This document shows positions 1-64,000 of a stretch of DNA of 64,000 nt, piece after piece; position 1 is the stretch's first letter; each line of letters begins with the position of its first letter. Origin of the DNA: Halalkalicoccus paucihalophilus (lineage in GTDB: Archaea; Halobacteriota; Halobacteria; Halobacteriales; Halalkalicoccaceae); the NCBI RefSeq assembly GCF_001593955.1, contig NZ_LTAZ01000017.1, positions 248,001 through 312,000 on the forward strand. The letters are read 5' to 3'. A program made the position numbers and the translations under genes. A model generated the notes under the pieces. That model saw only the letters and a list, made by a program, of their open reading frames with translations, had not been told where the DNA came from and did no database searches.

Positions 1-108
1 ATCCTTCTTGAACTCCGTGAGCGGAATCCAGGCAAGTTCGATCTCCGGACTGTCGAGAAGGTGTATTACCAGCAGTATCGAGATGCGTACGATGTCGGCC
101 GCTGGTAA
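1..108 (+). CDS. C-terminal end of an HhH-domain protein (cut by window edge)
   Basis: Frame 1 is open from the first base and ends in TAA at 106-108, giving 35 residues that finish in DAYDVGRW. The same C-terminus, in more decayed form, recurs at 7.1, 30.4 and 41.8 kb. The 41.7 kb copy also keeps the preceding part, with a helix-hairpin-helix signature (SIPGIGPTTATVVLAF). This is therefore probably the tail of a DNA-binding HhH protein whose body lies to the left of the window. It is the only copy of the tail here without an internal stop, so it may be the functional parent. The exact function is unknown. Confidence 0.6.
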   Translation: MLLELRERNPGKFDLRTVEKVYYQQYRDAYDVGRW

Positions 109-164
109 GGAGCGTATCCGTTGATTAGGATAACAGAGGGGAGTCGCTCCTCAAGGAGAGTCTA

Positions 165-207
165 CCTTGTGCAACACCTCGTACCCAAGGATGTTTGTTG
201 CACAAGG
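165..207. repeat. Dispersed hairpin repeat, copy 1
   Basis: Perfect 12-bp inverted arms CCTTGTGCAACA (165-176) and TGTTGCACAAGG (196-207) surround a 19-nt loop, about 57 bp downstream of the HhH gene stop. The spacer between gene and hairpin, and about 45 bp beyond it (GTCCGTGCGCACA), are also conserved in the 7.2 kb copy. Confidence 0.85.
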
Positions 208-630
208 GCGACTACGCCAAGAGATAGCAGTCCGTGCGCACAGCCAGAGACGGGACAATCAATAGCTCTGTTGAATCATCAGACATAGTGTGGTTGGTCG
301 ACGTTATTTAGTGACGAGACGGAAATGTGAAGGCGAGTTCGATCGGATATAGTCTCTTCCAGAGATATACCGAAACACTATCCGTGTGATGACTGGATGA
401 GTTACTATGGTTGAACGTCTTGAGCGGCCTAGTGTCGATCTCGTTCTCACGCTTGATGATCGGAACACGCCTTGATCGTGTGTCGGCGATGGCTGTGACG
501 CTGATGCCGACTACTACGTGCTGACTGATGACGTGCTCTCAGCGTACACCTGCGAAGAGCATCTTGAGGGAACAGTCGAGCGGGTACAGGCTTAGGGGGC
601 CGTTTTATCCGGAAAAGGAATACTAGTAGG
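208..630. other. Mostly non-coding stretch
   Basis: Apart from the broken small frame at 407-595, I see no gene, tRNA or clear repeat between the hairpin and the end of the propeller gene. Confidence 0.5.
407..595 (+). pseudogene. Small frame interrupted by one in-frame TGA
   Basis: A reading frame of 62 codons begins at ATG 407 (MVERLERPSVDL) and ends at TAG 593-595. It is broken only by TGA at 473-475. After the stop it continues as SCVGDGCDADADYYVLTDDV, a Cys- and Asp-rich acidic stretch with haloarchaeal composition. It could be a decayed small metal-binding protein. No family is recognised and a chance frame cannot be excluded. Confidence 0.35.
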
Positions 631-1869
631 CTACGAATCAGCCTCCTCAAGCGCCAGTATGACAGATTCATCAGCAAGTATTGAGTGTTTCTCAACCAAC
701 ACAAGACCGTTGGTAACAATGGGATCGGAAAACTCCGTGTCCTCTGCGTCATCGACTTCCCAGCGAAGGGTGCCATCGTCGGCATCGAGTGCAATCGCTC
801 TCCCCGCTTCTACGGTCCCGCGCTCGCTGAGGAAATCAGCAAATCCAGCTACGTGACTATAGAGGACACCATCAGCAACCGCTGGTGCCCCAACGACAAT
901 GTCGCGCTCGAACAATGTCATCCACTGCTCGGTCCCAGTAGTCGCAGAAAGCGCGTACATCGCCGTTGCATCCTCACGGGCATAGTCGGTCAACCCGAAG
1001 TAGATCGTTTTATCGACGATTGCCGGTGCTGACGGAAACGCATACTCAGCCGGCCGATCGTTAACGGTAGCGACGTACTCCCATTGCTCAGAGCCATCAC
1101 TCGCCGACAGCGCACGCACGCCTGGCGAAAAAGTCACATAGACCGTGTCGTTCGCTACAGCGGGAGTCCGTCCACTGTCAGGGTTCCGCCACATTTCTTC
1201 ACCATCTGTGTCAATCGCGACCACCTCAGAACCGCCGATAAAGATGGTATCATTGGCAACTGCTGGTGCACTCGGTTCCTCCATATCGAGTGGTTGGGTC
1301 CACTGAACCGTTCCATCGGCCGTAGAAAGAGCAACTAACGATGAGGACGTCTCCTCGTCGTTAGCGTCAGATTCCTCAATGATCGAATACAGGTCGTCAC
1401 CAACCGTAGGCACGAATATCGATTGGAACTGTTCGTTGCGCCATCGTTCAGTGCCATCAGCTATTGACAGCGCGAGGAGACTCGACCAATTATTGCCGCC
1501 GACGGCAGCATAGATCGTTTCATCGCCGGCAGACAAACTCACTCTCGACCCTGCAGTCTGCACTCGCCACCGTTCGGATCCGTCTGCAAGCCGGATGGCT
1601 CGAATAGTGCCGGAATCTCCAATATAGGCACAGTCACCGACAACAACACCGCTACTGTTCCCTGTTACCGACCAGCGGGTTTGTACCGTATCTTTCGGTC
1701 CACTTGCGGCCGTAGAGGCTGTACGTGCGGCGTTGGCCCGCGGCTGAGGCCAGTCCGCACTTGGGTCTGCACTCGCGGTCCCGATGAACGCGCTGGCGGC
1801 AACGGCACCTCCACTCAATCGAAGGAAATCACGTCGATCAATCTTACTAACTGGCAGTTTTTGGCCCAC
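631..1869 (-). CDS. Tat-exported PQQ-like beta-propeller protein
   Basis: This 412-residue protein has a twin-arginine signal (DRRDFLRLSGG followed by a hydrophobic, Ala-rich stretch, residues 12-34). It then has about seven repeats of the form ALSxADGTxxW with V-D-x-x-Y strands, the pattern of PQQ-binding-like (BamB/quinoprotein-type) propellers. A WPQ motif follows the signal. The start is GTG at 1867-1869, with an AT-rich TATA-like stretch about 20 nt upstream, suggesting a leaderless transcript. In haloarchaea such proteins sit on the outer face of the membrane. Whether PQQ is bound cannot be judged, and a scaffold role is equally possible. A paralogue lies at 53.8-55.2 kb. Confidence 0.85.
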   Translation of the reverse strand: MGQKLPVSKIDRRDFLRLSGGAVAASAFIGTASADPSADWPQPRANAARTASTAASGPKDTVQTRWSVTGNSSGVVVGDCAYIGDSGTIRAIRLADGSERWRVQTAGSRVSLSAGDETIYAAVGGNNWSSLLALSIADGTERWRNEQFQSIFVPTVGDDLYSIIEESDANDEETSSSLVALSTADGTVQWTQPLDMEEPSAPAVANDTIFIGGSEVVAIDTDGEEMWRNPDSGRTPAVANDTVYVTFSPGVRALSASDGSEQWEYVATVNDRPAEYAFPSAPAIVDKTIYFGLTDYAREDATAMYALSATTGTEQWMTLFERDIVVGAPAVADGVLYSHVAGFADFLSERGTVEAGRAIALDADDGTLRWEVDDAEDTEFSDPIVTNGLVLVEKHSILADESVILALEEADS

Positions 1870-2161
1870 GGTACTTCGATTCTCTCTATATAAATAAACT
1901 TAATCTTCAAATAGCTAAGGAATTACTGACGCGTCTTGCAATCCATAGCGCTCCCTTGTTTAGTCTGGAAGGCGTCAACCGTAACGTGAAGAACGTAGCC
2001 GAGCATAGGTGACTATCTCACTCAAGGAAGAGACAGGAGAACGCTCGGAATTCAGTAGGGGTGCATATGAAACCGGACATCGGTTGGCCCACATCCCTGC
2101 GGTAGTTGGTGAGTAAAGAGGGTTCACCTAGTAGTACAATGACTGCTCGTCGACTGTTGGA

Positions 2162-2953
2162 TCACTCATTCGGTTTCTGAATAACGTAGAGGTACTGTGT
2201 TAGATTGAAGAAGGTGTTTCCCAGGTCGTCAGTTTCCTGTAGATCATCAATCCACGCTGTGGCGACGTCTTCTGTGATTTTACCACGGGTTACGACGTAG
2301 GTTTTGATTGCCTCCATGAGATGATAGGCAAACGTCTCCTCATCTAACCGAGTATTGAGAATTGAGTTCGGTTCTACCCACTCAACTGCCAGCCCAACAT
2401 TCCGGAGGTGAGGTGCGAGCTGGGAACCTAAATGCGGCCTCGGACAGTGGTCATTGAACGCCTCACAGATGGCTCCTATCCGCTCTTGATCTGTGGCATG
2501 CCAGATGAGTGAATCAAAATCCGTATCGTAGACTACTGCTCGCCCTCCTGGTCGGAGAATCCGAGCGAGTTCCGCAAGTGCTGTGTCAAGATTTTCGATA
2601 TACTCGTAGACTTGAACAGCGACAGCCGCATCAAAGGCATCGTCTGCGAACGGGAGGGCAACGGCATCCGCTCTTGAGAGCGTGATATTTGACGTGCTGG
2701 AGCATCGTTGCTCTGCCAAGGTGAGCATCGCTTCGCTCTGATCAATAGCATGGACGTGTCCGTTCTGGCCGATACCTTCCGCGATTTCAGCCGGCTCAAA
2801 GCCCGGCCCACAGCCAATTGAGAGGACGTTGTCGTCCGGTTGGAAATCAAGCCTCTCTCGAACGAGCTGGCGACGTGCTCTCGCTGGTGGGGTCTTGAAC
2901 GTGGATTCTTCCTGTTGGGCTTCCTCGTCAGTATATTCGAGTGTATCGCCCAT
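2162..2953 (-). CDS. Class I SAM-dependent methyltransferase
   Basis: The 263-residue protein has the Methyltransferase_11 layout. Motif I is VLSIGCGPGFEPAEIAE (about residues 44-60), an acidic end of strand 2 is HAIDQSEAML, motif II is DDAFDAAVAVQVYEYI, and motif III/post-II is ILRPGGRAVVYDTDFDS. It lacks the conserved Cys set of arsenite methyltransferases and has no ubiE/coq5 signature, so the substrate is unknown. It is transcribed away from hyuA, with 134 bp between the two starts, so the two could share a control region. It is probably cytosolic. Confidence 0.85.
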   Translation of the reverse strand: MGDTLEYTDEEAQQEESTFKTPPARARRQLVRERLDFQPDDNVLSIGCGPGFEPAEIAEGIGQNGHVHAIDQSEAMLTLAEQRCSSTSNITLSRADAVALPFADDAFDAAVAVQVYEYIENLDTALAELARILRPGGRAVVYDTDFDSLIWHATDQERIGAICEAFNDHCPRPHLGSQLAPHLRNVGLAVEWVEPNSILNTRLDEETFAYHLMEAIKTYVVTRGKITEDVATAWIDDLQETDDLGNTFFNLTQYLYVIQKPNE

Positions 2954-3087
2954 CTTCTGAAGTGATATGTATTCGGAGAGGAAGGCATTAACGCACTATC
3001 AACTAGAAGAGACGTGCTTTGAGGCTAGGACAGTCACAAGAAAAAGACTATGTACCCATCTGGGATCATATGATGTGAGATGATATC

Positions 3088-5115
3088 ATGACTCGTTCCG
3101 GGGTTGATATCGGCGGGACCTTTACCGACGTAATCATCTTCGACGAAGAAACACAAACGATCGAAGTAGCGAAGACACCATCTACTCCAGATAATCCTGC
3201 AGAGGGAGTTATCAACGGACTCACGAAAGCAGAGACAAGTATCGAGGCCCTTGATTTCTTTTCGCATGGATCGACTGTGGGGACGAACGCACTTATCGAA
3301 CGAAAACTCCCCCGTATTGGGCTTATCACGACAGAGGGCTTCCGAGATGTTCACGAAATTCGAGACGGAACGAAAGCTGCCATCTGGGATGCATACGAGG
3401 ACGTTGCCGACCCATACGTCCAGCGGCGCGATCGACTTGAGGTAAGCGAGCGGGTCGATTATAGAGGGAACGTCGTCACACCACTCAACGAAAATGATGT
3501 GCGGAAAGCTGCTCGTATCTTCAAAAAGCGTGGGATCGACACCATTGCCGTCTCCCTTGTCAACGCCTACGTCAATGGGGATCACGAACAACAAGTAGCA
3601 GAGATCATCGCCGAGGAATATCCAGACGCCTTCGTGTGCCAATCACACGAAATTCTTCCTGAGATGTTCGAACACGAGCGGACGAGTACGACAGTCATCA
3701 ACGCAGCACTCGTCCCTGTCGTTCGGGCATACCTCACAGATCTCTCGAGCCAACTCTCTGAACGAGGCTACGATGGTGACGTTCTGGCCATGCACTCGGG
3801 AGGTGGAGTCATGACCACAGATGCCATCGCGTTCTACGCCGCCCGGATCGCGAACTCAGGACCGACTGCCGGTGCCATCGCTGGTCAATATATCGCCGAG
3901 CAATGCGGATTCGAAAATGCGATTGGATTCGATATGGGCGGTACGAGCGCGGACGTCTCTCTTACTCATAAGGGCGAAATAGAGATGACCGACGAATGGG
4001 CCGTTGAATACGGGTATCCAATTATGTTCCCGTCAACCGATCTTGAGACGATCGGTGCTGGCGGGGGATCTATCGCCTGGATCGATGAAGGCGGCTCACT
4101 TCGCGTCGGACCAAAGAGCCAGGGGGCGGATCCCGGACCAGCATGTTACCTTCGTGGTGGCGATAAACCGACGACTACCGATGCAAACGTCGTGCTTGGT
4201 TGGGTCGATCCAGACGCGTTTCTTGGTGGCGATATGGAAGCAACTGCGGATCCCGCAGAACGCGTTATCAAGCGAGATATTGCAGATCCCCTTGATTTGA
4301 CACTGATCGAGGCAGCATCGGCGATCGAGCAGATCGCTGTCGCAAATATGTGTAACGCAGTTCGACTCGTTTCGACGAGCAAAGGATATGATCCACGGGA
4401 TTTCGCGCTTGTGGCATTCGGGGGTGCTGGTCCAATGCATGCAGCCCACGTTGCACGGGAGATGAACATTCCAACCGTTATCGTTCCCCCGTATCCTGGT
4501 ATTAACTCCGCGCTAGGCTGTCTACTAGTCGATGTCGAGCACGATCTCTCTCAGACGTTCATCGCTGAGGCAACTGAAGATGTTATCGACGATGTCGAAG
4601 ATCATTTCAGTGAAATGGAAGAGGAAATCGGCGAACGACTACACAGCGAAGGGATTGGTGATGAAGATATTCGGATCGATTACACGGTTCAGATGCGGTA
4701 CGCGGGCCAATGGCGCTCGCTCAAGGTGTCCTGTTCCCGTCCGATCGAAAGTATAGAATCAATACGGCAACGATTCCACGAGGAACACGAACGTGTCTAC
4801 GCGTACTCAGATACGGACCAGACCGTCGAGATATATGGTCTACGGGTTACTGGTCGCGGCGTTGTTGACAAGCCAGCATTTCCTGAAATCGATGCTGGTG
4901 ATACAGCTGCGGACGCAGAAACGGGGACGCGTCAAGCGTACTTCGACGAAGCTGGAGAATTTGTCGAAACAACGGTCTATGATCGACGTCGGCTGGGAGC
5001 GGGAACGACAATCGCTGGACCGGCGATCGTCGAACAGATGGATTCAACCGTTATCGTACCGCCTGCTGCTGAGGCTGAAGTTGAACGAACAGGGAACCTC
5101 ATTATCACCGTCTAA
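3088..5115 (+). CDS. hyuA: Hydantoinase/oxoprolinase A subunit
   Basis: At 675 residues this is the usual length for HyuA, the ATP-binding subunit of N-methylhydantoinase/5-oxoprolinase-type enzymes. The N-terminal acetate-kinase-like signature is VDIGGTFTDVIIFD (residues 5-18). The central Hydantoinase_A fold has GFDMGGTSADVSL (about 280), GAGGGSIAWID (about 335) and FGGAGPMHA (about 450). It ends two bases before hyuB, so the pair is co-transcribed. The family couples ATP hydrolysis to opening of cyclic amides (hydantoins, N-methylhydantoin, 5-oxoproline). The related acetone/acetophenone carboxylases cannot be excluded by sequence alone. The neighbourhood of amidases and an amine oxidase favours cyclic amide turnover. 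Confidence 0.9.
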   Translation: MTRSGVDIGGTFTDVIIFDEETQTIEVAKTPSTPDNPAEGVINGLTKAETSIEALDFFSHGSTVGTNALIERKLPRIGLITTEGFRDVHEIRDGTKAAIWDAYEDVADPYVQRRDRLEVSERVDYRGNVVTPLNENDVRKAARIFKKRGIDTIAVSLVNAYVNGDHEQQVAEIIAEEYPDAFVCQSHEILPEMFEHERTSTTVINAALVPVVRAYLTDLSSQLSERGYDGDVLAMHSGGGVMTTDAIAFYAARIANSGPTAGAIAGQYIAEQCGFENAIGFDMGGTSADVSLTHKGEIEMTDEWAVEYGYPIMFPSTDLETIGAGGGSIAWIDEGGSLRVGPKSQGADPGPACYLRGGDKPTTTDANVVLGWVDPDAFLGGDMEATADPAERVIKRDIADPLDLTLIEAASAIEQIAVANMCNAVRLVSTSKGYDPRDFALVAFGGAGPMHAAHVAREMNIPTVIVPPYPGINSALGCLLVDVEHDLSQTFIAEATEDVIDDVEDHFSEMEEEIGERLHSEGIGDEDIRIDYTVQMRYAGQWRSLKVSCSRPIESIESIRQRFHEEHERVYAYSDTDQTVEIYGLRVTGRGVVDKPAFPEIDAGDTAADAETGTRQAYFDEAGEFVETTVYDRRRLGAGTTIAGPAIVEQMDSTVIVPPAAEAEVERTGNLIITV

Positions 5116-5117
5116 CT

Positions 5118-7088
5118 ATGGCAGAACCACAACCACAATCCGAAATCGATCTCGACCCCGTCACATTCGAAGTTCTGCGCAGTTCGTTTACGAATCTCGT
5201 TGATCGGATGGCCGAACAGATTCAACGAACGTGCTACTCATTCGTGATCTATAACCGCGACTTCAGTAACTGTCTAAATGACGCTGATGGGAACACGGTG
5301 ATGCAAGGCTCACAAGATATCGCGGTTCACGTCGGAACACTTCACTATACATGCAAAGAGACACTCGAGTATTTTGAGAGGAATATCAATCCAGGCGATG
5401 TCTACATTGTCAACGATCCGTACCTCGGCGGGACGCACATCAATGACGTTCGCATCATGCGTCCGGTATTCTACGATGAGGAACTCATTGCGGTAACACA
5501 GTCAAATGGGCATTGGGCCGATGTTGGAGGTCCAGCCCCTGGATCTTTTAATATTGACGCAGCGAGTCATTTCGCAGAAGGTATGCGTATCCCACCTGTC
5601 AAGCTCTGGGATGCTGGTGACTTCCGAGAAGACGTTGCGAATCTACTGACTGTCAATATGCGACTTTCTGAGGATCGGCTCGGAGATATGCGAGCCCAAA
5701 CCGAAGCGACCAGAATCGCCGAAGAACGGTTGCTAGAGCTTATCGAGAAGTATGGAGTTGAAACGGTGAAAAACGCGTTCAGCGAGTCAAAGAACTACGT
5801 TGAGCGGATTATGCGTGAACGAATCAGCGACCTCCCTGATGGAACGTGGCGTACACAGGACTATATCGACGCAGATCCAAACAAGGAGGAAGGCTTCGTG
5901 ACCGTTGACGTCGAGATGACTATCGATGGAGACGAGGTACACTATGATCTGTCCGGATCCGATGAGTATGTCGGAAATTTCTTGAATTCCACGTATGGAA
6001 CATCGTTCTCAGCGGTCATCGCTGGGACGAAGATGTTCTTCCCAGATGTCCCACTCAACTCCGGAATGTACCGAGTTATCAATGCAACACTTCCGGAAGG
6101 GACCGTAGTGAATGCACCAGAACCCGTAGCTGTTACAGGATCTGTTGCTGGTGCCTACGAGAAAGTTATGAACGCGATATTCGACCTCTGGTCGGAGGTG
6201 CTTCCAGAGCGTGCGATGGCGGGTGCATTCAATCTCGAATATCTTCTTGCCGGAGGTACGGATCGCCGCCCAGGGCGGGACAGCGAGGAATTCATGTGGT
6301 ACGACTGGATGGCTGGTGGCTGGGGCGGTCGTGACGGCAAAGATGGGGCGAATGCAACGTCACCTGTTTTCGGTGCAGGGCTTGCAGTGCAATCGCTCGA
6401 AGGACAGGAGCGCGACACACCACTCATCACGAGTGAGCACACGATCGTCACCGATTCAGCAGGTCCTGGCCAATTCCGTGGCGGATGTGGCGTCCGAAAG
6501 GGAGGACAACTACTACAATGTGAGAATAGCGTGATCTCGTACTGTTCTGACCGGAACCGGTCGGTCACGTGGGGAAGTGAAGGGGGGCTGCCTGGGATCC
6601 CCCATGGAGTCACGCTCGAAACTGACGGCGAGAGCAACGAGATGGGGACAGTGTTCTCAAATATCCCCATCAGCGAAGCTGATCGATTTGTTCGCCCGTC
6701 ATCCGGCGGTGGTGGTTTTGGTGATCCGCTTGACCGTGATCCAGAAGCGGTGCTCGAGGATGTCATTGATGAATATGTCTCTATTGACCGTGCAAAGAAG
6801 GATTACGGGGTGATCATTCAAGAGATAGATGCAGAGCGATGTGAGTACAGACTTGACCGGTCAGCCACACAAGAGCACCGAGAGTATATTCGACAGCATC
6901 GAGAGGAGTGGCTTCAGGACGATCCAGAGGAGATTGCTGAGCGATATCGTACTGGTGAGCTCAACCAGCTCGATCTAATTCGTCGATACGGTGTTATTGT
7001 CGAGTGGGATACCGGAGAGTTACTTGAGAATACTACCGAACAATTCCGGAGTATGCTCCAGGATCGGGCTGTATCTGGATGGGACTAA
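5118..7088 (+). CDS. hyuB: Hydantoinase B/oxoprolinase subunit
   Basis: This 656-residue protein matches the Hydantoinase_B family. Typical segments are VTFEVLRSSFTNLVDRMAEQ near the start, NDPYLGGTHINDVRIMRPVF (about 100-120), HWADVGGPAPGSFNIDA (about 135-150) and a glycine-rich C-terminal part (SSGGGGFGDPLDRD). It forms the catalytic partner of HyuA in ATP-dependent cyclic amide hydrolysis. The start ATG is two bases after the hyuA stop. The C-terminal 100 residues are charged and extend beyond the core. No third (carboxylase gamma) subunit follows, which argues mildly against acetone carboxylase. A copy of the dispersed hairpin repeat lies downstream. Confidence 0.9.
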   Translation: MAEPQPQSEIDLDPVTFEVLRSSFTNLVDRMAEQIQRTCYSFVIYNRDFSNCLNDADGNTVMQGSQDIAVHVGTLHYTCKETLEYFERNINPGDVYIVNDPYLGGTHINDVRIMRPVFYDEELIAVTQSNGHWADVGGPAPGSFNIDAASHFAEGMRIPPVKLWDAGDFREDVANLLTVNMRLSEDRLGDMRAQTEATRIAEERLLELIEKYGVETVKNAFSESKNYVERIMRERISDLPDGTWRTQDYIDADPNKEEGFVTVDVEMTIDGDEVHYDLSGSDEYVGNFLNSTYGTSFSAVIAGTKMFFPDVPLNSGMYRVINATLPEGTVVNAPEPVAVTGSVAGAYEKVMNAIFDLWSEVLPERAMAGAFNLEYLLAGGTDRRPGRDSEEFMWYDWMAGGWGGRDGKDGANATSPVFGAGLAVQSLEGQERDTPLITSEHTIVTDSAGPGQFRGGCGVRKGGQLLQCENSVISYCSDRNRSVTWGSEGGLPGIPHGVTLETDGESNEMGTVFSNIPISEADRFVRPSSGGGGFGDPLDRDPEAVLEDVIDEYVSIDRAKKDYGVIIQEIDAERCEYRLDRSATQEHREYIRQHREEWLQDDPEEIAERYRTGELNQLDLIRRYGVIVEWDTGELLENTTEQFRSMLQDRAVSGWD

Positions 7089-7391
7089 AAAGTAGGTTGT
7101 ACCTTAGCGACTGAGCAGTATCGAGATACGTAGATGTCGGTTGGTGGTAAAGAGCGTATCCGTTGTCTAGAACCGACAGGGCGTAGTCGCTCTGCAAAGA
7201 GAGTCCCCTTGTGTAACATCCCGCATTCAAGGACGTTCTGTTGCACAAGATTGGTCACGTTGAGAGATGGTAGTCCGTGCGCACAACTGCAAACGGTAAC
7301 CCGCAGCCGGCATGCTTACAGTAACCGTACTGTGAATCTAGTTGACTTGCACCAAAGACATTTGTATGATTAGCGATAGTATCAATCGCCT
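7089..7391. other. Intergenic stretch holding hairpin-repeat copy 2
   Basis: The stretch contains a decayed tail of the HhH gene (about 7112-7144, related to DAYDVGRW but with stops), the conserved spacer, and the hairpin at 7207-7250. After it comes the post-hairpin block GTCCGTGCGCACA also seen near position 235. The last 80 bp probably hold the amine oxidase promoter. Confidence 0.6.
7207..7250. repeat. Dispersed hairpin repeat, copy 2
   Basis: Arms CCTTGTGTAACA (7207-7218) and TGTTGCACAAG (7239-7249) are the same unit as copy 1. One C-to-T change in the left arm gives a G-U pair in RNA. Confidence 0.75.
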
Positions 7392-9428
7392 ATGGCGACC
7401 GAAGTGACAGCTAAAGCCGACCACCCACTTGATCCGCTGACAAGAAATGAAATCACTGCTGCAAGAGAGATACTAGAGGAAAACCAAGATATCGACCCTG
7501 AAAGCAGATACGTCAAGATTGTTCTGGATGAGCCATCAAAAGACAAGCTTCAAGAGGACAACTCAGATGGTTCAGCAATTGCCCGTCAAGCATTCATTAT
7601 CGTTCGCGACCGCAACGAGCGGACGACATACGAAGCAGTCGTATCCCTTGACCAGAACGAAGTTGTGTCGTGGGAACACAAGCCAGGGATTCAACCATCA
7701 ATCACGCTTGAAGAATTCGATAAGTGTGAAGAGGTAGTCAAGAACAACTCAGAATGGCGAGAAGCCGCACGAAAGCGCGGTGTCGAGGATTTCGATCTAG
7801 CGATCGTAGACCCATGGTCCGCTGGCTATCACCTAATACCCGAAGACATCGACAAAGACCGCCGACTGTCTCATGCGATGTCGTGGGTTCGAACGAGTGA
7901 AGAAGACAACGGGTATGCGCGACCATTAGATGGGATACATGCCTGGGTCGATCTCGACGAAATGGAGGTCGTCAAGGTCCTTGACCGTGGTACGAAAATT
8001 GACGACGTTGTCAATGATCTTGAGGACGCAAAGTACCGCGAAGAGGACCGCGACCTCCGTACTGATCTGAAACCATACAACGTCGACCAGCCTGAGGGAC
8101 CGAGCTGGGAGATCGATGGACGAAAACTCGAATGGCAAAAGTGGCAGATGCGTGTCGGGTGGACACAGCGAGAAGGCCTTGTCCTGCACAATATCCGCTA
8201 TGATGATGATGGAGATGTCCGGCAAATCATCAATCGAGCATCGTGTGTGGAGATGTCGGTGCCCTATGGTGACCCAGACCCTAACCACAACTGGAAAAAC
8301 GCTTTCGACGTCGGTGAGTACAATATCGGGCGCTTAGCCAACCCACTCATGGAAGGGTGCGATTGCCTTGGGTACATGCACTACTTTGACGCTGTCATGA
8401 ACGACACTGACGGCGAAGTTAACGTCGTCCCTAATGCAATCTGCATTCATGAAGAAGACTATGGTACACTCTGGAAGCATACGAACTGGCGAACCGAGAA
8501 TACCGAGGTTCGTCGCAATCGTCGCCTTGTCGTCTCGTTCGTGTCGACGGTTGGGAATTACGACTACCAGTTTAACTGGTACTTCTACCAAGACGGATCT
8601 GTTGAGCCGCAAGTCCGCCTAACTGGCATCAACAGCAATGGCCTCGTCGAACCCGGGAGCGAACAGGGTCCGGGATATTACGAAATGATGGCACCCCACA
8701 TCAAGGGCATGGTCCATCAGCACTTCTTCAATTTCCGGATCGATATCGACGTGGACGGACCGGAGAACCAACTGTATAGACGCCAGAACCAACAGGTTCC
8801 CAAAGGTGCCGACAAGAACATTGGTTGGGACGGGGAGACCGATCCAGGCGATATCAATCCGACCGGCGCAGCGTTCTACTGCGACAAGACGCAGCTGACG
8901 TCAGAGCAAGAGGCTCAGGACCTTATCAATCAACGCAAGGGACGCTACTGGCAAATCGAAAATCCCAACAAAACGAACTATCTTGACAGACCAGTAGGAT
9001 ACAGGCTGGTTCCTGGTGAGAATGTTGAGGCTGGTGCACAGAAGGATTCGAGTATTATGGAACGGGCTACGTTCATCGACAACCATCTCTGGGCGACCCC
9101 GTACCATGAGGAAGAGCGGTTCCCAGCGGGAGAGTACCCGAACCAGCACGAAGGTGGAATCGGTCTTCCAGAGTGGACCGAGCAGGACCGTTCACTTGAT
9201 GGGGAAGACATCGTATTGTGGTATTCACTGGGAGTGAACCACGTCGATCGGCCTGAAGATTGGCCGATTCTTCCCGCTCATCTGGCCAGCTTCAAACTAG
9301 AGCCCGTGAATTTCTTCGACGAAAGCCCGGCGATGGACGTCCCGCCGGAACACGCAATCAAGGATATACAAGCGCGTCGAGAACAGAAGTACAGCGATCC
9401 AGACGACGTCACGGCGGACGACGACTAA
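7392..9428 (+). CDS. Copper amine oxidase (primary-amine oxidase)
   Basis: The 678-residue length is typical. The topaquinone-forming tyrosine is Tyr390 in VGNYDYQFNW (consensus N-Y-D/E-Y). Copper ligands are His442 and His444 (GMVHQHFF) and His617 (GVNHVDRPEDWP). The catalytic-base region YFDAVMND lies in the conserved run GRLANPLMEGCDCLGYMHYF. Two small N2/N3-type domains precede the catalytic beta-sandwich. The enzyme oxidises primary amines to aldehydes with release of ammonia and H2O2. There is no export signal, so it should act in the cytosol. The ATG start at 7392 gives the expected N-terminus. With hyuAB upstream it may take up amines released from amide breakdown (inference). Confidence 0.95.
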   Translation: MATEVTAKADHPLDPLTRNEITAAREILEENQDIDPESRYVKIVLDEPSKDKLQEDNSDGSAIARQAFIIVRDRNERTTYEAVVSLDQNEVVSWEHKPGIQPSITLEEFDKCEEVVKNNSEWREAARKRGVEDFDLAIVDPWSAGYHLIPEDIDKDRRLSHAMSWVRTSEEDNGYARPLDGIHAWVDLDEMEVVKVLDRGTKIDDVVNDLEDAKYREEDRDLRTDLKPYNVDQPEGPSWEIDGRKLEWQKWQMRVGWTQREGLVLHNIRYDDDGDVRQIINRASCVEMSVPYGDPDPNHNWKNAFDVGEYNIGRLANPLMEGCDCLGYMHYFDAVMNDTDGEVNVVPNAICIHEEDYGTLWKHTNWRTENTEVRRNRRLVVSFVSTVGNYDYQFNWYFYQDGSVEPQVRLTGINSNGLVEPGSEQGPGYYEMMAPHIKGMVHQHFFNFRIDIDVDGPENQLYRRQNQQVPKGADKNIGWDGETDPGDINPTGAAFYCDKTQLTSEQEAQDLINQRKGRYWQIENPNKTNYLDRPVGYRLVPGENVEAGAQKDSSIMERATFIDNHLWATPYHEEERFPAGEYPNQHEGGIGLPEWTEQDRSLDGEDIVLWYSLGVNHVDRPEDWPILPAHLASFKLEPVNFFDESPAMDVPPEHAIKDIQARREQKYSDPDDVTADDD

Positions 9429-9449
9429 CACCAAGCTCGCTGCTTTTAC

Positions 9450-9670
9450 GCCCTGACGAAGACTTAGATAGGGCCTTGGAGGTGAACGGTGGGAACGTCA
9501 TCAATCTTATCTCAACCGCAGGATTGTACGGCTGGCAGAGCCAGCTCGCGTACAACACATCAAAAGATGCCGCCAAGCAGATCACGGAGACAGTGGCTAC
9601 GGAACACAGTCCGGACGGAATTCGCGCGAACGCCATCTGTCCCGGATTCGCACCGACCGCTCTACCGGAA
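9450..9670 (+). pseudogene. Short-chain dehydrogenase fragment
   Basis: This is a central-to-C-terminal piece of an SDR. It reads NGGNVINLISTAGLYGW, then the active-site region AYNTSKDAAKQIT (Tyr-x-x-x-Lys), then GIRANAICPGFAPT. The N-terminal Rossmann half and the C-terminal end are missing. The frame runs on from inside the amine oxidase gene in another phase and then into the end of the M14 peptidase on the other strand. It is a relic that cannot bind NAD(P). Confidence 0.8.
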
Positions 9671-12457
9671 CTCACCCCAGGTCCCGACAAGTTCGCCGTT
9701 TACGTACCGGCGCTGCTCGAAGCCAAGTGCGTTGCAGATGAGCGTGTGCCCCATGAACGACAGAGTGTAGTCGGCCATGCCAAAGGGGTGAAGCTCCCGT
9801 TGATTTGCCGGCGGTAGAACAGAGCCGATCACGTTGATCTCTGCGTCGCCGGCTGATAGCATACCGGCGCCGACGTCACCGTCTTCGCCGAGAATACCGG
9901 CGACAGTGCCACCGGCGGCGGTGAAGGCGTCAGTATCGATGGTCCAAACCGGCGAGTCGTCGCCCGTAGTGTAGCCGAGCTGGGAAATTTTCCAAATCTC
10001 CTGCTGGATCGGTCTGACGTCCGTCAGCAGCGGGTGGTCGAGGTCCCGGTCCATGAGGTTCGGGAAGTCCGTCGTTCCGTACTCGATGTCGTCAGCCCCG
10101 ATGGCCGCGGCCTGACCGACGTCGAGTCGCCCGAGGAGGTTTACCCCCGCGTCAGTGAGTACGAGGTCACCGCCGGCCTCGACGAATTCCTCGATAGCGG
10201 CGATGTACCGCTGATCGTCGACGCCATCGTCGTGAGAGATGACGAGGTTGTCGTACTGGCGCTCGCCGGAGTTGCCTCGCATCAGCCGGCCAATGCGCAC
10301 GTCGTGGACGCGCAGGCCGTCGATCGTCCCCTCTTCGAGGAACGGTTTGAGATCCTCGAAGAACTGCATCGGGTTAACGACATATTCGCGCTGAGAGTAG
10401 CCGAGGACCTCCTCGGGGTTCGGATATTCGTCCTCGGTCTCAAGAAGAATCATCTCGACGTCGATGTCGGCGTCACCGTCATACTCGATCGACCAGTCGC
10501 CATCGTCCGGATCGGGGACGTAGAAGTGACCCTGGTCATCGGACAGCGGGTCGGCGAGGTCGATCTCACGGACGGTTTGGCCGCCGGGATTGACGAGCCT
10601 GACGACGCCCTCGTCAATGCCGTGGGCGTCGAACTGGACGGCTAACGAGTGGGTAGTACGATTCGACGATGCGCTTGCACTCCCGCCGGGTCCCGGCTGG
10701 ACGGTCTCATGACGGTGTTGGACCCGGGTAGCACGGGGGTGACCCTCGCCAGGACCCTCGTCAGTATACGGGAGATCCGCTGATCGACGCGTCAGGACAC
10801 CGGAGCCAACGTAGGCAGTATCCTGTCCGTCGGTAGCTACGGTTGCGTTGGTCTTCGCGGCGGTCATCTCGGCGTACTCGCGCATCGAGATACGGTAGGC
10901 CATCTCGAGGCGACGCTCGATGAATGGCTTGAAATCATAGCCATCCCGGAGCACCAGCTCGGGAGCGACCGTCACAGCACCGAGGCCGCCGAACTCCTCG
11001 GGCTGGCCCGCCCAGCCAAGTAACCCGCCGGTGATCTGGTACGAGAGTGAATCGTAGATCGTCCCGTAGTCCAGCAACCGCTCTGGGACGTACCCCTCGA
11101 CGCCGTGGATAGCCTCGCTGGCGCGAGACGTGTCGTCGGCAATCGCCTCCGGGCTGCCCCAGTGGTTCGTCATTCCGTCCCCGATCCGGATGTTGACCTC
11201 GTCCAGGTTGTGAGTCCCGCTGTGGTCATAGGGCGCGTTGGACTCGAGGTTCAACACCATGGAATCCGACAGGTCCATCATGTGGTAGTCACAGAGGTAC
11301 TCGACGTTGTCGTACCTACGTAGATGCTCGACGACCGCCAGCGCATCCGGAACCATGTCCCTGTATCCCCGACCCTGTGGGTCGTCGGGACGCACCTCAG
11401 GAGTGTCCTCGGGCTCAGCGGGCCAGTATCCGGGATTAACCCATCCCATCGTAGGGTACTGCCGGTTGGTGTCCCCAACGGCCGCGTTTCCGCGGTCGTA
11501 TCGGAACCGCTCCGTGCCGCCCCACCACGTCTCGAATTCGTACTGCGGCTTCCGGACGACCCACCCATCGGGATTGATAAAGACGAACACGATGACGATG
11601 TCGTCGAGGACGTCCTCGAAGTCGTCGGCCGCGCCTTTCGTGGCCTCCTCGATAAGACGAGTGCCGGCCACGCGGCCTGCAGGTTCGTCGCCGTGGATGC
11701 TAAGTGAGAAGACAACCTTGTCTTTCTCGGCGAACGACGCCTCGTCTTGGATGTCCTTCGTGACTTCCGCGACGTAGACGTCCTTCGGGTCGGAATCTTC
11801 ACCCGTGTACAGGTTCTCCCAGCCCGGACTCTGGCCCATAGCGTGCACCTGGAGGCGATCCGAGTACTCCTCCGCCAGATAGTGGAGCCCCTGGTCCAGC
11901 TCGCTGTGGGACACGAAGTCGCGTGCGTCCTCGACCTTGGGGAAGACACGGTCGTCGTAGGCATCGCCGAGCTTCCAAAACGGGTTTGCGCCCGGCGAGA
12001 AGTCGACATACTCGATGCCGCCGCGATCGAGCGCCTCCGCGAGTTCGGCGGCGGTGAGATAGGCGTGGGCCGCGGGTGTTGGCTTCTCGCGAGTTACAGC
12101 TTTCGGGGGCAAATCGTCTTCCTCAATGTCCCAGTCCGGTTGGCCGTACTCGTCGTAGAACGCGTTAAGGGCATCCGTATCCTCGAATTCGATGACCAGC
12201 GTTACGTGGTGGTCATCAGGTGTGGCATTGATGGCGAACTCGGCGAGGTCGGTCATCGCGTCGTCAGTGACCTCAGCCGATACCGTACTCGGTACAGTGA
12301 GTGCGACACCGGTCGCAGCCGCTACGCTTAGAAACGTGCGACGGCCGATCGAGCTGCCGTCGAACGCACTCTTCTCGAGTTCCGCTGCATCTTTGGCGGT
12401 GTATCGATCCGTTTCGTCATGCGATTCAGTCAGTTTGTGCCGTCGGTTGCTGCTCAT
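9662..12457 (-). CDS. Tat-exported M14 zinc carboxypeptidase
   Basis: From ATG 12457 the protein has 931 residues; a GTG at 12490 would add 11. A twin-arginine signal IGRRTFLSVAAATGVALTV lies near residue 40. The peptidase M14 domain follows, with zinc motif HxxE in SLSIHGDEPAGR, the third zinc His probably in YLCDYHMMD, and VTVAPELVLRDG as a candidate for the catalytic Glu region. The C-terminal 400 residues contain beta-rich sections and a region resembling a glutamine-amidotransferase-like fold, probably accessory. A TATA-like box lies at 12499-12511. The protein should trim peptides outside the cell. Its GC content is clearly higher than that of its neighbours, suggesting separate acquisition. 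Confidence 0.88.
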   Translation of the reverse strand: MSSNRRHKLTESHDETDRYTAKDAAELEKSAFDGSSIGRRTFLSVAAATGVALTVPSTVSAEVTDDAMTDLAEFAINATPDDHHVTLVIEFEDTDALNAFYDEYGQPDWDIEEDDLPPKAVTREKPTPAAHAYLTAAELAEALDRGGIEYVDFSPGANPFWKLGDAYDDRVFPKVEDARDFVSHSELDQGLHYLAEEYSDRLQVHAMGQSPGWENLYTGEDSDPKDVYVAEVTKDIQDEASFAEKDKVVFSLSIHGDEPAGRVAGTRLIEEATKGAADDFEDVLDDIVIVFVFINPDGWVVRKPQYEFETWWGGTERFRYDRGNAAVGDTNRQYPTMGWVNPGYWPAEPEDTPEVRPDDPQGRGYRDMVPDALAVVEHLRRYDNVEYLCDYHMMDLSDSMVLNLESNAPYDHSGTHNLDEVNIRIGDGMTNHWGSPEAIADDTSRASEAIHGVEGYVPERLLDYGTIYDSLSYQITGGLLGWAGQPEEFGGLGAVTVAPELVLRDGYDFKPFIERRLEMAYRISMREYAEMTAAKTNATVATDGQDTAYVGSGVLTRRSADLPYTDEGPGEGHPRATRVQHRHETVQPGPGGSASASSNRTTHSLAVQFDAHGIDEGVVRLVNPGGQTVREIDLADPLSDDQGHFYVPDPDDGDWSIEYDGDADIDVEMILLETEDEYPNPEEVLGYSQREYVVNPMQFFEDLKPFLEEGTIDGLRVHDVRIGRLMRGNSGERQYDNLVISHDDGVDDQRYIAAIEEFVEAGGDLVLTDAGVNLLGRLDVGQAAAIGADDIEYGTTDFPNLMDRDLDHPLLTDVRPIQQEIWKISQLGYTTGDDSPVWTIDTDAFTAAGGTVAGILGEDGDVGAGMLSAGDAEINVIGSVLPPANQRELHPFGMADYTLSFMGHTLICNALGFEQRRYVNGELVGTWGEFR

Positions 12458-12490
12458 AATCAATGATTGTGTGAATTCTGTCTCACACAA

Positions 12491-12776
12491 AATTTTTCAT
12501 ATAGATATGTTACCTTAATATCTCTCAAACCCATGTGAGTTGGCCGAGAACCAAACATTTATAATTATCCTATATTAATACGAATGATTAGAGAAATAGA
12601 TAGAAGGAATCGCAACATTAGATAGAATGGCCTATCTTCTTCAAGGCGAGAATCCCGCTCTTTAGAGCGGGCGTGAAGCCGACAACTGCCTCACGTTCCA
12701 CCGTCGGTTGCAGGCCGAATATTCCACGACGGCAAACATTTGTTAGAATTGGGTGTGTGGAAATCAGTACGGCCAA
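12491..12776. mobile_element. IS200/IS605-type left end with hairpin
   Basis: The stretch contains the peptidase promoter (AT-rich, 12495-12600). From about 12640 it holds the left end of an IS200/IS605-like element. The subterminal hairpin CCCGCTC-TTTA-GAGCGGG lies at 12654-12671, preceded by AAGGCGAGAAT, and tnpA starts about 105 bp further on. Related hairpins occur at 55.8 and 60.5 kb. Confidence 0.7.
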
Positions 12777-13148
12777 ATGAAGTACAACCTCGAAAAAGGG
12801 TCGCACACGGTCTACGCGCTCCAATATCACTTTGTGACCGTCACAAAGCACCGTGCGGACATCCTCACCGACGAGATAGCCGAACGCATCGGTGAGATTG
12901 CCAGCGACATCTCCGAGGACTTCGGAGTGAGCATCCAGAACGTCAACGGCGGTTCCGACCACGTTCACATTCTGTTCACGGCGAAGCCCACCACGAACCT
13001 CACCAAGTTCATCAACTCGCTCAAAGGCGTCTCGTCTCGCAAGATTCGGGACGAGTACCCCGAGACTCGGCAGGCGCTCGACAGCGCGTTCTGGCAGCCG
13101 GGATACTTCCTCGCCACCACGGCTACTGGTGAGGAGCGTATCCGTTGA
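12777..13148 (+). pseudogene. tnpA: IS200/IS605 Y1 transposase TnpA, C-terminally truncated
   Basis: From ATG 12777 (MKYNLEKGSHTVYALQYHF) the frame matches the Y1 single-strand transposase. It includes the HUH metal site HVHILF and the stretch SSRKIRDEYPETR. The family continues after FWQPGYFLATT to a helix bearing the catalytic tyrosine. Here that end is replaced by TATGEERIR and a stop. The replacement DNA is the spacer of the dispersed hairpin repeat (GAGGAGCGTATCCGTTGAT). The element has lost its nucleophile and is dead. No tnpB follows. Confidence 0.85.
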
Positions 13149-13189
13149 TGAGGACTAACAGAGAGGAGTCGCTCCTCAAAGAAAGTCTT

Positions 13190-13234
13190 CCTTGTGCAAC
13201 ATCCTGTATCCAAGAAGCGATTTGTTGCACAAGG
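13190..13234. repeat. Dispersed hairpin repeat, copy 3
   Basis: Perfect 12-bp arms CCTTGTGCAACA (13190-13201) and TGTTGCACAAGG (13223-13234). The spacer that normally separates the HhH gene from the hairpin is here fused directly to tnpA. Confidence 0.85.
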
Positions 13235-13360
13235 CATGAAATGTGATCAGCGCGTACCGACGAAGCTACTCCTTGAGTAGTCCGCTGATAGCCATCAGAC
13301 CATCGAGTCGGTGGGTTAGCAGAAGATATAGTTCGACTGAATGAGTAGATAACACTTGAA

Positions 13361-13684
13361 ATGTCGTGGCCACTGTTGATACTGGCTGGGTTGTTTGAGA
13401 TCGGATGGGCAATCGGACTCAAATATTCAGACGGCTTTTCAAAACCAGTCCCGACGCTTGGCACTGCTGTTGCCCTCATCATTAGCATGGTGCTACTGTC
13501 ACAGGCAATCAAAGACCTCCCTATAGGCACGGCGTACGCTGTCTGGACTGGTATCGGTGCTGTTGGAACAGCTTCGCTCGGAATTATCCTGTTTGATGAA
13601 CCTGCAACCCTTGCTCGGATCGGATTCATCAGCGTGATTCTCGTCGGTATCGTCGGTCTCCATTCCGTTTCCGGTGGCCACTAA
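13361..13684 (+). CDS. SMR-family exporter, Gdx/SugE type
   Basis: This 107-residue, four-helix membrane protein has Glu14 in [16 protein letters not shown], the signature that separates the Gdx/SugE branch (guanidinium/H+ exchange) from EmrE-type multidrug pumps. Helix 3 has [18 protein letters not shown], with the conserved Tyr and Trp. The family works as an antiparallel homodimer in the cytoplasmic membrane. Export of guanidinium or related cations is the family-based expectation and is not proven here. It is a single gene, with the dispersed repeat immediately upstream and an AT-rich gap downstream. The context of amide and possible guanidino-compound breakdown fits this role. Confidence 0.85.
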
Positions 13685-13878
13685 CTTCCGCTGGTGTCGT
13701 ACGTTTCGTGGTAATTCGAATTTAGATATTTACACCTGCATATATCGTCCAATAGTTTTTCAATCGGTTTGTGATTATATACATATATAACAATATTCGA
13801 GGAAAAGTCGTACTTTGTATTATTTCTATCTTCTAGGTATTAGTCTAATAATCTAACATAGAAGTCATAGAATCTACA

Positions 13879-13891
13879 CAAAAAATATTAT
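13879..13891 (+). promoter_or_regulatory. TATA-like box of the propeller-amidohydrolase gene
   Basis: An AT-rich stretch (AAAAAATATTATC) lies about 30 bp before ATG 13920. It lies in a 150-bp AT-rich tract and suggests a leaderless or very short-leader transcript. This supports 13920 rather than GTG 13899 as the start. Confidence 0.4.
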
Positions 13892-13919
13892 CAAACCAGT
13901 GTACGATAATTATGCGAAG

Positions 13920-16900
13920 ATGGTAGATAATACCACACACAGAGAAGAAAAGTTCGTACATACTCGACGAGATCATCTAAAAGGAGTTCTCGGTGGTGTA
14001 GCACTGTCTGGGCTTTCTACTGGTGGGTTTGCGTACGCTGCGGCAGGACATGCTGATGACGAAAATATACGCAAAGACACGGAGGTGACCGTGACAGACG
14101 GGACCAATATTGCGCTCACTGCATCACCCGATGGAGAATCGATCGTGATGGATCTACATGGGGTCCTCTTTCGCATACCAAGAGAAGGGGGCGAAACAGA
14201 ACAACTGACTGATGTTGAATTAGAACCTGCTCGGCCCGACCATGCGCCAGACGGAGCGCGTATTGCATTTCAAGGCTATGCAGATGGGAACTTCGATATC
14301 TGGACGATAGCTGCCGATGGCAGCGATATTCAACAGATGACTGATGGGTTTTGGGACGATCGAGAACCCCAATGGTCTCCTGATGGCACTCAAATCGCTT
14401 TTTCCTCTGATCGGAACGAAAACTATGATATTTGGACAGTAGATGTCGAGACCGGCGACTTACAGCAATGGACGGACGATTCTAGTGAGAATTTCGAACC
14501 AACGTGGTCTCCTGATGGAACTGAAATCGCGTACGTCGCTGATCCTGCCGGAGAATATGGTGATGGCGACGATTCTCCGATAACGATCGAAGCAGTCAAT
14601 CAGGACGGTGAGACCCGAACGCTCGTCTCCGGCCAGACGGGACAAACACTCCATTCGCCATCGTGGTCTCCAAGCGGAGAGGACCTTGCATACGTTCGTA
14701 TTAACGAACAGGAGAACCGAACAAGTGAAATCGATCTAATGGTCTCCGAGTCACAGGTGACTGATGGAGAAGACGTCTTCATCTTTGCTCCTCACTGGTT
14801 GTCCACAAATGAGATCTTGTATTCTGCTGATGGCAACGTCAGAACACTGGATTTAGACTCTGGTACGTCATCTAATGTTCCATTCAGCGCTACTTTTGAC
14901 ATTCCTGCGCTCGATTATGACCAGAAGTCGTATGACTTTGATAATACGGGTGCGTGTGAGGTACAGGGGATTCTAACCCCACGTCTGAGCCCGGATGGCG
15001 AGCACGTGGCGTTTATCGCTCTGAACGATCTCTGGTTAATGCGTATTGGGCAACCACCGCAACGCATCACAGACGACTCATTCTATCAGGCTGACCCAGC
15101 GTGGTCTCCTGATGGCCGGTACGTGGCCTACTCATCCGATGAAAATGGAACGCAAGATCTGTATGTACACGATCTACAAACCGGCGAGAATCAGCAAGTA
15201 ACTACGCGGGACGATGCTGTAGTAGCGGCGACGTGGTCTCCGGACGGTTCCAGGATCGCATTTCAGAACCAGCATAGAGCGACCCTAATTGCCGAGGTAG
15301 AACGTAGCGAGAACGAGGTAGAACTCAGCGATATTCAGGACGCCATACGACCACTGTTTCTTCCAGGCCGTCCAACGTGGTCAGCGGATGGAAATACAGT
15401 GGCTGTGGCGGCTGTCAAACAGTATTCGGATCGATTCCGTTCAGGCACGAGCCAGATTCTGACTGTTGATGTCGAAACTGGAGAAGAGACCTTCTATCCA
15501 CCGGGTGAGGAATTTAAATCGCTCTCAACACGGGGTAACGACGGTCCAGTTTGGTCACCAGACGGACGCTGGATGGCCTTCGTGGTTGAAAGCACCTTAC
15601 GTGTCATGCCAGTCGATGAAGGCGGTGAACCGACCGGCCCGGCAACACAGATCACAGAGGAAGCCACAGATGCACCGACATGGAGTGGTGATTCGGAGTG
15701 GCTCTTATACCTAAACAATGGAACACTTAAAAAGGTCAGGCGCGATGGGAGCGAAACACGGGATGTCCCGGTTCGGCAACTCAACTATCATCGCGATCAA
15801 CCAGCTGGTCGTACCGTCATCCACGTCGGAAAGTTGTGGGATGGTACGAGCCAGGACATCCAAGAAGACGTCAATATCACTGTCGTCAACAATCGAATTC
15901 AGAAAGTTGTGCCAGATAGTGAGCCGCCGAATGGTGACTACGTAGATGCGTCCGAACTCACAGTAATTCCGGGTCTCTGGGATTCACACGTTCACCAGAC
16001 GTTTAGTGATCACTTCTTCGGCGACCGAATGGGACGGATCAATCTCGCGTACGGAATTACATCAACAGTCTCTCCCGGTGACCGTGTTTACAGTGCCATT
16101 GAACAGCGCGAAGCGATCGAGTCTGGAGATCGGATTGGACCGCGTTTCTTCGCAAGCGGTGAACCGATCGACGGCTCGCGTGTCTATTATGGCTTTATCG
16201 GTCGACCCACTACGAGTCTGGAACAAATCCCCTTGGAACTGTCACGGGCAATAGAGCTCGATTACGACTTCGTGAAAACATACGTTCGATTAAACGCTAA
16301 ACGTATGGCTGCGGTTACCGATGCCGCCCATGAAGAACTCGGTGTACCAGTCAAATCGCACTACCTTGCTCCGGGTGCTTTCGTTGGGCAAGACGGGACA
16401 ACACATCTGTCCGCAACCCAACGCCTTGGCTATGCCCGAACGGAATCCGCGACAAACCAAACCTATGATGATGTTATCAACCTCTACGGTGAAGGAGAAC
16501 GGTCAGTTATAACGACAGTCTTCACATCCGATTTTATTCTTGCTGACGATGTCGAGGACGATCCTCGATTACAGCTATTTATTCCCGGAGGAAGTATCGA
16601 TACACCGGGTCCGACCGGACTTGCGGCCCGTGACGATTTACGAGAGAACGTCGCGGATAACACAGAATTCCCCTCGGATCCTGATTGTGAGACCAGCCTC
16701 TGCAGAAATGTAACTACTTTCAAAAATATATTTGATGCAGGTGGAGTGGTGCTTACGGGCACAGATATGCCATTGGACTATCCTGGTATCGGAGTACACG
16801 GAAACCTGCGTCCCTTGGCTGCGTATGGGTTCACTCCATACGAGGCTCTCTTGACAGCAACGCGATTTGCCGCTAAAGAACAAGGAGTTGATGATGACCT

Positions 16901-17060
16901 TGGAACGCTTGAATCGGGCAAACTAGCTGATATGGTCTTTGTTGAGGGGAATCCACTCGAACAAATCGAAGACGCAATAGATGTGAGAATGACAATGAAA
17001 AACGGAGAGTTGTTTACTATTCAAGATCTTGTAGAACCGTTTTCAGCTAACCAGACATAA
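13920..17060 (+). CDS. Tat-exported TolB-like propeller fused to an amidohydrolase
   Basis: The protein has 1046 residues. A twin-arginine signal TRRDHLKGVLGGVALSG lies near residue 17. Residues about 60-620 hold eight or more PD40/TolB-type blades (W-S-P-D-G-x-x-I/V-A-F). From about 640 an amidohydrolase begins, with metal site HxH in WDSHVHQTFSDHF (about 689), later His residues in VKSHYLAPG and DGTTHLS, the metal-proximal Asp in LTGTDMPLDYPG (about 945) and the family tail LGTLESGKLADMVFVEGNPL. This is the TolB-amidohydrolase fusion seen in some imidazolonepropionase/prolidase-like exported hydrolases. It should cleave amides or peptides outside the cell; the substrate is unknown. Confidence 0.9.
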   Translation: MVDNTTHREEKFVHTRRDHLKGVLGGVALSGLSTGGFAYAAAGHADDENIRKDTEVTVTDGTNIALTASPDGESIVMDLHGVLFRIPREGGETEQLTDVELEPARPDHAPDGARIAFQGYADGNFDIWTIAADGSDIQQMTDGFWDDREPQWSPDGTQIAFSSDRNENYDIWTVDVETGDLQQWTDDSSENFEPTWSPDGTEIAYVADPAGEYGDGDDSPITIEAVNQDGETRTLVSGQTGQTLHSPSWSPSGEDLAYVRINEQENRTSEIDLMVSESQVTDGEDVFIFAPHWLSTNEILYSADGNVRTLDLDSGTSSNVPFSATFDIPALDYDQKSYDFDNTGACEVQGILTPRLSPDGEHVAFIALNDLWLMRIGQPPQRITDDSFYQADPAWSPDGRYVAYSSDENGTQDLYVHDLQTGENQQVTTRDDAVVAATWSPDGSRIAFQNQHRATLIAEVERSENEVELSDIQDAIRPLFLPGRPTWSADGNTVAVAAVKQYSDRFRSGTSQILTVDVETGEETFYPPGEEFKSLSTRGNDGPVWSPDGRWMAFVVESTLRVMPVDEGGEPTGPATQITEEATDAPTWSGDSEWLLYLNNGTLKKVRRDGSETRDVPVRQLNYHRDQPAGRTVIHVGKLWDGTSQDIQEDVNITVVNNRIQKVVPDSEPPNGDYVDASELTVIPGLWDSHVHQTFSDHFFGDRMGRINLAYGITSTVSPGDRVYSAIEQREAIESGDRIGPRFFASGEPIDGSRVYYGFIGRPTTSLEQIPLELSRAIELDYDFVKTYVRLNAKRMAAVTDAAHEELGVPVKSHYLAPGAFVGQDGTTHLSATQRLGYARTESATNQTYDDVINLYGEGERSVITTVFTSDFILADDVEDDPRLQLFIPGGSIDTPGPTGLAARDDLRENVADNTEFPSDPDCETSLCRNVTTFKNIFDAGGVVLTGTDMPLDYPGIGVHGNLRPLAAYGFTPYEALLTATRFAAKEQGVDDDLGTLESGKLADMVFVEGNPLEQIEDAIDVRMTMKNGELFTIQDLVEPFSANQT

Positions 17061-17431
17061 GGCAGAAATTCAAGTTCTCACTAAGATATTATTTCTTCAA
17101 AGTACGTACTCAGGAGCACAATTGGATTTGACGGGTTCAAGCATGTCTCGAAGAAGAGGTTGAGGAGCACTCGAGACTCAGCAAAGGCCACCCTTACATC
17201 GGTTTTCAGTATCGGGACCGTCACAGTCGGTTTCGCATTTCCTAATCCGGTGAACTATACAATACAGTCGGTGATTGATACATGGGTGAGTTCTATCGTG
17301 GTATCATTCCCGAAACCAGGTTCTGATTGTTGGATACGTGGGATAGAGTAGTGAAATCCTCGGCAGTTGAGAGAAGTGACGTGCTGAATACAGAGCGTGA
17401 GTTTAACTCGACAGCGGAGTATTATCAGTGG
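17061..17431. other. Gap with an IS-end-like inverted repeat
   Basis: I see no credible gene. The stretch ends with the 17-bp motif at 17381-17397, which pairs with an inverted copy at 18306-18322 across the SDR gene. Confidence 0.5.
17381..17397 (+). repeat. 17-bp inverted repeat, left copy
   Basis: GTGCTGAATACAGAGCG is a perfect reverse complement of 18306-18322. Further copies are at 33720-33736 and 53514-53530 (one mismatch). It has the look of an insertion-sequence terminus. Confidence 0.75.
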
Positions 17432-18163
17432 TTATCGAAACTGCATACCACCGTTGACATTAACGATCTCACCTTGCACGTACTCATTTTCCAGCAAGTA
17501 CGCGACAGTATGGGCAACCTCTTTGGGAGGACAGGCGTACTGAGGTAGGTGGGTATCAACGTTCTCGTGGCCGCGGAACTCGATCGTTTCTAGATACTCA
17601 ACGATAGCATCGTTCATATCGGTCTCAACGGGGCCAGGAGCCACGGCGTTGACCTGAAGACCACTATTCCCATATTCGCGTGCAAGTGAACGGGTCAGTC
17701 CGTGGAGCCCTGCCTTGCTCGCCGCGTAACTGGCGTCCACCGTTCCTCCGGTACCACCAATGCTAGAGATAAACACGATGTCACCGTCTGGCTCAATATG
17801 CGGGAGAGCGGCACGAGTAACCTTGAAAGCTCCCGTGAGATTCGTATCAATAACACGAGCCCACTGATTATCGTCAATTTCAGTCGCAAGAGACGGTTCG
17901 ACGATACCTGCATTGTTTACAATGGCGTCGAGCCCACCGAGGCTGTCGACGGCCTCTACAATCATTGAATCAACAGCCTCCGAATCACAAATGTCCGCAC
18001 CTACTGCGACGGCCTTACTGCCTCGTTCTCTAATCGCTTCAACAACCTGAGCAGCCTCTGTCTCAGAGGTCCGGTAGTTGACCGCGATATCGTGATCTGT
18101 TCCAAGTGTGAGTGCAATGGATCGTCCTATGCCTCGGCTCGCGCCAGTAACGAGAATACGCAT
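17432..18163 (-). CDS. SDR-family oxidoreductase (FabG-like)
   Basis: This complete 243-residue classical short-chain dehydrogenase has the cofactor motif TGASRGIGRS (residues 6-15), an NNAG motif (about 85), catalytic Ser in ISSIGG (about 135), Tyr-x-x-x-Lys in SYAASKAGLHG (about 149) and PGPVETDM. Arg near the end of strand 2 (NYRTS) suggests NADPH. It resembles 3-oxoacyl reductases, but in haloarchaea such genes act on many alcohol/ketone substrates. The gene sits alone inside a pair of 17-bp perfect inverted repeats and may be a mobile cassette. Confidence 0.88.
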   Translation of the reverse strand: MRILVTGASRGIGRSIALTLGTDHDIAVNYRTSETEAAQVVEAIRERGSKAVAVGADICDSEAVDSMIVEAVDSLGGLDAIVNNAGIVEPSLATEIDDNQWARVIDTNLTGAFKVTRAALPHIEPDGDIVFISSIGGTGGTVDASYAASKAGLHGLTRSLAREYGNSGLQVNAVAPGPVETDMNDAIVEYLETIEFRGHENVDTHLPQYACPPKEVAHTVAYLLENEYVQGEIVNVNGGMQFR

Positions 18164-18305
18164 GATATAATAATATGATACAACCGATTAATAGTTTGTT
18201 GGTTTCGGGAAGAAGCGTGATGGTCAAGACCAGATGGAGCTGTTTTAATCCCGACCGTAACTTCTATCATCTTAATAACAGATTCTAAACCACGTGCTGT
18301 ATACG

Positions 18306-18322
18306 CGCTCTGTATTCAGCAC
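18306..18322 (-). repeat. 17-bp inverted repeat, right copy
   Basis: CGCTCTGTATTCAGCAC is an exact inverse of 17381-17397. It is followed by a block (ending GAGGTCCAACAA) that is also partly present after the 33.7 and 53.5 kb copies. Confidence 0.75.
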
Positions 18323-18392
18323 GACTTCTGGAACCCACCACCGTTCGAGGAGGTCCAACAATGCCAACTCGCTCACCGAAAGAACGGCCAGC

Positions 18393-18782
18393 TCACAAAA
18401 TATCATCCGTAGTCTCGGCCGTCCGAAACGACTCGAGGTCGGTATACCGCAGCCCATACGGAACACGCGTTGCCAGCGGAAGTGGATCGGATAACTCATA
18501 CAACGACTCAGGTTCAAACACAACGACACGCTTGTTCTGATCGAACGTTGCCTGGTCACCCGTATATGATTCAAGCGAGCGTGACAATGTCGCTTCGCTC
18601 GCCGGCACGATCTCTTTGACACGTGCAACGTACATGACGGCTCCAACATCACCGGTGAGGTACATTCCAGCATACTCCGGAGTCTACCTGATACGGGTGA
18701 CCCAGGCAGTGTTTTCCTCGAGATGGTCCTCAACCCAGTCAGCTGAGACGAGCGCATCGCTCGCGTACTCAGTTGTGCTCAT
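18393..18782 (-). pseudogene. Chimera: rhodanese N-terminus fused to the tail of a small conserved protein
   Basis: One frame runs from ATG 18782 to TGA 18393-18395 with a single TAG at 18684-18686. The first part, MSTTEYASDALVSADWVEDH, is the characteristic start of haloarchaeal thiosulfate sulfurtransferases. After about 23 codons it changes to a different protein: AWVTRIR-stop-TPEYAG, then YLTGDVGAVMYVARVKEIVP and VVVFEPESLYELSDP. That second part has a second decayed copy at 53628-53807. It resembles a small PUA/ASCH-like fold protein, but I cannot name it. An internal ATG at 18665 could still give a 90-residue product. Confidence 0.65.
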
Positions 18783-19036
18783 GCATCCCTGATTGATGGA
18801 CGACTGTACTTAGTGGTGCGTTTGTTCAGAACCAACTTTATACAGCTAAAATACATACTTCCATCTGAAGTGGGAGAGATAGTTTGCTACTGTTGGTAGC
18901 GTTCGAGCGCCCCTTCTCTCCCGTTTCCCTTGGCAGTGGATTGTACTGTGACCGTATTCTGGTGACACTATTTCCGAGAGAATAAGCGCTTGTCCCGGTG
19001 GATGATGGTCCACAGGAGTTGAGACAACTCACACAG

Positions 19037-19630
19037 TTACCGCGTAAAGACGAGCGCGTAGTGATACGGCGGCAAATCCACCTGTTCGACGAGACGACAG
19101 TCACTCGCGTTACGGACGATCGACTCCGTTGCAGTCGGTGACAGTCGGAGATCAGTCGGCGGCCCACGTGCTTCACCGGCGATCGTCGTAGTTTCACGCG
19201 GCAGGTCGAGCCAGTTGACAACCACAAATCGTCCATCGGAGTGGAGGGACTCGAAGGCTTGTTGGACGAACGCTTCTTTATCATCAATTCCGTGGAACGT
19301 ATTCGCCATCAAAACGGTATCCACGAGTTCCGGTAGCAGCTCCGTGAGTTCCCGCGCATCACCATGAATTAGTACGATATTCTCGATGCCTTGCTGGTTG
19401 GTGAGTGTTCTCAACTCCTCAAGGAGAGCTTCGTTGAGGTCGAGTGCATAGACAGTACCCGGATCGGTAATGCGGGCTGCGGGCAGTGCGAAATAGCCGT
19501 TGCCACAGGGGACTTCTGCGAGTGAGGTCTCGGGTTTGATCCCGAGACGACGGAGGGTCGCGCCGGGTGTTGGCCAGAGTTGGCCCCACCAATCCCAATC
19601 AGGCTGTCTCGTGTTTTGGAATCGGTCCAC
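19037..19630 (-). CDS. Class I SAM-dependent methyltransferase (sulfur-gene neighbour)
   Basis: The 197-residue protein opens with a Trp-rich segment, RQPDWDWWGQLWPTPG. Motif I is degenerate (LAEVPCGNGYFALPAA, Pro-Cys in place of the usual Gly-Cys). VYALDLNEALLEEL, GDARELTELLP and VDTVLMANTFHGI follow. The substrate is unknown. The gene lies between a rhodanese relic and the rhodanese-metallo-beta-lactamase gene, all on the minus strand, which suggests a role linked to sulfur or metalloid handling (inference from position only). It ends in HYALVFTR. Confidence 0.85.
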   Translation of the reverse strand: MDRFQNTRQPDWDWWGQLWPTPGATLRRLGIKPETSLAEVPCGNGYFALPAARITDPGTVYALDLNEALLEELRTLTNQQGIENIVLIHGDARELTELLPELVDTVLMANTFHGIDDKEAFVQQAFESLHSDGRFVVVNWLDLPRETTTIAGEARGPPTDLRLSPTATESIVRNASDCRLVEQVDLPPYHYALVFTR

Positions 19631-19718
19631 CTCGAATAGTTAGAGAAGCATCCTCAAGAACGGTTCGATCAGCGCAAGAGTGTGAAATACTACTGGCGTC
19701 AGTGTTTGATGAGCGCGA

Positions 19719-19870
19719 TTACACTGGATCATCCGGTTCGTATTTCTCTTTCGTTCGCTTGACTTCAGCGGCATATTGTTCCTGTAAGTCTGACTCATTG
19801 ACGGGTGAAAGATCGTCAGGAGCAACGGTCTTGGCGGCAGTCACCGTGTCCAGAGCTTGCGATGCGACCG
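19719..19870 (-). pseudogene. Duplicated 3' fragment of the 21.1 kb small gene
   Basis: These 50 codons (VASQALDTVTAAKTVAPDDL ... EKYEPDDPV, then TAA) are a diverged copy of the C-terminal half of the gene at 21140-21412. Similarity covers about 19690-19870. The copy stops three bases from the stop codon of the rhodanese-lactamase gene, so the latter is flanked on both sides by copies of the same sequence. Confidence 0.8.
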
Positions 19871-19873
19871 GAT

Positions 19874-21031
19874 TCAAGCAGCGCAGTTGTTCGGGCCGAG
19901 TTCGAGTTCCGATGCCTCGGATTCGTCCTCCGGAGGATCCGAACCCGTGTTGATTTCGATCACCCGCTCGTAGTTCGGCGGCTTCTCGGGTGCATTCTCG
20001 ACTAGTCGATTCACGAACTCCTCTTTATTCAATCCAAGCAGGTCAAGTTCGTCACGGAGGTCGCTCAGTCGAGCACTAATTGGCTCACCCGGCGAGCTAA
20101 CCTCGTATCGGTTGTCCTCGGTAACCGAGACATGACCGGGAAGGATCAGCGTTTCGTCCGACAACTCGAGGATGGTATCGTGGAGCGAGTCGTAGAGCAG
20201 TTCGGCGCCGCTAGATGCGTCTTCTTCACCAAACTGAAGTTCTGTCCGTCCGACCGATTCGATGAACAGTGTGTCACCAGTCAGTAACGCCTCACCATCG
20301 ATGAGATAATTCACCATCTCAGTCGTGTGTCCTGGCGTATGCAGTGATTCGATTTCGATCTCGCCGAGTTCGATCGTCTCGCCGTCGGCGAGCGGCTCGT
20401 AGTCGTACTCAACACCCCGCTCGCTCGCCTTCTCTCCGAGATGATAGGGGACGTTGAGTTCGTCCGCCAGCGTCGCCCCACCTGAGATGTGGTCGGCGTG
20501 GACGTGAGTATCGAGGACGCGATCGATAGTGAATCCGGCCTCCTGGGCGACGATTTTAAACTGATCCGTTTGTCGTGTCGGGTCGATGACGACGGCCGCT
20601 TCCGTGCGTTTCGATCCGACGACGTAGCCGAGACAACCCTTTGCCCGTCGCTGCAACTGGAGGATAACGAGATCGTCGTTCTCGGTCTCAATGGAAACGA
20701 CCTCGTACACTTTACTCCAGTCTTCCATCCCACCTTTCACGACGGAGACGTCGTCGTACCCGTGCTGCTGGAGTTTGAAACTAAACGGTGTCGACGTGAG
20801 TCCTTTTCCACAGATTGCGACGACCGATCCCCCGTTACTGGCGTCCTCAATTCGCTCGAGTTCCTCGTCCGTGAACTCATCGTCTGGACCGAACGGGATG
20901 TTCTCTGCTCCGTGGATCCGCCAGCCTTCATAACTATCTTCAGGACGTGTATCGATAAGCGTGAACGATTCACCGTCATCAAGCATGCTCGCGAGCTTCT
21001 CAGGGGATATCTGGTTCACCATTGGAATCAC
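19874..21031 (-). CDS. Rhodanese-metallo-beta-lactamase protein, probable persulfide dioxygenase
   Basis: The 385-residue protein has an N-terminal rhodanese domain (residues 5-100, with LIDTRPEDSYEGWRIHGA and active-site Cys in VAICGKGLTST, about 73). A glyoxalase-II-like metallo-beta-lactamase domain follows, with THVHADHISGG (about 175), HTPGHTTEMVNYL, LLTGDTLFIESVGRTEL and LPGHV. This is the ETHE1/CstB-like set that oxidises persulfides to sulfite and moves sulfane sulfur. A TauE/SafE sulfite exporter lies downstream on the other strand, consistent with sulfite disposal. It is cytosolic, as it has no signal. The C-terminal 25 residues are acidic and end in NNCAA, next to the duplicated fragment. 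Confidence 0.9.
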   Translation of the reverse strand: MIPMVNQISPEKLASMLDDGESFTLIDTRPEDSYEGWRIHGAENIPFGPDDEFTDEELERIEDASNGGSVVAICGKGLTSTPFSFKLQQHGYDDVSVVKGGMEDWSKVYEVVSIETENDDLVILQLQRRAKGCLGYVVGSKRTEAAVVIDPTRQTDQFKIVAQEAGFTIDRVLDTHVHADHISGGATLADELNVPYHLGEKASERGVEYDYEPLADGETIELGEIEIESLHTPGHTTEMVNYLIDGEALLTGDTLFIESVGRTELQFGEEDASSGAELLYDSLHDTILELSDETLILPGHVSVTEDNRYEVSSPGEPISARLSDLRDELDLLGLNKEEFVNRLVENAPEKPPNYERVIEINTGSDPPEDESEASELELGPNNCAA

Positions 21032-21139
21032 CTCACAAAACCAGCTAATAAGGGACTGCCAATAGTGTTCATGCCTGCATAAGCACCCTCGGTCTGTGAA
21101 GAATACTACTTTACTAGTATCATCATTCGATGAGCGCGA

Positions 21140-21412
21140 TTACACTGGATCATCCGGTTCGTGTTTCTCTTTCATTCGCTCGACTTCAGTAGCGTATCGT
21201 TCCTGGGTCTCCGGTTCATCAACGGAGGCGAGATTGTCAGGGGCAACGTCTCTGGCAGCAGTTACCGTGTCCAGAGCTTGTGAGGCGACTTCTCTCTGAA
21301 AGACTTGTTCTCCGCTCGATATTGCGTATTTGAGGATGATCAGATCCCGATTGTTATAGCCACGTTCAACGAGCCATACACGTTCCTTGTCCTCATTCGG
21401 CTCTGATGCCAT
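21140..21412 (-). CDS. Small conserved haloarchaeal protein
   Basis: These 90 residues are charged, with a predicted beta-alpha core (RVWLVERGYNNRDLIILKYA, then QVFQREVASQALDTVTAARD) and a charged C-terminal helix. No catalytic motif is seen. It lies on the same strand as the persulfide dioxygenase, 108 bp upstream of it. A 3' fragment is duplicated beyond that gene. I recognise no named function. Confidence 0.6.
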   Translation of the reverse strand: MASEPNEDKERVWLVERGYNNRDLIILKYAISSGEQVFQREVASQALDTVTAARDVAPDNLASVDEPETQERYATEVERMKEKHEPDDPV

Positions 21413-21950
21413 GGATCATTCAACGAACTCCGTGGGTTTACCATTTGAGGGGACTGAGGGCGACGCGAGTTTCTCGCGACGGATCGATAGCGCCATCCAG
21501 TCGAATTGGTGCCAATTGAGGTCGTTGAGGCTATACCTCCGAAGCGTCGGTAGATGGGCCGATAGATAGACGTGTTGAGTGGAATTACTGGCTGGGCTTT
21601 GTACCTTGTGCAACGACCCCATCGATTCAACGGATCGTTGCACAAGGCACGTTGAAACATGGTTTGCTAGTAGCAGGATCTGGAGGTACACTCCTAACTA
21701 TTCTCCAAAGGGCTATGTGGGGCTGTTAACGACTACTAGAAGGGTATTGCCAGTCTCGAGTTTTCGATATACCATAATACAGACGTAGATAATAGCGGTA
21801 CTATTCGCCGATTTCTAATACAGCAGCTAAATGGTTGTTTCGGAGTGTATCGCTCCATACTGAGCTTCTGCGGGCCTTTACCAGATGTGAGACTGGCCCG
21901 TCTATACACAGTTCTCACCGGCTACCGGGAGGACATATGTTCAACGCTCA
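21413..21950. other. Gap with a hairpin repeat and an unassigned frame
   Basis: The stretch holds hairpin copy 6 and, on the minus strand at about 21416-21600, a frame reading LNWHQFDWMALSIRREKLAS without a credible start. It may be a transposase tail, but I cannot assign it. The remainder shows nothing. Confidence 0.4.
21604..21647. repeat. Dispersed hairpin repeat, copy 6, with compensatory change
   Basis: Arms CCTTGTGCAACG (21604-21615) and CGTTGCACAAGG (21636-21647) are perfect. The twelfth pair is G-C instead of the A-T found elsewhere, and both sides have changed together. The HhH tail and spacer are absent here. Confidence 0.8.
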
Positions 21951-22013
21951 TTGGGACATCTATTGAGGCAGCGGTCGGGTGTCGTTACTGACCCGCTCTT
22001 CGATTCAGAAACG

Positions 22014-22937
22014 ATGGGAACAAGCAAATCTCACATAGATATCGACCAGTTCGTTGCGAACCTTCTGGATTTCCGCTACCGGGAGGTGATGATGACGAGT
22101 GCGACGCTCGCCGTCATCACAGCGGCAATCGTGCTCTTTCCCGGAGCAGAAAACATCACGCAAGGGATTCAGTCGGACGTCTCAGTAGGACTGCTCGTCC
22201 TGTTTGTTGGCGTCGCGATCCTCGCCGGGACAGTCATGGGAATGCTCGGATTCGGGTTCTCGCTGATCGTGACACCCGTCTTTGCGAGTGTTATTGACCC
22301 AACGCTCACAGTTGTCGTTCTCGCGGTCCCGCCACTGATGGTAAATATGTTTCAGATGGGCGAAACGGGAACGGGTCTCGAGTTTGCTCGTGAGGAGTGG
22401 CCATTGCTGGGGCTTGCTATCGTCGGCACAATCCTTGGTGTGGCCTTTCTCTCGTGGTTTAGCACCGGCCCGATTGTCCCATTTCTCATCGGCCTTATCG
22501 TCCTCGGCTATGTGTTATTTCAGGTAATTCAGAACTTCGTCGTCATTGAGGAAGCCCATCATCCAGTCGCACTCGGTGGTATCGGACTCATCGAAGGATT
22601 CCTACTCGCCGCCGCAAACCTCGGTCCAGTTCTTCCGGCGTATTTCCATACGTTCGAACGCGACGCGGAGCGATACATCGGTGGACTGTCGATGACGCTC
22701 GGGACGATTTTCGCCACTCGTCTCGTGGTAATGACGTTCTTTACTGACCTGATGACGCCGTATCGGCTTTGGCTCGGGTCAACTATCGCCGTCATCACGA
22801 TCGTCGGCTTATTGCTTGGCACTTACTTGCGACGTCTTGAGATTGACGAGCAGAAATTCACGTGGTTCGTCATTGCACTTCTGTTCATTATCTCGCTCAA
22901 CATCTTCCGGAACACGGTCCCGGCACTATTCTTCTAA
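22014..22937 (+). CDS. TauE/SafE-family sulfite/sulfur-anion exporter
   Basis: From ATG 22014 the protein has 307 residues; an upstream start at 21951 would add 21. It has eight or nine hydrophobic segments and the family hallmark GTVMGMLGFGFSLIVTP at the start of the first repeat. A second repeat is around GGIGLIEGFLLAAANLGPVL. TauE/SafE proteins move sulfite, sulfoacetate and similar anions across the cytoplasmic membrane. The neighbouring persulfide dioxygenase makes sulfite the likely cargo (inference). The N-terminal 35 residues are hydrophilic and probably cytosolic. Confidence 0.85.
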   Translation: MGTSKSHIDIDQFVANLLDFRYREVMMTSATLAVITAAIVLFPGAENITQGIQSDVSVGLLVLFVGVAILAGTVMGMLGFGFSLIVTPVFASVIDPTLTVVVLAVPPLMVNMFQMGETGTGLEFAREEWPLLGLAIVGTILGVAFLSWFSTGPIVPFLIGLIVLGYVLFQVIQNFVVIEEAHHPVALGGIGLIEGFLLAAANLGPVLPAYFHTFERDAERYIGGLSMTLGTIFATRLVVMTFFTDLMTPYRLWLGSTIAVITIVGLLLGTYLRRLEIDEQKFTWFVIALLFIISLNIFRNTVPALFF

Positions 22938-23584
22938 CTTGTATGACGGGCTGAAGGTATCTCTTTCGGGTTAACGGTAGAATCACCAACTCCTAGGCTC
23001 TGAGACGCCCATTCTAGAGTCGGCCTGTATGAGGATCCCCTGATAAACTAGATCTCGAGAAATACCTCTTCGATACAAGAGGGGTTCCACTTTTTTCGCT
23101 TGTATAGGGTTATGGTTCACTGTACTCTCTTAATTCAGGTTAGTATTCCGCTTCTTATATATTTGATACTATGTCTTATTATTCGAAAGTATATTGAGAA
23201 AACTTCACATAATGGTTATAAGAATAATAGAGTGGCGCGGGAGTATCTGAAGATCTTCCCTTCTGCTTCCGCGCTCTCATGGTCATACAAATCTCACGTC
23301 AACTGAACCAACGTCAATCAAGCACCAGCAGTATGACAAATGACCGAAAAGGGACGTCCCCCGAGCCAAAGGGGAAGGTCCATGAGCTACATCTCCTCAA
23401 GGACGTCCCACTCTCTCCTTGCTGGCCTAGTTCATTGTAAGAGAGTTCTTACAAAATAGCTAGTCTCGAACGGAGTGCCTAGCCGTCGTTCTCGTTGTCG
23501 CTCACGCTCTCGCGGTCCTTAAGTAGTACCGAGTGACAAGTTCAAATTAGTAGCCGCTGACGTTCGCAGTCGTGAAGACTGTTA
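22938..23584. other. Gap of 650 bp with one very small frame
   Basis: There is a 35-codon frame at 23333-23440 (MTNDRKGTSPEPKGKVHELH and on). It starts with ATG but resembles no known family. I see no other gene, RNA or repeat. The first 250 bp are AT-rich. Confidence 0.4.
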
Positions 23585-24910
23585 TCAGATAGATTTCGGA
23601 ATCCAGTCATCTGAAAATGTTTCGGATAGCAAATTGCTAGCAGGTATATGAAATATCTGACCATCTATCGATGTATTTCGGTTCGTCTGGACCCCATCGC
23701 TAATAAGTAGGCCACGAGTGTCGATATTTTTGTCAGAGAGATAGCCGCTTTGCTGTGCGAACTCGATGTATTTGAGCAATTCTTCCAGTCCGCGAGTAAA
23801 AGTCCGAGGACTATCACTGTACTTGATTTCACCTAAAATAACTTCGATTAAAACATCTCGTGCCCGTGATTCATACACCTCAAAGACAAAGTCGGGTCGG
23901 CCATTGAACAGCGATGGTCTCGTTTCGTTTCCGAGGAAAGCCTCAATCAAGGAACCGTGGCGATGTTGGATATTTCGATAGCGACGGACGTAGTCCGCAT
24001 CAATGTCGTCAAGTTTCGAGAGAGGTACGTAGAACGAGAGCTTTCCACCTTGGTCATGATAGACATCAATCGTGTACTGATCGCCCTCAAGGACGGCGAG
24101 TTGGGCTGCCTTAGCTTCGATTGGTTGCAGTCGAAGTCCCTGCGAACTGAGACGACGGAGGAGCCGGAAAATACAGAAAAGCTCGAACAATCGTGGCAGC
24201 CGTTCTGGAATAACTAAGGTACTTGATAGGAGTTGTGAGATGTCCAAATCGGTGTACGCCCCTGCAAGCAATCGTCGATAGCGATCGTACAGCGTATAGG
24301 CGTCTGTGTAGAGCGGTTGCCGAGCGGTTCGAGCTGTGTTCAACATCCGCTGTGTGACTCGGATATTTTCTGCGTCACGGATTCGATCTAAATGGACGTT
24401 TCGCGCGTAAATACGATCAAACATAGCAATCCGATCCGTCGGCCAGGCCTCTGTCCGCCATTTGTAGTCAATGGCGGAGATGTCCTCCTGAACCGTCGAA
24501 TGCACTATCCAGAGTAGTTTTTTCAATACGAGATTCTCGTCAATATCGTACTCTGTATTGGGCGTCTTACAGGCGAACCGGGTCCGGTCACCAGCCGCTT
24601 CACCGTATCGGAGTCGTGTCGTTGCTGGCCAGTCAATTGCACCGCGAACCTCGCCATGAGTGACTTCCCGATCGCGTTGGTTGGCGGTCTGGATCCGTCG
24701 GAGTCGTTCCTGAAGCGCCTCGACAAACTCGACTACGTCGTCGCTGAGACAGAAATGTATGCGCTTGAGCCGGTTGAGATCTTCAATCTCTAGGTCCGTG
24801 ATATCTAGTGCTTGAGCGACCGCACGCTCGTTTACCGTGCCGTTCCGAAGATAGGTAACTAACTCCTCCTGAACTCCCTTAACCAGTTCTGTTCGACCCA
24901 GCTTACTCAT
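23585..24910 (-). CDS. McrC-like restriction subunit (PD-(D/E)xK nuclease)
   Basis: From ATG 24910 the protein has 441 residues. The start overlaps the mcrB stop in ATGAGTAA, so the pair is translationally coupled. The N-terminal half resembles the DUF2357/McrC region (AIDWPATTRLRYG, then a segment with NLVLKKLLWIV). The C-terminal part carries a PD-(D/E)xK core: Asp in NGRPDFVFEV (about 337) and Glu-x-Lys in VILGEIKYSD (about 360). McrC is the nuclease/stimulator that works with the McrB motor to cut DNA bearing modified bases. A longer start at 24967 would read far into mcrB and is unlikely. Confidence 0.82.
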   Translation of the reverse strand: MSKLGRTELVKGVQEELVTYLRNGTVNERAVAQALDITDLEIEDLNRLKRIHFCLSDDVVEFVEALQERLRRIQTANQRDREVTHGEVRGAIDWPATTRLRYGEAAGDRTRFACKTPNTEYDIDENLVLKKLLWIVHSTVQEDISAIDYKWRTEAWPTDRIAMFDRIYARNVHLDRIRDAENIRVTQRMLNTARTARQPLYTDAYTLYDRYRRLLAGAYTDLDISQLLSSTLVIPERLPRLFELFCIFRLLRRLSSQGLRLQPIEAKAAQLAVLEGDQYTIDVYHDQGGKLSFYVPLSKLDDIDADYVRRYRNIQHRHGSLIEAFLGNETRPSLFNGRPDFVFEVYESRARDVLIEVILGEIKYSDSPRTFTRGLEELLKYIEFAQQSGYLSDKNIDTRGLLISDGVQTNRNTSIDGQIFHIPASNLLSETFSDDWIPKSI

Positions 24911-27524
24911 CGGTTCGTGGTGGGAGGTCGAAGAAATCCTCTGCCTTCCGTTCGAGTCGACGTTCATCTAGTGTGAGATCGACCAGTCCAGCGTCCGTTT
25001 GTACGCTAGTACTAGTGAGTGAATCGACTAAACTCCGCTGATCTTGAGGTCTCATCCCTTCGAGCTGCGGGAATATTAGAGCAATAACAGCGTCAGTTAA
25101 CGCGGGGCCGAGGTCTTTAAGCGTCGCTGGACCGCTCGCGTTGAGGTAGCCAAGCATATCACGGACGATAGAGGGACCGATCGTTTGGTGTTGGTTGACT
25201 CGATGCCATATCACGGATAATTGCTGGAAAGATGCCACTAAGGGCTCGCGAAGTGACTCGTCGGCCTCGATCCACGCTGTTGCATAGTTCTCCTCTCTGT
25301 CCGGATCCAGAAGCGACGTTCGAACCACCCCATCATTTGTCAGAGGTGGGACACCAACGTGGATAAAGTTGAAGCGTCGCATGAATGCATAGGAGAGTTC
25401 GTAGAGTGATGCTTTGTCATACGTGTTCATCGTTGCTAGCAGCCGCCACGAGGGTGTAACCGGGAAAATATCCTGGTTGGTGACGACAGCCTCTAATCGA
25501 TCGTCAGTGGTCGACTCATCAAGCGAGGCGATTTCGATCGTCGACATCCGTTCGTAGGGGAGTTGGACGGAGTCTCCGGAGAGTACTGAGAACAACTGCC
25601 CGAACGCCTTGTCGATATCCGAGCGATTGATCTCGTCGACCACGAGCCACTCGTTCCGGATCTCACTATCCTTCCGGAAGCGGTCGAGGAAGAGACGGGG
25701 CTGGAAGACGAGTTCGTTACCTTCCGACGATCGGTTAGGGACATACCCGCCGATGGTGTCGAATGTTGTCCACTCAGCCGTCGCAGTAGTGAACCGATAT
25801 CCATCGACGAGGTCGCCGTGCTCGTCAGCGACGGTCTCGCAGACGTGCTTTGCGAGCTTGGTCTTCCCCGTCCCTGGGGGACCAGTAAAGATGATATGCT
25901 GGCCCGAATTGAGCGAGGCTTGAATCTGCCGGCGAAGGTCGGATTCCGACTCGAAGTAGAGCCCGTCGGGGAGCTTGACGGAGACGGTCAGTGGCGCCAA
26001 CCGCGCCCGAAGCGCCTCGATCCGTTGTGTGAGCGGATACTGCGAACGGATCGCCTCGTACGCGCGCTCCGGAAGTGGGAACAAGGCCCCCCGTGCATTA
26101 GTCCGGAGCACAGCCGTCCCCTCCAGCGTTTCTAGCGAGGTGAGCGTCTGCCAGTCGACCGGTTCGATTGAGCCATCGTAGCGGATCGTGATCCCCTCGG
26201 CGGGGTTGTCTCTGTGGTCGGGCCGCTCGCGATGGAGCCCTTCGACAACGGTCCCTTCGCCGACAAGCTGCTGCGTCGGTGAGGGCTTGTAAAACAGCAC
26301 TCGGTCGCCCGGCTGGGCTGTCTCGAACGCCTCGTTAAGCTGTCGTTTCTGACCGGACCCAGTGGAGGCGGTGAAGAACACCTCATCCCCTTCAGCTGCG
26401 TTCTCCACGTCCCACAGCTCGGGGTTCGCGGTGGCCCAGAAGTGGACCGGCCCGCCTCGTTCTGCGAGCCCAGCGATCATCTCGTACTCTCGTTGGACGA
26501 GTTCCGTGAGGACATAATGGTTGTTCGTCTTGATTACGGGACTTTTCTGGAGCAACGGGAGCGACTGCAGTCGCTCCCAGCTGACACCCTCGAACAATTC
26601 GTCCCACACGATCGTGATGCCTTCCACCTGTTCACCGCGGCTCGCTACTTCCTCTTCGTGAAGTCCCTGTTCAACGTGTGCACGCCCGACGATCGCCTGC
26701 GTCGGCGCATTTCGATACACGAGCACCTCATCGCCCGGCCGTGCTCGTTCGAAGACGGACTGATTCAGTCGTGGATTCCCATTGGCTTTGGTCGTCTTGT
26801 AGAAATGCTGGCCACCTTCGTGATGCCAGTTATCGGTGTTCGAATTCACCCAGAAATAACGGGTCGGATCGTCTGTACCGCCCCTAGCCGTGTACACCTG
26901 TTCCCCTTTGGTCTCACCAAGGAACGCTGCCGGTGGATTGCTGGAGGCAACCATCTCGCGGTACGCGTCCACGAGGGTTCGAAGATCGTCAACGATCGTT
27001 TCCTCTGGGGGGAACGCATCTAACCGATACTCGGTGTAGTAAATCGTAGCCGCCCCGTACAGGTCGTTCCGTCCGGAGGCGTGCGGAAATTCGACTGGCC
27101 CGGCTTGGAACCCGTCTAAGGAAAGCTCGCTCCTGATGCGTGCCGCCTCTTCCTCCAGTCGAGTGCGTGCCGCAGCTTTCCCGAGATCTTTTTTGAGCTC
27201 TGTGACACCCTGGCCTAATACCAATCGGACGCGGCCCTCCTGCGGTTCGAACAGATAGACGACGTACACACCCTCTTGCGTATTGGTCGTTTCGCGAGGG
27301 TCTATGATTGCGACCCACGGTATCGCTGTCCAACGCCCCTTCCCAACCGATCCTTTAACCTTGAATTCACCATTTTGAAGGAGGTTCTCAATTGTATCAG
27401 GAATCCGTTCCTCAACGATAGAATATGCCTCATGGTCAGTGATTCCTTTCCCGATCTGATCGATCGGATACTTGGACAGAGTCCGTTGGAGAAGAACTCC
27501 AAGGTTGGAAGAAGATGAGTTCAT
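24903..27524 (-). CDS. McrB-like AAA+ protein with DUF3578 and two EVE domains
   Basis: The 873 residues read, in order: DUF3578 (MrcB N-terminal; residues 5-180, with VKGSVGKGRWTAIPWVAIID); EVE domain 1 (about 220-335, RYFWVNSNTDNW ... GDEVLVYRNAPTQAIVG); EVE domain 2 (about 355-475, VHFWATANPELWD ... GDRVLFYKPSPTQQLVG); and an AAA+ McrB motor. The motor has Walker A GPPGTGKTK (about 547), Walker B/sensor WLVVDEINRSDIDKAFGQL and MNTYDKASLYELSYAFMRRF. EVE domains read modified bases, and the motor is expected to drive the McrC-like nuclease encoded directly downstream. It is a type IV restriction (defence) system. The middle part is more GC-rich than its flanks. No methyltransferase accompanies it, as expected for type IV. 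Confidence 0.88.
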   Translation of the reverse strand: MNSSSSNLGVLLQRTLSKYPIDQIGKGITDHEAYSIVEERIPDTIENLLQNGEFKVKGSVGKGRWTAIPWVAIIDPRETTNTQEGVYVVYLFEPQEGRVRLVLGQGVTELKKDLGKAAARTRLEEEAARIRSELSLDGFQAGPVEFPHASGRNDLYGAATIYYTEYRLDAFPPEETIVDDLRTLVDAYREMVASSNPPAAFLGETKGEQVYTARGGTDDPTRYFWVNSNTDNWHHEGGQHFYKTTKANGNPRLNQSVFERARPGDEVLVYRNAPTQAIVGRAHVEQGLHEEEVASRGEQVEGITIVWDELFEGVSWERLQSLPLLQKSPVIKTNNHYVLTELVQREYEMIAGLAERGGPVHFWATANPELWDVENAAEGDEVFFTASTGSGQKRQLNEAFETAQPGDRVLFYKPSPTQQLVGEGTVVEGLHRERPDHRDNPAEGITIRYDGSIEPVDWQTLTSLETLEGTAVLRTNARGALFPLPERAYEAIRSQYPLTQRIEALRARLAPLTVSVKLPDGLYFESESDLRRQIQASLNSGQHIIFTGPPGTGKTKLAKHVCETVADEHGDLVDGYRFTTATAEWTTFDTIGGYVPNRSSEGNELVFQPRLFLDRFRKDSEIRNEWLVVDEINRSDIDKAFGQLFSVLSGDSVQLPYERMSTIEIASLDESTTDDRLEAVVTNQDIFPVTPSWRLLATMNTYDKASLYELSYAFMRRFNFIHVGVPPLTNDGVVRTSLLDPDREENYATAWIEADESLREPLVASFQQLSVIWHRVNQHQTIGPSIVRDMLGYLNASGPATLKDLGPALTDAVIALIFPQLEGMRPQDQRSLVDSLTSTSVQTDAGLVDLTLDERRLERKAEDFFDLPPRTDE

Positions 27525-27554
27525 ATCTAGTCAAGACAAACTATTGGGTTAAAA

Positions 27555-27692
27555 CTACCTCTTCAACCGCTCGAAGAACGTCCCGATCGTTTCGCGGAGA
27601 TAATCCACGCCCTCCTCGTCAGCTGTCCGGAGGCCGATCACCGTGATCATGCCCGAGAGCAGCGCGTGGGCTCGCTCGTGGCTGTAGGTGTG
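27555..27692 (-). pseudogene. C-terminal tail of a TetR-like regulator
   Basis: A frame without a start reads HTYSHERAHALLSGMITVIG ... DYLRETIGTFFERLKR and stops at TAG 27555-27557. The composition and the ending resemble the ligand-binding C-terminus of haloarchaeal TetR/AcrR regulators. The helix-turn-helix half is missing. The family assignment is tentative. Confidence 0.4.
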
Positions 27693-27876
27693 TCTCCATA
27701 CCTTTCTTCGTACTCTTCTATCTCTTAGGACACCTTACGCTCCGTAATATCTGAAATAGTATATTTTAGCATTTTCTTAGAACATCAACTGCTACATACC
27801 TGTGTTACGGACGTTGACTACACCAAGCAACCATCTCTGTTATATACACTGGAAACCAACATTTCCCTGTCGATCG

Positions 27877-28053
27877 CTCTCAGTGACGTATGCAACTCCT
27901 GGGGGTGGTCAACGGAACAACAAATGACGGAAATTGCACTCACCTCAATACAGGTGGTAATTATGGTATTGTTACTCGCAATCGCTGCGATGCAACTAGG
28001 AATCTCGTTAAGCGGGCGGGTATAACGCACCTGCCCTCTCAGTGACGTATGCA
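27877..28053. repeat. 18-bp direct repeats flanking a small membrane-peptide frame
   Basis: CTCTCAGTGACGTATGCA occurs at 27877-27894 and again, identical, at 28036-28053. It could be a target-site or recombination duplication. Confidence 0.6.
27924..28025 (+). CDS. Possible 33-residue single-pass membrane peptide
   Basis: ATG 27924 to TAA 28023-28025 encodes MTEIALTSIQVVIMVLLLAI and then AAMQLGISLSGRV. This is one hydrophobic helix with a polar start and a basic end. It lies between two identical 18-bp direct repeats. There is no homology I can name, and a chance frame in a decayed region is possible. Confidence 0.3.
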   Translation: MTEIALTSIQVVIMVLLLAIAAMQLGISLSGRV

Positions 28054-28232
28054 CTCTAGCTTACGCAGAGTAAGTACTTTAGCGTAACGTTTGTAGTGTC
28101 TACTGCTCCTACAGTGTAATTACCAAGGTCCGACTCCTGCAACACTTTACAAAGGATTGTTGCCGTTGTCAAGCTTTAGGCATGATAGAGCATGAGTGCC
28201 GAACCCCGGTTCGACGCGGTTCATAGAGAGAG

Positions 28233-28278
28233 CCTTGTGCAACAGTCGCCTTTCTCGCAAAGGCCAGTGTTGACAAGG
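28233..28278. repeat. Dispersed hairpin repeat, copy 8 (degenerate)
   Basis: CCTTGTGCAACA (28233-28244) pairs with TGTTGACAAGG (28268-28278), which lacks one C in the right arm. Confidence 0.6.
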
Positions 28279-28301
28279 TAAGCTGAAAAACGAGAAGCCA
28301 G

Positions 28302-29470
28302 TTATCGTCGGAGGTCGTCGACCAAGATTTTGCCGGGCTTCTTGTCGTCGCTCTCCTCGGGCAGCTCGGTGATCGGGGTTCGGTCCCCGCTCGGCTCCAG
28401 GACCTCGAGGTCGTCGTCGGTCACGGCGAGCACATCGACCATGTCCCGGTCGATCCGACCGGGGAGTGCTGGGCGCTTGATCGGCGTCCACTCCGAGAAG
28501 TCTGTAATATCAGTTTCAGTCGCGGGGTAGACCGTCGGATCAGTGAATACGTCCTCGGGGTCGTCGAACGTCGCGAGCGTTTCACTGTCCGAATCCCTGA
28601 GTTCGACCCCCGGCCGCCCCTCATGAGTGAGCCATACCGTCTGGCCGCCTGCTGGCCGGTAGACCTTGATCTCGTTCGGCCCGGCCCGAACGTCCCCATT
28701 TGCATTGTACAGTCTGTGCGCGCCGTCTTCGCCTGAGAACGACCGCATACACTCGGGACACTCATCGAGTCGCCGAGCGATTGACGCGGCGGTGTCGGGC
28801 CACGCGAACAGCAAGCAACGCCGTCTATCCGAGATTGACTGGGCGATATGCTCGAGGGTCACGCCGGGGGCGGTATCACCCGTGGAGTGCTCGCTTCGAT
28901 GTCGACCGCCCCGGCGTCGGTGAGTCGATTGAGCAGTGGGTTCTCCTCGCGGAATTGCTCGACGAGGGAGGCCACTTCTGTGGGCTTCAAGGTAGGGTTT
29001 GAGGCCGCACGACGGAGCTCCGCACTCTCTGGTTCGGCGATCGCGTCGGGGTCGTCGTCGCCCCCCTGCCGAACGACGTACAGTGGGAGGCCGATCTCAA
29101 GCAGGTCGTCGTAGGCTGCCCGCATGAGCTCGGTCTCGTACTGACGGTCGGCGATATCTCGAACCGCGGGGTAGTCGCGCCGCCACGAATTCCCTTCGTC
29201 GAGACGCGGACAGACTCCTGTTTCGCGATCGTCAACGCGAGCTCAACCTTCGAGAGGGTCTCACCACCGTCTGCGATGTCGGTGCCCTTGCGCGCGTACG
29301 TGAGCACCGAATCGTGTTCGTCACTAAATTCCGCGGCATACCGAGGAAGGTCCGCAAGGTCGGCCTGCTCTTCAACACCGAGCAGCCGGCGCATCGAGCC
29401 CTTCAGCAGCGCGAAATCACGATTGATGAAGTTCTCGAGTTCACGTTGCCAATCCAGCTACAGTACCTCG
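28302..29470 (-). pseudogene. Broken gene of an unrecognised haloarchaeal protein
   Basis: Three consecutive minus-strand frames read as one protein broken by a frameshift near 29180 and a phase change or stop near 28860. First comes WQRELENFINRDFALLKG ... VLTYARKGTDIADGGETL, then MRAAYDDLLEIGLPLYVVRQ ... NPLLNRLTDAGAVD, then MTLEHIAQSISDRRRCLLFA ... DMVDVLAVTDDDLEVLEP. The central Cys pair CPECMRS could bind metal. The last piece alone (28302-28862, 186 codons) is open from ATG. GC content is higher than around it. It may come from an integrated plasmid or virus. I do not recognise the family. Confidence 0.55.
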
Positions 29471-29478
29471 ATTCGTAG

Positions 29479-29736
29479 GATATCGATCCGCCGGTCTATG
29501 CGTATCTGTCGATCCTTGATGCGGAGGGGTACAGAGTCGGGACAGGATTCACACGCCGCCAACAGTGGGCTCTGGATTCTGGAAGGCAGCTGCCGGAGGT
29601 GATGATTGAATCCTACGATATCGACCTCAAGGACGTATGCAACCAGCTCGTTGAGTATATTTACAACGCTGGCGGGCAGGCTGGGCCGAACTCGCAAGAA
29701 TTGAGGTTTCGCATTCAGCGCGAGATGGTTTGTTAA
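29479..29736 (+). pseudogene. Start-less conserved-looking fragment
   Basis: An 85-codon frame opens directly after a TAG and ends at TAA 29734-29736. It reads DIDPPVYAYLSILDAEGYRV ... QLVEYIYNAGGQAGPNSQEL. It has a protein-like composition but no start codon near its beginning, so it is probably the C-terminal part of a lost gene. It lies tail-away from the broken gene to its left. Confidence 0.4.
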
Positions 29737-30019
29737 CACTAATCAGGCGTCAAGCGCCCGCACAGCGCCGCAGAAACAATGACGTTCCGATCTGAGCGCC
29801 TCACTCATTCGCCACTTACATCCGCGATCAACGTCGCGAGCGCATCGAGATACTCCGTCGATCGGTCCTCCCGGAGGAACCATCCACAAGGTGGTCAAGC
29901 GTCCGATTTGAGGGACCAGATCTCCAGTAGTATTTTCCCCAGACCGACCCCCATATAGCGTCGTAGACAACGCAGGGGTGGTAGCTATGCACAGTGTCGT
30001 TGTCGTCGCTGTACGGACC

Positions 30020-30334
30020 ATGACTCCCACTACTCGATCGCTTGGCATCGAATTCGGTGAGCTACGCGATGAGTTCGAACACCTGCCCTATCCGATCGCA
30101 AACGCTGACCTTCTAGAACGACACGGCAACGCAACACTCAGCGTGCCAAATGGCGATTATTCCTTAGAGGAAGTATTAGCACCGTTTGAGACCAGCTCGT
30201 ATGATGATAGTGACGACGTGCTCAACGCCATATTCACGATGGTGGGTGAGCAGGCGATCGGGCGGAAATTCTACTCCGATCGGACACCGCCAGCACTTGG
30301 AGAAGATCGTCCAGATGATGAACTCTCGTTTTGA
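30020..30334 (+). CDS. DUF5789 family protein
   Basis: From ATG 30020 the protein has 104 residues and matches the small haloarchaeal DUF5789 family over its whole length. It has GELRDEFEHLPYPIANADLL at the start, the strand pair around GNATLSVPNGDYSLEEVLAP, then DDVLNAIFTMVGEQAIGRKF and the ending TPPALGEDRPDDELSF. The function is unknown. It is probably cytosolic. The longer frame from 29978 adds a non-family leader and is less likely. It is intact although everything within 1.5 kb is decayed. Confidence 0.85.
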   Translation: MTPTTRSLGIEFGELRDEFEHLPYPIANADLLERHGNATLSVPNGDYSLEEVLAPFETSSYDDSDDVLNAIFTMVGEQAIGRKFYSDRTPPALGEDRPDDELSF

Positions 30335-30364
30335 ATCTCGCCGTGAGTCCAGTATCTTCAATCA

Positions 30365-30545
30365 GAACAGTGTGATCGATACGTGATTGCAGCTCTCTTT
30401 GGTGGGGATCGGGCACTACGACCTTCTGATTACCCGCGACTCCTCGCTGAACTCCACGAACGAAATTCGGGTAAGTTCGGTCTCCGGACTGTCGAGACGG
30501 CGTCCTACCAGTAGTATCGAGAGATACGTACGATGGCGGCCGCTG
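30365..30545 (+). pseudogene. Decayed HhH-gene fragment
   Basis: DNA related to the 41.7 kb HhH relic: VIAALFGGDRALRPSDYPRL in one phase, then LRTVETASYQ, with stops and shifts. It is followed by the conserved spacer (GAGGAGCGTATCCGTTGATTAG) and hairpin copy 4. Confidence 0.65.
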
Positions 30546-30606
30546 ATGAGGAGCGTATCCGTTGATTAGAACCGACAGTGGATAGTCGCTACGCGAGGAG
30601 AGTCTA

Positions 30607-30651
30607 CCTTGTGCAACAGTTCACATCCAAGAAGCGTTTTGTTGCACAAGG
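30607..30651. repeat. Dispersed hairpin repeat, copy 4
   Basis: Perfect arms CCTTGTGCAACA (30607-30618) and TGTTGCACAAGG (30640-30651), with a loop similar to copies 3 and 5 (TCCAAGAAGCG). Confidence 0.85.
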
Positions 30652-30827
30652 CTGACCACGTCAAAAGAGGGCCTCTTACGAACAACCACAGAGGTCCAAC
30701 CAGTACTCTATTGAAATTTGCAGACTGTGATAAGAATAGCGTGCTGCACAGAGAGACTGAAATGCAGTAGATCTCCCCAGCTCAACCCACACGCCTAAAA
30801 CAGTGGTTTGGTTCGGCTATGAACTAC

Positions 30828-31130
30828 TCACGCAGAGTCACTCGCAAGAACCTCTGCAAGAGTTTCCTCATAGAGTTCGTCGATCCGTCCAATCAAGGAA
30901 GGATTCGACACGATGTGGTCGTCGACAACAGTGGCTAATGCAGCAATATAGCTAGTGAACAGGCCATCATGTTCGTTTACACCGATCTCGTAGGTGCCCT
31001 CGACGACGTTCGATTTTCGACCACGTCGCTCAGATCTTTTCGGGAGGGCAGCAGCAATCCCACTATCCGAATTGAATCGTTCCGCGAATCGCGGATAGAA
31101 TTCGTCGTTACCGGAACTGCATATCGATAT
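30828..31130 (-). pseudogene. Start-less fragment of a conserved protein
   Basis: A 100-codon minus-strand frame between two stops reads DEFYPRFAERFNSDSGIAAA, VVEGTYEIGVNEHDGLFTSY, then IAALATVVDDHIVSNPSLIG and ends LAEVLASDSA. It has no ATG, GTG or TTG at its beginning. It looks like the C-terminal part of a real haloarchaeal gene, but I cannot name it. Confidence 0.4.
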
Positions 31131-31214
31131 CTACTGAGATGGAAAGAAGATTGGTAGCCACAAACTCATACCACCGCTTTCACCGAACAACGTAGTAGAA
31201 TTATGGAATAGTAG

Positions 31215-32381
31215 CTACACAACTGTTGTATTCGTCGAATTTGTCGAGTTTGTTTCATTCGGTGCCGGACTCGGCGCAGGTTCAGGATTCTCGGGCGTCA
31301 GCCCAAAGGTCCGATTGGTATCACTCGTAATCGGGACGGTACTCGACATCGGCTCGTAGCCATCAGCCCGAACCGTCACCTCATAGCGTTCATATTCGGC
31401 GGCCGTCGTCGAGTATTCGCCGTTCGCATCCGTTTCACCGCCGAATACCATCTCCCCACCGCTTGGTAGTCGCCCGCCAACAGCTTCGATCGACGCGCCT
31501 TCAATCGGCTCACCAGTCGCGTTGTCAGCCACGCTAAAATTTACGTTATGAACGGTCGGTTCTTCGGGTTGTTCGGGCTCCTCAGGCTCTTCAGGCTCCT
31601 CTGGCTGATCAGGTTCTTCAGGATCTTCCGGTTCCTCGGGTTGCTCCGGTTCCTCTGGCTGTTCGGGCTCTTCCGGGTTCTCTGGTTCGTCAGGATTCTC
31701 GGGCTGTTCGGGTTCCCCAGTACTGTTCTCGTCCGCTCCGTTTTCGTCGCCTTCGCTTTCGTTACCCTCGCTACTACCACCGCTAGAGGAATCACTGTCC
31801 GTCTCGAGCGTAGCCTCCGTATCGCCATCGACCGTAACGGTCTCGGTGGCGTCGCCGGTCGAGAGGCTAAAGTCACCGTCAATCACGCTAAAGACGACCG
31901 TGCCATCCGCATCAGTCGTAAGGGTCCGTTCCTCGCCAGAATCGTCGTGCGTGGCCGTTACGTCCACACCCTCAACGGGGTTGCCGTCCGCGTCCGTAAC
32001 CGTAACGGTGAGGTCACTGTGTTCTTGTTGTACATCGGTATCCTCGTCGTTTGAATCGGGAGTATCGGCATCCGAATCACTGCTTGAGTCGTCGCTATCG
32101 TCGGATTGTGGGCTTGAAGCATCCGAGTCGCTACTGTCCGCGTCCGAGGTGGATGAGTCCTCAGATCCAAGTGGTGTATCGGAGGTGTCTTCACTTGGAT
32201 TCGTGTCGTTCTGTTCTTGCTCGAGGTCGTCGCTCTGGTTTGGTTCGCCGGTTGCGTTGTCGGCGGGGCTGCCGGTTCCCCATCCTGCACAGCCCGCAAG
32301 GGCGATTGATGCAACGAGTGCAATCACTAGGATCTGTGATCTTTGTAGCATTGTTTTGCTATTGTTCTGAAATATAGTCAT
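31215..32381 (-). CDS. Acidic repeat lipoprotein with carboxypeptidase-regulatory-like domains
   Basis: The 388-residue protein has a lipobox IALAGCAGWG (Cys near residue 31). A Ser/Asp-rich linker follows, then a first Ig-like/carboxypeptidase-regulatory-like domain (DADGNPVEGVDVTATHDDSG). Next comes a long Glu-Pro-Gln repeat (units EEPEQP, about 225-285), then a second such domain (ADNATGEPIEGASIEAVG ... ANGEYSTTAAEYERYEVTVR) and an Asn/Thr/Ser tail. It should be lipid-anchored on the cell surface. The repeat probably forms a stiff, highly charged spacer. A TATA-like box about 40 bp upstream fits the ATG at 32381. A start at 32351 is possible. Confidence 0.85.
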   Translation of the reverse strand: MTIFQNNSKTMLQRSQILVIALVASIALAGCAGWGTGSPADNATGEPNQSDDLEQEQNDTNPSEDTSDTPLGSEDSSTSDADSSDSDASSPQSDDSDDSSSDSDADTPDSNDEDTDVQQEHSDLTVTVTDADGNPVEGVDVTATHDDSGEERTLTTDADGTVVFSVIDGDFSLSTGDATETVTVDGDTEATLETDSDSSSGGSSEGNESEGDENGADENSTGEPEQPENPDEPENPEEPEQPEEPEQPEEPEDPEEPDQPEEPEEPEEPEQPEEPTVHNVNFSVADNATGEPIEGASIEAVGGRLPSGGEMVFGGETDANGEYSTTAAEYERYEVTVRADGYEPMSSTVPITSDTNRTFGLTPENPEPAPSPAPNETNSTNSTNTTVV

Positions 32382-32446
32382 CTTTTCTCAATCTTGTTGT
32401 CGTATTATCGCTACCCTTTATACCGCTACAACGGATGCCGTCTGTC

Positions 32447-32650
32447 TTACCCCTCGAAGGATTTCAGATGATTCACTCTGGCGCTGTTCTTTACCGACAG
32501 CAGTACACTCGCAACGCAGGCGACGAGCACACACCCGCCGAAAGCGAGGACAAAGAGGAGTTTCAGTTCGCGAAGGGAACCGTCGGAGTTTCGACCCCAG
32601 CGAAGCCGTGATCTGCCGGCAGAGAATAGGTGGGTCCACGGCCGGATCAA
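32447..32650 (-). CDS. Possible small single-pass membrane protein
   Basis: A 67-codon frame starts MIRPWTHLFSAGRSRL and contains one clear hydrophobic helix (LLFVLAFGGCVLVACVASVL). It has no recognised family. It lies upstream of the lipoprotein on the same strand. It may be real or a remnant. Confidence 0.3.
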   Translation of the reverse strand: MIRPWTHLFSAGRSRLRWGRNSDGSLRELKLLFVLAFGGCVLVACVASVLLSVKNSARVNHLKSFEG

Positions 32651-32764
32651 ACTTGAGACACTCAGAACGTGATAGGAACGAGGTTCTGCATACAGAAGAT
32701 GAGTTCAGCAGAGCGATTCCGACAGAGGAGTGCAGTTATCAGCATAGACGATATATGTATCTAC

Positions 32765-33052
32765 ATGCCTGAAGAAGTCCTGTTCAAATCGGAAAGCAAT
32801 CAGAGTCGAGATGAGATCGCAGCGTACCTTCGCCGTGTAGCCGATAAATTGGAACAAGGGGACGCAATCACGCTAAAATCGGGATCCGAGTCCGTGACGA
32901 TGGAGCCGCCAGCTCGCCCGACGTTCGAGGTCAAAGCCGAACGTGAGGGGCCAGCGGATGGATCCGGTGAATTGAGTATCGAGTTCGAACTTGAATGGGA
33001 CGAGAACGCCAGTGGGGGAGACAGTGGGAGCGGCCAGCTAGAAATCGAGTGA
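32765..33052 (+). CDS. Amphi-Trp domain protein
   Basis: From ATG 32765 the protein has 95 residues. It matches the small haloarchaeal amphi-Trp family, with EVLFKSESNQSRDEIAAYLR, VADKLEQGDAITLKSG, PARPTFEVKAEREG and a C-terminal acidic beta hairpin SIEFELEWDE. The function is unknown and the protein is probably cytosolic. The longer frame from 32669 has no family similarity before the ATG at 32765. Confidence 0.85.
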   Translation: MPEEVLFKSESNQSRDEIAAYLRRVADKLEQGDAITLKSGSESVTMEPPARPTFEVKAEREGPADGSGELSIEFELEWDENASGGDSGSGQLEIE

Positions 33053-33199
33053 TTGTATCTCGCAGAAAGTCGGCTAACTACCCAACTGGTGGCAGAAGTG
33101 CCGTGCAAAATATAGAGCTTGTATTTAGAAGTGTCGGATTAAGCCACCACCTAGAAACAGCACGAAGATTCACCATGTTTCTTTCACAATGTTCGGGTG

Positions 33200-33718
33200 A
33201 TGCCAGGACCCGTATTTCTCAAAGGAGAACAAGTGACGCTTCGTACAGTTCAGTCAGAGGATTACGAGTTTCTTGCTCGCAATCTCAATGATCCACAAGT
33301 ACGACACGCCGGATACGAGACCATTCGGGCACCAGTCTCCGAAGAGGACATCGCGACAAACATCGAGTCCGACGATTGCCATACGTTCCTCGTGTGTCGG
33401 AAGGGGGATCCCGTTGGGAGCGCTTCTATCAAGGATATCGATCTAGAGGGCAGTAAGGCTGAGTTGAGCTACTGGATTGCCCCTGACGAGCAGGGGAAGG
33501 GATACGCGACCGGAGCGGCCGATCTCTGTTTGACCCACGCCTTCGATGAACTTGGCCTTCACAAGGTCTGGGCCCGCACAGTCGGAGACAACGTGGCTTC
33601 GAATAGAGTACTCGAAAAACTCGATTTCCAGCAAGAAGGGGTTCTCCACGACCATTGGTATGGGTTCGGCCGATACGTAGATGAGTACAGATTTGGTCTC
33701 CTGAGATCTGAGCGATAA
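33200..33718 (+). CDS. GNAT acetyltransferase (RimJ/RimL-like)
   Basis: The 172-residue protein has the RimJ/RimL-type order: LRTVQSEDYEFLARNLNDPQ at the start, an acetyl-CoA loop in APDEQGKGYATGAADL (Q/R-x-x-G-x-G/A form), and LGLHKVWARTVGDNVASNRV followed by LEKLDFQQEGVL. It probably N-acetylates a protein or small amine. A 17-bp IS-end-like motif begins two bases after its stop. Confidence 0.88.
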   Translation: MPGPVFLKGEQVTLRTVQSEDYEFLARNLNDPQVRHAGYETIRAPVSEEDIATNIESDDCHTFLVCRKGDPVGSASIKDIDLEGSKAELSYWIAPDEQGKGYATGAADLCLTHAFDELGLHKVWARTVGDNVASNRVLEKLDFQQEGVLHDHWYGFGRYVDEYRFGLLRSER

Positions 33719-33719
33719 G

Positions 33720-33736
33720 CGCTCTGTATTCAGCAC
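33720..33736 (-). repeat. 17-bp IS-end-like motif, third copy
   Basis: CGCTCTGTATTCAGCAC, identical to 18306-18322, directly follows the GNAT stop codon. Confidence 0.7.
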
Positions 33737-33970
33737 GGCTCCTGAGACAGATCACCGTGAGAGGTCCAATAAGTACATTCATCGGTAGCATCGTCGTTCT
33801 CACGCTTCACAAACGAGTTCCTGCCCAGCCCGGTTCAATGGCGAATTACAGCTAGCTCTACATCTACAATGTACTACGCAAAAGCAAAGTGATAAACGGG
33901 CACACCTGCCTAATGAACGTTTCAGCGACAGTGATATCGGGCTATTATGATACCAACAGAGCCAGTCTCA

Positions 33971-35068
33971 TCACCATGAGCTGAAACAATCGCGAAGCTC
34001 AGTCACGCTGTTCGTTGCTTCGAGCGCCAACAGGAGCTTGATCCGAGCTTTGTGAGCTGGTAGATCACCGCCGCTGATTGCACCATGGTCCTTGAGAGTT
34101 TGTCCACCCCCATTACCGTAGATCGCGTTCAGTGTGCCTGCGTGCGTTCGTGAGGTTACAACGACGGGAAGACCACTATCGATTGCATCTTGAACAGCAT
34201 CACTCAAGATCTCACTGGTATTCCCAAGGCCAAACCCGTCGAGAACGAGTCCATCGTCACCTTGCTCAATTGCAAACTTGATTTGGCGGTCATCCATACC
34301 TTGTCCCGAAGCGGCGATTGACACTGTCTTATCCGGGCGAAGTGCTGAAAGTGACACAGAGTAGCTCTTCGGTTCACGGTACAGCCGCACGTTGTCGCGC
34401 GTAAATGCCGCAACCGGGCCTTTGTTCGGTGATTCGAACGTTTCTAACTTACTCGTATGACCCTTCGTCACGTCGCGAGCGGCGTGCAGTTCCTCATTGA
34501 AGGCAATATAGACGCCGTTACGGATCTCATCGTGTGTCGCAGCCCGAAACGAGGTTATGAGGTTCGCAGGACCGTCTGTACTCACTTCATCTGGACGACG
34601 CTGAGCACCAGTAAAGATGATCGGGATATCGAGATCTAACGCTAAATCAAGATGGTACGCTGATTCTTCCATCGTATCGGTGCCATGAGTTACGACAATA
34701 CCATCAGCGATGTTTTCAACATTGCGAGCGGCTTCACCGAGATCGGCGACATCATCCTGATCAAGATTGAAGCTACCGAGTTGCGTAACTTGTTCGACGA
34801 GGATCTCATCAGCGTAGTTGTTCAGTTCGGGAACTGATTCGATTAGCGCCTCACCACTTTGGGAGGGAGAGGCCCCACCCTCTCCAGGAGTGCTTGCAAT
34901 AGTCCCACCCATACTCAGTACTTGTACGACAGTCCCATCGTACTCTGGCACCTCATCAGCGTTCGCGTCGTCATCGGTTCCGACGGCAGTACTACTCGCA
35001 AGTCCTGTGCCACCAGCGATGCCCATCATCTGTATGAATGATCGACGTTTGAAATCATATGGAATCAT
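33971..35068 (-). CDS. Tat-exported L-asparaginase
   Basis: The 365-residue protein has a twin-arginine signal KRRSFIQMMGIAGGTGLASS at the start. The two catalytic threonine motifs of type I/II asparaginases follow: SMGGTIAST (Thr near 55) and VTHGTDTMEESAYHLDL. Later segments are FTGAQRRPDEVSTDGPANL, VVTSRTHAGTLNAIYG and a C-terminal dimer domain. It hydrolyses asparagine (and perhaps glutamine) to the acid and ammonia. Export resembles bacterial periplasmic AnsB. A TATA-like stretch about 28 bp upstream suggests a leaderless transcript. Confidence 0.92.
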   Translation of the reverse strand: MIPYDFKRRSFIQMMGIAGGTGLASSTAVGTDDDANADEVPEYDGTVVQVLSMGGTIASTPGEGGASPSQSGEALIESVPELNNYADEILVEQVTQLGSFNLDQDDVADLGEAARNVENIADGIVVTHGTDTMEESAYHLDLALDLDIPIIFTGAQRRPDEVSTDGPANLITSFRAATHDEIRNGVYIAFNEELHAARDVTKGHTSKLETFESPNKGPVAAFTRDNVRLYREPKSYSVSLSALRPDKTVSIAASGQGMDDRQIKFAIEQGDDGLVLDGFGLGNTSEILSDAVQDAIDSGLPVVVTSRTHAGTLNAIYGNGGGQTLKDHGAISGGDLPAHKARIKLLLALEATNSVTELRDCFSSW

Positions 35069-35392
35069 TCATGAGTTATGATAACAGCTATCATAATAAT
35101 GATCTGGGTATCTGCAAAATAGGAATATGCTCACTACAGTAATCGTACCTACATCCAACCTGCGTAAAAAGCATGCACTTAGATCAGTAGATGTTAGCGC
35201 AATTGAACGATTTAGTGTTGGATTAACGATAAATAATCGAAACAAAGGATGGTATGACGCACATCTGCTAGTAGGACCTGAGGACAGCCAGCTGACTACG
35301 GGGGATGTATTTGGCATATTACGAGTATGAGAGAGTTTAACATGGTATAGAGCGAATATAGCGGTGCGGCTGGCGATAGGAGGTGTATTCGC
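35069..35392. other. Gap with one small unassigned frame
   Basis: A 67-codon frame (35127-35330, +; MLTTVIVPTSNLRKKH ... AHLLVGPEDSQLTTGDVFGI) has plausible composition but no known family. Otherwise the gap holds the asparaginase promoter and the CBS gene leader. Confidence 0.35.
35380..35387 (+). promoter_or_regulatory. Shine-Dalgarno of the CBS gene
   Basis: AGGAGGT lies about 8 bp before ATG 35393. It is strong for a haloarchaeon, where many of the neighbours look leaderless. Confidence 0.6.
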
Positions 35393-35827
35393 ATGCCCAA
35401 AATCAAGTCAATCGCCCGTGAACAGGTCGTGAGTGTAGCTCCAGATGCGTCGCTCACTGACGCGGCACAGTTAATGGACGAAGAGAACGTGGGGAGTCTC
35501 GTTATCGTTGAAGAGGATCGTCCGCGCGGGATCGTCACGGATCGTGATATCGCAATTGAGGTAGTCGCACGTGACCAAGACCCCGCGTCGCTGACAGCTG
35601 CAGACGTGATGAGCGAAGACGTCGTTACGGTCGACGTTGAGAGCGGAATTTTCGACGTGTTACGCACAATGGAGGAGGCGAGTGTACGACGGATTCCAGC
35701 CGTCGATTCGGATGGAGACCTCGCTGGGATCGTCACGTTCGATGACTTTGTGATCCTTCTCGGGCGAGAACTCAAACTCCTCGGTGACGTGATTGAAGCC
35801 GAAATACCACCATACGACCACACATGA
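35393..35827 (+). CDS. CBS-domain-pair protein
   Basis: The 144 residues consist of two CBS domains. The first has VVSVAPDASLTDAAQLMDEE ... GIVTDRDIAIEVVAR, the second VVTVDVESGIFDVLRTMEEA ... GIVTFDDFVILL. Such stand-alone pairs sense adenine nucleotides or similar ligands and regulate partners. The target here is unknown. A good ribosome-binding site supports the ATG start. Confidence 0.92.
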   Translation: MPKIKSIAREQVVSVAPDASLTDAAQLMDEENVGSLVIVEEDRPRGIVTDRDIAIEVVARDQDPASLTAADVMSEDVVTVDVESGIFDVLRTMEEASVRRIPAVDSDGDLAGIVTFDDFVILLGRELKLLGDVIEAEIPPYDHT

Positions 35828-36239
35828 ACTACCTCATCCTACCGCTTGTCTGACGGCTCGCACTAGAGAGTGGGGCTTCCTATTTCCACGATGCGCTTCG
35901 CATTTATAAGGGTGAATACAGGGGGTACCGGCATCACCAATAGCAGAGAGATTATAGACCGTAAGCCTACGCAGAAACATCCTCAGTACCGGCATAGCTG
36001 CATCGCGGTAATAAGGGCGAGTACGAGTAAACTCCGGATCACGAAGCGAATTCTCGAGCAGTTTAATAACAGCAGTTGCTCCAAGTAATCGAACCTCAAA
36101 TTTGCTCCCAACCCTATTGAACTCAGGCGAATAAAACAAACGAGTATACAATAGTACCCCGTATTACTACATACATATTATCTATTTTATCTGGAATAGG
36201 AATAGACTTTAATAGTGATATGTGGACAAATCACATACA
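35828..36239. other. Gap with a decayed IS200/IS605 tnpB tail and the amidase promoter
   Basis: On the minus strand, 35860-35960 reads FTLINAKRIVEIGSPTL and then TAG. This resembles the SAKRVVEAGSPTLKE ending of haloarchaeal TnpB proteins. Up to about 36100 more decayed sequence follows. The last 80 bp are AT-rich promoter. Confidence 0.45.
36208..36215 (+). promoter_or_regulatory. TATA-like box of the exported amidase
   Basis: TTTAATAG is centred about 29 bp before ATG 36240. This suggests a leaderless transcript and supports 36240 over 36222 as the start. Confidence 0.45.
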
Positions 36240-37847
36240 ATGTCGGAGGACAGCGAAACCAGTGGTGAGGGGAAAGCAGTAGTTAAGAAGCACGGTATCG
36301 GTCGTCGCACAATTCTAAAAGCAGTCGGAGCGACCGGTGTTGTGAGCGCACTCTCTACTCCAGCAGTCGCAGGAATGGACAGTAACGATGAATCGTTCGA
36401 TGTGATTGAAGCGACAGTATCAGATATCCACGCCGCGATCATCAACGAGCGCACGACTATTCGGGAGGTCGTCGAACAATATTTGGAACGGATCGAAGCG
36501 TACAACGACGAATTGAACGCTATTTTGACGGTCAATCCAAAGGCACTTGATCGCGCCGATGAACTTGATAGGAAACTCAAGGACGGCAATTTTGTTGGAC
36601 CGCTGCACGGTATCCCGACGATCTTGAAGGATAATCAAGATACAAAGGATATGCCGACGACTGGTGGGGCGGTAACGCTCGAAGAGTCAATGGCACCAGA
36701 CGACGCGTTCGTTGTGAAGCGGATGCGTGAAGCCGGCGCGATCATCCTTGCGAAAGCGAATCTTCACGAACTCGCCGGTGGCGGTACCAGTGTTAGTTCA
36801 TTAGGTGGCCAAGTACGGAATCCATATGCATTGGATCGCACACCTGGCGGATCAAGCGGTGGAACTGGCGCAGCACTCGCCACAAACATGGCTCCGATTG
36901 GGTTCGGAACGGACACCGTGAATTCAGTGCGATCACCCGCCTCAGCCTGTAACCTGGTTGGGCTGCGTCCCAGTCATGGATTAGTCAGTCGAGACGGAAC
37001 AATTCCAGTAGCGCTGACGCAAGACATGGTTGGACCGATCACCCAGTCGGTCACTGATGCTGCAAAAATGCTCGACGTTATTGCTGGGTATGATCCACAA
37101 GACCCGTCGACAGCAAAAGGGGTCGAACATATTCCTGATAGTTACACTGATTGTCTCAATCCGGATGGTTTGAACGATGCCCAAATTGGTATCCTCCGGA
37201 GTGTTTTCAGTAGCGGCCCTGAATCCAAACCAGTCGTTGAAGTCGCTGAAGAGGCTATTGGTGACCTCAAAGCATTGGGCGCGGAAACAATCGAGGTCGA
37301 TGCAGAGATCGATGTCGATGAACTGATCGACTCATTCCACGTCGGAAGTTTCGAGCAACAAGAGCAGTTCAACGAGTATCTCGATAGTCTTGGATCCGGA
37401 GCTCCGATTGAGACGTTCGAGGATTTTGTTGAGGCCGACGAATACCACGAATCGCTTGAATCCGGATTACAGGCTGCGCTAGAAATCGAATCGCCAACGG
37501 ATGAACCGGAGTATTTCGAACGACTCTACCGTCGGAACCAGTTCATAGGACGATTATACGACATTATGGCAGAAGATGAGCTGGATGCGTTTTTCTTCCC
37601 GCATCAGAAACAGCTTGTTGCCGAGATCGGCGACGATCAACTTGGCCGGAATGGCTTTCTCAGTTCCGGAACAGGGTTCTCCTCAATTACGGTTCCGGGC
37701 GGATTTTCAGGGGGATGCGTGCCTGTTGGTATGGAATTCCTGTGCCGACCGTTCGATGAACCAACGCTCTTTGAGGTTGCGTATGCCTATGAGCAGGGAA
37801 CGCAGCATCGCCAGCCACCGAAAAATTTCGGCCCAGTAAAGCAATAA
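36240..37847 (+). CDS. Tat-exported amidase (amidase signature family)
   Basis: From ATG 36240 the protein has 535 residues. A twin-arginine signal GIGRRTILKAVGATGVVSAL is followed by a complete amidase-signature domain. The Ser-cisSer-Lys triad is present: Lys in GIPTILKDNQDT, cis-Ser in PGGSSGGTGAALA, and nucleophile Ser in DTVNSVRSPASACN, where the usual GGS is VNS but the Ser is kept. It should cleave an amide outside the cell. A second, broken amidase lies 84 bp downstream on the other strand. Confidence 0.92.
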   Translation: MSEDSETSGEGKAVVKKHGIGRRTILKAVGATGVVSALSTPAVAGMDSNDESFDVIEATVSDIHAAIINERTTIREVVEQYLERIEAYNDELNAILTVNPKALDRADELDRKLKDGNFVGPLHGIPTILKDNQDTKDMPTTGGAVTLEESMAPDDAFVVKRMREAGAIILAKANLHELAGGGTSVSSLGGQVRNPYALDRTPGGSSGGTGAALATNMAPIGFGTDTVNSVRSPASACNLVGLRPSHGLVSRDGTIPVALTQDMVGPITQSVTDAAKMLDVIAGYDPQDPSTAKGVEHIPDSYTDCLNPDGLNDAQIGILRSVFSSGPESKPVVEVAEEAIGDLKALGAETIEVDAEIDVDELIDSFHVGSFEQQEQFNEYLDSLGSGAPIETFEDFVEADEYHESLESGLQAALEIESPTDEPEYFERLYRRNQFIGRLYDIMAEDELDAFFFPHQKQLVAEIGDDQLGRNGFLSSGTGFSSITVPGGFSGGCVPVGMEFLCRPFDEPTLFEVAYAYEQGTQHRQPPKNFGPVKQ

Positions 37848-37930
37848 TCCCATAGAAACGGATCTTACCTCCTTTCGTCGATTACTTTTTCTTTTTTACT
37901 GGTCCGTAGCTGGCGCCTCTCGTTTCATCG

Positions 37931-38485
37931 TCACCTGCTCGTAAGATACGCCAATCCGAACAGAGTCGGTTCACAGAACGCCTGCCCAAGGAACAAGACA
38001 CTGATCGGGAGTCCGTCCGAAGTGAACCCGATAGGAACAGACACCTCTGGATACCCTGAAATGTTCCCTAGGAGCGTTCTGGATGGTGTATTCTCACAGT
38101 CGTAGTCAATGTCTTCTGCTGACGGTAACGGCTCCGGTGGACAAGAACCAGTTGGAGCAACGAGTGCATCAGGGTCGTGTTTCTTCATCGATTCGGTGAG
38201 AATCCGCCGGATTATATCCGGTCCTGTATCAAGCGTTCGCTGATAGAAATTGTCGGTAAATGATCCTCGAGATTGGGCCTCTTCCAGCCGTTCAAGCACT
38301 GTCTCATCAATCGAGAAGTCCTCACCGCTGCTGATCGCGATGATCTCTTCCAGATTCTCGACTGGCGTATCACGCTCTGTCAGGTATTCATTGAGGTAGT
38401 TCTTGAACTCGAGACCGGCAAGACAATCCCTCTCACCTTTCGTCATCACGATCTCGCGCTCACCGACAGCACCTAGTAGACCCTA
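37931..38485 (-). pseudogene. C-terminal half of a second amidase
   Basis: The frame opens after a TAG at about 38488 and reads ALLYEF-like sequence (CLAGLEFKNYLNEYL), then APTGSCPPEP, GYPEVSVPIGFTSDGLPISV and CEPTLFGLAYLTSR. These are the standard C-terminal elements of amidase-signature enzymes. The whole Ser-Ser-Lys half is missing, so it is inactive. A hairpin repeat lies about 45 bp from the break. Confidence 0.85.
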
Positions 38486-38530
38486 CTCTTGGTCGCCCGT
38501 AGAGCTATCCAGAACCCGAGTTTGTTTTGT

Positions 38531-38569
38531 CTTGTGCAACATCAATAGGAGCGGTGATTGTTGCACAAG
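38531..38569. repeat. Dispersed hairpin repeat, copy 7
   Basis: 11-bp perfect arms CTTGTGCAACA (38531-38541) and TGTTGCACAAG (38559-38569), with no HhH sequence beside it. It lies next to the break point of the amidase pseudogene. Confidence 0.8.
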
Positions 38570-38703
38570 ATAGTAACCCGGCCGGAACCTCCCTTATTGC
38601 GCTCCCTTGCCCTCAACTACTACTAGCTGAACAGTCTTGTTCGCGAACTCATTCCAAAATCTACCACACCGCGATTATCAGTACGATTCCATACACCACA
38701 TCA

Positions 38704-39591
38704 TTACTCTCGTTCAAGTATAATAACACCAATCAGGATAAGAATCCCACCGATAACTGTTGCCGTCGTAACTGGCTCAGCGAAGAGTACCGCACCGAGA
38801 GCAACTGTGACAGGAGGTTCAGCAGTGCTGATGATCCCAGCTCGACTGGCGCCGATCTGTTTGAGCCCGGCGAAGAACGCAACAACCGGAATCGCGGTCG
38901 CGAAAATCCCGAGACACAGGAGGATCGTCCACGCGGACAGGGTCTGTGGAATCGTGAGGTCTCCGCCTGCCGTGCCAATGACGACAAACGATGTGCCAGC
39001 AGCCGGTAGCACGTACGCAGTCAGAACCAGCGGATCAATCGTCAGGAGCATCGATCGGGAGAGAGTAATGTAAGCGGCGTACGCAAGCGCAGCGCCAAGA
39101 ACGACGAGTACGCCTACAAGCGATGCACCCGCAGGGTTTGCTCCAGTGACGAGTGCGATACCACCGAGAGCGAAGCAGAGTGCTATTAGCATCGATCGGC
39201 TCACCCGTTCCCCAATGAGGGCAACCGCTAGAATGACGACAAAGACAGGATATGTATAGAGAACAATGGCGACCATTCCTGCGGTCATAAATTCCAATCC
39301 GACGAAGTAGAGCCCGCTCTGCGTCGCGTAGCCGAACGCTCCGAGGCCGAGTGCAATCAGCAGTGCTCGCCCGTGAAGAAGTGCTAATCGGCCTCTCCAC
39401 GCAAGGAGTGCCCACACGAATATCGTCGCGAATAGGAACCGAAAGACGAGCACAGTCGGAATCGAGAGACCTGCACGTTGAGCGTAGATGCCAAAGATAC
39501 CGAGCGTACCGAAGCCCACAGCTGAAAGGAATACCAACATGAGCCCCGTCCGTTCAGAATCAAGATGACGCCAGTCGCTGTAGCCACTCAT
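38704..39591 (-). CDS. EamA-family (DMT) transporter
   Basis: From ATG 39591 the protein has 295 residues, with ten hydrophobic helices in two EamA repeats (first SAVGFGTLGIFGIYAQRAG, second GVLVVLGAALAYAAYITLSR). It ends in ILIGVIILERE. The family exports or imports amino acids and other small metabolites across the cytoplasmic membrane. The substrate cannot be told. A GTG at 39597 is a weaker alternative start. It is divergent from the NhaC gene. Confidence 0.88.
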   Translation of the reverse strand: MSGYSDWRHLDSERTGLMLVFLSAVGFGTLGIFGIYAQRAGLSIPTVLVFRFLFATIFVWALLAWRGRLALLHGRALLIALGLGAFGYATQSGLYFVGLEFMTAGMVAIVLYTYPVFVVILAVALIGERVSRSMLIALCFALGGIALVTGANPAGASLVGVLVVLGAALAYAAYITLSRSMLLTIDPLVLTAYVLPAAGTSFVVIGTAGGDLTIPQTLSAWTILLCLGIFATAIPVVAFFAGLKQIGASRAGIISTAEPPVTVALGAVLFAEPVTTATVIGGILILIGVIILERE

Positions 39592-39827
39592 GCACACTCG
39601 TTTCTCAGTATCCCCCTACCAATGAGTATCGTTACATACCAGTCAGCGCCCCCTATCAACAGATCATATACACAGAAGGTACACCGTTGGTAGCCGAGTG
39701 AGTGATTATGGACAGAAACGCTGAGGCGTTTTGACGGAGAAACAGCGATAACGATAGACACTGGGGAGAAATATCGTCTGATCCCCTGTAATTTATTATT
39801 CTTGAGAATCCCACCCATAGAAGAACA

Positions 39828-41573
39828 ATGTCTGAGTACGGTATCCTTGCGCTTGCGCCACCCCTTGTGGCTATTATCTTAGCAATGACTACGAGACAAA
39901 CCCTTGTCTCGTTGTTCGCAGGGGTCTGGATCGGAGCATTGATGATCGCAAACTGGAATCCGATCGCTGCAACAGCCCTCTCAACCGACTGGATCGTCGA
40001 CGTTCTCATGACTCCATTCAACGCGAGATTTCTTGTGTTGATTATGTTCATGGGAGCCGGTGCCGCCTTTATCTACAAGTCAGGCGGAATCATCGCCCTC
40101 GAACAGTGGATCGGACACCGAATCGAGACTGCACGTGATTCGCAGATCCTGACGTGGCTAATCGGGATTTTCATCTTCTTCGATTCCTATACAAGTACGA
40201 TCGTTACCGGCAACGCGACACGGGAACTCTCCGAGCAAAACGATAGTTCCCGCGAGATGCACTCGTATGTCCTCGATTCGACTACCTCGCCCGTCACGAC
40301 GTTCGGCCCCGTCTCGAACTGGATCGGCTTTCAGGTCTCGATGATCATCGTCGGATTCGAGGCGATTGATGTCACGACCGAAGAACTCGGCGTCACAGCC
40401 TTCGGGATCTTCCTGCAAAGTATTCCGTGGAACATCTACTGTTTTATGGCATTTTTCATGGTCGGACTAATCGCAATCACACAACGGTTCTACGGTCCGA
40501 TGCTCGACGCCGAATGGCGTGCTCGGACTACAGGGCAAACGATACGTGAGGATGCGACTCCCCTGTCCGATATCACGACTGACGTCGGTGAGCCAAGCCG
40601 GAAAAATCCCAAGCTGATGAACTTCTTTCTTCCAATCATTGTCCTGCTCACTGTCGGAATCGTCGCAATGTGGTGGCTGGGGGGCGGCTACCAACCCGGT
40701 GTTGACATAGCGACTGCGTTCCAAGAGACTGATGTCGCCCTCGGATTGCTGTATGCCGCGTTCGCTTTCATGGCCGTCGGAATGATTGGCGCCCTCGGGT
40801 ACGGGACAATGGATCTTGACGAGGCCAGTGATACGATCATCAACGGATTCAAAACGATGATCATCGCTGCAGCGATCATCGTTCTGGCGTGGACGATCGG
40901 CCTAGCTGCCGAGGAAGTCGGAACCGCCGAATACATCGTCAACGCGATGGTAAGCGGCGGTGTCCCCGGATCGTTCCTTCCATTGATCATCTTCGTCGCC
41001 GCGATGTTCATCGCATTTACGACTGGAACATCATGGGGCACGATGGGGATCCTGACACCGCTGGCTGTCCCGCTGGGGTACGAATTAGTCGGGACCGGAA
41101 TTCTACCGGTCCTCATGGGCGTGCTGTTCGGCGGTGCGATCTGGGGTGATCACTGCTCACCGATCAGCGATACAACGGTGATGTCCTCGATTTTCGCGGG
41201 TGCTGACCATATCGATCACGTTAATACTCAGATTCCATTTGCCATGACTGCAGCGGGAGTGACGGTCATTATCCTATTGCTGTACGCTGTTGGCTTACAG
41301 CAGGTGTTCATACTCCTGCCATTGGCATTCATTCTCACTACCGCCGCCGTTCTGGGACTTAACAAGCTAGATACACGACGGAAGAATCTCCCCGAGGTGA
41401 TGCCGACAAGAGAGAAGATCGAGCGCCACGAACTGCATCGCGAATCGGTCGATCGCCAACGGAGTGAGACAACCGGTGAGTATGACCTACTTGACACGGT
41501 GCCACTGGTTGCTCTTGTGGTTGTAATCGCATACTTTGCGCTCGTATTCGCCTTCGCAACACTGGGCGGATAA
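39828..41573 (+). CDS. NhaC-family Na+/H+ antiporter or amino-acid antiporter
   Basis: The 581-residue membrane protein has about 12 hydrophobic segments and the NhaC layout: TRQTLVSLFAGVWIGALM at the start, IFFDSYTSTIVTGNATREL, then FTTGTSWGTMGILTPLAVPL and GDHCSPISDTTVMSS. These are the conserved transport-site blocks. The family exchanges Na+ for H+, and relatives exchange amino acids or arginine/ornithine. The C-terminal 70 residues are hydrophilic and then end in a last helix. A decayed HhH-repeat follows within 30 bp. Confidence 0.9.
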   Translation: MSEYGILALAPPLVAIILAMTTRQTLVSLFAGVWIGALMIANWNPIAATALSTDWIVDVLMTPFNARFLVLIMFMGAGAAFIYKSGGIIALEQWIGHRIETARDSQILTWLIGIFIFFDSYTSTIVTGNATRELSEQNDSSREMHSYVLDSTTSPVTTFGPVSNWIGFQVSMIIVGFEAIDVTTEELGVTAFGIFLQSIPWNIYCFMAFFMVGLIAITQRFYGPMLDAEWRARTTGQTIREDATPLSDITTDVGEPSRKNPKLMNFFLPIIVLLTVGIVAMWWLGGGYQPGVDIATAFQETDVALGLLYAAFAFMAVGMIGALGYGTMDLDEASDTIINGFKTMIIAAAIIVLAWTIGLAAEEVGTAEYIVNAMVSGGVPGSFLPLIIFVAAMFIAFTTGTSWGTMGILTPLAVPLGYELVGTGILPVLMGVLFGGAIWGDHCSPISDTTVMSSIFAGADHIDHVNTQIPFAMTAAGVTVIILLLYAVGLQQVFILLPLAFILTTAAVLGLNKLDTRRKNLPEVMPTREKIERHELHRESVDRQRSETTGEYDLLDTVPLVALVVVIAYFALVFAFATLGG

Positions 41574-41599
41574 TAAATCGTATACATCGAGCAAATCTA

Positions 41600-41886
41600 C
41601 GAGGTTCCTAGAGCGTTCGTCCAGCATAAGCGAAGCAGCGTTCCTCGTCAACGATCCGAAGCTCCAGTTGGAAACTCTCACGTCAATTCCTGGGATCGGG
41701 CCTACGACCGCAACAGTCGTTCTCGCGTTTCACGATCCGACGACCTACGCAGTCGGTGATCGATATATGGTTGCAGCTCTCTTTGGTGAGGATCGAGCAC
41801 TGCGATTTTCTGACTATCCATGAATCCTTACTGCACTCCGTGAGTGGAATCCGGGCAAGTTCGATCTCCGGACTGTCGAGACGGCG
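41600..41886 (+). pseudogene. HhH-domain gene relic (longest copy)
   Basis: The relic reads SEAAFLVNDPKLQLETLTSI, PGIGPTTATVVLAFHDPTTY, AVGDRYMVAALFGEDRALRF, SDYP, then a stop. In the next phase it continues as ILTALRE and NPGKFDLRTVETAY, with more stops. The PGIGPTTA turn is a helix-hairpin-helix DNA-binding signature. The N-terminal part is missing. The same gene is represented at 1, 7.1, 30.4 and 60.2 kb. Confidence 0.75.
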
Positions 41887-41988
41887 TACTAGTAGCAGTA
41901 TCGAGGGACGTACAATGTCGGCCGTTGATGAAGAGTGTATACGTTAGCTAGGACTAACAGCGGGTAGTCGCTCCGCAAAGAGAATCTA

Positions 41989-42033
41989 CCTTGTGCAATA
42001 TCCTGTATCCAAGAAGCGGCTTGTTGCACAAGG
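41989..42033. repeat. Dispersed hairpin repeat, copy 5
   Basis: CCTTGTGCAATA (41989-42000) pairs with TGTTGCACAAGG (42022-42033), with one C-to-T change in the left arm (a G-U pair in RNA). The loop and the downstream bases (CACGAAATTTGATCA) match copy 3. Confidence 0.8.
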
Positions 42034-42237
42034 CACGAAATTTGATCATCACGGCCTCAATCTTTCCTTGCCGTCAACCTCAAGCGCAGTGAATTAAAGC
42101 TCTTTGTTGGCAAGCGTCACCCGCTCCGGACTGTCAGTCTATTCCTCGGAATAGATGATCGGAAGAATACCGTTTATACAGTATATTTCTCAATCGTCAA
42201 AATCGCTTACAAAGTCTCGCTCAGTAAAATAGAGTGT

Positions 42238-43992
42238 ATGTCACACAGACGCACGTTCTTGAAACAACTTGGAATCGCGACGACAGCAACAGCAGCCATC
42301 GGTACAAGCACCACGGCGGCCACGGCAACAGACAACGCTCACGACGGATTGAATATCGATGCAGGTCACGGAGCAGAGTTCGACTATCCCTGGCAGTTCA
42401 TCGGGCGCCGATCGGCAGTAATGGCCCAAAACGGCATGGTATCGACAAGCCATCCACTCGCCGCACAAGTCGGGGTTCAAACTCTGCAGGAGGGCGGGAA
42501 CGCTGCCGATGCTGCGGTTGCAACCGCAACAATGCTCAATTTCGTCGAGCCCCATATGACTTCGATTGCAGGGGATATGTTTGCGCTGACCCATTTTGAT
42601 GGGGAATTTAAAGCATTGAACGGCAGTGGTCGCGCACCTGCCGCTGCGGATATCGATACGTACTGTGAGCGTACCGATGAAACGGAGAATGGTCAACCCA
42701 TTATTCCGGCAGAAGGAGGACTTCCCGTTACCGTTCCAGGCGCAGTCGACGGCTTCCATCAGCTCATCGACCGATACGGCACCCAGGAGCTCGCCGACGT
42801 GTTCCAGCCAACAATTGAGTACGCCCGTCAGGGGGTGCCGATTACCGAATACGTTGCAGCACAGTGGGAAGAGGCTGCACCGCGGGTCGAAGGATTCGAT
42901 TCGTTTGCCGAGACCTTCCTGCCTGATGGGCGACCACCACGGCCCGAAGAGATCTTCTCAAACCCCGCGTTCGCTGATTCGCTCGAACGGATCGCCGAAG
43001 ACGGTATTGAGACGTTCTACGGTGGTGATCTCGGCCAGGAAATCGTCGAGATCGTCCAACAGCACGACGGCGTGATGGAGCTCTCCGATCTGGAAAACCA
43101 CGAGAGTACGTGGGGAGACCCTATTTCAACCGAGTATCATGGTGTAGAGGTGCTTGAACATCCACCGAATACGCAGGGTGTTGTTGCGCTACAGGCACTC
43201 AACATCCTCGAGAACTTCGACATCGAGGAAGATCCGACTGACCCGGAGCGTCTCCATCGGATGATCGAAGCGATGAAAATCGCCTTTGCTGATGCCTACG
43301 AGTTCGTCTCGGATCCCGAAGCCGAGCAAATCCCAGTAGAGACGATGCTTTCGAAAGAGTACGCTGCCAACCGTGTTAACGGGATTGGATCCTCAGTAGG
43401 TGAGTATACACCACAGGCCGATAGACACAGTGATACAGTCTATCTTACCGTTGTAGACGGGGATAACAACGCCGTTTCACTGATCAATAGTGGGTACTAC
43501 CCCTTTGCGAGTGGACTTGCCGTCGGAGGCTTCATGCTACAAAATCGTGGGTTCTCCTTTAGCCTTGACTCTGATGACGCGAACGCACTCGAACCCGGAA
43601 AGCGTCCGTTCCATACACTTGTCCCAGCGATGCTTGCCGAAGATGGCGAATTCCGTGCCTCCTTCGGTGTGATGGGAGGGGATATGCAGCCCCAAGGGCA
43701 TGTCCAAGTCATCGCGAATATGATCGATTCGGAATTGAACCCACAGGCAGCGATCGATACCCCTCGATTCCGATTCATGGAAGATCATGAAGTGACACTT
43801 GAAACCTCGCGCCTCCCCGAAGAGACGATCAGTGACCTTCGGGAACGTGGCCATGACGTAATTACCGAAGAAGAGTACTTCGTTCCCGATGCAGGCCACT
43901 ACGGTGGCGGACAACTTATCTATCGCACCGAAGACGGGACCCTGATCGGCGGTTCGGAACCGCGGCGTGATGGCCAAGCGATCGGATTCTAA
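42238..43992 (+). CDS. Tat-exported gamma-glutamyltransferase-like hydrolase
   Basis: The 584-residue protein has a twin-arginine signal SHRRTFLKQLGIATTATAAI. The Ntn-hydrolase Ggt fold follows, with GMVSTSHPLAAQVGVQTLQE, GGNAADAAVATATML and GSGRAPAA. The autoprocessing nucleophile is Thr400 in SDTVYLTVVDGDNNAVS. The usual TTH is TVY, as in YwrD-type relatives. It also has GYYPFASGLAVGGFMLQNRG and the Gly-rich MGGDMQPQGHVQV. It should cleave gamma-glutamyl bonds (glutathione-like thiols, gamma-glutamylcysteine or poly-gamma-glutamate) outside the cell. Confidence 0.92.
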   Translation: MSHRRTFLKQLGIATTATAAIGTSTTAATATDNAHDGLNIDAGHGAEFDYPWQFIGRRSAVMAQNGMVSTSHPLAAQVGVQTLQEGGNAADAAVATATMLNFVEPHMTSIAGDMFALTHFDGEFKALNGSGRAPAAADIDTYCERTDETENGQPIIPAEGGLPVTVPGAVDGFHQLIDRYGTQELADVFQPTIEYARQGVPITEYVAAQWEEAAPRVEGFDSFAETFLPDGRPPRPEEIFSNPAFADSLERIAEDGIETFYGGDLGQEIVEIVQQHDGVMELSDLENHESTWGDPISTEYHGVEVLEHPPNTQGVVALQALNILENFDIEEDPTDPERLHRMIEAMKIAFADAYEFVSDPEAEQIPVETMLSKEYAANRVNGIGSSVGEYTPQADRHSDTVYLTVVDGDNNAVSLINSGYYPFASGLAVGGFMLQNRGFSFSLDSDDANALEPGKRPFHTLVPAMLAEDGEFRASFGVMGGDMQPQGHVQVIANMIDSELNPQAAIDTPRFRFMEDHEVTLETSRLPEETISDLRERGHDVITEEEYFVPDAGHYGGGQLIYRTEDGTLIGGSEPRRDGQAIGF

Positions 43993-44149
43993 CGGTTCGC
44001 ATTAGAACCGTTGTATCCCTGGTAACGTCGTTGAGGCCCTTTGGGAGAAACCCGCTCCTAAGAAGAGGGAGTGGTCACAAAAATCCAATTACCACTTATC
44101 CACCGCTATCTATTTATTTAAAATAGTATATAAAATATACTAAGTTAAT

Positions 44150-44162
44150 ATTAATAAATATA
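44150..44162 (+). promoter_or_regulatory. TATA-like box of the GH97 gene
   Basis: AATAAATATAG-type sequence is centred about 25 bp before ATG 44181, within a 70-bp AT-only tract. A leaderless start is likely. Confidence 0.45.
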
Positions 44163-44180
44163 GTGGATGACTAGCAGAAG

Positions 44181-46280
44181 ATGTCTGATAACGACTATCA
44201 GGGAGAAGTATCTGACACTGAGGAAGAAAGCCATGTGAATTCGAAGGACGCAACGGCCTCCCTTCCAGTCACCCGACGGTCGGTCCTACAGGGTGCTGCT
44301 GCAATCGGCCCAATTGCTGGGCTAGCAAGCACTAATACGGGTATTCAATCGGCGTCAGCCTCAACGGAGATCCATGGCTCAGGGACTGTAACAAGTCCAA
44401 ATGGGAGTATCCAAGCTACCGTTGAAATGGGACCATCCCAGCGTCTTGACGATGACCTCCCGTCTGGCCGTGTTGCCTCACTTACGGTGAACTATGACGG
44501 AACGACCGTTATCGAACCCTCGCCACTAGGTATTACTACCTACGTAGGACAGTTCGTTACCAGCCTCTCGTTAGAAGATACTACTGTCAAAACGATCAAG
44601 CAACAGTACGAGACGGTGGGCGGTGACAAATCCGGACAACAGACCCTACATGCCCGACTTGGAACTCTTACATTTGGCTCACCGAACGGGAGTCTCCAAC
44701 TCGAACTCCTCGTTTCAAATGAAGGGATTGCGTATCGCTATCAACTTCCCGGCGAGGGGCACATCCTTGTCGACAAGGAAGTAAGTGCGTTCCAGATTCC
44801 GGAGGGATCAACCGCATGGCTACATTCATACAATAATCGGTATGAATCCGTCTGGGAGGGAACTGACGTTGCATCCGCCAGCGGTACTTTCGGTTTCCCT
44901 GGACTATTTGAGGTCACTGATGACGCCTATACGTTGCTTACCGAAGCAAACGTCGACGGAAACTATTGTGCATCACATCTCGCAGTCAATGGTGAAGATG
45001 GTAGAATGGGCGATGACGCCCCACGTGAGGAATCACTCGTTGGCGAAGAGAACGATCGCGATGAAATCATCCCTGAAAACGAAGAGTTCGACTATGACGA
45101 GAACCCGCGACTTTTCGAACTCAGGTTCGCTGGACAGGAGGGATATGGGCTGCCCACGATTGTCGATTCATCCCTCCCATTAGAAACGCCATGGCGTGTC
45201 GCCCTCATCGGAGATCTATCGTCCATCGTCGAATCGAACCTCGTCGCAGCACTGAGTGAACCTCCACAGGTCAACGACACGTCGTGGATCACTCCTGGAA
45301 TCGTCGACTGGTCGTGGTGGTCTGATGGCGACAGCCCGCGGGATTTAGAGATACAAAAACAGTACGTCGATTATGCAGCTGAGCAAGGCTGGGAGTATAC
45401 ACTTGTTGACCGCGGCTGGCGCCGTGAGTGGATGCCAGAGTTAGTCGACTATGCGAATGACCGTGATGTTGAGATCCTCGTCTGGATGGTTTGGACAGAC
45501 TTGAATACGGAGAGAAAGCGAGAGACGTTGTTCTCACGATTGAAATCGTGGGGCGTCAGCGGAGTCAAGATCGATTACATGGACTCCGATCGTCAGCAAC
45601 GGATGCAGTGGTATGATGAGGTGCTTGCAGCGACAGCCGATCATGAACTGCTCGTCAACTTCCATGGATCAACGCTTCCGAAGGGGCGGCGACGTACGTG
45701 GCCACATCTACTGACGTCCGAAGCGATCTACGGTGCAGAACAGTACAAGTGGGAAGAGGTACCGGCGTCGCACAACGTTGTACTCCCATTCACACGAAAC
45801 GTCGTTGGCCCAATGGATTATACGCCTGTAACCTTCTCGGCAACGGGCGACAATGCTGAAACAACGATTGGCCATGAGCTCGCGTTATCGGTTGTCTTCC
45901 AGTCGGACCTCCAGCACTTCGCTGACAGTATCGAAAGCTACCAAGAGTATCCGTTGGCCGAACAATTCCTAAGTGAGGTCTCGGCCGTCTGGGATGAGAC
46001 AACGTTCGTGAGTGGAACACCTGAAGAAGAGGCCACACTAGCGAGATGCGATGGAGACCAGTGGTTTGTCGGCAGTATCACAGCCGGAGACAGCCAGACG
46101 GTTAACCTATTACTTTCGTTCCTCCCAGATGACCAGCAATATACAATGCGTTTGATTAGCGATGCTGATGACGGCACGGCGCTCACATCGCGTGAACAAA
46201 CCGTCACTGCTGATGAAACAGTCTCAGTTGATATCGCCGAGAACGGAGGATTCGTCGCTCGTCTGTGGCCATCTCGATAA
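44181..46280 (+). CDS. Tat-exported GH97 glycosidase
   Basis: The 699-residue protein has a Tat signal VTRRSVLQGAAAIGPIAGL near residue 32. An N-terminal GH97 beta-sandwich follows (about 65-365, with SPNGSIQATVEMGPSQRLDD). The catalytic TIM barrel comes next (about 370-600, WITPGIVDWSWWSDGDSPRD ... GWEYTLVDRGWRREW) and then a C-terminal beta-domain. Asp465 in VKIDYMDSDRQQRM matches the nucleophile of the retaining GH97 branch (alpha-galactosidase type) rather than inverting SusB enzymes. VNFHGSTLPKGRRRTWPHLL is also conserved. It probably releases an alpha-linked sugar outside the cell. No dedicated sugar importer is next to it. Confidence 0.9.
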   Translation: MSDNDYQGEVSDTEEESHVNSKDATASLPVTRRSVLQGAAAIGPIAGLASTNTGIQSASASTEIHGSGTVTSPNGSIQATVEMGPSQRLDDDLPSGRVASLTVNYDGTTVIEPSPLGITTYVGQFVTSLSLEDTTVKTIKQQYETVGGDKSGQQTLHARLGTLTFGSPNGSLQLELLVSNEGIAYRYQLPGEGHILVDKEVSAFQIPEGSTAWLHSYNNRYESVWEGTDVASASGTFGFPGLFEVTDDAYTLLTEANVDGNYCASHLAVNGEDGRMGDDAPREESLVGEENDRDEIIPENEEFDYDENPRLFELRFAGQEGYGLPTIVDSSLPLETPWRVALIGDLSSIVESNLVAALSEPPQVNDTSWITPGIVDWSWWSDGDSPRDLEIQKQYVDYAAEQGWEYTLVDRGWRREWMPELVDYANDRDVEILVWMVWTDLNTERKRETLFSRLKSWGVSGVKIDYMDSDRQQRMQWYDEVLAATADHELLVNFHGSTLPKGRRRTWPHLLTSEAIYGAEQYKWEEVPASHNVVLPFTRNVVGPMDYTPVTFSATGDNAETTIGHELALSVVFQSDLQHFADSIESYQEYPLAEQFLSEVSAVWDETTFVSGTPEEEATLARCDGDQWFVGSITAGDSQTVNLLLSFLPDDQQYTMRLISDADDGTALTSREQTVTADETVSVDIAENGGFVARLWPSR

Positions 46281-46348
46281 GATCCAGAAAGCCAGAAGTG
46301 CAGTATACTACTAACGTCGTTTTTGCGATCAGAGGATGGCTATCGGCC

Positions 46349-46657
46349 TCAACCAGGATTGAATGCACGCTGCGGACTTCTAGGATCGACAAACGGCGCT
46401 CGGTCAGATTCGACGACGCACTCTTTGTCGGGCATCTCGACGTGTAGCGTCCCATCAAGCACGTAGAATGCTTCGACTTGTTCAGTATGGGAATAGTATT
46501 TGAGTCCCGATTGGTCACCCGGAGCGAGTTCGTAGACGCGAAGCCCGAGCTTTGAATCTTGGTAGTCGTATCCGGCTGCGACACTCAACGAGCGAACGTC
46601 TGTCGGGCGGTCGTCCCATTGGTCAAGGTCGTCAGCGTCGACAAGGTGGTATCCCAT
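46349..46657 (-). pseudogene. C-terminally truncated cupin protein
   Basis: 102 codons match the front of a small haloarchaeal cupin. They read MGYHLVDADDLDQWDDRPTD, then LRVYELAPGDQSGLKYYSHT and EQVEAFYVLDGTLHVEMPD. The normal protein continues beyond FVDPRSPQRAFNPG for some 30 residues, but here a stop follows at once. Cupin motif 1 (H-T-E-Q-x-E) is present, while motif 2 is cut short. It is probably not functional. Confidence 0.65.
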
Positions 46658-46771
46658 CTACTCTTCAACCAGAAGCAGCTACTAAACTGCTGGCCTGAGA
46701 CATCAGTATAGATAAACGCTATAATGAACAGCTACTTTCAGGATCAAACTGGCTCAAGAATCATGGTGCTA

Positions 46772-47449
46772 CTACTCCCCCGAAAGATGGTCAGCTAACT
46801 CTGCATATGAGTCAACCACCATATCAGGCGTATGACTCAGTCGGGTTGCTGGAACGTTAAACCGATTCACTAAGATCGTCTTCATTCCCGCTGCCTGTGC
46901 ACCAGCGACATCAAAGGTATGGGTCGCAACCATTGTACAGTCTTCAAGCGAGCGGTCAGTATAGTTCTCGATGTTCTCGTAGGCCTTCGGGTGCGGCTTG
47001 AATACCTCGACATCCTCGACGCTTACAATACCGGTGAGATACTCGTCAAATCCAGTATTTTCCGCAAGTTCAGTGAGCATGTCTTGGTTGCCATCAGAGA
47101 GAATATACAGCTCGTGACCAGCATCTCGAAGCTGCCCGAAGTTCGCAAGATCCTCGTACGGTTCGAGATGTTTGTAGGCCTCCATCACTCGCTGATACTC
47201 CGTATCGGTCAAGTTAACGCCATAGTAGTCGAGGACATAATCAAGTGATTCAGTGGTGAGATCCCACCATGATCTGTAGTCCCTCATCAGCGTGACTTCC
47301 ATCGAGTATGAGATCTGGTATTCAACCCACATCTCGGACATGTCTTGTACGATTGGACTTGGGAGACCCGTGACCGCTTCTAACGTATCTGTAACACTAT
47401 GCTGATTATGGGTTGATCCATAGACATCGAAACAGAGTACTTCGGTCAT
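46772..47449 (-). CDS. (S)-2-haloacid dehalogenase-type HAD hydrolase
   Basis: This 225-residue protein has all four HAD motifs: nucleophile Asp8 in LCFDVYGSTHN, Ser/Thr in YILSDGNQD, Lys in EVFKPHPKAYENI, and the acidic motif ATHTFDVAGAQAAGMKTIL. The cap-region Trp/Tyr-rich helix MWVEYQISYSMEVTLMRDY is typical of type II haloacid dehalogenases, which hydrolyse 2-haloacids to 2-hydroxyacids. Other phosphatase-like substrates are possible. It lies 72 bp downstream of the SSS transporter on the same strand, which suggests an operon that imports and then processes an organic acid. Confidence 0.88.
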   Translation of the reverse strand: MTEVLCFDVYGSTHNQHSVTDTLEAVTGLPSPIVQDMSEMWVEYQISYSMEVTLMRDYRSWWDLTTESLDYVLDYYGVNLTDTEYQRVMEAYKHLEPYEDLANFGQLRDAGHELYILSDGNQDMLTELAENTGFDEYLTGIVSVEDVEVFKPHPKAYENIENYTDRSLEDCTMVATHTFDVAGAQAAGMKTILVNRFNVPATRLSHTPDMVVDSYAELADHLSGE

Positions 47450-47521
47450 GCGTGGGCACCGACGTGAAAGTCTTATATAAATTTGTTCCGCAGTAGGATG
47501 GCAGTTGCAACAACCGACGAG

Positions 47522-48964
47522 TCAGTGTTCGTGGCCTGCCGAAACAGTAGTGCCACCAGAGTAGTTCTGCGTAAGCATACTGACTGCAATAATCGCGATT
47601 GCAGCAGCCGGAGCCGCAATAATGACGGCGTCTAACCCTAGCGGCTGGCCAAGGATTGCTTCCCAAGAGACAGCAATAGCAAATCCAACAAGCATCCCTG
47701 CGATACCACCCATCTTCGTTAGCCGGTTACGCATAAGGAATATCGCGAACACAGCAGGCGTAATCGTTGCACCATAGGCGGTGTACGCGTAGAGTTGCAG
47801 TTCCAGAATCGTTGGAAAATATTGGCCCATTATGTATGAGAAAGTCCCGAGCACAACAACAGCACCTCGCGTGAGCCATAGAACGGCTCTATCGGATGCT
47901 TCTGGATTGATGAACCCCTTGTACAGGTCTTGTGAGATATTTGTACTCGCAGAAAGCAAGAACGAATTCCCAGTAGTAATGATAAAGGCAGCAGCTGCAG
48001 CCAGTAAAATCCCGCCTACCCAGGTTGGAATAACGGTTGTCACTGAAATCAGTGCCATGCCAGGATCAATGTTAGGGAACATAGATCGTGCCGCAAAAGC
48101 AATGATCGGAATAATAACGCCAGCGACGGCGACACCGATAAACCAACCAATGATACCAATACCGGTTCCTTCATCGCTTTCGCCAGCGATCAACCGCTGA
48201 TACATGTTCTGATCTGCTAGTACTAATAATAGTGGTGGCACCCATAGTCCCATAAATTGAATCGGGCTCAAATCACCCAAAACAGTCAGACTAGATGCTG
48301 GTACCGTTGTCGTAATTTCTCCCCAGCCACCTGCAGCACTCAACACAAATGGAAGCCCGACAACAAGACCAACGACCATCAAAAATGCGCTAATTGCGTC
48401 CGTATATGCAACTGACATCAATCCACCCATCGTTGCTAAAACAATAATAACAACTGCTGCAATGAGTGTGCCAGTCTCAACAGGGAGTCCTGTTGTTGCT
48501 GCCAGAATAAAACCGAAGCCTGTGAATTGGTATGAGACAATACCAACGTATGCGAATGCAATAACCAGTAGGCCGATCCCTTTCGCTTCTTTCCCAATTC
48601 CTTCTTCGAGTATTTCCGGAATAGTGTATGTACCGAATCCCCGAATCTGTGATGCGAATGATTTGAGAATTGCGATACCAAGGAGAGGAGCAGTGCCAAA
48701 AAGTACCGCCGCCCAGATACCATTGCTGTAGGCGACAGAGTTACCTCCGCCAGTCACACTACCAGACCCCATCCACGTAGCCATCAGCGTTCCTGCGATA
48801 ATGAGTGCGCCAAGACTCCGCCCAGCCAACATGAAGTCTTCTGCAGTCTCTGTTTTTTGGTAGGCCCAGAAGCCCACAACTAGCATTAGTCCTAAGTAGC
48901 CAAGAACGATGTAAAGCAGCGTAATATCGGGCTCTACGCCTGCTTGTAGTATTTGTAGCACCAT
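47522..48964 (-). CDS. Sodium:solute symporter (SSS family)
   Basis: The 480-residue protein has about 13 hydrophobic helices with the SSS signature: YLGLMLVVGFWAYQKTETAE, DFMLAGRSLGALIIAGTLMA, TWMGSGSVTGGG, and the Na+-site region of helix 8 (AAAAFIITTGNSFLLSASTN). It imports an organic solute with Na+ across the cytoplasmic membrane. The divergent M24 genes and the adjacent HAD hydrolase suggest that the cargo is an organic acid, amino acid or guanidino compound (inference). Confidence 0.92.
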   Translation of the reverse strand: MVLQILQAGVEPDITLLYIVLGYLGLMLVVGFWAYQKTETAEDFMLAGRSLGALIIAGTLMATWMGSGSVTGGGNSVAYSNGIWAAVLFGTAPLLGIAILKSFASQIRGFGTYTIPEILEEGIGKEAKGIGLLVIAFAYVGIVSYQFTGFGFILAATTGLPVETGTLIAAVVIIVLATMGGLMSVAYTDAISAFLMVVGLVVGLPFVLSAAGGWGEITTTVPASSLTVLGDLSPIQFMGLWVPPLLLVLADQNMYQRLIAGESDEGTGIGIIGWFIGVAVAGVIIPIIAFAARSMFPNIDPGMALISVTTVIPTWVGGILLAAAAAFIITTGNSFLLSASTNISQDLYKGFINPEASDRAVLWLTRGAVVVLGTFSYIMGQYFPTILELQLYAYTAYGATITPAVFAIFLMRNRLTKMGGIAGMLVGFAIAVSWEAILGQPLGLDAVIIAAPAAAIAIIAVSMLTQNYSGGTTVSAGHEH

Positions 48965-49108
48965 TTTCTTTGTCTCTATCGGGTATGTTATTCCGTATTA
49001 CGGTGACTGAGCACAAGATATATAATTAGTGGATCACTATAGTGAAAATATTATTTAAGATTGATATTTGATGGGTGGTTATATGCGGATACACGAACCG
49101 AACAGTGT

Positions 49109-50293
49109 ATGGACTCTCTCAAGCTACCCCGTGCAGAATATCAGGATCGGACTGAAACACTCCTCTCCCATGCTCATGCGGACGGCTACGATGCTGTTCT
49201 TTTGTTCGGTTCTTTGAACATCCAGTACATCTCAGGCATGTATCATCTGCCAACAGAACGACCTGTCGTCCTTGCAGTTACCGATAAGCAGATGGACATT
49301 GTCGTCCCACGACTAGAAAAGGAACATGCAGAGCGCGATTCGTTCCTCATTGACGATGTTCATGTCTACTTCGATTATCCCCAAGGGCAACCAATGGATC
49401 GTGTCGTAACGATGTGTGAATCGTTAGGGATTGCTGATAGTACCATTGCCGTCGATACGGATGGGAGTCCGGGCAGAAATGGATACCAAGGACCGGCATT
49501 GTCTGAGCTGCTTCCAGGGACTGTACACACGGAAGACTACATCACTTCAATGCGTGAGCAAAAGAGTCAATCTGAAATTGAGCTCATCCAAGAAGCGAGT
49601 ACCTGGGCGACTCTAGGCCATCGACTGTTACAGGAGCGGATTGAGCCGGGGCGACGCCCGATCGTTGTCAGTACAGAGGTCGAAGCTGAGGCATCGAAGA
49701 CTATGTTGGATACACTCGGTGACCGCTACGAGATGATGAACTGGTCCGCACCAATGATGTGTAAGTTTACAACGGGTGAGGTCACTACACGGCCACACAG
49801 TGTCGATCAAACTACTCGAATCCAATCAGGCGATACCATTGTAACGATCGTCAAACCGCACGTTAGCGGTTATACAACCGAACTAGAACGAACGCTCATT
49901 GTGGGAGAACCATCCGAAGAACAACGCCACTATTTCGAGATTATGCGTGAATCACAAGAAATCGCAATCGAGGCGATCAAGCCAGGAGTGGAATACAGCA
50001 CCATTGAGCAAGAGGTCTTGAATTACTACGAAGAACAGGGAGTCAGCGAATATGTGCAACATCATATCGGGCACAACATCGGATTAGAAGGTCACGAGCG
50101 ACCGTTCTTGGATTTGGAGTACAACGGGGAGATTCAGCCGGGTGAACTCTATACAGTTGAGCCAGGATTCTATGTCCCTGACGTGGGTGGCTTTCGTCAC
50201 TCGGATACGATTGTGGTTACAGAAGGCGGAACCGAGATGCTCACCAACTATCCACGTCAGATTTCGGAACTAACCATTACAACCAATGCGTAA
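49109..50293 (+). CDS. M24 (pita-bread) protein, creatinase-like, copy 1
   Basis: From ATG 49109 the protein has 394 residues. It has a creatinase N-terminal domain (to about 135) and an M24 catalytic domain (about 145-390). The conserved His (HHIGHNIGLEGHE) and the Glu of TVEPGFYVP remain. The metal-binding Asp pair and last Glu of aminopeptidases are replaced: SGYTTELERT has Glu where Asp is usual, the first Asp position reads VTIVKPH, and FRHSDTIVV has Ser for Glu. This is the pattern of creatinase-type, metal-free members. It is the first gene of a coupled pair, divergent from an SSS transporter. Confidence 0.85.
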   Translation: MDSLKLPRAEYQDRTETLLSHAHADGYDAVLLFGSLNIQYISGMYHLPTERPVVLAVTDKQMDIVVPRLEKEHAERDSFLIDDVHVYFDYPQGQPMDRVVTMCESLGIADSTIAVDTDGSPGRNGYQGPALSELLPGTVHTEDYITSMREQKSQSEIELIQEASTWATLGHRLLQERIEPGRRPIVVSTEVEAEASKTMLDTLGDRYEMMNWSAPMMCKFTTGEVTTRPHSVDQTTRIQSGDTIVTIVKPHVSGYTTELERTLIVGEPSEEQRHYFEIMRESQEIAIEAIKPGVEYSTIEQEVLNYYEEQGVSEYVQHHIGHNIGLEGHERPFLDLEYNGEIQPGELYTVEPGFYVPDVGGFRHSDTIVVTEGGTEMLTNYPRQISELTITTNA

Positions 50294-51452
50294 ACTCACA
50301 CCTACACCCGATTCGCAGTTCATCGATGACGATCGCCTGCTAAAGGTTCGCGAAACAATAGCTCAAACGGAGGTCGATGGACTACTTGCATTGTCGCCAG
50401 CAAATTCGTACTACCTCACTGGCTGCTATGCAGGTATGTATTCTCGTCCGGTAGCTGGTTTGGTCACACAGGGCACAAGCATCTTTGTCGGCCCAGCATT
50501 AGAGGCACGGAAAGCAGATCGAACCGCCTGGACGGACCGAGCGATATTGTATGAGGATGCGGATGCACCCTTCGAGATACTGGCGGAGGTAGTTAAAGAG
50601 ACAGGCGTTACCTCGTTAGGTATCGATCGGGCAGTAGCCCAAGCCGGCTGGGTCGATCAACTCACAAACTCAATTGACGTCGATCTAGTCGATCTAACAG
50701 AGGAGTACCAGTCATTGCGGATGGTCAAAACGGACTGGGAATTGGACATGATCCGTCGAGCAGCTGATCTTGCGGGGGCGGGTATGGAGGCGTATTTGGA
50801 GACAATTGCAATCGATACGCCTGAGCTTAGCGTCGCTAATGCAATTCAGGACGCCTACTATGAGACATATCTCGAATGGTATCCATCGTATGATATCGGG
50901 ACTGCAAATGAGCTTGGCCAATATGGGTTTGCGAGCGTCCTCGCAGGTTCTCACGCCTTAGAGCCACACAGCATCTCTTCAGCCCGCGAGATCAATAGCG
51001 GTGATAGTATCGTTGGTATAGCGCTTCCTTCACTACAAGGGTATGTGTGTGAAGAAGAACGCACAGTACTGGCAGGAGATGTCTCGGATGAGATCTACCA
51101 AGCAATGGAGACGCTCGTTGACGTACGACGTGGTACGATCGAGCGCATTGAATCGGGAGTCGGCGTCGATGAGATCGATGCATGGACAGCACAACAACTG
51201 AAGGACGCTGGCTACGAATCGAACCTTATCCATCGGTCGGGGCATGGTGAAGGAATCACGATCCATGAGGGGCCCGCCCTCAACACTCGAGAAAACGGAA
51301 TGCTCAAGCCGGGAATGGTCATCAGTGTCGAACCAGGCCTATATTTCCCAGACCAAGGTATCGGCCTTCGGCATTCAGATACGCTCGTCATTACCGAAAA
51401 TGGAAGCGACCGACTCACTCACAGCGACGACGGAGTGATTATGATTGATTGA
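50286..51452 (+). CDS. M24 (pita-bread) protein, creatinase-like, copy 2
   Basis: The 388-residue protein overlaps copy 1 by 8 bp (ATGCGTAA), so the two are translationally coupled and may form a heteromer. An N-terminal creatinase-like domain is followed by an M24 domain. GHGEGITIHEG keeps the His and VISVEPGLYFPD keeps the Glu. The Asp ligands are replaced here too (GIALPSLQGYVCEEERTV), and LRHSDTLV again has Ser for the last Glu. The family is therefore M24, but an ordinary metallo-aminopeptidase role is unlikely. Amidine or amide hydrolysis, as in creatinase, is the closest known chemistry. Confidence 0.85.
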   Translation: MRKLTPTPDSQFIDDDRLLKVRETIAQTEVDGLLALSPANSYYLTGCYAGMYSRPVAGLVTQGTSIFVGPALEARKADRTAWTDRAILYEDADAPFEILAEVVKETGVTSLGIDRAVAQAGWVDQLTNSIDVDLVDLTEEYQSLRMVKTDWELDMIRRAADLAGAGMEAYLETIAIDTPELSVANAIQDAYYETYLEWYPSYDIGTANELGQYGFASVLAGSHALEPHSISSAREINSGDSIVGIALPSLQGYVCEEERTVLAGDVSDEIYQAMETLVDVRRGTIERIESGVGVDEIDAWTAQQLKDAGYESNLIHRSGHGEGITIHEGPALNTRENGMLKPGMVISVEPGLYFPDQGIGLRHSDTLVITENGSDRLTHSDDGVIMID

Positions 51453-51457
51453 ATTAA

Positions 51458-52208
51458 CACCAGCAGTCCAATTTTAGCGACGACCATTTTTCTCGACGGG
51501 TCCAGAGCCTCGCACGAGGTGTCTATGCCGAAGAGATGCCGTATCGCGACCCACATACCGCAGCTCCTTGTCTCTGGGCCATCAGAGATGAGATTGGCCC
51601 CGCTCTCGAAGTATTACACGTGAGCAGCACAAAGTTAGAAGACGAGCAACAGCGAAAGGGCCTGGAAACGGCATTCATTGCCCTCCATCGGCGTGCAACC
51701 GATCGGAGTCCCACGGCTAACTTCGGACGAATAATCGACGGCTACAAACAATCCTCATACAGCTATAGCGACCCTACGTTCAAAGGCGGTATCCTCGACG
51801 AAGGCGATGAGGAGCCAAATGCTGAGCAGGGCATTGAGCCACCCAGCTGGCAACAATGGGGAACGCCGCGGTCCCGAGAGTGGATGGACTCGAGTGGTCC
51901 GAGCCATATCAACTCGATCAGCGCCTCGAAGCCACTCCGCCGGATAACGGCCTGTATCGGATCTGGTATGAGAACAGCGATGCACCGTTGGCCTACATTG
52001 GCGAATCGAGCGCGATTCCCTCCCGTCTCTACAATCACGAGAAGGCCTTCGGCGGGAAGCTCTATTTGCGTACGCAGAGCGCCTCGATCTCGACGCTGCT
52101 CACAAACGCCAAGAGATCGAGACAGACCTTTTTGGCGCGTATTATCTCGCTACGAATGAGTCACCATTAGCTCAATTTGGCCATTCGGAGAACGTTGGGT
52201 ATATGTAG
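51458..52208 (+). pseudogene. Frameshifted GIY-YIG-like protein
   Basis: The frame is broken twice. The first part reads SRRVQSLARGVYAEEMPYRD ... LEVLHVSSTKLEDEQQRKGL. After a shift near 51880 it continues as NGLYRIWYENSDAPLAYIGE, SSAIPSRLYNHEKAFGG. After another near 52065 it continues as RQEIETDLFGAYYLATNESP and ends HSENVGYM-stop. The spacing GLY-x11-YIG followed by Arg and His fits a GIY-YIG nuclease fold. The N-terminus is also missing. Confidence 0.6.
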
Positions 52209-52326
52209 CACGGGACCATCGTTTGTTTCACATCAAGGTTAATAATCAATATCTGAATATCCGTACAACGTATCATGTCGATCAATTGTGAATAACGGCT
52301 TTACATAGCGGCGGAGAACGTGACGC

Positions 52327-53232
52327 ATGAATATCGCGGTCATTGGTGCAGGCGCGCTCGGCTGTCTGTTCGGCGGACATCTTGCTGTCGCCGGTCACGA
52401 CGTATGGCTTCTCCACCGCCGAGAGCAGATCGCCAACACCCTCTCAGCGGCAGGAATTTCTATTCACCGAGACGACGACCCACCGCTGGCGGCCGGAATC
52501 AACGCAACGGCGACTGCAAGTGATGTGGGAACCGCTGACTTGGTTCTCGTCCTCGTTCGGGCTCACCAAACGCCAACGGCACTGGCCGAGCACGCAGCGT
52601 GTATCGGACCGGAGACGTTGTTGCTATCGCTGCAGAACGGCCTCCGCAATTACGACTATCTGCTCGATCAGGTTGGACGCGAACGAGCGTTCTGTGGGGT
52701 CACCTACGAAGCAGCAATCACAAAGGAGCCGGGTACCATCATCCACACCTCGACCGGTTTGACGACGTTCGGTGGCAGCAGTGTAGGTGCCCGCACGACG
52801 ATTCAGGAGACGTTCGCAGAGGCGGGATTCAACGTCAACACCGTCACCGACCCCCGTCCCGTTATCTGGGAGAAAGGGGCTCTCGTAGGGGCAACAGCAC
52901 CTGTACTAACGCTGACCGGATGTCCAGTGACACACCTGCCCACCGACCCGCTGGACGAAGTTGTAACCCAACTTCTGACGGAAGCCGACCACGTCGCCAC
53001 CAGCCAAGGGATCGACATCGACGTAGAGACGATACAGCAAACGATTGCGTCGATGACCGAGTCACACGCCGAGCATCGCGTGAGTATGGTACAAGATATC
53101 GAGCATGGACGACGAACAGAAATCGACGAATTGAACGGCGTGATTATCGACTTGGGGAAGACTGCAGACATTGCCGTCCCAATAAACAAACACGTGACAG
53201 CACTCATTCACGGTGTCGAGCAGTGCTCGTGA
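52327..53232 (+). CDS. 2-dehydropantoate 2-reductase family
   Basis: The 301-residue protein has an N-terminal NADPH site GAGALGCLFGGHLA, Asn in LLSLQNGLRNYD, catalytic Lys in PVIWEKGALVG and the C-terminal helix motif RRTEIDELNGVII, all typical of the ApbA/PanE family. PanE reduces ketopantoate to pantoate for CoA synthesis. Many family members outside a pan operon reduce other 2-keto acids. The isolated position here favours caution on the substrate. Confidence 0.88.
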   Translation: MNIAVIGAGALGCLFGGHLAVAGHDVWLLHRREQIANTLSAAGISIHRDDDPPLAAGINATATASDVGTADLVLVLVRAHQTPTALAEHAACIGPETLLLSLQNGLRNYDYLLDQVGRERAFCGVTYEAAITKEPGTIIHTSTGLTTFGGSSVGARTTIQETFAEAGFNVNTVTDPRPVIWEKGALVGATAPVLTLTGCPVTHLPTDPLDEVVTQLLTEADHVATSQGIDIDVETIQQTIASMTESHAEHRVSMVQDIEHGRRTEIDELNGVIIDLGKTADIAVPINKHVTALIHGVEQCS

Positions 53233-53281
53233 CGTGAGTCTATACTACAGCTTCGGATTGGGTTACCTGACCGAATTCAAT

Positions 53282-53508
53282 TTTTTCACAGGAGTAGTGT
53301 CTTTGCAATTGTTCCGATTGAGCCGAGAGACGTTCTCGTCGGTGATGAATCGGAGGAAGTTGTAATCGGACGCGACGCCGTCAAGGAAGTCACCTCGGCC
53401 GCTGAGGCAGTCATCCAGACAGAACAAGAAGTGGACCGCTTGATCGGCGAGGGGAAATCGCTTGAGCAGACATTCGAGGACCTGGCATGGAATAATCCGT
53501 CATGCTGA
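53282..53508 (+). pseudogene. C-terminal scrap of an RraA-like protein
   Basis: A start-less frame reads VPIEPRDVLVGDESEEVVIG, RDAVKEVTSAAEAVIQTEQE, then VDRLIGEGKSLEQTF. This is the conserved ending of RraA/HMG-aldolase-like proteins, which bind at a P-x-D-x-V-x-x-D motif and end with alternating charged helices. The N-terminal two-thirds are absent. It is followed within 6 bp by a 17-bp IS-end-like motif. Confidence 0.6.
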
Positions 53509-53513
53509 ATATG

Positions 53514-53530
53514 CGCTCTGTATTCAGTAC
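53514..53530 (-). repeat. 17-bp IS-end-like motif, fourth copy
   Basis: CGCTCTGTATTCAGTAC has one mismatch to 18306-18322. As at 18.3 kb, a fragment of the small PUA/ASCH-like gene follows about 110 bp away. Confidence 0.7.
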
Positions 53531-53627
53531 AACTCCTGAAACCTATCATCAATTGAAAGATTCCAACAAGGCCAAATCGTTATATGACCCTGACCAACCC
53601 AACTCGCTCACCGAAAGAACGGCCAGC

Positions 53628-53807
53628 TCACAGAATATCGTCCGTGGTCTCGGCGGTCCGGAACGACTCTAAATCCGTATACCGGAGTCCATACGGAACA
53701 CGCGTTGCCAGTGGAATCGGGATAGTTCATACAACGATTCGGGCTCAAACACAACGACACGCGTGTTCGGATCGAACGGTCCCTGATCACCAGTGAACAG
53801 CGTGACT
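53628..53807 (-). pseudogene. Second decayed copy of the small PUA/ASCH-like protein
   Basis: DNA closely related to 18393-18570 reads FTGDQGPFDPNTRVVVFEPE, SLYEL and then a frameshift. Frames encoding LATRVPYG and DLESFRTAETTDD relatives follow. It covers only the C-terminal half and abuts the stop of the second propeller gene. Confidence 0.65.
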
Positions 53808-53810
53808 TGC

Positions 53811-55223
53811 TTATTCTTCGGTGCCCGGTTCCGCAATCGCATAGAGAGTTCCGTCTGAGATCACGTACACACTTCCGTCGACGACGACGGGATTGCCAGT
53901 GATCGGTAGATCGAACATCGCGATGATTGTCCCTGTCGATACCTCGATGGCATACAGAGCATCGGTCTCTACACCAAACGCGTCCGAGGTAGCGCCGACG
54001 TAGAGCACATCGTTAGCGACTACTGGTGCCGTTGAAACGCCGAAATCCATCGTATCTCCATAGATCGACCAACCACCGGCCCCATCAACGTTCCCGGCGG
54101 CTAGAACGGACACCATGTCATAATCGACCGCCGTCGTATAGATATGGCCGTCGCCTGCAGCTATCGGTAAGAGGCCGAACCCAGCGTTCGTCCTTACGGT
54201 CCGTACGTCCCCACCGGTTGTCTTATCGAGGGAAACGAGACTGTAGACAGGAGCACCAAGGATATCCTCGTCACCGCCAGCTGTCACACGTAGATAGACC
54301 CGTCCATTGGCGACGACTGGTGGGCCATCGATGTTCGCCTCGGACGCAAACGGTGGAACTAGTTTTTGTTGCCACTGAATACGTCCAGTTCGCGCCCCGA
54401 GAGCGAGGACGGTTCGATCCAAGCCTCCGTCACCGGTAACACGACCAACGTAGACACACTTCCCATGTATCGCCGGAGGCGTGAGACGGCTTCCGAGTGT
54501 TCGTTCCCAAATCACCGTGCCGGAAGCAGTGTTAAGGCTATATATTGTCTCGTGATCCGTAACATAGAGCCGCCGGCCGGCCAAAGCGAGCCCGCCAGTA
54601 GTCAGTGGCGTGGCCGACGAGATGGGCGCCGTCCATCGAACACTGCCGTCCGAACGCGAATATGCTCGGAGCGAGCCACCGCTTGCGTAGATATGTCTGT
54701 CGTCAACGGCCAGTGCATCTATTTCCGTCTCGGGATCGACCATCCAGAGAAGTGACCCATCGGTGGCATCCAGCGCGTATAGCCCTGCACGAGACTCATC
54801 AGTCTCCGGATCAAGTACCTGCCCGCTCGCATACACTACCCCGTTGCTAATGACGGGATCGGTTATCGTATTGGACTCGAATCGCCATCGTTCCTCGAGA
54901 CCGCTCCGTGGCCCATCTGCAGTCGGATGATACCCCGTATGGGCGCCATTGTACCGCTGTTGTGGCCATTCTATCTCGCTCGCTGTTAGTGAGTCCTTCT
55001 GAGAGGCAGGACGAGCTCCGTGATCCGAGCGTGCCGCTGTCGCTGTCGATGCGAGAAGGCTGCTACCAGTAATCGCCCCGGCTGCCAACAAGAACTTGCG
55101 TCTCGTCGGAGTTATATTTAATAAATCATGAGATAATGTATTACTCACATGTATTCTATAGTCATCTGAGGATATAAGGAGATTGTCCATATTATATTCC
55201 AATTCGCAAGACATGTTTGTCAT
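53811..55223 (-). CDS. Tat-exported PQQ-like beta-propeller protein, paralogue 2
   Basis: The 470-residue protein has a twin-arginine signal PTRRKFLLAAGAITGSSLLA near residue 40, then a WPQQRYNGAHTGYHP motif matching the 631-1869 protein (WPQPRANAARTAS). Propeller repeats follow, of the form ALDATDGSLLW, AYSRSDGSVRW, SLNTASGTVIW and ALGARTGRIQW. The start may lie at one of several Met codons; the AT-rich leader does not decide it. As in the paralogue, the protein should sit outside the membrane. Its PQQ binding or scaffold role is unknown. Confidence 0.85.
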   Translation of the reverse strand: MTNMSCELEYNMDNLLISSDDYRIHVSNTLSHDLLNITPTRRKFLLAAGAITGSSLLASTATAARSDHGARPASQKDSLTASEIEWPQQRYNGAHTGYHPTADGPRSGLEERWRFESNTITDPVISNGVVYASGQVLDPETDESRAGLYALDATDGSLLWMVDPETEIDALAVDDRHIYASGGSLRAYSRSDGSVRWTAPISSATPLTTGGLALAGRRLYVTDHETIYSLNTASGTVIWERTLGSRLTPPAIHGKCVYVGRVTGDGGLDRTVLALGARTGRIQWQQKLVPPFASEANIDGPPVVANGRVYLRVTAGGDEDILGAPVYSLVSLDKTTGGDVRTVRTNAGFGLLPIAAGDGHIYTTAVDYDMVSVLAAGNVDGAGGWSIYGDTMDFGVSTAPVVANDVLYVGATSDAFGVETDALYAIEVSTGTIIAMFDLPITGNPVVVDGSVYVISDGTLYAIAEPGTEE

Positions 55224-55494
55224 TTACAGCCAGTAATACTGGGGAAAATCACTGGTTCACAGCGGCGGACAGCACACAAGCCCACGAGTTTACTTTTACT
55301 GAGGCGATCTCATTTATCATTCACTGCGAGACACAGCAGGACTCGGAGACATTGCTCACTACTGGGTTCTCGACGAACACGAACTGGCTGAAGCAATAAT
55401 ATGATTGAGGCCGTGTGCACCACTATCCAAATCTCAACTACTGATGTTGCACACGGCTTCCACTACAAAGGAGATCACTACTTGAGGAGACGGA
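55224..55494. other. Gap with a diverged hairpin and an unassigned tail
   Basis: A start-less frame ends in HYWVLDEHELAEAII and a stop at about 55400. The hairpin at 55410-55457 follows. No complete gene is seen. Confidence 0.35.
55410..55457. repeat. Diverged member of the hairpin family
   Basis: GCCGTGTGCACCA (55410-55422) pairs with TGTTGCACACGGC (55445-55457) with one mismatch over a 22-nt loop. The inner TGTTGCAC is shared with the main family, while the outer arm is changed on both sides. Confidence 0.6.
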
Positions 55495-55527
55495 ATGATT
55501 GATCTGTCTCAAGGGACTGGCTCTCGT

Positions 55528-55740
55528 ATGATCGACGTCACATACGAGGACGCCAATGACGAGATAACGACGATCCACGCGGATGAAGCGAATATAACGC
55601 CCGAAGAACGCTATCTCCAGATACGAATTACAGACGACGAACGGCAACTCGATATCCCAACACGGAGGGTGATCTCTGTCGAACGTGATCTCGAGGAACT
55701 GGATTCGGACGACCGGACAGCAAGCGCACAGTATCTCTAA
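55528..55740 (+). CDS. Small acidic hypothetical protein
   Basis: From ATG 55528 there are 70 residues (MIDVTYEDANDEITTIHADE ... LDIPTRRVISVERDLEELDS) with a likely all-beta core. The composition fits a haloarchaeal cytosolic protein. There is no recognised family. The frame can begin 11 codons earlier at 55495. Confidence 0.5.
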   Translation: MIDVTYEDANDEITTIHADEANITPEERYLQIRITDDERQLDIPTRRVISVERDLEELDSDDRTASAQYL

Positions 55741-56349
55741 ATCGCTCTCACAATTCACTCTCGTCGTAAGCAGCAAACTGGCTACGACGTATATGGACTC
55801 CCGATATTGACATCCTCCCCACCCTAAAGGGCGAGGATTCGTCGAAGGGGAGTTCAAGGTTGCACGTTTCCTCGGTGGTCAAATTCCCTTTCGGGAGCCA
55901 CGTCAGCGGTTGCCTCCCAATTGTGACCGAGGAGGTGCGTTGCAGTGCGTATAGCCCTGTCAAAGGGGCCTTCCGTCCGACGCTCGGTCGGCGGTTCAAC
56001 GCGACGAATACCGCTCGTCGCTCCACGGCGGGGTATTCAGCCCGCACGGTACCACGATTCGCGTCGCCCGAAGCGTTACGTCGTGGACTGGTTCGATGCG
56101 CGCACCGGATTTGTGACCACGGGGCAAGTCGATGCGAAGCATCGGTGCGGTCAAAGACCGCGTTTGCCGACGTGGGAACTCCGGTAGTGCGGTCTACGGC
56201 AGCGGCGAGTATAGAGAGTACGGCGCGTATCCCTGCCCTGAATGGCGAGGCTTTGCGCCTGTTTTTACGTAAGAGAGGAGACTATGGTAGTGGAGTAGTT
56301 CATAGAAGATAATTATAATGTTCTGGATTCCGTCGGCTAACAAGGACTG
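55741..56349. other. Gap occupied mainly by an IS200/IS605 right-end relic
   Basis: Beyond the relic at 55805-56245, the last 100 bp are the AT-rich leader of the alpha/beta hydrolase gene. Confidence 0.5.
55805..56245 (-). mobile_element. IS200/IS605-type right end with surrounding relic
   Basis: The end hairpin lies at 55812-55838 (ATCCTC-CCCACCCTAAAGGGC-GAGGAT). On the minus strand the preceding 400 bp contain several short palindromes and a spurious frame with NLELPFDESSPFRVGRMS. Such a frame typically accompanies haloarchaeal IS200/IS605 right ends, where the guide (omega) RNA of TnpB is encoded. No intact tnpB remains. Confidence 0.6.
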
Positions 56350-57465
56350 ATGACAGACCAAAGTCACACGCCGACTGATGCTCCATCGCCTGGCGCAAGC
56401 CACACGATGAGTGGGATCGAAAACGAGTACTACTCACAGGAAGTTCACGGCCCATACGAGACGTACTCACTGGGTGAGTTCGAGCTCGCCGAAGGCGAGA
56501 CACTGCCCGACTGCCAGATCGCATATACAACGTTCGGCGAACTCAACGACGCAAAAGACAACGCCATTCTCTTCCCGCATATGTATTCAGGGACCAGCAA
56601 GGATATGGAACTGTACGTCGGCGAGGAGATGGCGCTTGATCCACAGACGTATTTCATCATCCTCCCCAATCAGATCGGCGGGGGACTCTCGACGTCACCC
56701 CACAATACCCCGCCACCATACGGACAAGCGGATTTCCCGAACGTGCGTATCAGTGACGATGTCCGTGCACAACAGCAACTAGTTACCGAGAAATTCGGGA
56801 TTGACGAAATCGAACTCGTCCTTGGGTGGTCGATGGGGGCCCAGCAGACCTACGAGTGGGCTGTCCGATACCCAGAGATGGTCAAGCGAGCGGCGCCGAT
56901 CGGCGGCACCGCGAGAAATCCACCCCAAAGTAGCCTCCTTGTCGATGCACTCATCTCGGCTTTCAAATTGGATCCGAACTGGAATGACGGGTATTACGAC
57001 GATCACCGATCGATGCGTCAAGGACTCAGGCAACATGCCCGGACGTGGGTCTTAATGGGAACGAGCGCGGATCTCTGGCGCGAAGAAGAGTGGCGTGCGG
57101 CCGGATTCTCGTCATTGGACGACTTCATGCATCGGCTCTGGGATGAGTGGTTCCTCCCAATGGATCCGAACAATCTGATTCGAATGGCTTGGAAGTGGAA
57201 ACACGCCGATGTGAGCCGAATGACCGACGGTAATCTCGAGAGTGCATTGGAACAAATCGAGGCTCGCGTGTACGTTCTGCCATTTGAAGAAGACATGGTG
57301 TTCACACTCGAGGACAATCGTCTCGAAGAGGAGATGATTCCCGATAGCGAGCTGCGACCGATCCCGACGCCATGGGGACACTTCGGGATGTTCGGATTCC
57401 GTCCGGAAGACAAAGAATTCATTGACACCGCGATCGGTGAGCTCCTCGATGAATCAGTAGCCTAA
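56350..57465 (+). CDS. Alpha/beta hydrolase of the MetX (homoserine acetyltransferase) family
   Basis: The 371-residue protein has the MetX-like N-terminus GETLPDCQIAYTTFGELNDA, an oxyanion region HMYSGTSKDMELYVG, the nucleophile elbow in VLGWSMGAQQTYEW (Ser near 160) and the catalytic His in PTPWGHFGMFG near the end. True MetX has GGSMGG at the elbow; here it is GWSMGA, as in many uncharacterised hydrolases of the family. A general esterase or amidase role is therefore as likely as methionine synthesis. There is no signal peptide, so it is cytosolic. A possible later start lies at Met20. Confidence 0.85.
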   Translation: MTDQSHTPTDAPSPGASHTMSGIENEYYSQEVHGPYETYSLGEFELAEGETLPDCQIAYTTFGELNDAKDNAILFPHMYSGTSKDMELYVGEEMALDPQTYFIILPNQIGGGLSTSPHNTPPPYGQADFPNVRISDDVRAQQQLVTEKFGIDEIELVLGWSMGAQQTYEWAVRYPEMVKRAAPIGGTARNPPQSSLLVDALISAFKLDPNWNDGYYDDHRSMRQGLRQHARTWVLMGTSADLWREEEWRAAGFSSLDDFMHRLWDEWFLPMDPNNLIRMAWKWKHADVSRMTDGNLESALEQIEARVYVLPFEEDMVFTLEDNRLEEEMIPDSELRPIPTPWGHFGMFGFRPEDKEFIDTAIGELLDESVA

Positions 57466-57544
57466 GTGAGTTCGAAGAACAGCAACCCAATTCAATTTTT
57501 CACCGCCTGACCAGAAGGCACCACCACTGGCTGACCGCCCACCG

Positions 57545-57928
57545 GTGAGCATCCTTCTACCGACGGCGAGGGAAACCAATGCCGGCGAGGAGCTGCCCGC
57601 TCAACTTGAGGAGCTCATCGTCCTCGATAATGACTATTCTCTTCTTCAGGATACCTGGACGATCCGCGACAGCAAGACGGGTGCTACACTCGCGAAAATC
57701 ACCTCCCGTGGAGCACTCGCAATACTCGCGCGACGGAAGCTCCCACTCGGTGGATTGATTCAGCACAAATACGAAATCACTGACGCGGACGGTGCGCACG
57801 TTGGGACGATCCGTGGCAAACTATCGCTTCGGGACCGATACGAGATCACCATCGACGACGCAACTACGGTCCCAAAAGAGTCGATCGTCGCTGCGGCAAT
57901 CGTCATTGACGCTATTCAAGGCAATTAG
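57545..57928 (+). CDS. LURP-one-related (Tubby-like) protein, short form
   Basis: The 127 residues have a run of beta strands typical of LURP-one/YxjI folds: SLLQDTWTIRDSKTGATLAK, RRKLPLGGLIQHKYEITDAD, HVGTIRGKLSLRDRYEITID. Only a GTG start is available. The frame is open for 75 bp upstream without an ATG, and the family is usually 150-200 residues. The gene could therefore have lost its front part. The function is unknown. Confidence 0.65.
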   Translation: MSILLPTARETNAGEELPAQLEELIVLDNDYSLLQDTWTIRDSKTGATLAKITSRGALAILARRKLPLGGLIQHKYEITDADGAHVGTIRGKLSLRDRYEITIDDATTVPKESIVAAAIVIDAIQGN

Positions 57929-58093
57929 CTCAGTCAGAGATACGACACCCCGGTAAGATCACTTGGAGCCGAGGACGAAGATAGCGACTACCGTGAGCTC
58001 GAATTGACGCTCTCACTGATGACGTCTCCCGATTCGAAACCCAGTCTAACTGGATGAAACAACTTTTACCGATATATCGAGAACAGATAATCG

Positions 58094-59101
58094 ATGCCGG
58101 GCCTGCTCGTCTCGCTCCTTCTCGTGGTGGTTGCAGTGCTCATCATCTGGAAAGGAAGTGAGTACTTCGAGCGAGCAGCAGAGCGCCTCAGCAAGCACTA
58201 TGGCTTGCCGGTCGCTGTCCATGGTGCCGTCGTCGTCGCAGTTGGATCGAGTTTCCCTGAGATCAGTTCGGTCGTTATTAGTACAGTCGTCCACGGGGAG
58301 TTCTCTCTCGGTGTCGGAGCGATCGTTGGCAGTGCCATCTTCAACCTCCTCGTCATTCCAGCTTTCTCGGCATTCGCCAGCGAGAACCTTGAGGCAACCC
58401 GCGATATCGTCCATAAAGACGGTCAATTCTACATTATCAGCGTTCTCGTTCTGTTCATCATGTTCGCACTCGGTGCGACATACGTTCCGGGAGGAACAAA
58501 CGAGGCTGCGATCCTGACACCAGCGTTGGCGATCTTTCCCCTCGCGACGTACGGAATCTACATATTTCTTCACCAGCAGGACTCCAGTGCGCACGTTGGG
58601 GATGACTCCATAGACGTGCGACTAAGGCGGGAGTGGGGACTACTCGCGGTGGGGCTCCTGGTCATTGCTGTCGGCGTTGAACTGATCGTTCGCGCCGCCC
58701 TCTCACTTGGCGCTATCTTCGGTACACCAAGTTTCCTGTGGGGACTGACCGTCATTGCTGCTGGAACGAGCCTGCCAGATGCGTTCGTAAGCGTGCGCGC
58801 CGCTCAAAACGATAACAGCGTTACCAGCCTCACGAACGTTCTCGGGAGCAATACGTTTAATCTCCTCGTCGCCATCCCTGTTGGCGTCATCCTGGCGGGG
58901 ACAGCGACCATCAATTTCCTCGTTGCGATCCCGACGATGGGGTTCCTCGCGTTCGCGACGCTCGTGTTTATTGTTTTCATCCGTACCGATCTCGAACTGA
59001 CGAATCTCGAGGCCTACGGCTTTCTGGGACTGTATGGGCTGTTTCTCCTCTGGATGACGCTCGAATCAGTCGGTATCATCGAGACCGTTCAGGGCATCTA
59101 A
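58094..59101 (+). CDS. Sodium/calcium antiporter (CaCA family)
   Basis: The 335-residue membrane protein has the two inverted alpha repeats. Alpha-1 is AVGSSFPEISSVV with GSAIFNLLVIPA. Alpha-2 is IAAGTSLPDAFVSVRAAQ with LGSNTFNLLVAIP. The acidic residues Glu and Asp for ion binding are present in both. It has about ten hydrophobic helices and a hydrophilic loop in the middle (HQQDSSAHVGDDSIDVRLR). It should extrude Ca2+ in exchange for Na+ or H+ at the cytoplasmic membrane. Confidence 0.93.
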   Translation: MPGLLVSLLLVVVAVLIIWKGSEYFERAAERLSKHYGLPVAVHGAVVVAVGSSFPEISSVVISTVVHGEFSLGVGAIVGSAIFNLLVIPAFSAFASENLEATRDIVHKDGQFYIISVLVLFIMFALGATYVPGGTNEAAILTPALAIFPLATYGIYIFLHQQDSSAHVGDDSIDVRLRREWGLLAVGLLVIAVGVELIVRAALSLGAIFGTPSFLWGLTVIAAGTSLPDAFVSVRAAQNDNSVTSLTNVLGSNTFNLLVAIPVGVILAGTATINFLVAIPTMGFLAFATLVFIVFIRTDLELTNLEAYGFLGLYGLFLLWMTLESVGIIETVQGI

Positions 59102-59340
59102 CTTGGTTCCGGGATCAAGTAGAGGGTGACTAACCTATCCTCCGTGGTTTGATCGCCTGCAGATCCGCCGTCTCGTCAGCCCGATCTCGCTTCAATTCAA
59201 CAATGACCGGTTGCCGATAGAGACAAAGACAATAGACCGTCTAACCGTGTTCAGTCCTCGACTGCAGGATGCACAACCCAGCGGAGACAGAGATCCCTCC
59301 AGCCCCCAAAGTAGTAAACAGTGCCAATTGAACTACGCGC

Positions 59341-60096
59341 ATGTCCGGTGATCCCGACGAGTTGGGCACACAGCTCTATCGCGCCTATTGAGATGTCGAG
59401 CCAATCGACTCAACAGCACTTCCGTCAACAGTAACGGTTGAGGAGGGATACGCGACCTAAGACGCGTTTATAGACCACCGGATCGCTAAGGAAGGAGAGC
59501 CAGTTGGGTACAAAATCGGCTTCACGAGCGAAGCTGTTCGGACTGATCTTTGCGTCGATGCTCCGGCATTCGGGCGGCTCCTTGCCGATACGGTTCGGGA
59601 CGATCGACGCTTCGACACGGAGTCACGAATCGAGCCGGAAGTTGCCTTCCTGATGGGGGATGATCTATCGCCGCCGGTGAGTCGCCTCGACGTTATCAGT
59701 GCGACTGACCTCCTTGTGCCGGCCATTGAAATCGTTGATAGCCGAATTCGTGACTGGGACCTTATAGGACCAGCGGCGATTGCCGACAATGCGCTCGCAG
59801 CCCGACTCCTCATTGGCGATCGAATAGCGGCCAGTGATGTAGATCTCGTCCGTGAAGGGGTGGAAGTGTTAATCGATGGCGTCCGTCGGGCAACGGGAAC
59901 CGGCGCAGCAGTGCTGGGCCATCCAGCCGACGCCGTCGCCTGGCTCGCAGAGACGCTCCCTGAGCATAACGAGTCGCTCAAGGCGGGCGATATCGTCACA
60001 ACGGGTTCGATCACTAAACCACTCCCCATCAACGCTGGTGAAACTGCTGTTATGCGCTTCTCGTCGCTGGGTTCCGTCGTCGCACACGCTGAATAA
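59341..60096 (+). pseudogene. 2-keto-4-pentenoate hydratase-type gene with two nonsense codons
   Basis: One frame of 251 codons from ATG 59341 (MSGDPDELGTQLYRAY) is interrupted by TGA at 59389-59391 and TAA at 59458-59460. The rest is well kept: GEPVGYKIGFTSEAV, IEPEVAFLM (metal-binding Glu pair), LVPAIEIVDSRI, and the C-terminal AWLAETLPEHNESLKAGDIV, TTGSITKPLPI. This is the MhpD/HpaH hydratase fold used at the end of aromatic meta-cleavage. Restarting at 59653 would lose the front third. The lesions look recent, as there is no frameshift. Confidence 0.88.
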
Positions 60097-60189
60097 TCCG
60101 TGACAGAGAAGTCGAGATGGAGAGCTGAACCAGCCGTCGTACTCCAGCATACGTTCCATTAGGATGTTGTCTCGCCGTTCATGCTCCGA

Positions 60190-60245
60190 CGAACTACGTA
60201 GTCGGTAACCGAATAGATAATTGCAGCTCTCTTCAGTACTTTCAC
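60190..60245 (+). pseudogene. HhH-gene scrap
   Basis: TACGTAGTCGGTAACCGAAT and the following ATAATTGCAGCTCTCTT match the YAVGDRYMVAALF-coding DNA at 41.75 kb. About 55 bp survive. Confidence 0.55.
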
Positions 60246-60282
60246 GGATGGAAACGCACGTCCTATTGGAGATTTACGGTTT

Positions 60283-60540
60283 GCATCCCGTCGTGATACG
60301 GGCCGTGCCACGCGGCCGTTACCCCTATCCGGAGAGGACTCGGGGTTACTTGGTTGTTTATTGACGGTATCCCACTGCGGTCGCCGAGGGGGATACCCTC
60401 GACCAACCGAGGGGAACCCCGATACTGTCTCATTAGAGTAGGCGGCACGGCCGCCTCGGTTGGTATCACAGACAGACTGTATTCACGTGAATCTACCGAT
60501 GCGGCGATTCATCCCCACCCTAAAGAACGGGGTTTTCTCG
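60283..60540. mobile_element. Palindromic MITE-like element with an IS200/IS605 end
   Basis: The end hairpin around CCCCACCCTAAAGAACGGGG (60513-60532), followed by TTTTCTCGCC, resembles the inverse of the tnpA left end at 12640-12671. Inside are further hairpins: CCCGT/ACGGG (60287-60302), GGCCG/CGGCC (60301-60317) and AGGCGGC/GCCGCCT (60440-60456). There is no coding capacity. It resembles the palindrome-associated elements described in haloarchaea (PATE-like), but the other end is not certain. Confidence 0.5.
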
Positions 60541-60971
60541 CCTAATTCAGATAAACAGGACAAGACCCGCTCGTGAATCGTCTCGGCCCCTTTCGCGATC
60601 CTTGGCGTACCGTAACTCGAACAACCCTTGCTGTTAGTGAGTACGGATCCCAATCGGGACGCCCCCTGATCGGCTAGTTCGTTCCAGAGGTCTTCTGTTC
60701 TCAGTCGAGATTCGTCTAAAAGAAGCGTGTAGTCGGCCGTCGGTTTGCTCAGTGGCGGTTTATATTTCATATATTTCCCTTGGAATATTCCGCCAATATA
60801 TCTCGGATTATTGGACGTAGCTGAGCAGCGTAAAAAGCCGGTCAGTGTGGATCGAATCTTCTTTGAGTCGCGCTTTATAGTAATCCATAATGAGGCTCCC
60901 GAGATGTATCAGTGAGGACGATAACGGAGGGGAACGGTAACATGGAGGGCTCGGGGCCTGCAGGAAACCAG

Positions 60972-61757
60972 ATGAGTTCCGACGAGCAAACCCCGGCTCC
61001 GAATATCCTTAACTCACTCATCGATACCGGTCAACATGAAATCGAGCGCGAAACGACGGGACTGCTTCTATCGGGCTTTTCGGCTGGTCTCGATATTGGA
61101 TTCGGACCACTGCTGATGGCTGTCATACTGACGCTCAGCGATGGAGGGTATGGCGATATCGGGACGGAGTTACTTCTGGCGAGCGCCTACGCCGTGGGTT
61201 TCATCTTCGTTATCATCTCACGTTCGGAGCTGTTCACTGAACACACGACCCTTGCAGTGATGCCAGTGCTCGACAACCGAGCATCACTAGGGGGGTTAGC
61301 TCGGCTCTGGGGGCTCGTCTGGGTAAGCAACATCGTGGGTGGTATAGTGTTCACTGCGCTCATCGTTACGTTGATGCCCAGTCTCGGGGTTGCTTCGCCG
61401 GAAGCGTTCGGCAGCATTGCGCATAAACTGGTCGATCACGATTTCAGATGGCTGTTCGTCGCCGGTATCCTTGCGGGTTGGCTTATGGGGTTGCTGGCGT
61501 GGTTACTCGCCGCAGCCCAGGAAACGACTAGCCGTCTTCTCATCATCTGGCTCGTCACTGCTTCGATCGGCCTTCTCCATCTCCCACACTCGATCGCAGG
61601 CAATATTGAGGTCCTGTTCGGGGTCTTCGTCTCACCGCGGGTCTCGGTGCTCGACTACCTAGTGTTCCTCGTACTGGCGACAATCGGGAATGCGATTGGT
61701 GGCGGTATCTTCGTGGGGGTATTGAAATATGGACACGTAGTCCGCGGCGGTGGGTGA
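60972..61757 (+). CDS. Formate/nitrite transporter (FNT) family channel
   Basis: From ATG 60972 the protein has 261 residues; starts at 60912 or 60942 would add 20 or 10. It has six to seven hydrophobic helices, the FNT first-helix region LLLSGFSAGLDIGFGPLLMA, and the loop SRSELFTEHTTLAVMPVLDN that matches the conserved ELFTxNT block. The expected pore residue of helix 5 lies in LHLPHSIAGNIEVLFGVF. It should pass formate, nitrite or hydrosulfide across the membrane; the cargo cannot be chosen from sequence. Confidence 0.85.
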   Translation: MSSDEQTPAPNILNSLIDTGQHEIERETTGLLLSGFSAGLDIGFGPLLMAVILTLSDGGYGDIGTELLLASAYAVGFIFVIISRSELFTEHTTLAVMPVLDNRASLGGLARLWGLVWVSNIVGGIVFTALIVTLMPSLGVASPEAFGSIAHKLVDHDFRWLFVAGILAGWLMGLLAWLLAAAQETTSRLLIIWLVTASIGLLHLPHSIAGNIEVLFGVFVSPRVSVLDYLVFLVLATIGNAIGGGIFVGVLKYGHVVRGGG

Positions 61758-62238
61758 AGAACTCATCACTACTGCTGATACTCAAAAATAGACTGTCTGG
61801 CTCGGGATCAGGCCTCATGTCGACCCCGTACAGTCTTGTGATCTCCATCATGACGCACTTTTTCTATTCTATTCGCCTATTGACGAGCCCTCGAAAACCC
61901 CTCCGAATCGGAGAGGTCAACCATGAACGAGAGGGGTGGGTGTGCGGTTGGTCCGCGTGCCGCAGTCTATCTTAGAATGTCAACTGTATTAATTAACAGG
62001 TGGTTAGTGCTCTCTCAAGCTTGGCGGTATGACTACTGTCCTGAGCGTGCGAGGAACTCCCGTCTCGGAGCCGACCAACGGGAGGCGAGAATACGGCATT
62101 ACTTTCTCGCGAGTGAGGGTTCCGGCCGTGAACTGTGGTACATCTCAGAGGTTAGTCCACACCCGCCGATCGTAACTAAAGGGACCGATAGATACAGAGC
62201 AACAATCGTTTCTCTCCCAGTCCCGAAACAGCACGTGA
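61758..62238. other. Gap with no gene seen
   Basis: About 480 bp lie between the channel gene and acr3. Open frames here have no family-like sequence, and I see no hairpin of the known families. Confidence 0.45.
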
Positions 62239-63240
62239 ATGGATTTGGATCGGTGGCTTCAACAGCATCAGGTCGCCGTTTACGCAGTCGCAGTCATACT
62301 GGCGATTGGCGTTGGAGTTAGCCGTCCGAGTTCGGCGACATTTATCGAACAGTTCATTGACCCCGTACTGGCGGTTCTCCTGTATGTGACCTTTCTTGAA
62401 ATCCCGTTCATACGACTTCGCCGTGCGTTTACGAACGGTCGATTCATGGCGGCGGCTCTCGGGATGAACTTCCTCGTCGTCCCTGTCGTCGTCTGGGGCC
62501 TTACTCGATTTCTCCCCCCAGAACCAGTCATCCTTGTGGGCGTGTTCATGGTTCTTTTGACACCATGCATCGACTACGTCATCACCTTCGCTGGGCTTGC
62601 AGGCGGCAACTCTGAGCAGATCACCGCGACGACGCCCGCTCTGATGCTCGTGCAAATTCTCTTGCTCCCGGTGTACCTGTGGCTCTTTATGGGAGCAGAG
62701 GTAGCCGACGTTATCGAACCCGGGCCGTTCATTGAGGCCTTTCTGATAATCATCGCGCTCCCGTTGGCACTTGCATGGCTCACGGAAGTGTGGGCAGAAC
62801 GGTCTCCGAGAGGTGAGTCGTGGCAAGAGACGATGGGGTGGCTCCCCGTCCCCATGCTGGGTGTGACCCTATTCGTAGTTATTGCCTCCCAACTCCCACG
62901 GGTTCAGGACTCAATCGGGCAAATTGCAGTTGTCGTTCCAGTGTATGTCGCGTTCCTCATCATAATGCCCGTACTCGGACGGGTGGCGGCGGGACTGTTC
63001 CAGATGGATGTCGAGGAGAGTCGTTCTCTCGTGTTCACGTCTGTCACCCGGAACTCACTGGTTGTTCTTCCGTTGGCGTTGGCGCTTCCAGCAGGCTACG
63101 AACTGGCTCCTGCCGTTGTCGTGACACAGACGCTTGTTGAACTGATGGGAATGGTCGTTCTTACACGGGTGGTTCCGGCATGGCTTCTCCCAGAGTCACC
63201 TTCGTCGATTTCACTCCCTGACAGGGTACGAAGTGGTTAA
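62239..63240 (+). CDS. ACR3-type arsenite efflux protein
   Basis: The 333-residue protein has about ten hydrophobic helices and belongs to the bile acid:sodium symporter superfamily. Cys110 in LLTPCIDYVITFAGLAGGN sits at the place of the essential Cys of Acr3 pumps, and VFTSVTRNSLVVLPLALALP resembles the second crossover region. It lies 39 bp upstream of an arsC-like gene, which makes arsenite extrusion the likely role. The ending LLPES and a short tail are normal. Confidence 0.85.
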   Translation: MDLDRWLQQHQVAVYAVAVILAIGVGVSRPSSATFIEQFIDPVLAVLLYVTFLEIPFIRLRRAFTNGRFMAAALGMNFLVVPVVVWGLTRFLPPEPVILVGVFMVLLTPCIDYVITFAGLAGGNSEQITATTPALMLVQILLLPVYLWLFMGAEVADVIEPGPFIEAFLIIIALPLALAWLTEVWAERSPRGESWQETMGWLPVPMLGVTLFVVIASQLPRVQDSIGQIAVVVPVYVAFLIIMPVLGRVAAGLFQMDVEESRSLVFTSVTRNSLVVLPLALALPAGYELAPAVVVTQTLVELMGMVVLTRVVPAWLLPESPSSISLPDRVRSG

Positions 63241-63279
63241 GCCCTCACTCTCTTGTCGCTACGCCTGCAATAGGAGAGC

Positions 63280-63663
63280 ATGAAACTCGCATTTGTCTGT
63301 GTTGGGAACGCTGGGCGAAGCCAGATGGCGACCGCTCTTGCGGAACGGGAACAGACTGAGCGGGATATGGACGTCAAGATCATCACCGGCGGGGTTGATC
63401 CGGCTGAAAATGTTCATAACGAGGCTGTCGAAGCGATGGACGAGATCGGTATCGACATTAGCGACCGATCACCTCGACAGATCACATCTGAAGACATTGA
63501 GGACGTCGACTATGTCGTGACGATGGGCTGTTCGGTCGAGCAATTCCGCCCAGACGATTGGGAGGGCGAAAGTTCCGTTTGGGACCTAGAGTCCACAGAC
63601 ATCCGTGAGCAGCGCGATGAACTCAGTCGCCGCGTCGAGCAGTTCTTTGACGATCTCGAATGA
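63280..63663 (+). CDS. arsC: Arsenate reductase (low-molecular-weight phosphatase type)
   Basis: The 127-residue protein has the phosphatase/ArsC loop Cys7-x5-Arg13 in VCVGNAGRSQMA, and later MGCSVEQFRPDDW with a further Cys and Asp. Thioredoxin-linked ArsC reduces arsenate to arsenite, which the adjacent Acr3 then expels. A Shine-Dalgarno-like ATAGGAGA lies just before the ATG. A role as a protein tyrosine phosphatase is possible, but the neighbour favours arsenic. Confidence 0.9.
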   Translation: MKLAFVCVGNAGRSQMATALAEREQTERDMDVKIITGGVDPAENVHNEAVEAMDEIGIDISDRSPRQITSEDIEDVDYVVTMGCSVEQFRPDDWEGESSVWDLESTDIREQRDELSRRVEQFFDDLE

Positions 63664-63782
63664 CACGAGCCAGCACCGTAGCACGCCTTCCTTCCGATTT
63701 GATGAACCACTGCTAAACGTACACGGAACCTATATGGGTTACATAGATCCAGTAAAATAGCCAGATAACGTTGCTGGACAGG

Positions 63783-64000
63783 TTAATACATTGTGCCGCC
63801 TTGACCCGATATAGTGGCGTTTTCAAGTGAATAGAGGGCTCCACCGGAATGGCCAAGCAGAGTTACTGGATCGTCGATTGCATCGACTACTGCTCCCACG
63901 TCCTCGGCCTCTCGTTCAAGTTCGTACTCCTCGGCATCACCGCTCCCGCCGCGACCGCGACGGTCGATCGCGTAGACCGTGCAGTGTTCTGCGCAGGGAG
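63783..64000 (-). CDS. Alpha/beta hydrolase, cut by window edge and apparently truncated
   Basis: The minus-strand frame runs in from the right edge: CTVYAIDRRGRGGSGDAEEY, then DDPVTLLGHSGGALYSLENA, then TISGQGGTMY and TAA. The nucleophile elbow GHSGGA and the preceding DRRGRGGSG block are typical. However, the protein stops about 15 residues after the elbow, where family members continue for about 150 residues with the acid and His. Its end is probably lost and the gene inactive. Confidence 0.65.
   Translation of the reverse strand, partial: PCAEHCTVYAIDRRGRGGSGDAEEYELEREAEDVGAVVDAIDDPVTLLGHSGGALYSLENATISGQGGTMY

What the first reader, a model, noticed from the sequence alone, without database searches (positions are those of the whole stretch)
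23585..27524. McrBC variant with DUF3578 and two tandem EVE readers
Seen: the McrB-like protein has DUF3578, EVE, EVE and AAA+ domains in one chain, coupled by an 8-bp overlap to an McrC-like PD-(D/E)xK protein. Two different EVE modules (FWVNSNTDNW and FWATANPELW) suggest recognition of two modified bases or of both strands. Known type IV systems usually carry one reader. DUF3578 may be a third recognition or regulatory module. It lies among mobile scraps, as defence genes often do.
Basis: partly seen in the sequence, partly recalled or inferred. Interest (0 to 1): 0.7.

Follow-up and report, generated by a model that had tools for sequence, protein, structure and literature searches.

The report
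Archaeal McrBC with three DNA-mark readers
A salt-loving archaeon carries a defence system that recognises chemically marked foreign DNA and cuts it; the recognition protein strings together three different mark-reading domains, and close relatives on the same motor carry quite different front domains, so the readers appear to be swapped like interchangeable parts.

Summary
The 873-aa McrB homologue (24903-27524, minus strand) reads DUF3578/MrcB_N - EVE - EVE - AAA+ GTPase, and overlaps by 8 bp (ATGAGTAA) a 441-aa McrC. The McrC matches no Pfam, NCBIfam or PADLOC model, but it has an invariant PD...ExK motif and its predicted fold hits solved McrC structures first. The GTPase has the McrB NxxD loop, so this is an McrBC type IV restriction system, not a CoCoNuT. 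DUF3578 is not an unknown extra: it is the 5mC/5hmC/4mC reader of E. coli McrB, and its methyl-contact residues are conserved. The two EVEs belong to two old, separate lineages that also occur apart and once in reverse order. In a clade of eight haloarchaeal McrBs (GTPases 68-80% identical to the window's), the region before the EVE/GTPase part holds five mutually unrelated contents. The window's DUF3578 is closest to DUF3578s on distant GTPases. So this is a shuffled reader array on an EVE-EVE-GTPase-McrC chassis. DUF3578-EVE-EVE was seen only here. Reader specificities and any combinatorial logic are untested; the EVE cage test was inconclusive. New variant of a known kind; moderate interest.

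The parts
24903..27524 (-). mcrB-like gene, 873 aa: DUF3578-EVE-EVE-AAA+ GTPase
26949..27479 (-). DUF3578/MrcB_N (ADAM) reader, aa 16-192
   Evidence: Pfam E 2.8e-40; fold hits 3ssc, 6gcd, 6gce, 6gcf; Y87/L91 match E. coli Y64/L68 by the alignment and PMC3874153
26466..26864 (-). EVE1 (type A, FWVNS...W), aa 221-353
   Evidence: Profile E 7.5e-52; lineage support 100/99; invariant residues in A6
26043..26447 (-). EVE2 (type P, FWATANP..W), aa 360-494
   Evidence: Pfam EVE; profile E 6.1e-52; groups with the EVE2s of six other tandem proteins
25017..25970 (-). McrB AAA+ GTPase domain, aa 519-836
   Evidence: Profile E 6.3e-131; PDB hits to E. coli McrB 6ut6/7vsr/6hz4 and TgMcrB 6ut3/6ut5
25860..25883 (-). 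Walker A GPPGTGKT, aa 548-555
25413..25430 (-). McrB consensus loop MNTYDK (NxxD class), aa 699-704
   Evidence: motif definition PMC7680126, PMC11090510
23585..24910 (-). mcrC-like gene, 441 aa
24903..24910 (-). 8-bp overlap ATGAGTAA between mcrB stop and mcrC start
   Evidence: commonest spacing among homologues
23891..23896 (-). McrC P339-D340 of the PD-(D/E)xK nuclease
   Evidence: Invariant in 61 homologues
23822..23830 (-). McrC E361-x-K363 of the PD-(D/E)xK nuclease
   Evidence: Invariant in 61 homologues
27566..27691 (-). Truncated coupling-protein-like gene fragment upstream of mcrB (mobile-element context, not part of the system)
   Evidence: identity by reading the intact copy

Best explanation
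[quoted passage not shown] By homology, McrB assembles as a GTP-driven AAA+ hexamer, McrC docks on it, hydrolysis moves the complex along DNA, and McrC's PD-(D/E)xK domain cuts. Targets are chosen by a three-module reader array in front of the motor. DUF3578 most likely flips and reads a modified cytosine. The two EVE domains most likely flip and read further modified bases, probably different from each other. I think each reader can license cutting on its own, which broadens the target range, because the modules are gained, lost and reordered independently on the same motor. Shown: domain order, motifs, predicted folds, gene overlap, separate EVE ancestry, and front-module turnover in relatives. 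Inferred: GTP use, translocation and cutting (by homology), the bases read, and the OR-type logic.
For: Domain order. GTPase homologous to solved McrB, with Walker A, DEINR, MNTYDK and RRF. McrC with invariant PD...ExK and a model (pLDDT 88.6) whose top three PDB matches are McrC chains 6hz4_M, 6ut7_G and 6ut6_G at probability 1.00. Reader model (pLDDT 88.1) matches E. coli McrB-N bound to modified DNA, EVE structures, VcaM4I and YTH m6A readers. EVE1 and EVE2 are separate 100/99-supported lineages, each also found without the other and reversed in L166. GTPase tree: eight-member clade at 98 holding the tandem-EVE proteins, with five mutually unrelated front contents (no BLAST hit at 1e-3 between them). 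The window's DUF3578 is 51-54% identical to L159, L161, L160 and L137, whose GTPases are only 35-45% identical to the window's.
Against: No biochemistry exists for this protein. Module turnover is compatible with redundancy, with cooperation, or with neutral shuffling. The host encodes its own C5 (PF00145) and N4/N6 (PF01555) methyltransferase homologues, so the readers must spare those marks, or those genes are inactive or do something else. Whole-chain TM-scores of the McrC matches are low (0.22-0.28).
Confidence: 0.72

Rival explanations
1. The readers act as an AND gate or composite clamp: DUF3578 and the two EVEs must bind together (two modifications, or the two strands of one site) before McrB fires.
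For: EVE1 and EVE2 are separated by only a short linker (aa 354-359) and stay paired in seven proteins of one GTPase clade.
Against: Each EVE type occurs without the other in many McrBs, the order is reversed in L166, and DUF3578 is absent from all the nearest tandem-EVE relatives, so no fixed three-way partnership is conserved.
Confidence: 0.2
2. Only DUF3578, or only one EVE, senses modification; the rest are non-specific DNA-binding spacers or decayed readers.
For: Loop aromatics of known EVE/YTH cages were not recognised in EVE1 or EVE2 by manual alignment (pocket residues of VcaM4I from PMC7897488). E. coli Y41 is K62 here.
Against: Both EVE types keep many invariant residues across divergent proteins. 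The residue that fills the flipped-base gap in E. coli McrB-N is itself described as non-conserved (PMC3874153).
Confidence: 0.2
3. The system targets modified RNA, or has a regulatory role rather than DNA restriction.
For: EVE/YTH relatives include RNA m6A readers (4u8t, Mmi1, YTHDF2), and RNA targeting has been proposed for CoCoNuT McrBCs (PMC11090510). Deleting archaeal McrBC affected growth in Thermococcus kodakarensis (PMC13385129).
Against: The GTPase has the NxxD motif, not the NxD motif of CoCoNuTs; the Pfam scan shows no known RNase domain; DUF3578 is a DNA 5mC reader; and archaeal McrBC removal raised plasmid transformation (PMC13385129).
Confidence: 0.06

Closest known systems
E. 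coli K-12 McrBC (DUF3578-type)
   Same: DUF3578 reader, NxxD GTPase and PD-(D/E)xK McrC in an mcrB-mcrC operon; Y64/L68 contacts correspond to Y87/L91.
   Different: Two EVE domains between DUF3578 and the GTPase; McrC too divergent for sequence models; Y41 is K62.
Thermococcus gammatolerans McrBC (YTH-type, 6mA)
   Same: Archaeal McrBC with a PUA-superfamily reader fused to McrB; similar GTPase and McrC fold (6ut7_G hit).
   Different: Single YTH reader there; here DUF3578 plus two EVEs, with only a weak YTH match to EVE1 (E 0.03).
EVE-McrB fusions (Bell et al. 2020, PMC7641849)
   Same: EVE fused to an McrB GTPase, the commonest EVE defence architecture, with extra domains often present.
   Different: Two EVEs of different lineages plus DUF3578 in one chain; DUF3578 is described there as replacing EVE in E. 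coli.
Halalkalicoccus sp. CGA53 plasmid NZ_CP144124 McrB (L093, annotated 'DUF3578 domain-containing protein')
   Same: Only other DUF3578+EVE McrB found; GTPase 57% identical.
   Different: One P-type EVE, about 560 aa of other modules between DUF3578 and EVE; DUF3578 only 28% identical.
Tandem-EVE McrBs of Halorubrum persicum/salipaludis, Halorientalis persicus and relatives (L080, L082, L041, L081, L079, L083)
   Same: Same EVE1-EVE2-GTPase-McrC chassis; GTPase 68-80% and McrC 56-71% identical.
   Different: The front region is not DUF3578 but one of three unrelated contents.

Membership tests
McrBC type IV restriction system | McrB AAA+ GTPase with Walker A/B and the Nx(xx)D loop | tested here: met
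   GPPGTGKT, DEINR, MNTYDK, RRF; PDB matches to McrB
McrBC type IV restriction system | McrC PD-(D/E)xK nuclease | tested here: met
   P339 D340 E361 K363 invariant in 61 sequences
McrBC type IV restriction system | McrC N-terminal DUF2357-type domain that docks on McrB | tested here: inconclusive
   No Pfam match; fold search hits McrC over nearly the full length but with low TM-scores
McrBC type IV restriction system | mcrB directly upstream of mcrC, same strand, coupled | tested here: met
   8-bp overlap; a large downstream ORF in 115 of 123 homologues, McrC-like in nearly all
McrBC type IV restriction system | GTP-dependent, modification-dependent DNA cleavage | not testable with these tools
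   Needs biochemistry
DUF3578/ADAM 5mC reader (E. coli McrB-N) | Family profile and fold | tested here: met
   138.3 bits against a cut-off of 25; fold hits 3ssc, 6gcd, 6gce, 6gcf
DUF3578/ADAM 5mC reader (E. coli McrB-N) | Methyl-contact residues Y64 and L68 | tested here: met
   Aligned to Y87 and L91 (alignment, PMC3874153); L91 invariant in 12 haloarchaeal DUF3578s
EVE domain | Family profile and fold | tested here: met
   Pfam EVE 38.2 bits, cut-off 23, two stretches; EVE fold hits
EVE domain | Modified-base pocket with aromatic walls (VcaM4I P24, W82, Y130) | tested here: inconclusive
   Conserved aromatics remain in each EVE, but the W82-loop aromatic was not recognised; no coordinates to check
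YTH m6A reader (TgMcrB type) | Family profile | tested here: inconclusive
   YTH Pfam E 0.032, below cut-off, over aa 221-329; YTH structures among the fold hits
CoCoNuT McrBC subclass | NxD GTPase motif | tested here: not met
   Motif is NTYD, i.e. NxxD (definition PMC11090510)

The most novel reading that the evidence does not exclude
Haloarchaeal McrB proteins are combinatorial reader arrays: a fixed GTPase-McrC effector onto which DUF3578, two EVE lineages and several uncharacterised modules of roughly 200 aa are shuffled as cassettes, so that one system detects several DNA modifications at once. The unknown modules would then be a reservoir of new modified-base readers.
Probability: 0.35. 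Interest if true: 0.6.

Novelty: new variant of a known kind. Interest (0 to 1): 0.42.

Why it matters
Multi-reader McrBs would show how archaea keep pace with viruses and plasmids that change their DNA modifications: by swapping the sensor while keeping the motor and nuclease. The nearest relatives form natural domain-swap series on nearly the same chassis, so reader specificity can be tested directly, and several front modules without any Pfam match are candidates for unknown modified-base readers. The system itself is a recognisable type IV restriction system, which limits the surprise.

Tried and rejected
CoCoNuT membership: rejected, NxxD rather than NxD. A chance or frameshift origin of the domain order: rejected, one open frame with EVE1-EVE2-GTPase colinear in six relatives. 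A recent local duplication of one EVE: rejected, the two are separate lineages with 100/99 support. The 460-aa McrC start: the shorter 441-aa start is preferred because homologues begin there. PADLOC and NCBIfam gave no call for McrC and only generic AAA or McrB matches for McrB. Profile search of McrC against PDB sequences found nothing; only the fold search worked. Mapping VcaM4I and YTH pocket residues onto the EVEs was attempted by eye from family alignments and left inconclusive. The McrB-N and TgMcrB-N structure papers were not held. Searching the phylum sample found no DUF3578-EVE-EVE outside this genome.
Full report
What is there. The window lies in a haloarchaeal genome (G000, contig C17, 336 kb). 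On the minus strand, an 873-aa ORF (24903-27524) is followed with an 8-bp overlap (ATGAGTAA) by a 441-aa ORF (23585-24910). The first ORF contains MrcB_N/DUF3578 (aa 16-192), two EVE domains (221-353, 360-494) and an AAA+ domain (519-836). It is the only DUF3578 protein and the only close McrB of this kind in the genome.

Is it McrBC? The GTPase matches solved McrB and has GPPGTGKT, DEINR, MNTYDK and RRF. MNTYDK is the NxxD form of the McrB consensus loop, so this is not in the NxD group that includes the CoCoNuTs (PMC11090510). The partner matches no profile in Pfam, PADLOC or NCBIfam, and homologues from other lineages match no Pfam profile either. Yet P339, D340, E361 and K363 are invariant in 61 homologues down to 17% identity, and its predicted structure (pLDDT 88.6) hits the McrC chains 6hz4_M, 6ut7_G and 6ut6_G first, with probability 1.00. 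TM-scores are low, so the whole-chain superposition is poor. Nearly every homologue keeps the pair: 115 of 123 distinct McrBs have a large ORF directly downstream on the same strand, and -8 bp is the commonest spacing. I conclude McrBC, with a divergent McrC.

The readers. The residue that fills the hole left by the flipped base, Y41, is K62; it is described as non-conserved. For the EVEs, conserved tryptophans and tyrosines are clear in both lineages. The two types differ systematically at the first strand (FW[VI]N[SA] against FW[AVI][TS][AS]) and near the end (an aromatic in type A, G in type P). I could not recognise the loop aromatic equivalent to VcaM4I W82 (PMC7897488) or the YTH loop tryptophans (from my own knowledge of YTH domains) in either. 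That mapping was by eye, and no coordinates were available, so the cage question stays open.

Evolution. A tree of 42 EVE domains splits EVE1-type and EVE2-type at 100/99. Each type also occurs without the other, and L166 has them in the reverse order, so this is not a recent local duplication. Seven of the eight carry the EVE pair; L043 lacks it. Identity to the window's GTPase is 68-80%. Ahead of the chassis these eight proteins have five mutually unrelated contents: DUF3578 (window), a 237-aa module (L080, L082), a 568-aa stretch (L081, L041, L083), a stretch of over 600 aa in L079, and another in L043 (no BLAST hit at 1e-3 between groups). In L079, three pieces of about 200 aa each match different proteins at different positions. 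The window's DUF3578 is closest (51-54%) to DUF3578s on GTPases only 35-45% identical to its own, with homology ending between about aa 195 and 207. The tandem-EVE relatives match from about aa 212-220 on. The simplest reading is a module swap at about aa 195-220.

How common. DUF3578 is found in 16 of 394 genomes of the order. Among those, EVE of these two types is present only in the window and in L093/G007, which is the Halalkalicoccus sp. CGA53 plasmid protein. DUF3578-EVE-EVE was found once; a phylum sample added none. EVE detection used profiles built from these proteins, so more distant EVE-like domains in other proteins may be missed, and the deep survey covers the best-matching McrBs only.

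Context. The nearest upstream DNA (27566-27691) is a fragment of a conjugative coupling-protein-like gene whose continuation is at 32499-32650 on the other strand; contiguous copies exist on four contigs, in one case read here next to a relaxase-like ORF (gene identity by reading the translation). The mcrBC genes have no DNA match in the six other genomes of the genus apart from short GTPase stretches. This fits a mobile or plasmid-borne origin. The host has C5 and N4/N6 methyltransferase homologues elsewhere, which the system must tolerate.

Mechanism and judgement. I favour independent readers that widen the target range, because modules are gained and lost separately, but the data do not exclude cooperation or partly inactive readers. 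Published surveys note that extra domains are frequent in EVE-McrB proteins (PMC7641849) and that McrB specificity modules are very diverse (PMC11090510), so the kind is known; this combination and the resolved module swaps on one chassis were not found in the papers I could read. Supplementary tables could not be checked.

Noticed in passing
window 27566-27691 (-) and 32499-32650 (+): Two pieces of one conjugative coupling-protein-like gene, contiguous on contigs C13, C16, C17 and C23 of the same genome, are separated and oppositely oriented here, implying an inversion or rearrangement with one breakpoint just upstream of mcrB.
   Followed up: partly
window 14-275, 7114-7298, 13127-13235, 30372-31115, 41582-42034 and 18301-18723, 53509-53794; also L231-L234: Two repeat families with many copies across the genome, often about 0.9 kb apart in constant order and flanking single small genes (a methyltransferase in L231, a cupin in L232), like cargo cassettes.
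   Followed up: partly
L166 (2423-5857, -): McrB with the two EVE types in reverse order, evidence that EVE modules move independently.
   Followed up: yes
L080:2793-3510 and L082 N-terminus: 237-aa front module on the same EVE-EVE-GTPase chassis with no Pfam match and no relative in the set: candidate new reader.
   Followed up: no
L115 (2432-5398, -): McrB with a DpnI_C (Dam-replacing winged-helix) domain in front of DUF3578, suggesting a combined 6mA plus cytosine reader.
   Followed up: no
window 23585-24910 and homologues: The haloarchaeal McrC matches no Pfam, NCBIfam or PADLOC model, so automated defence annotation will probably miss these systems.
   Followed up: yes
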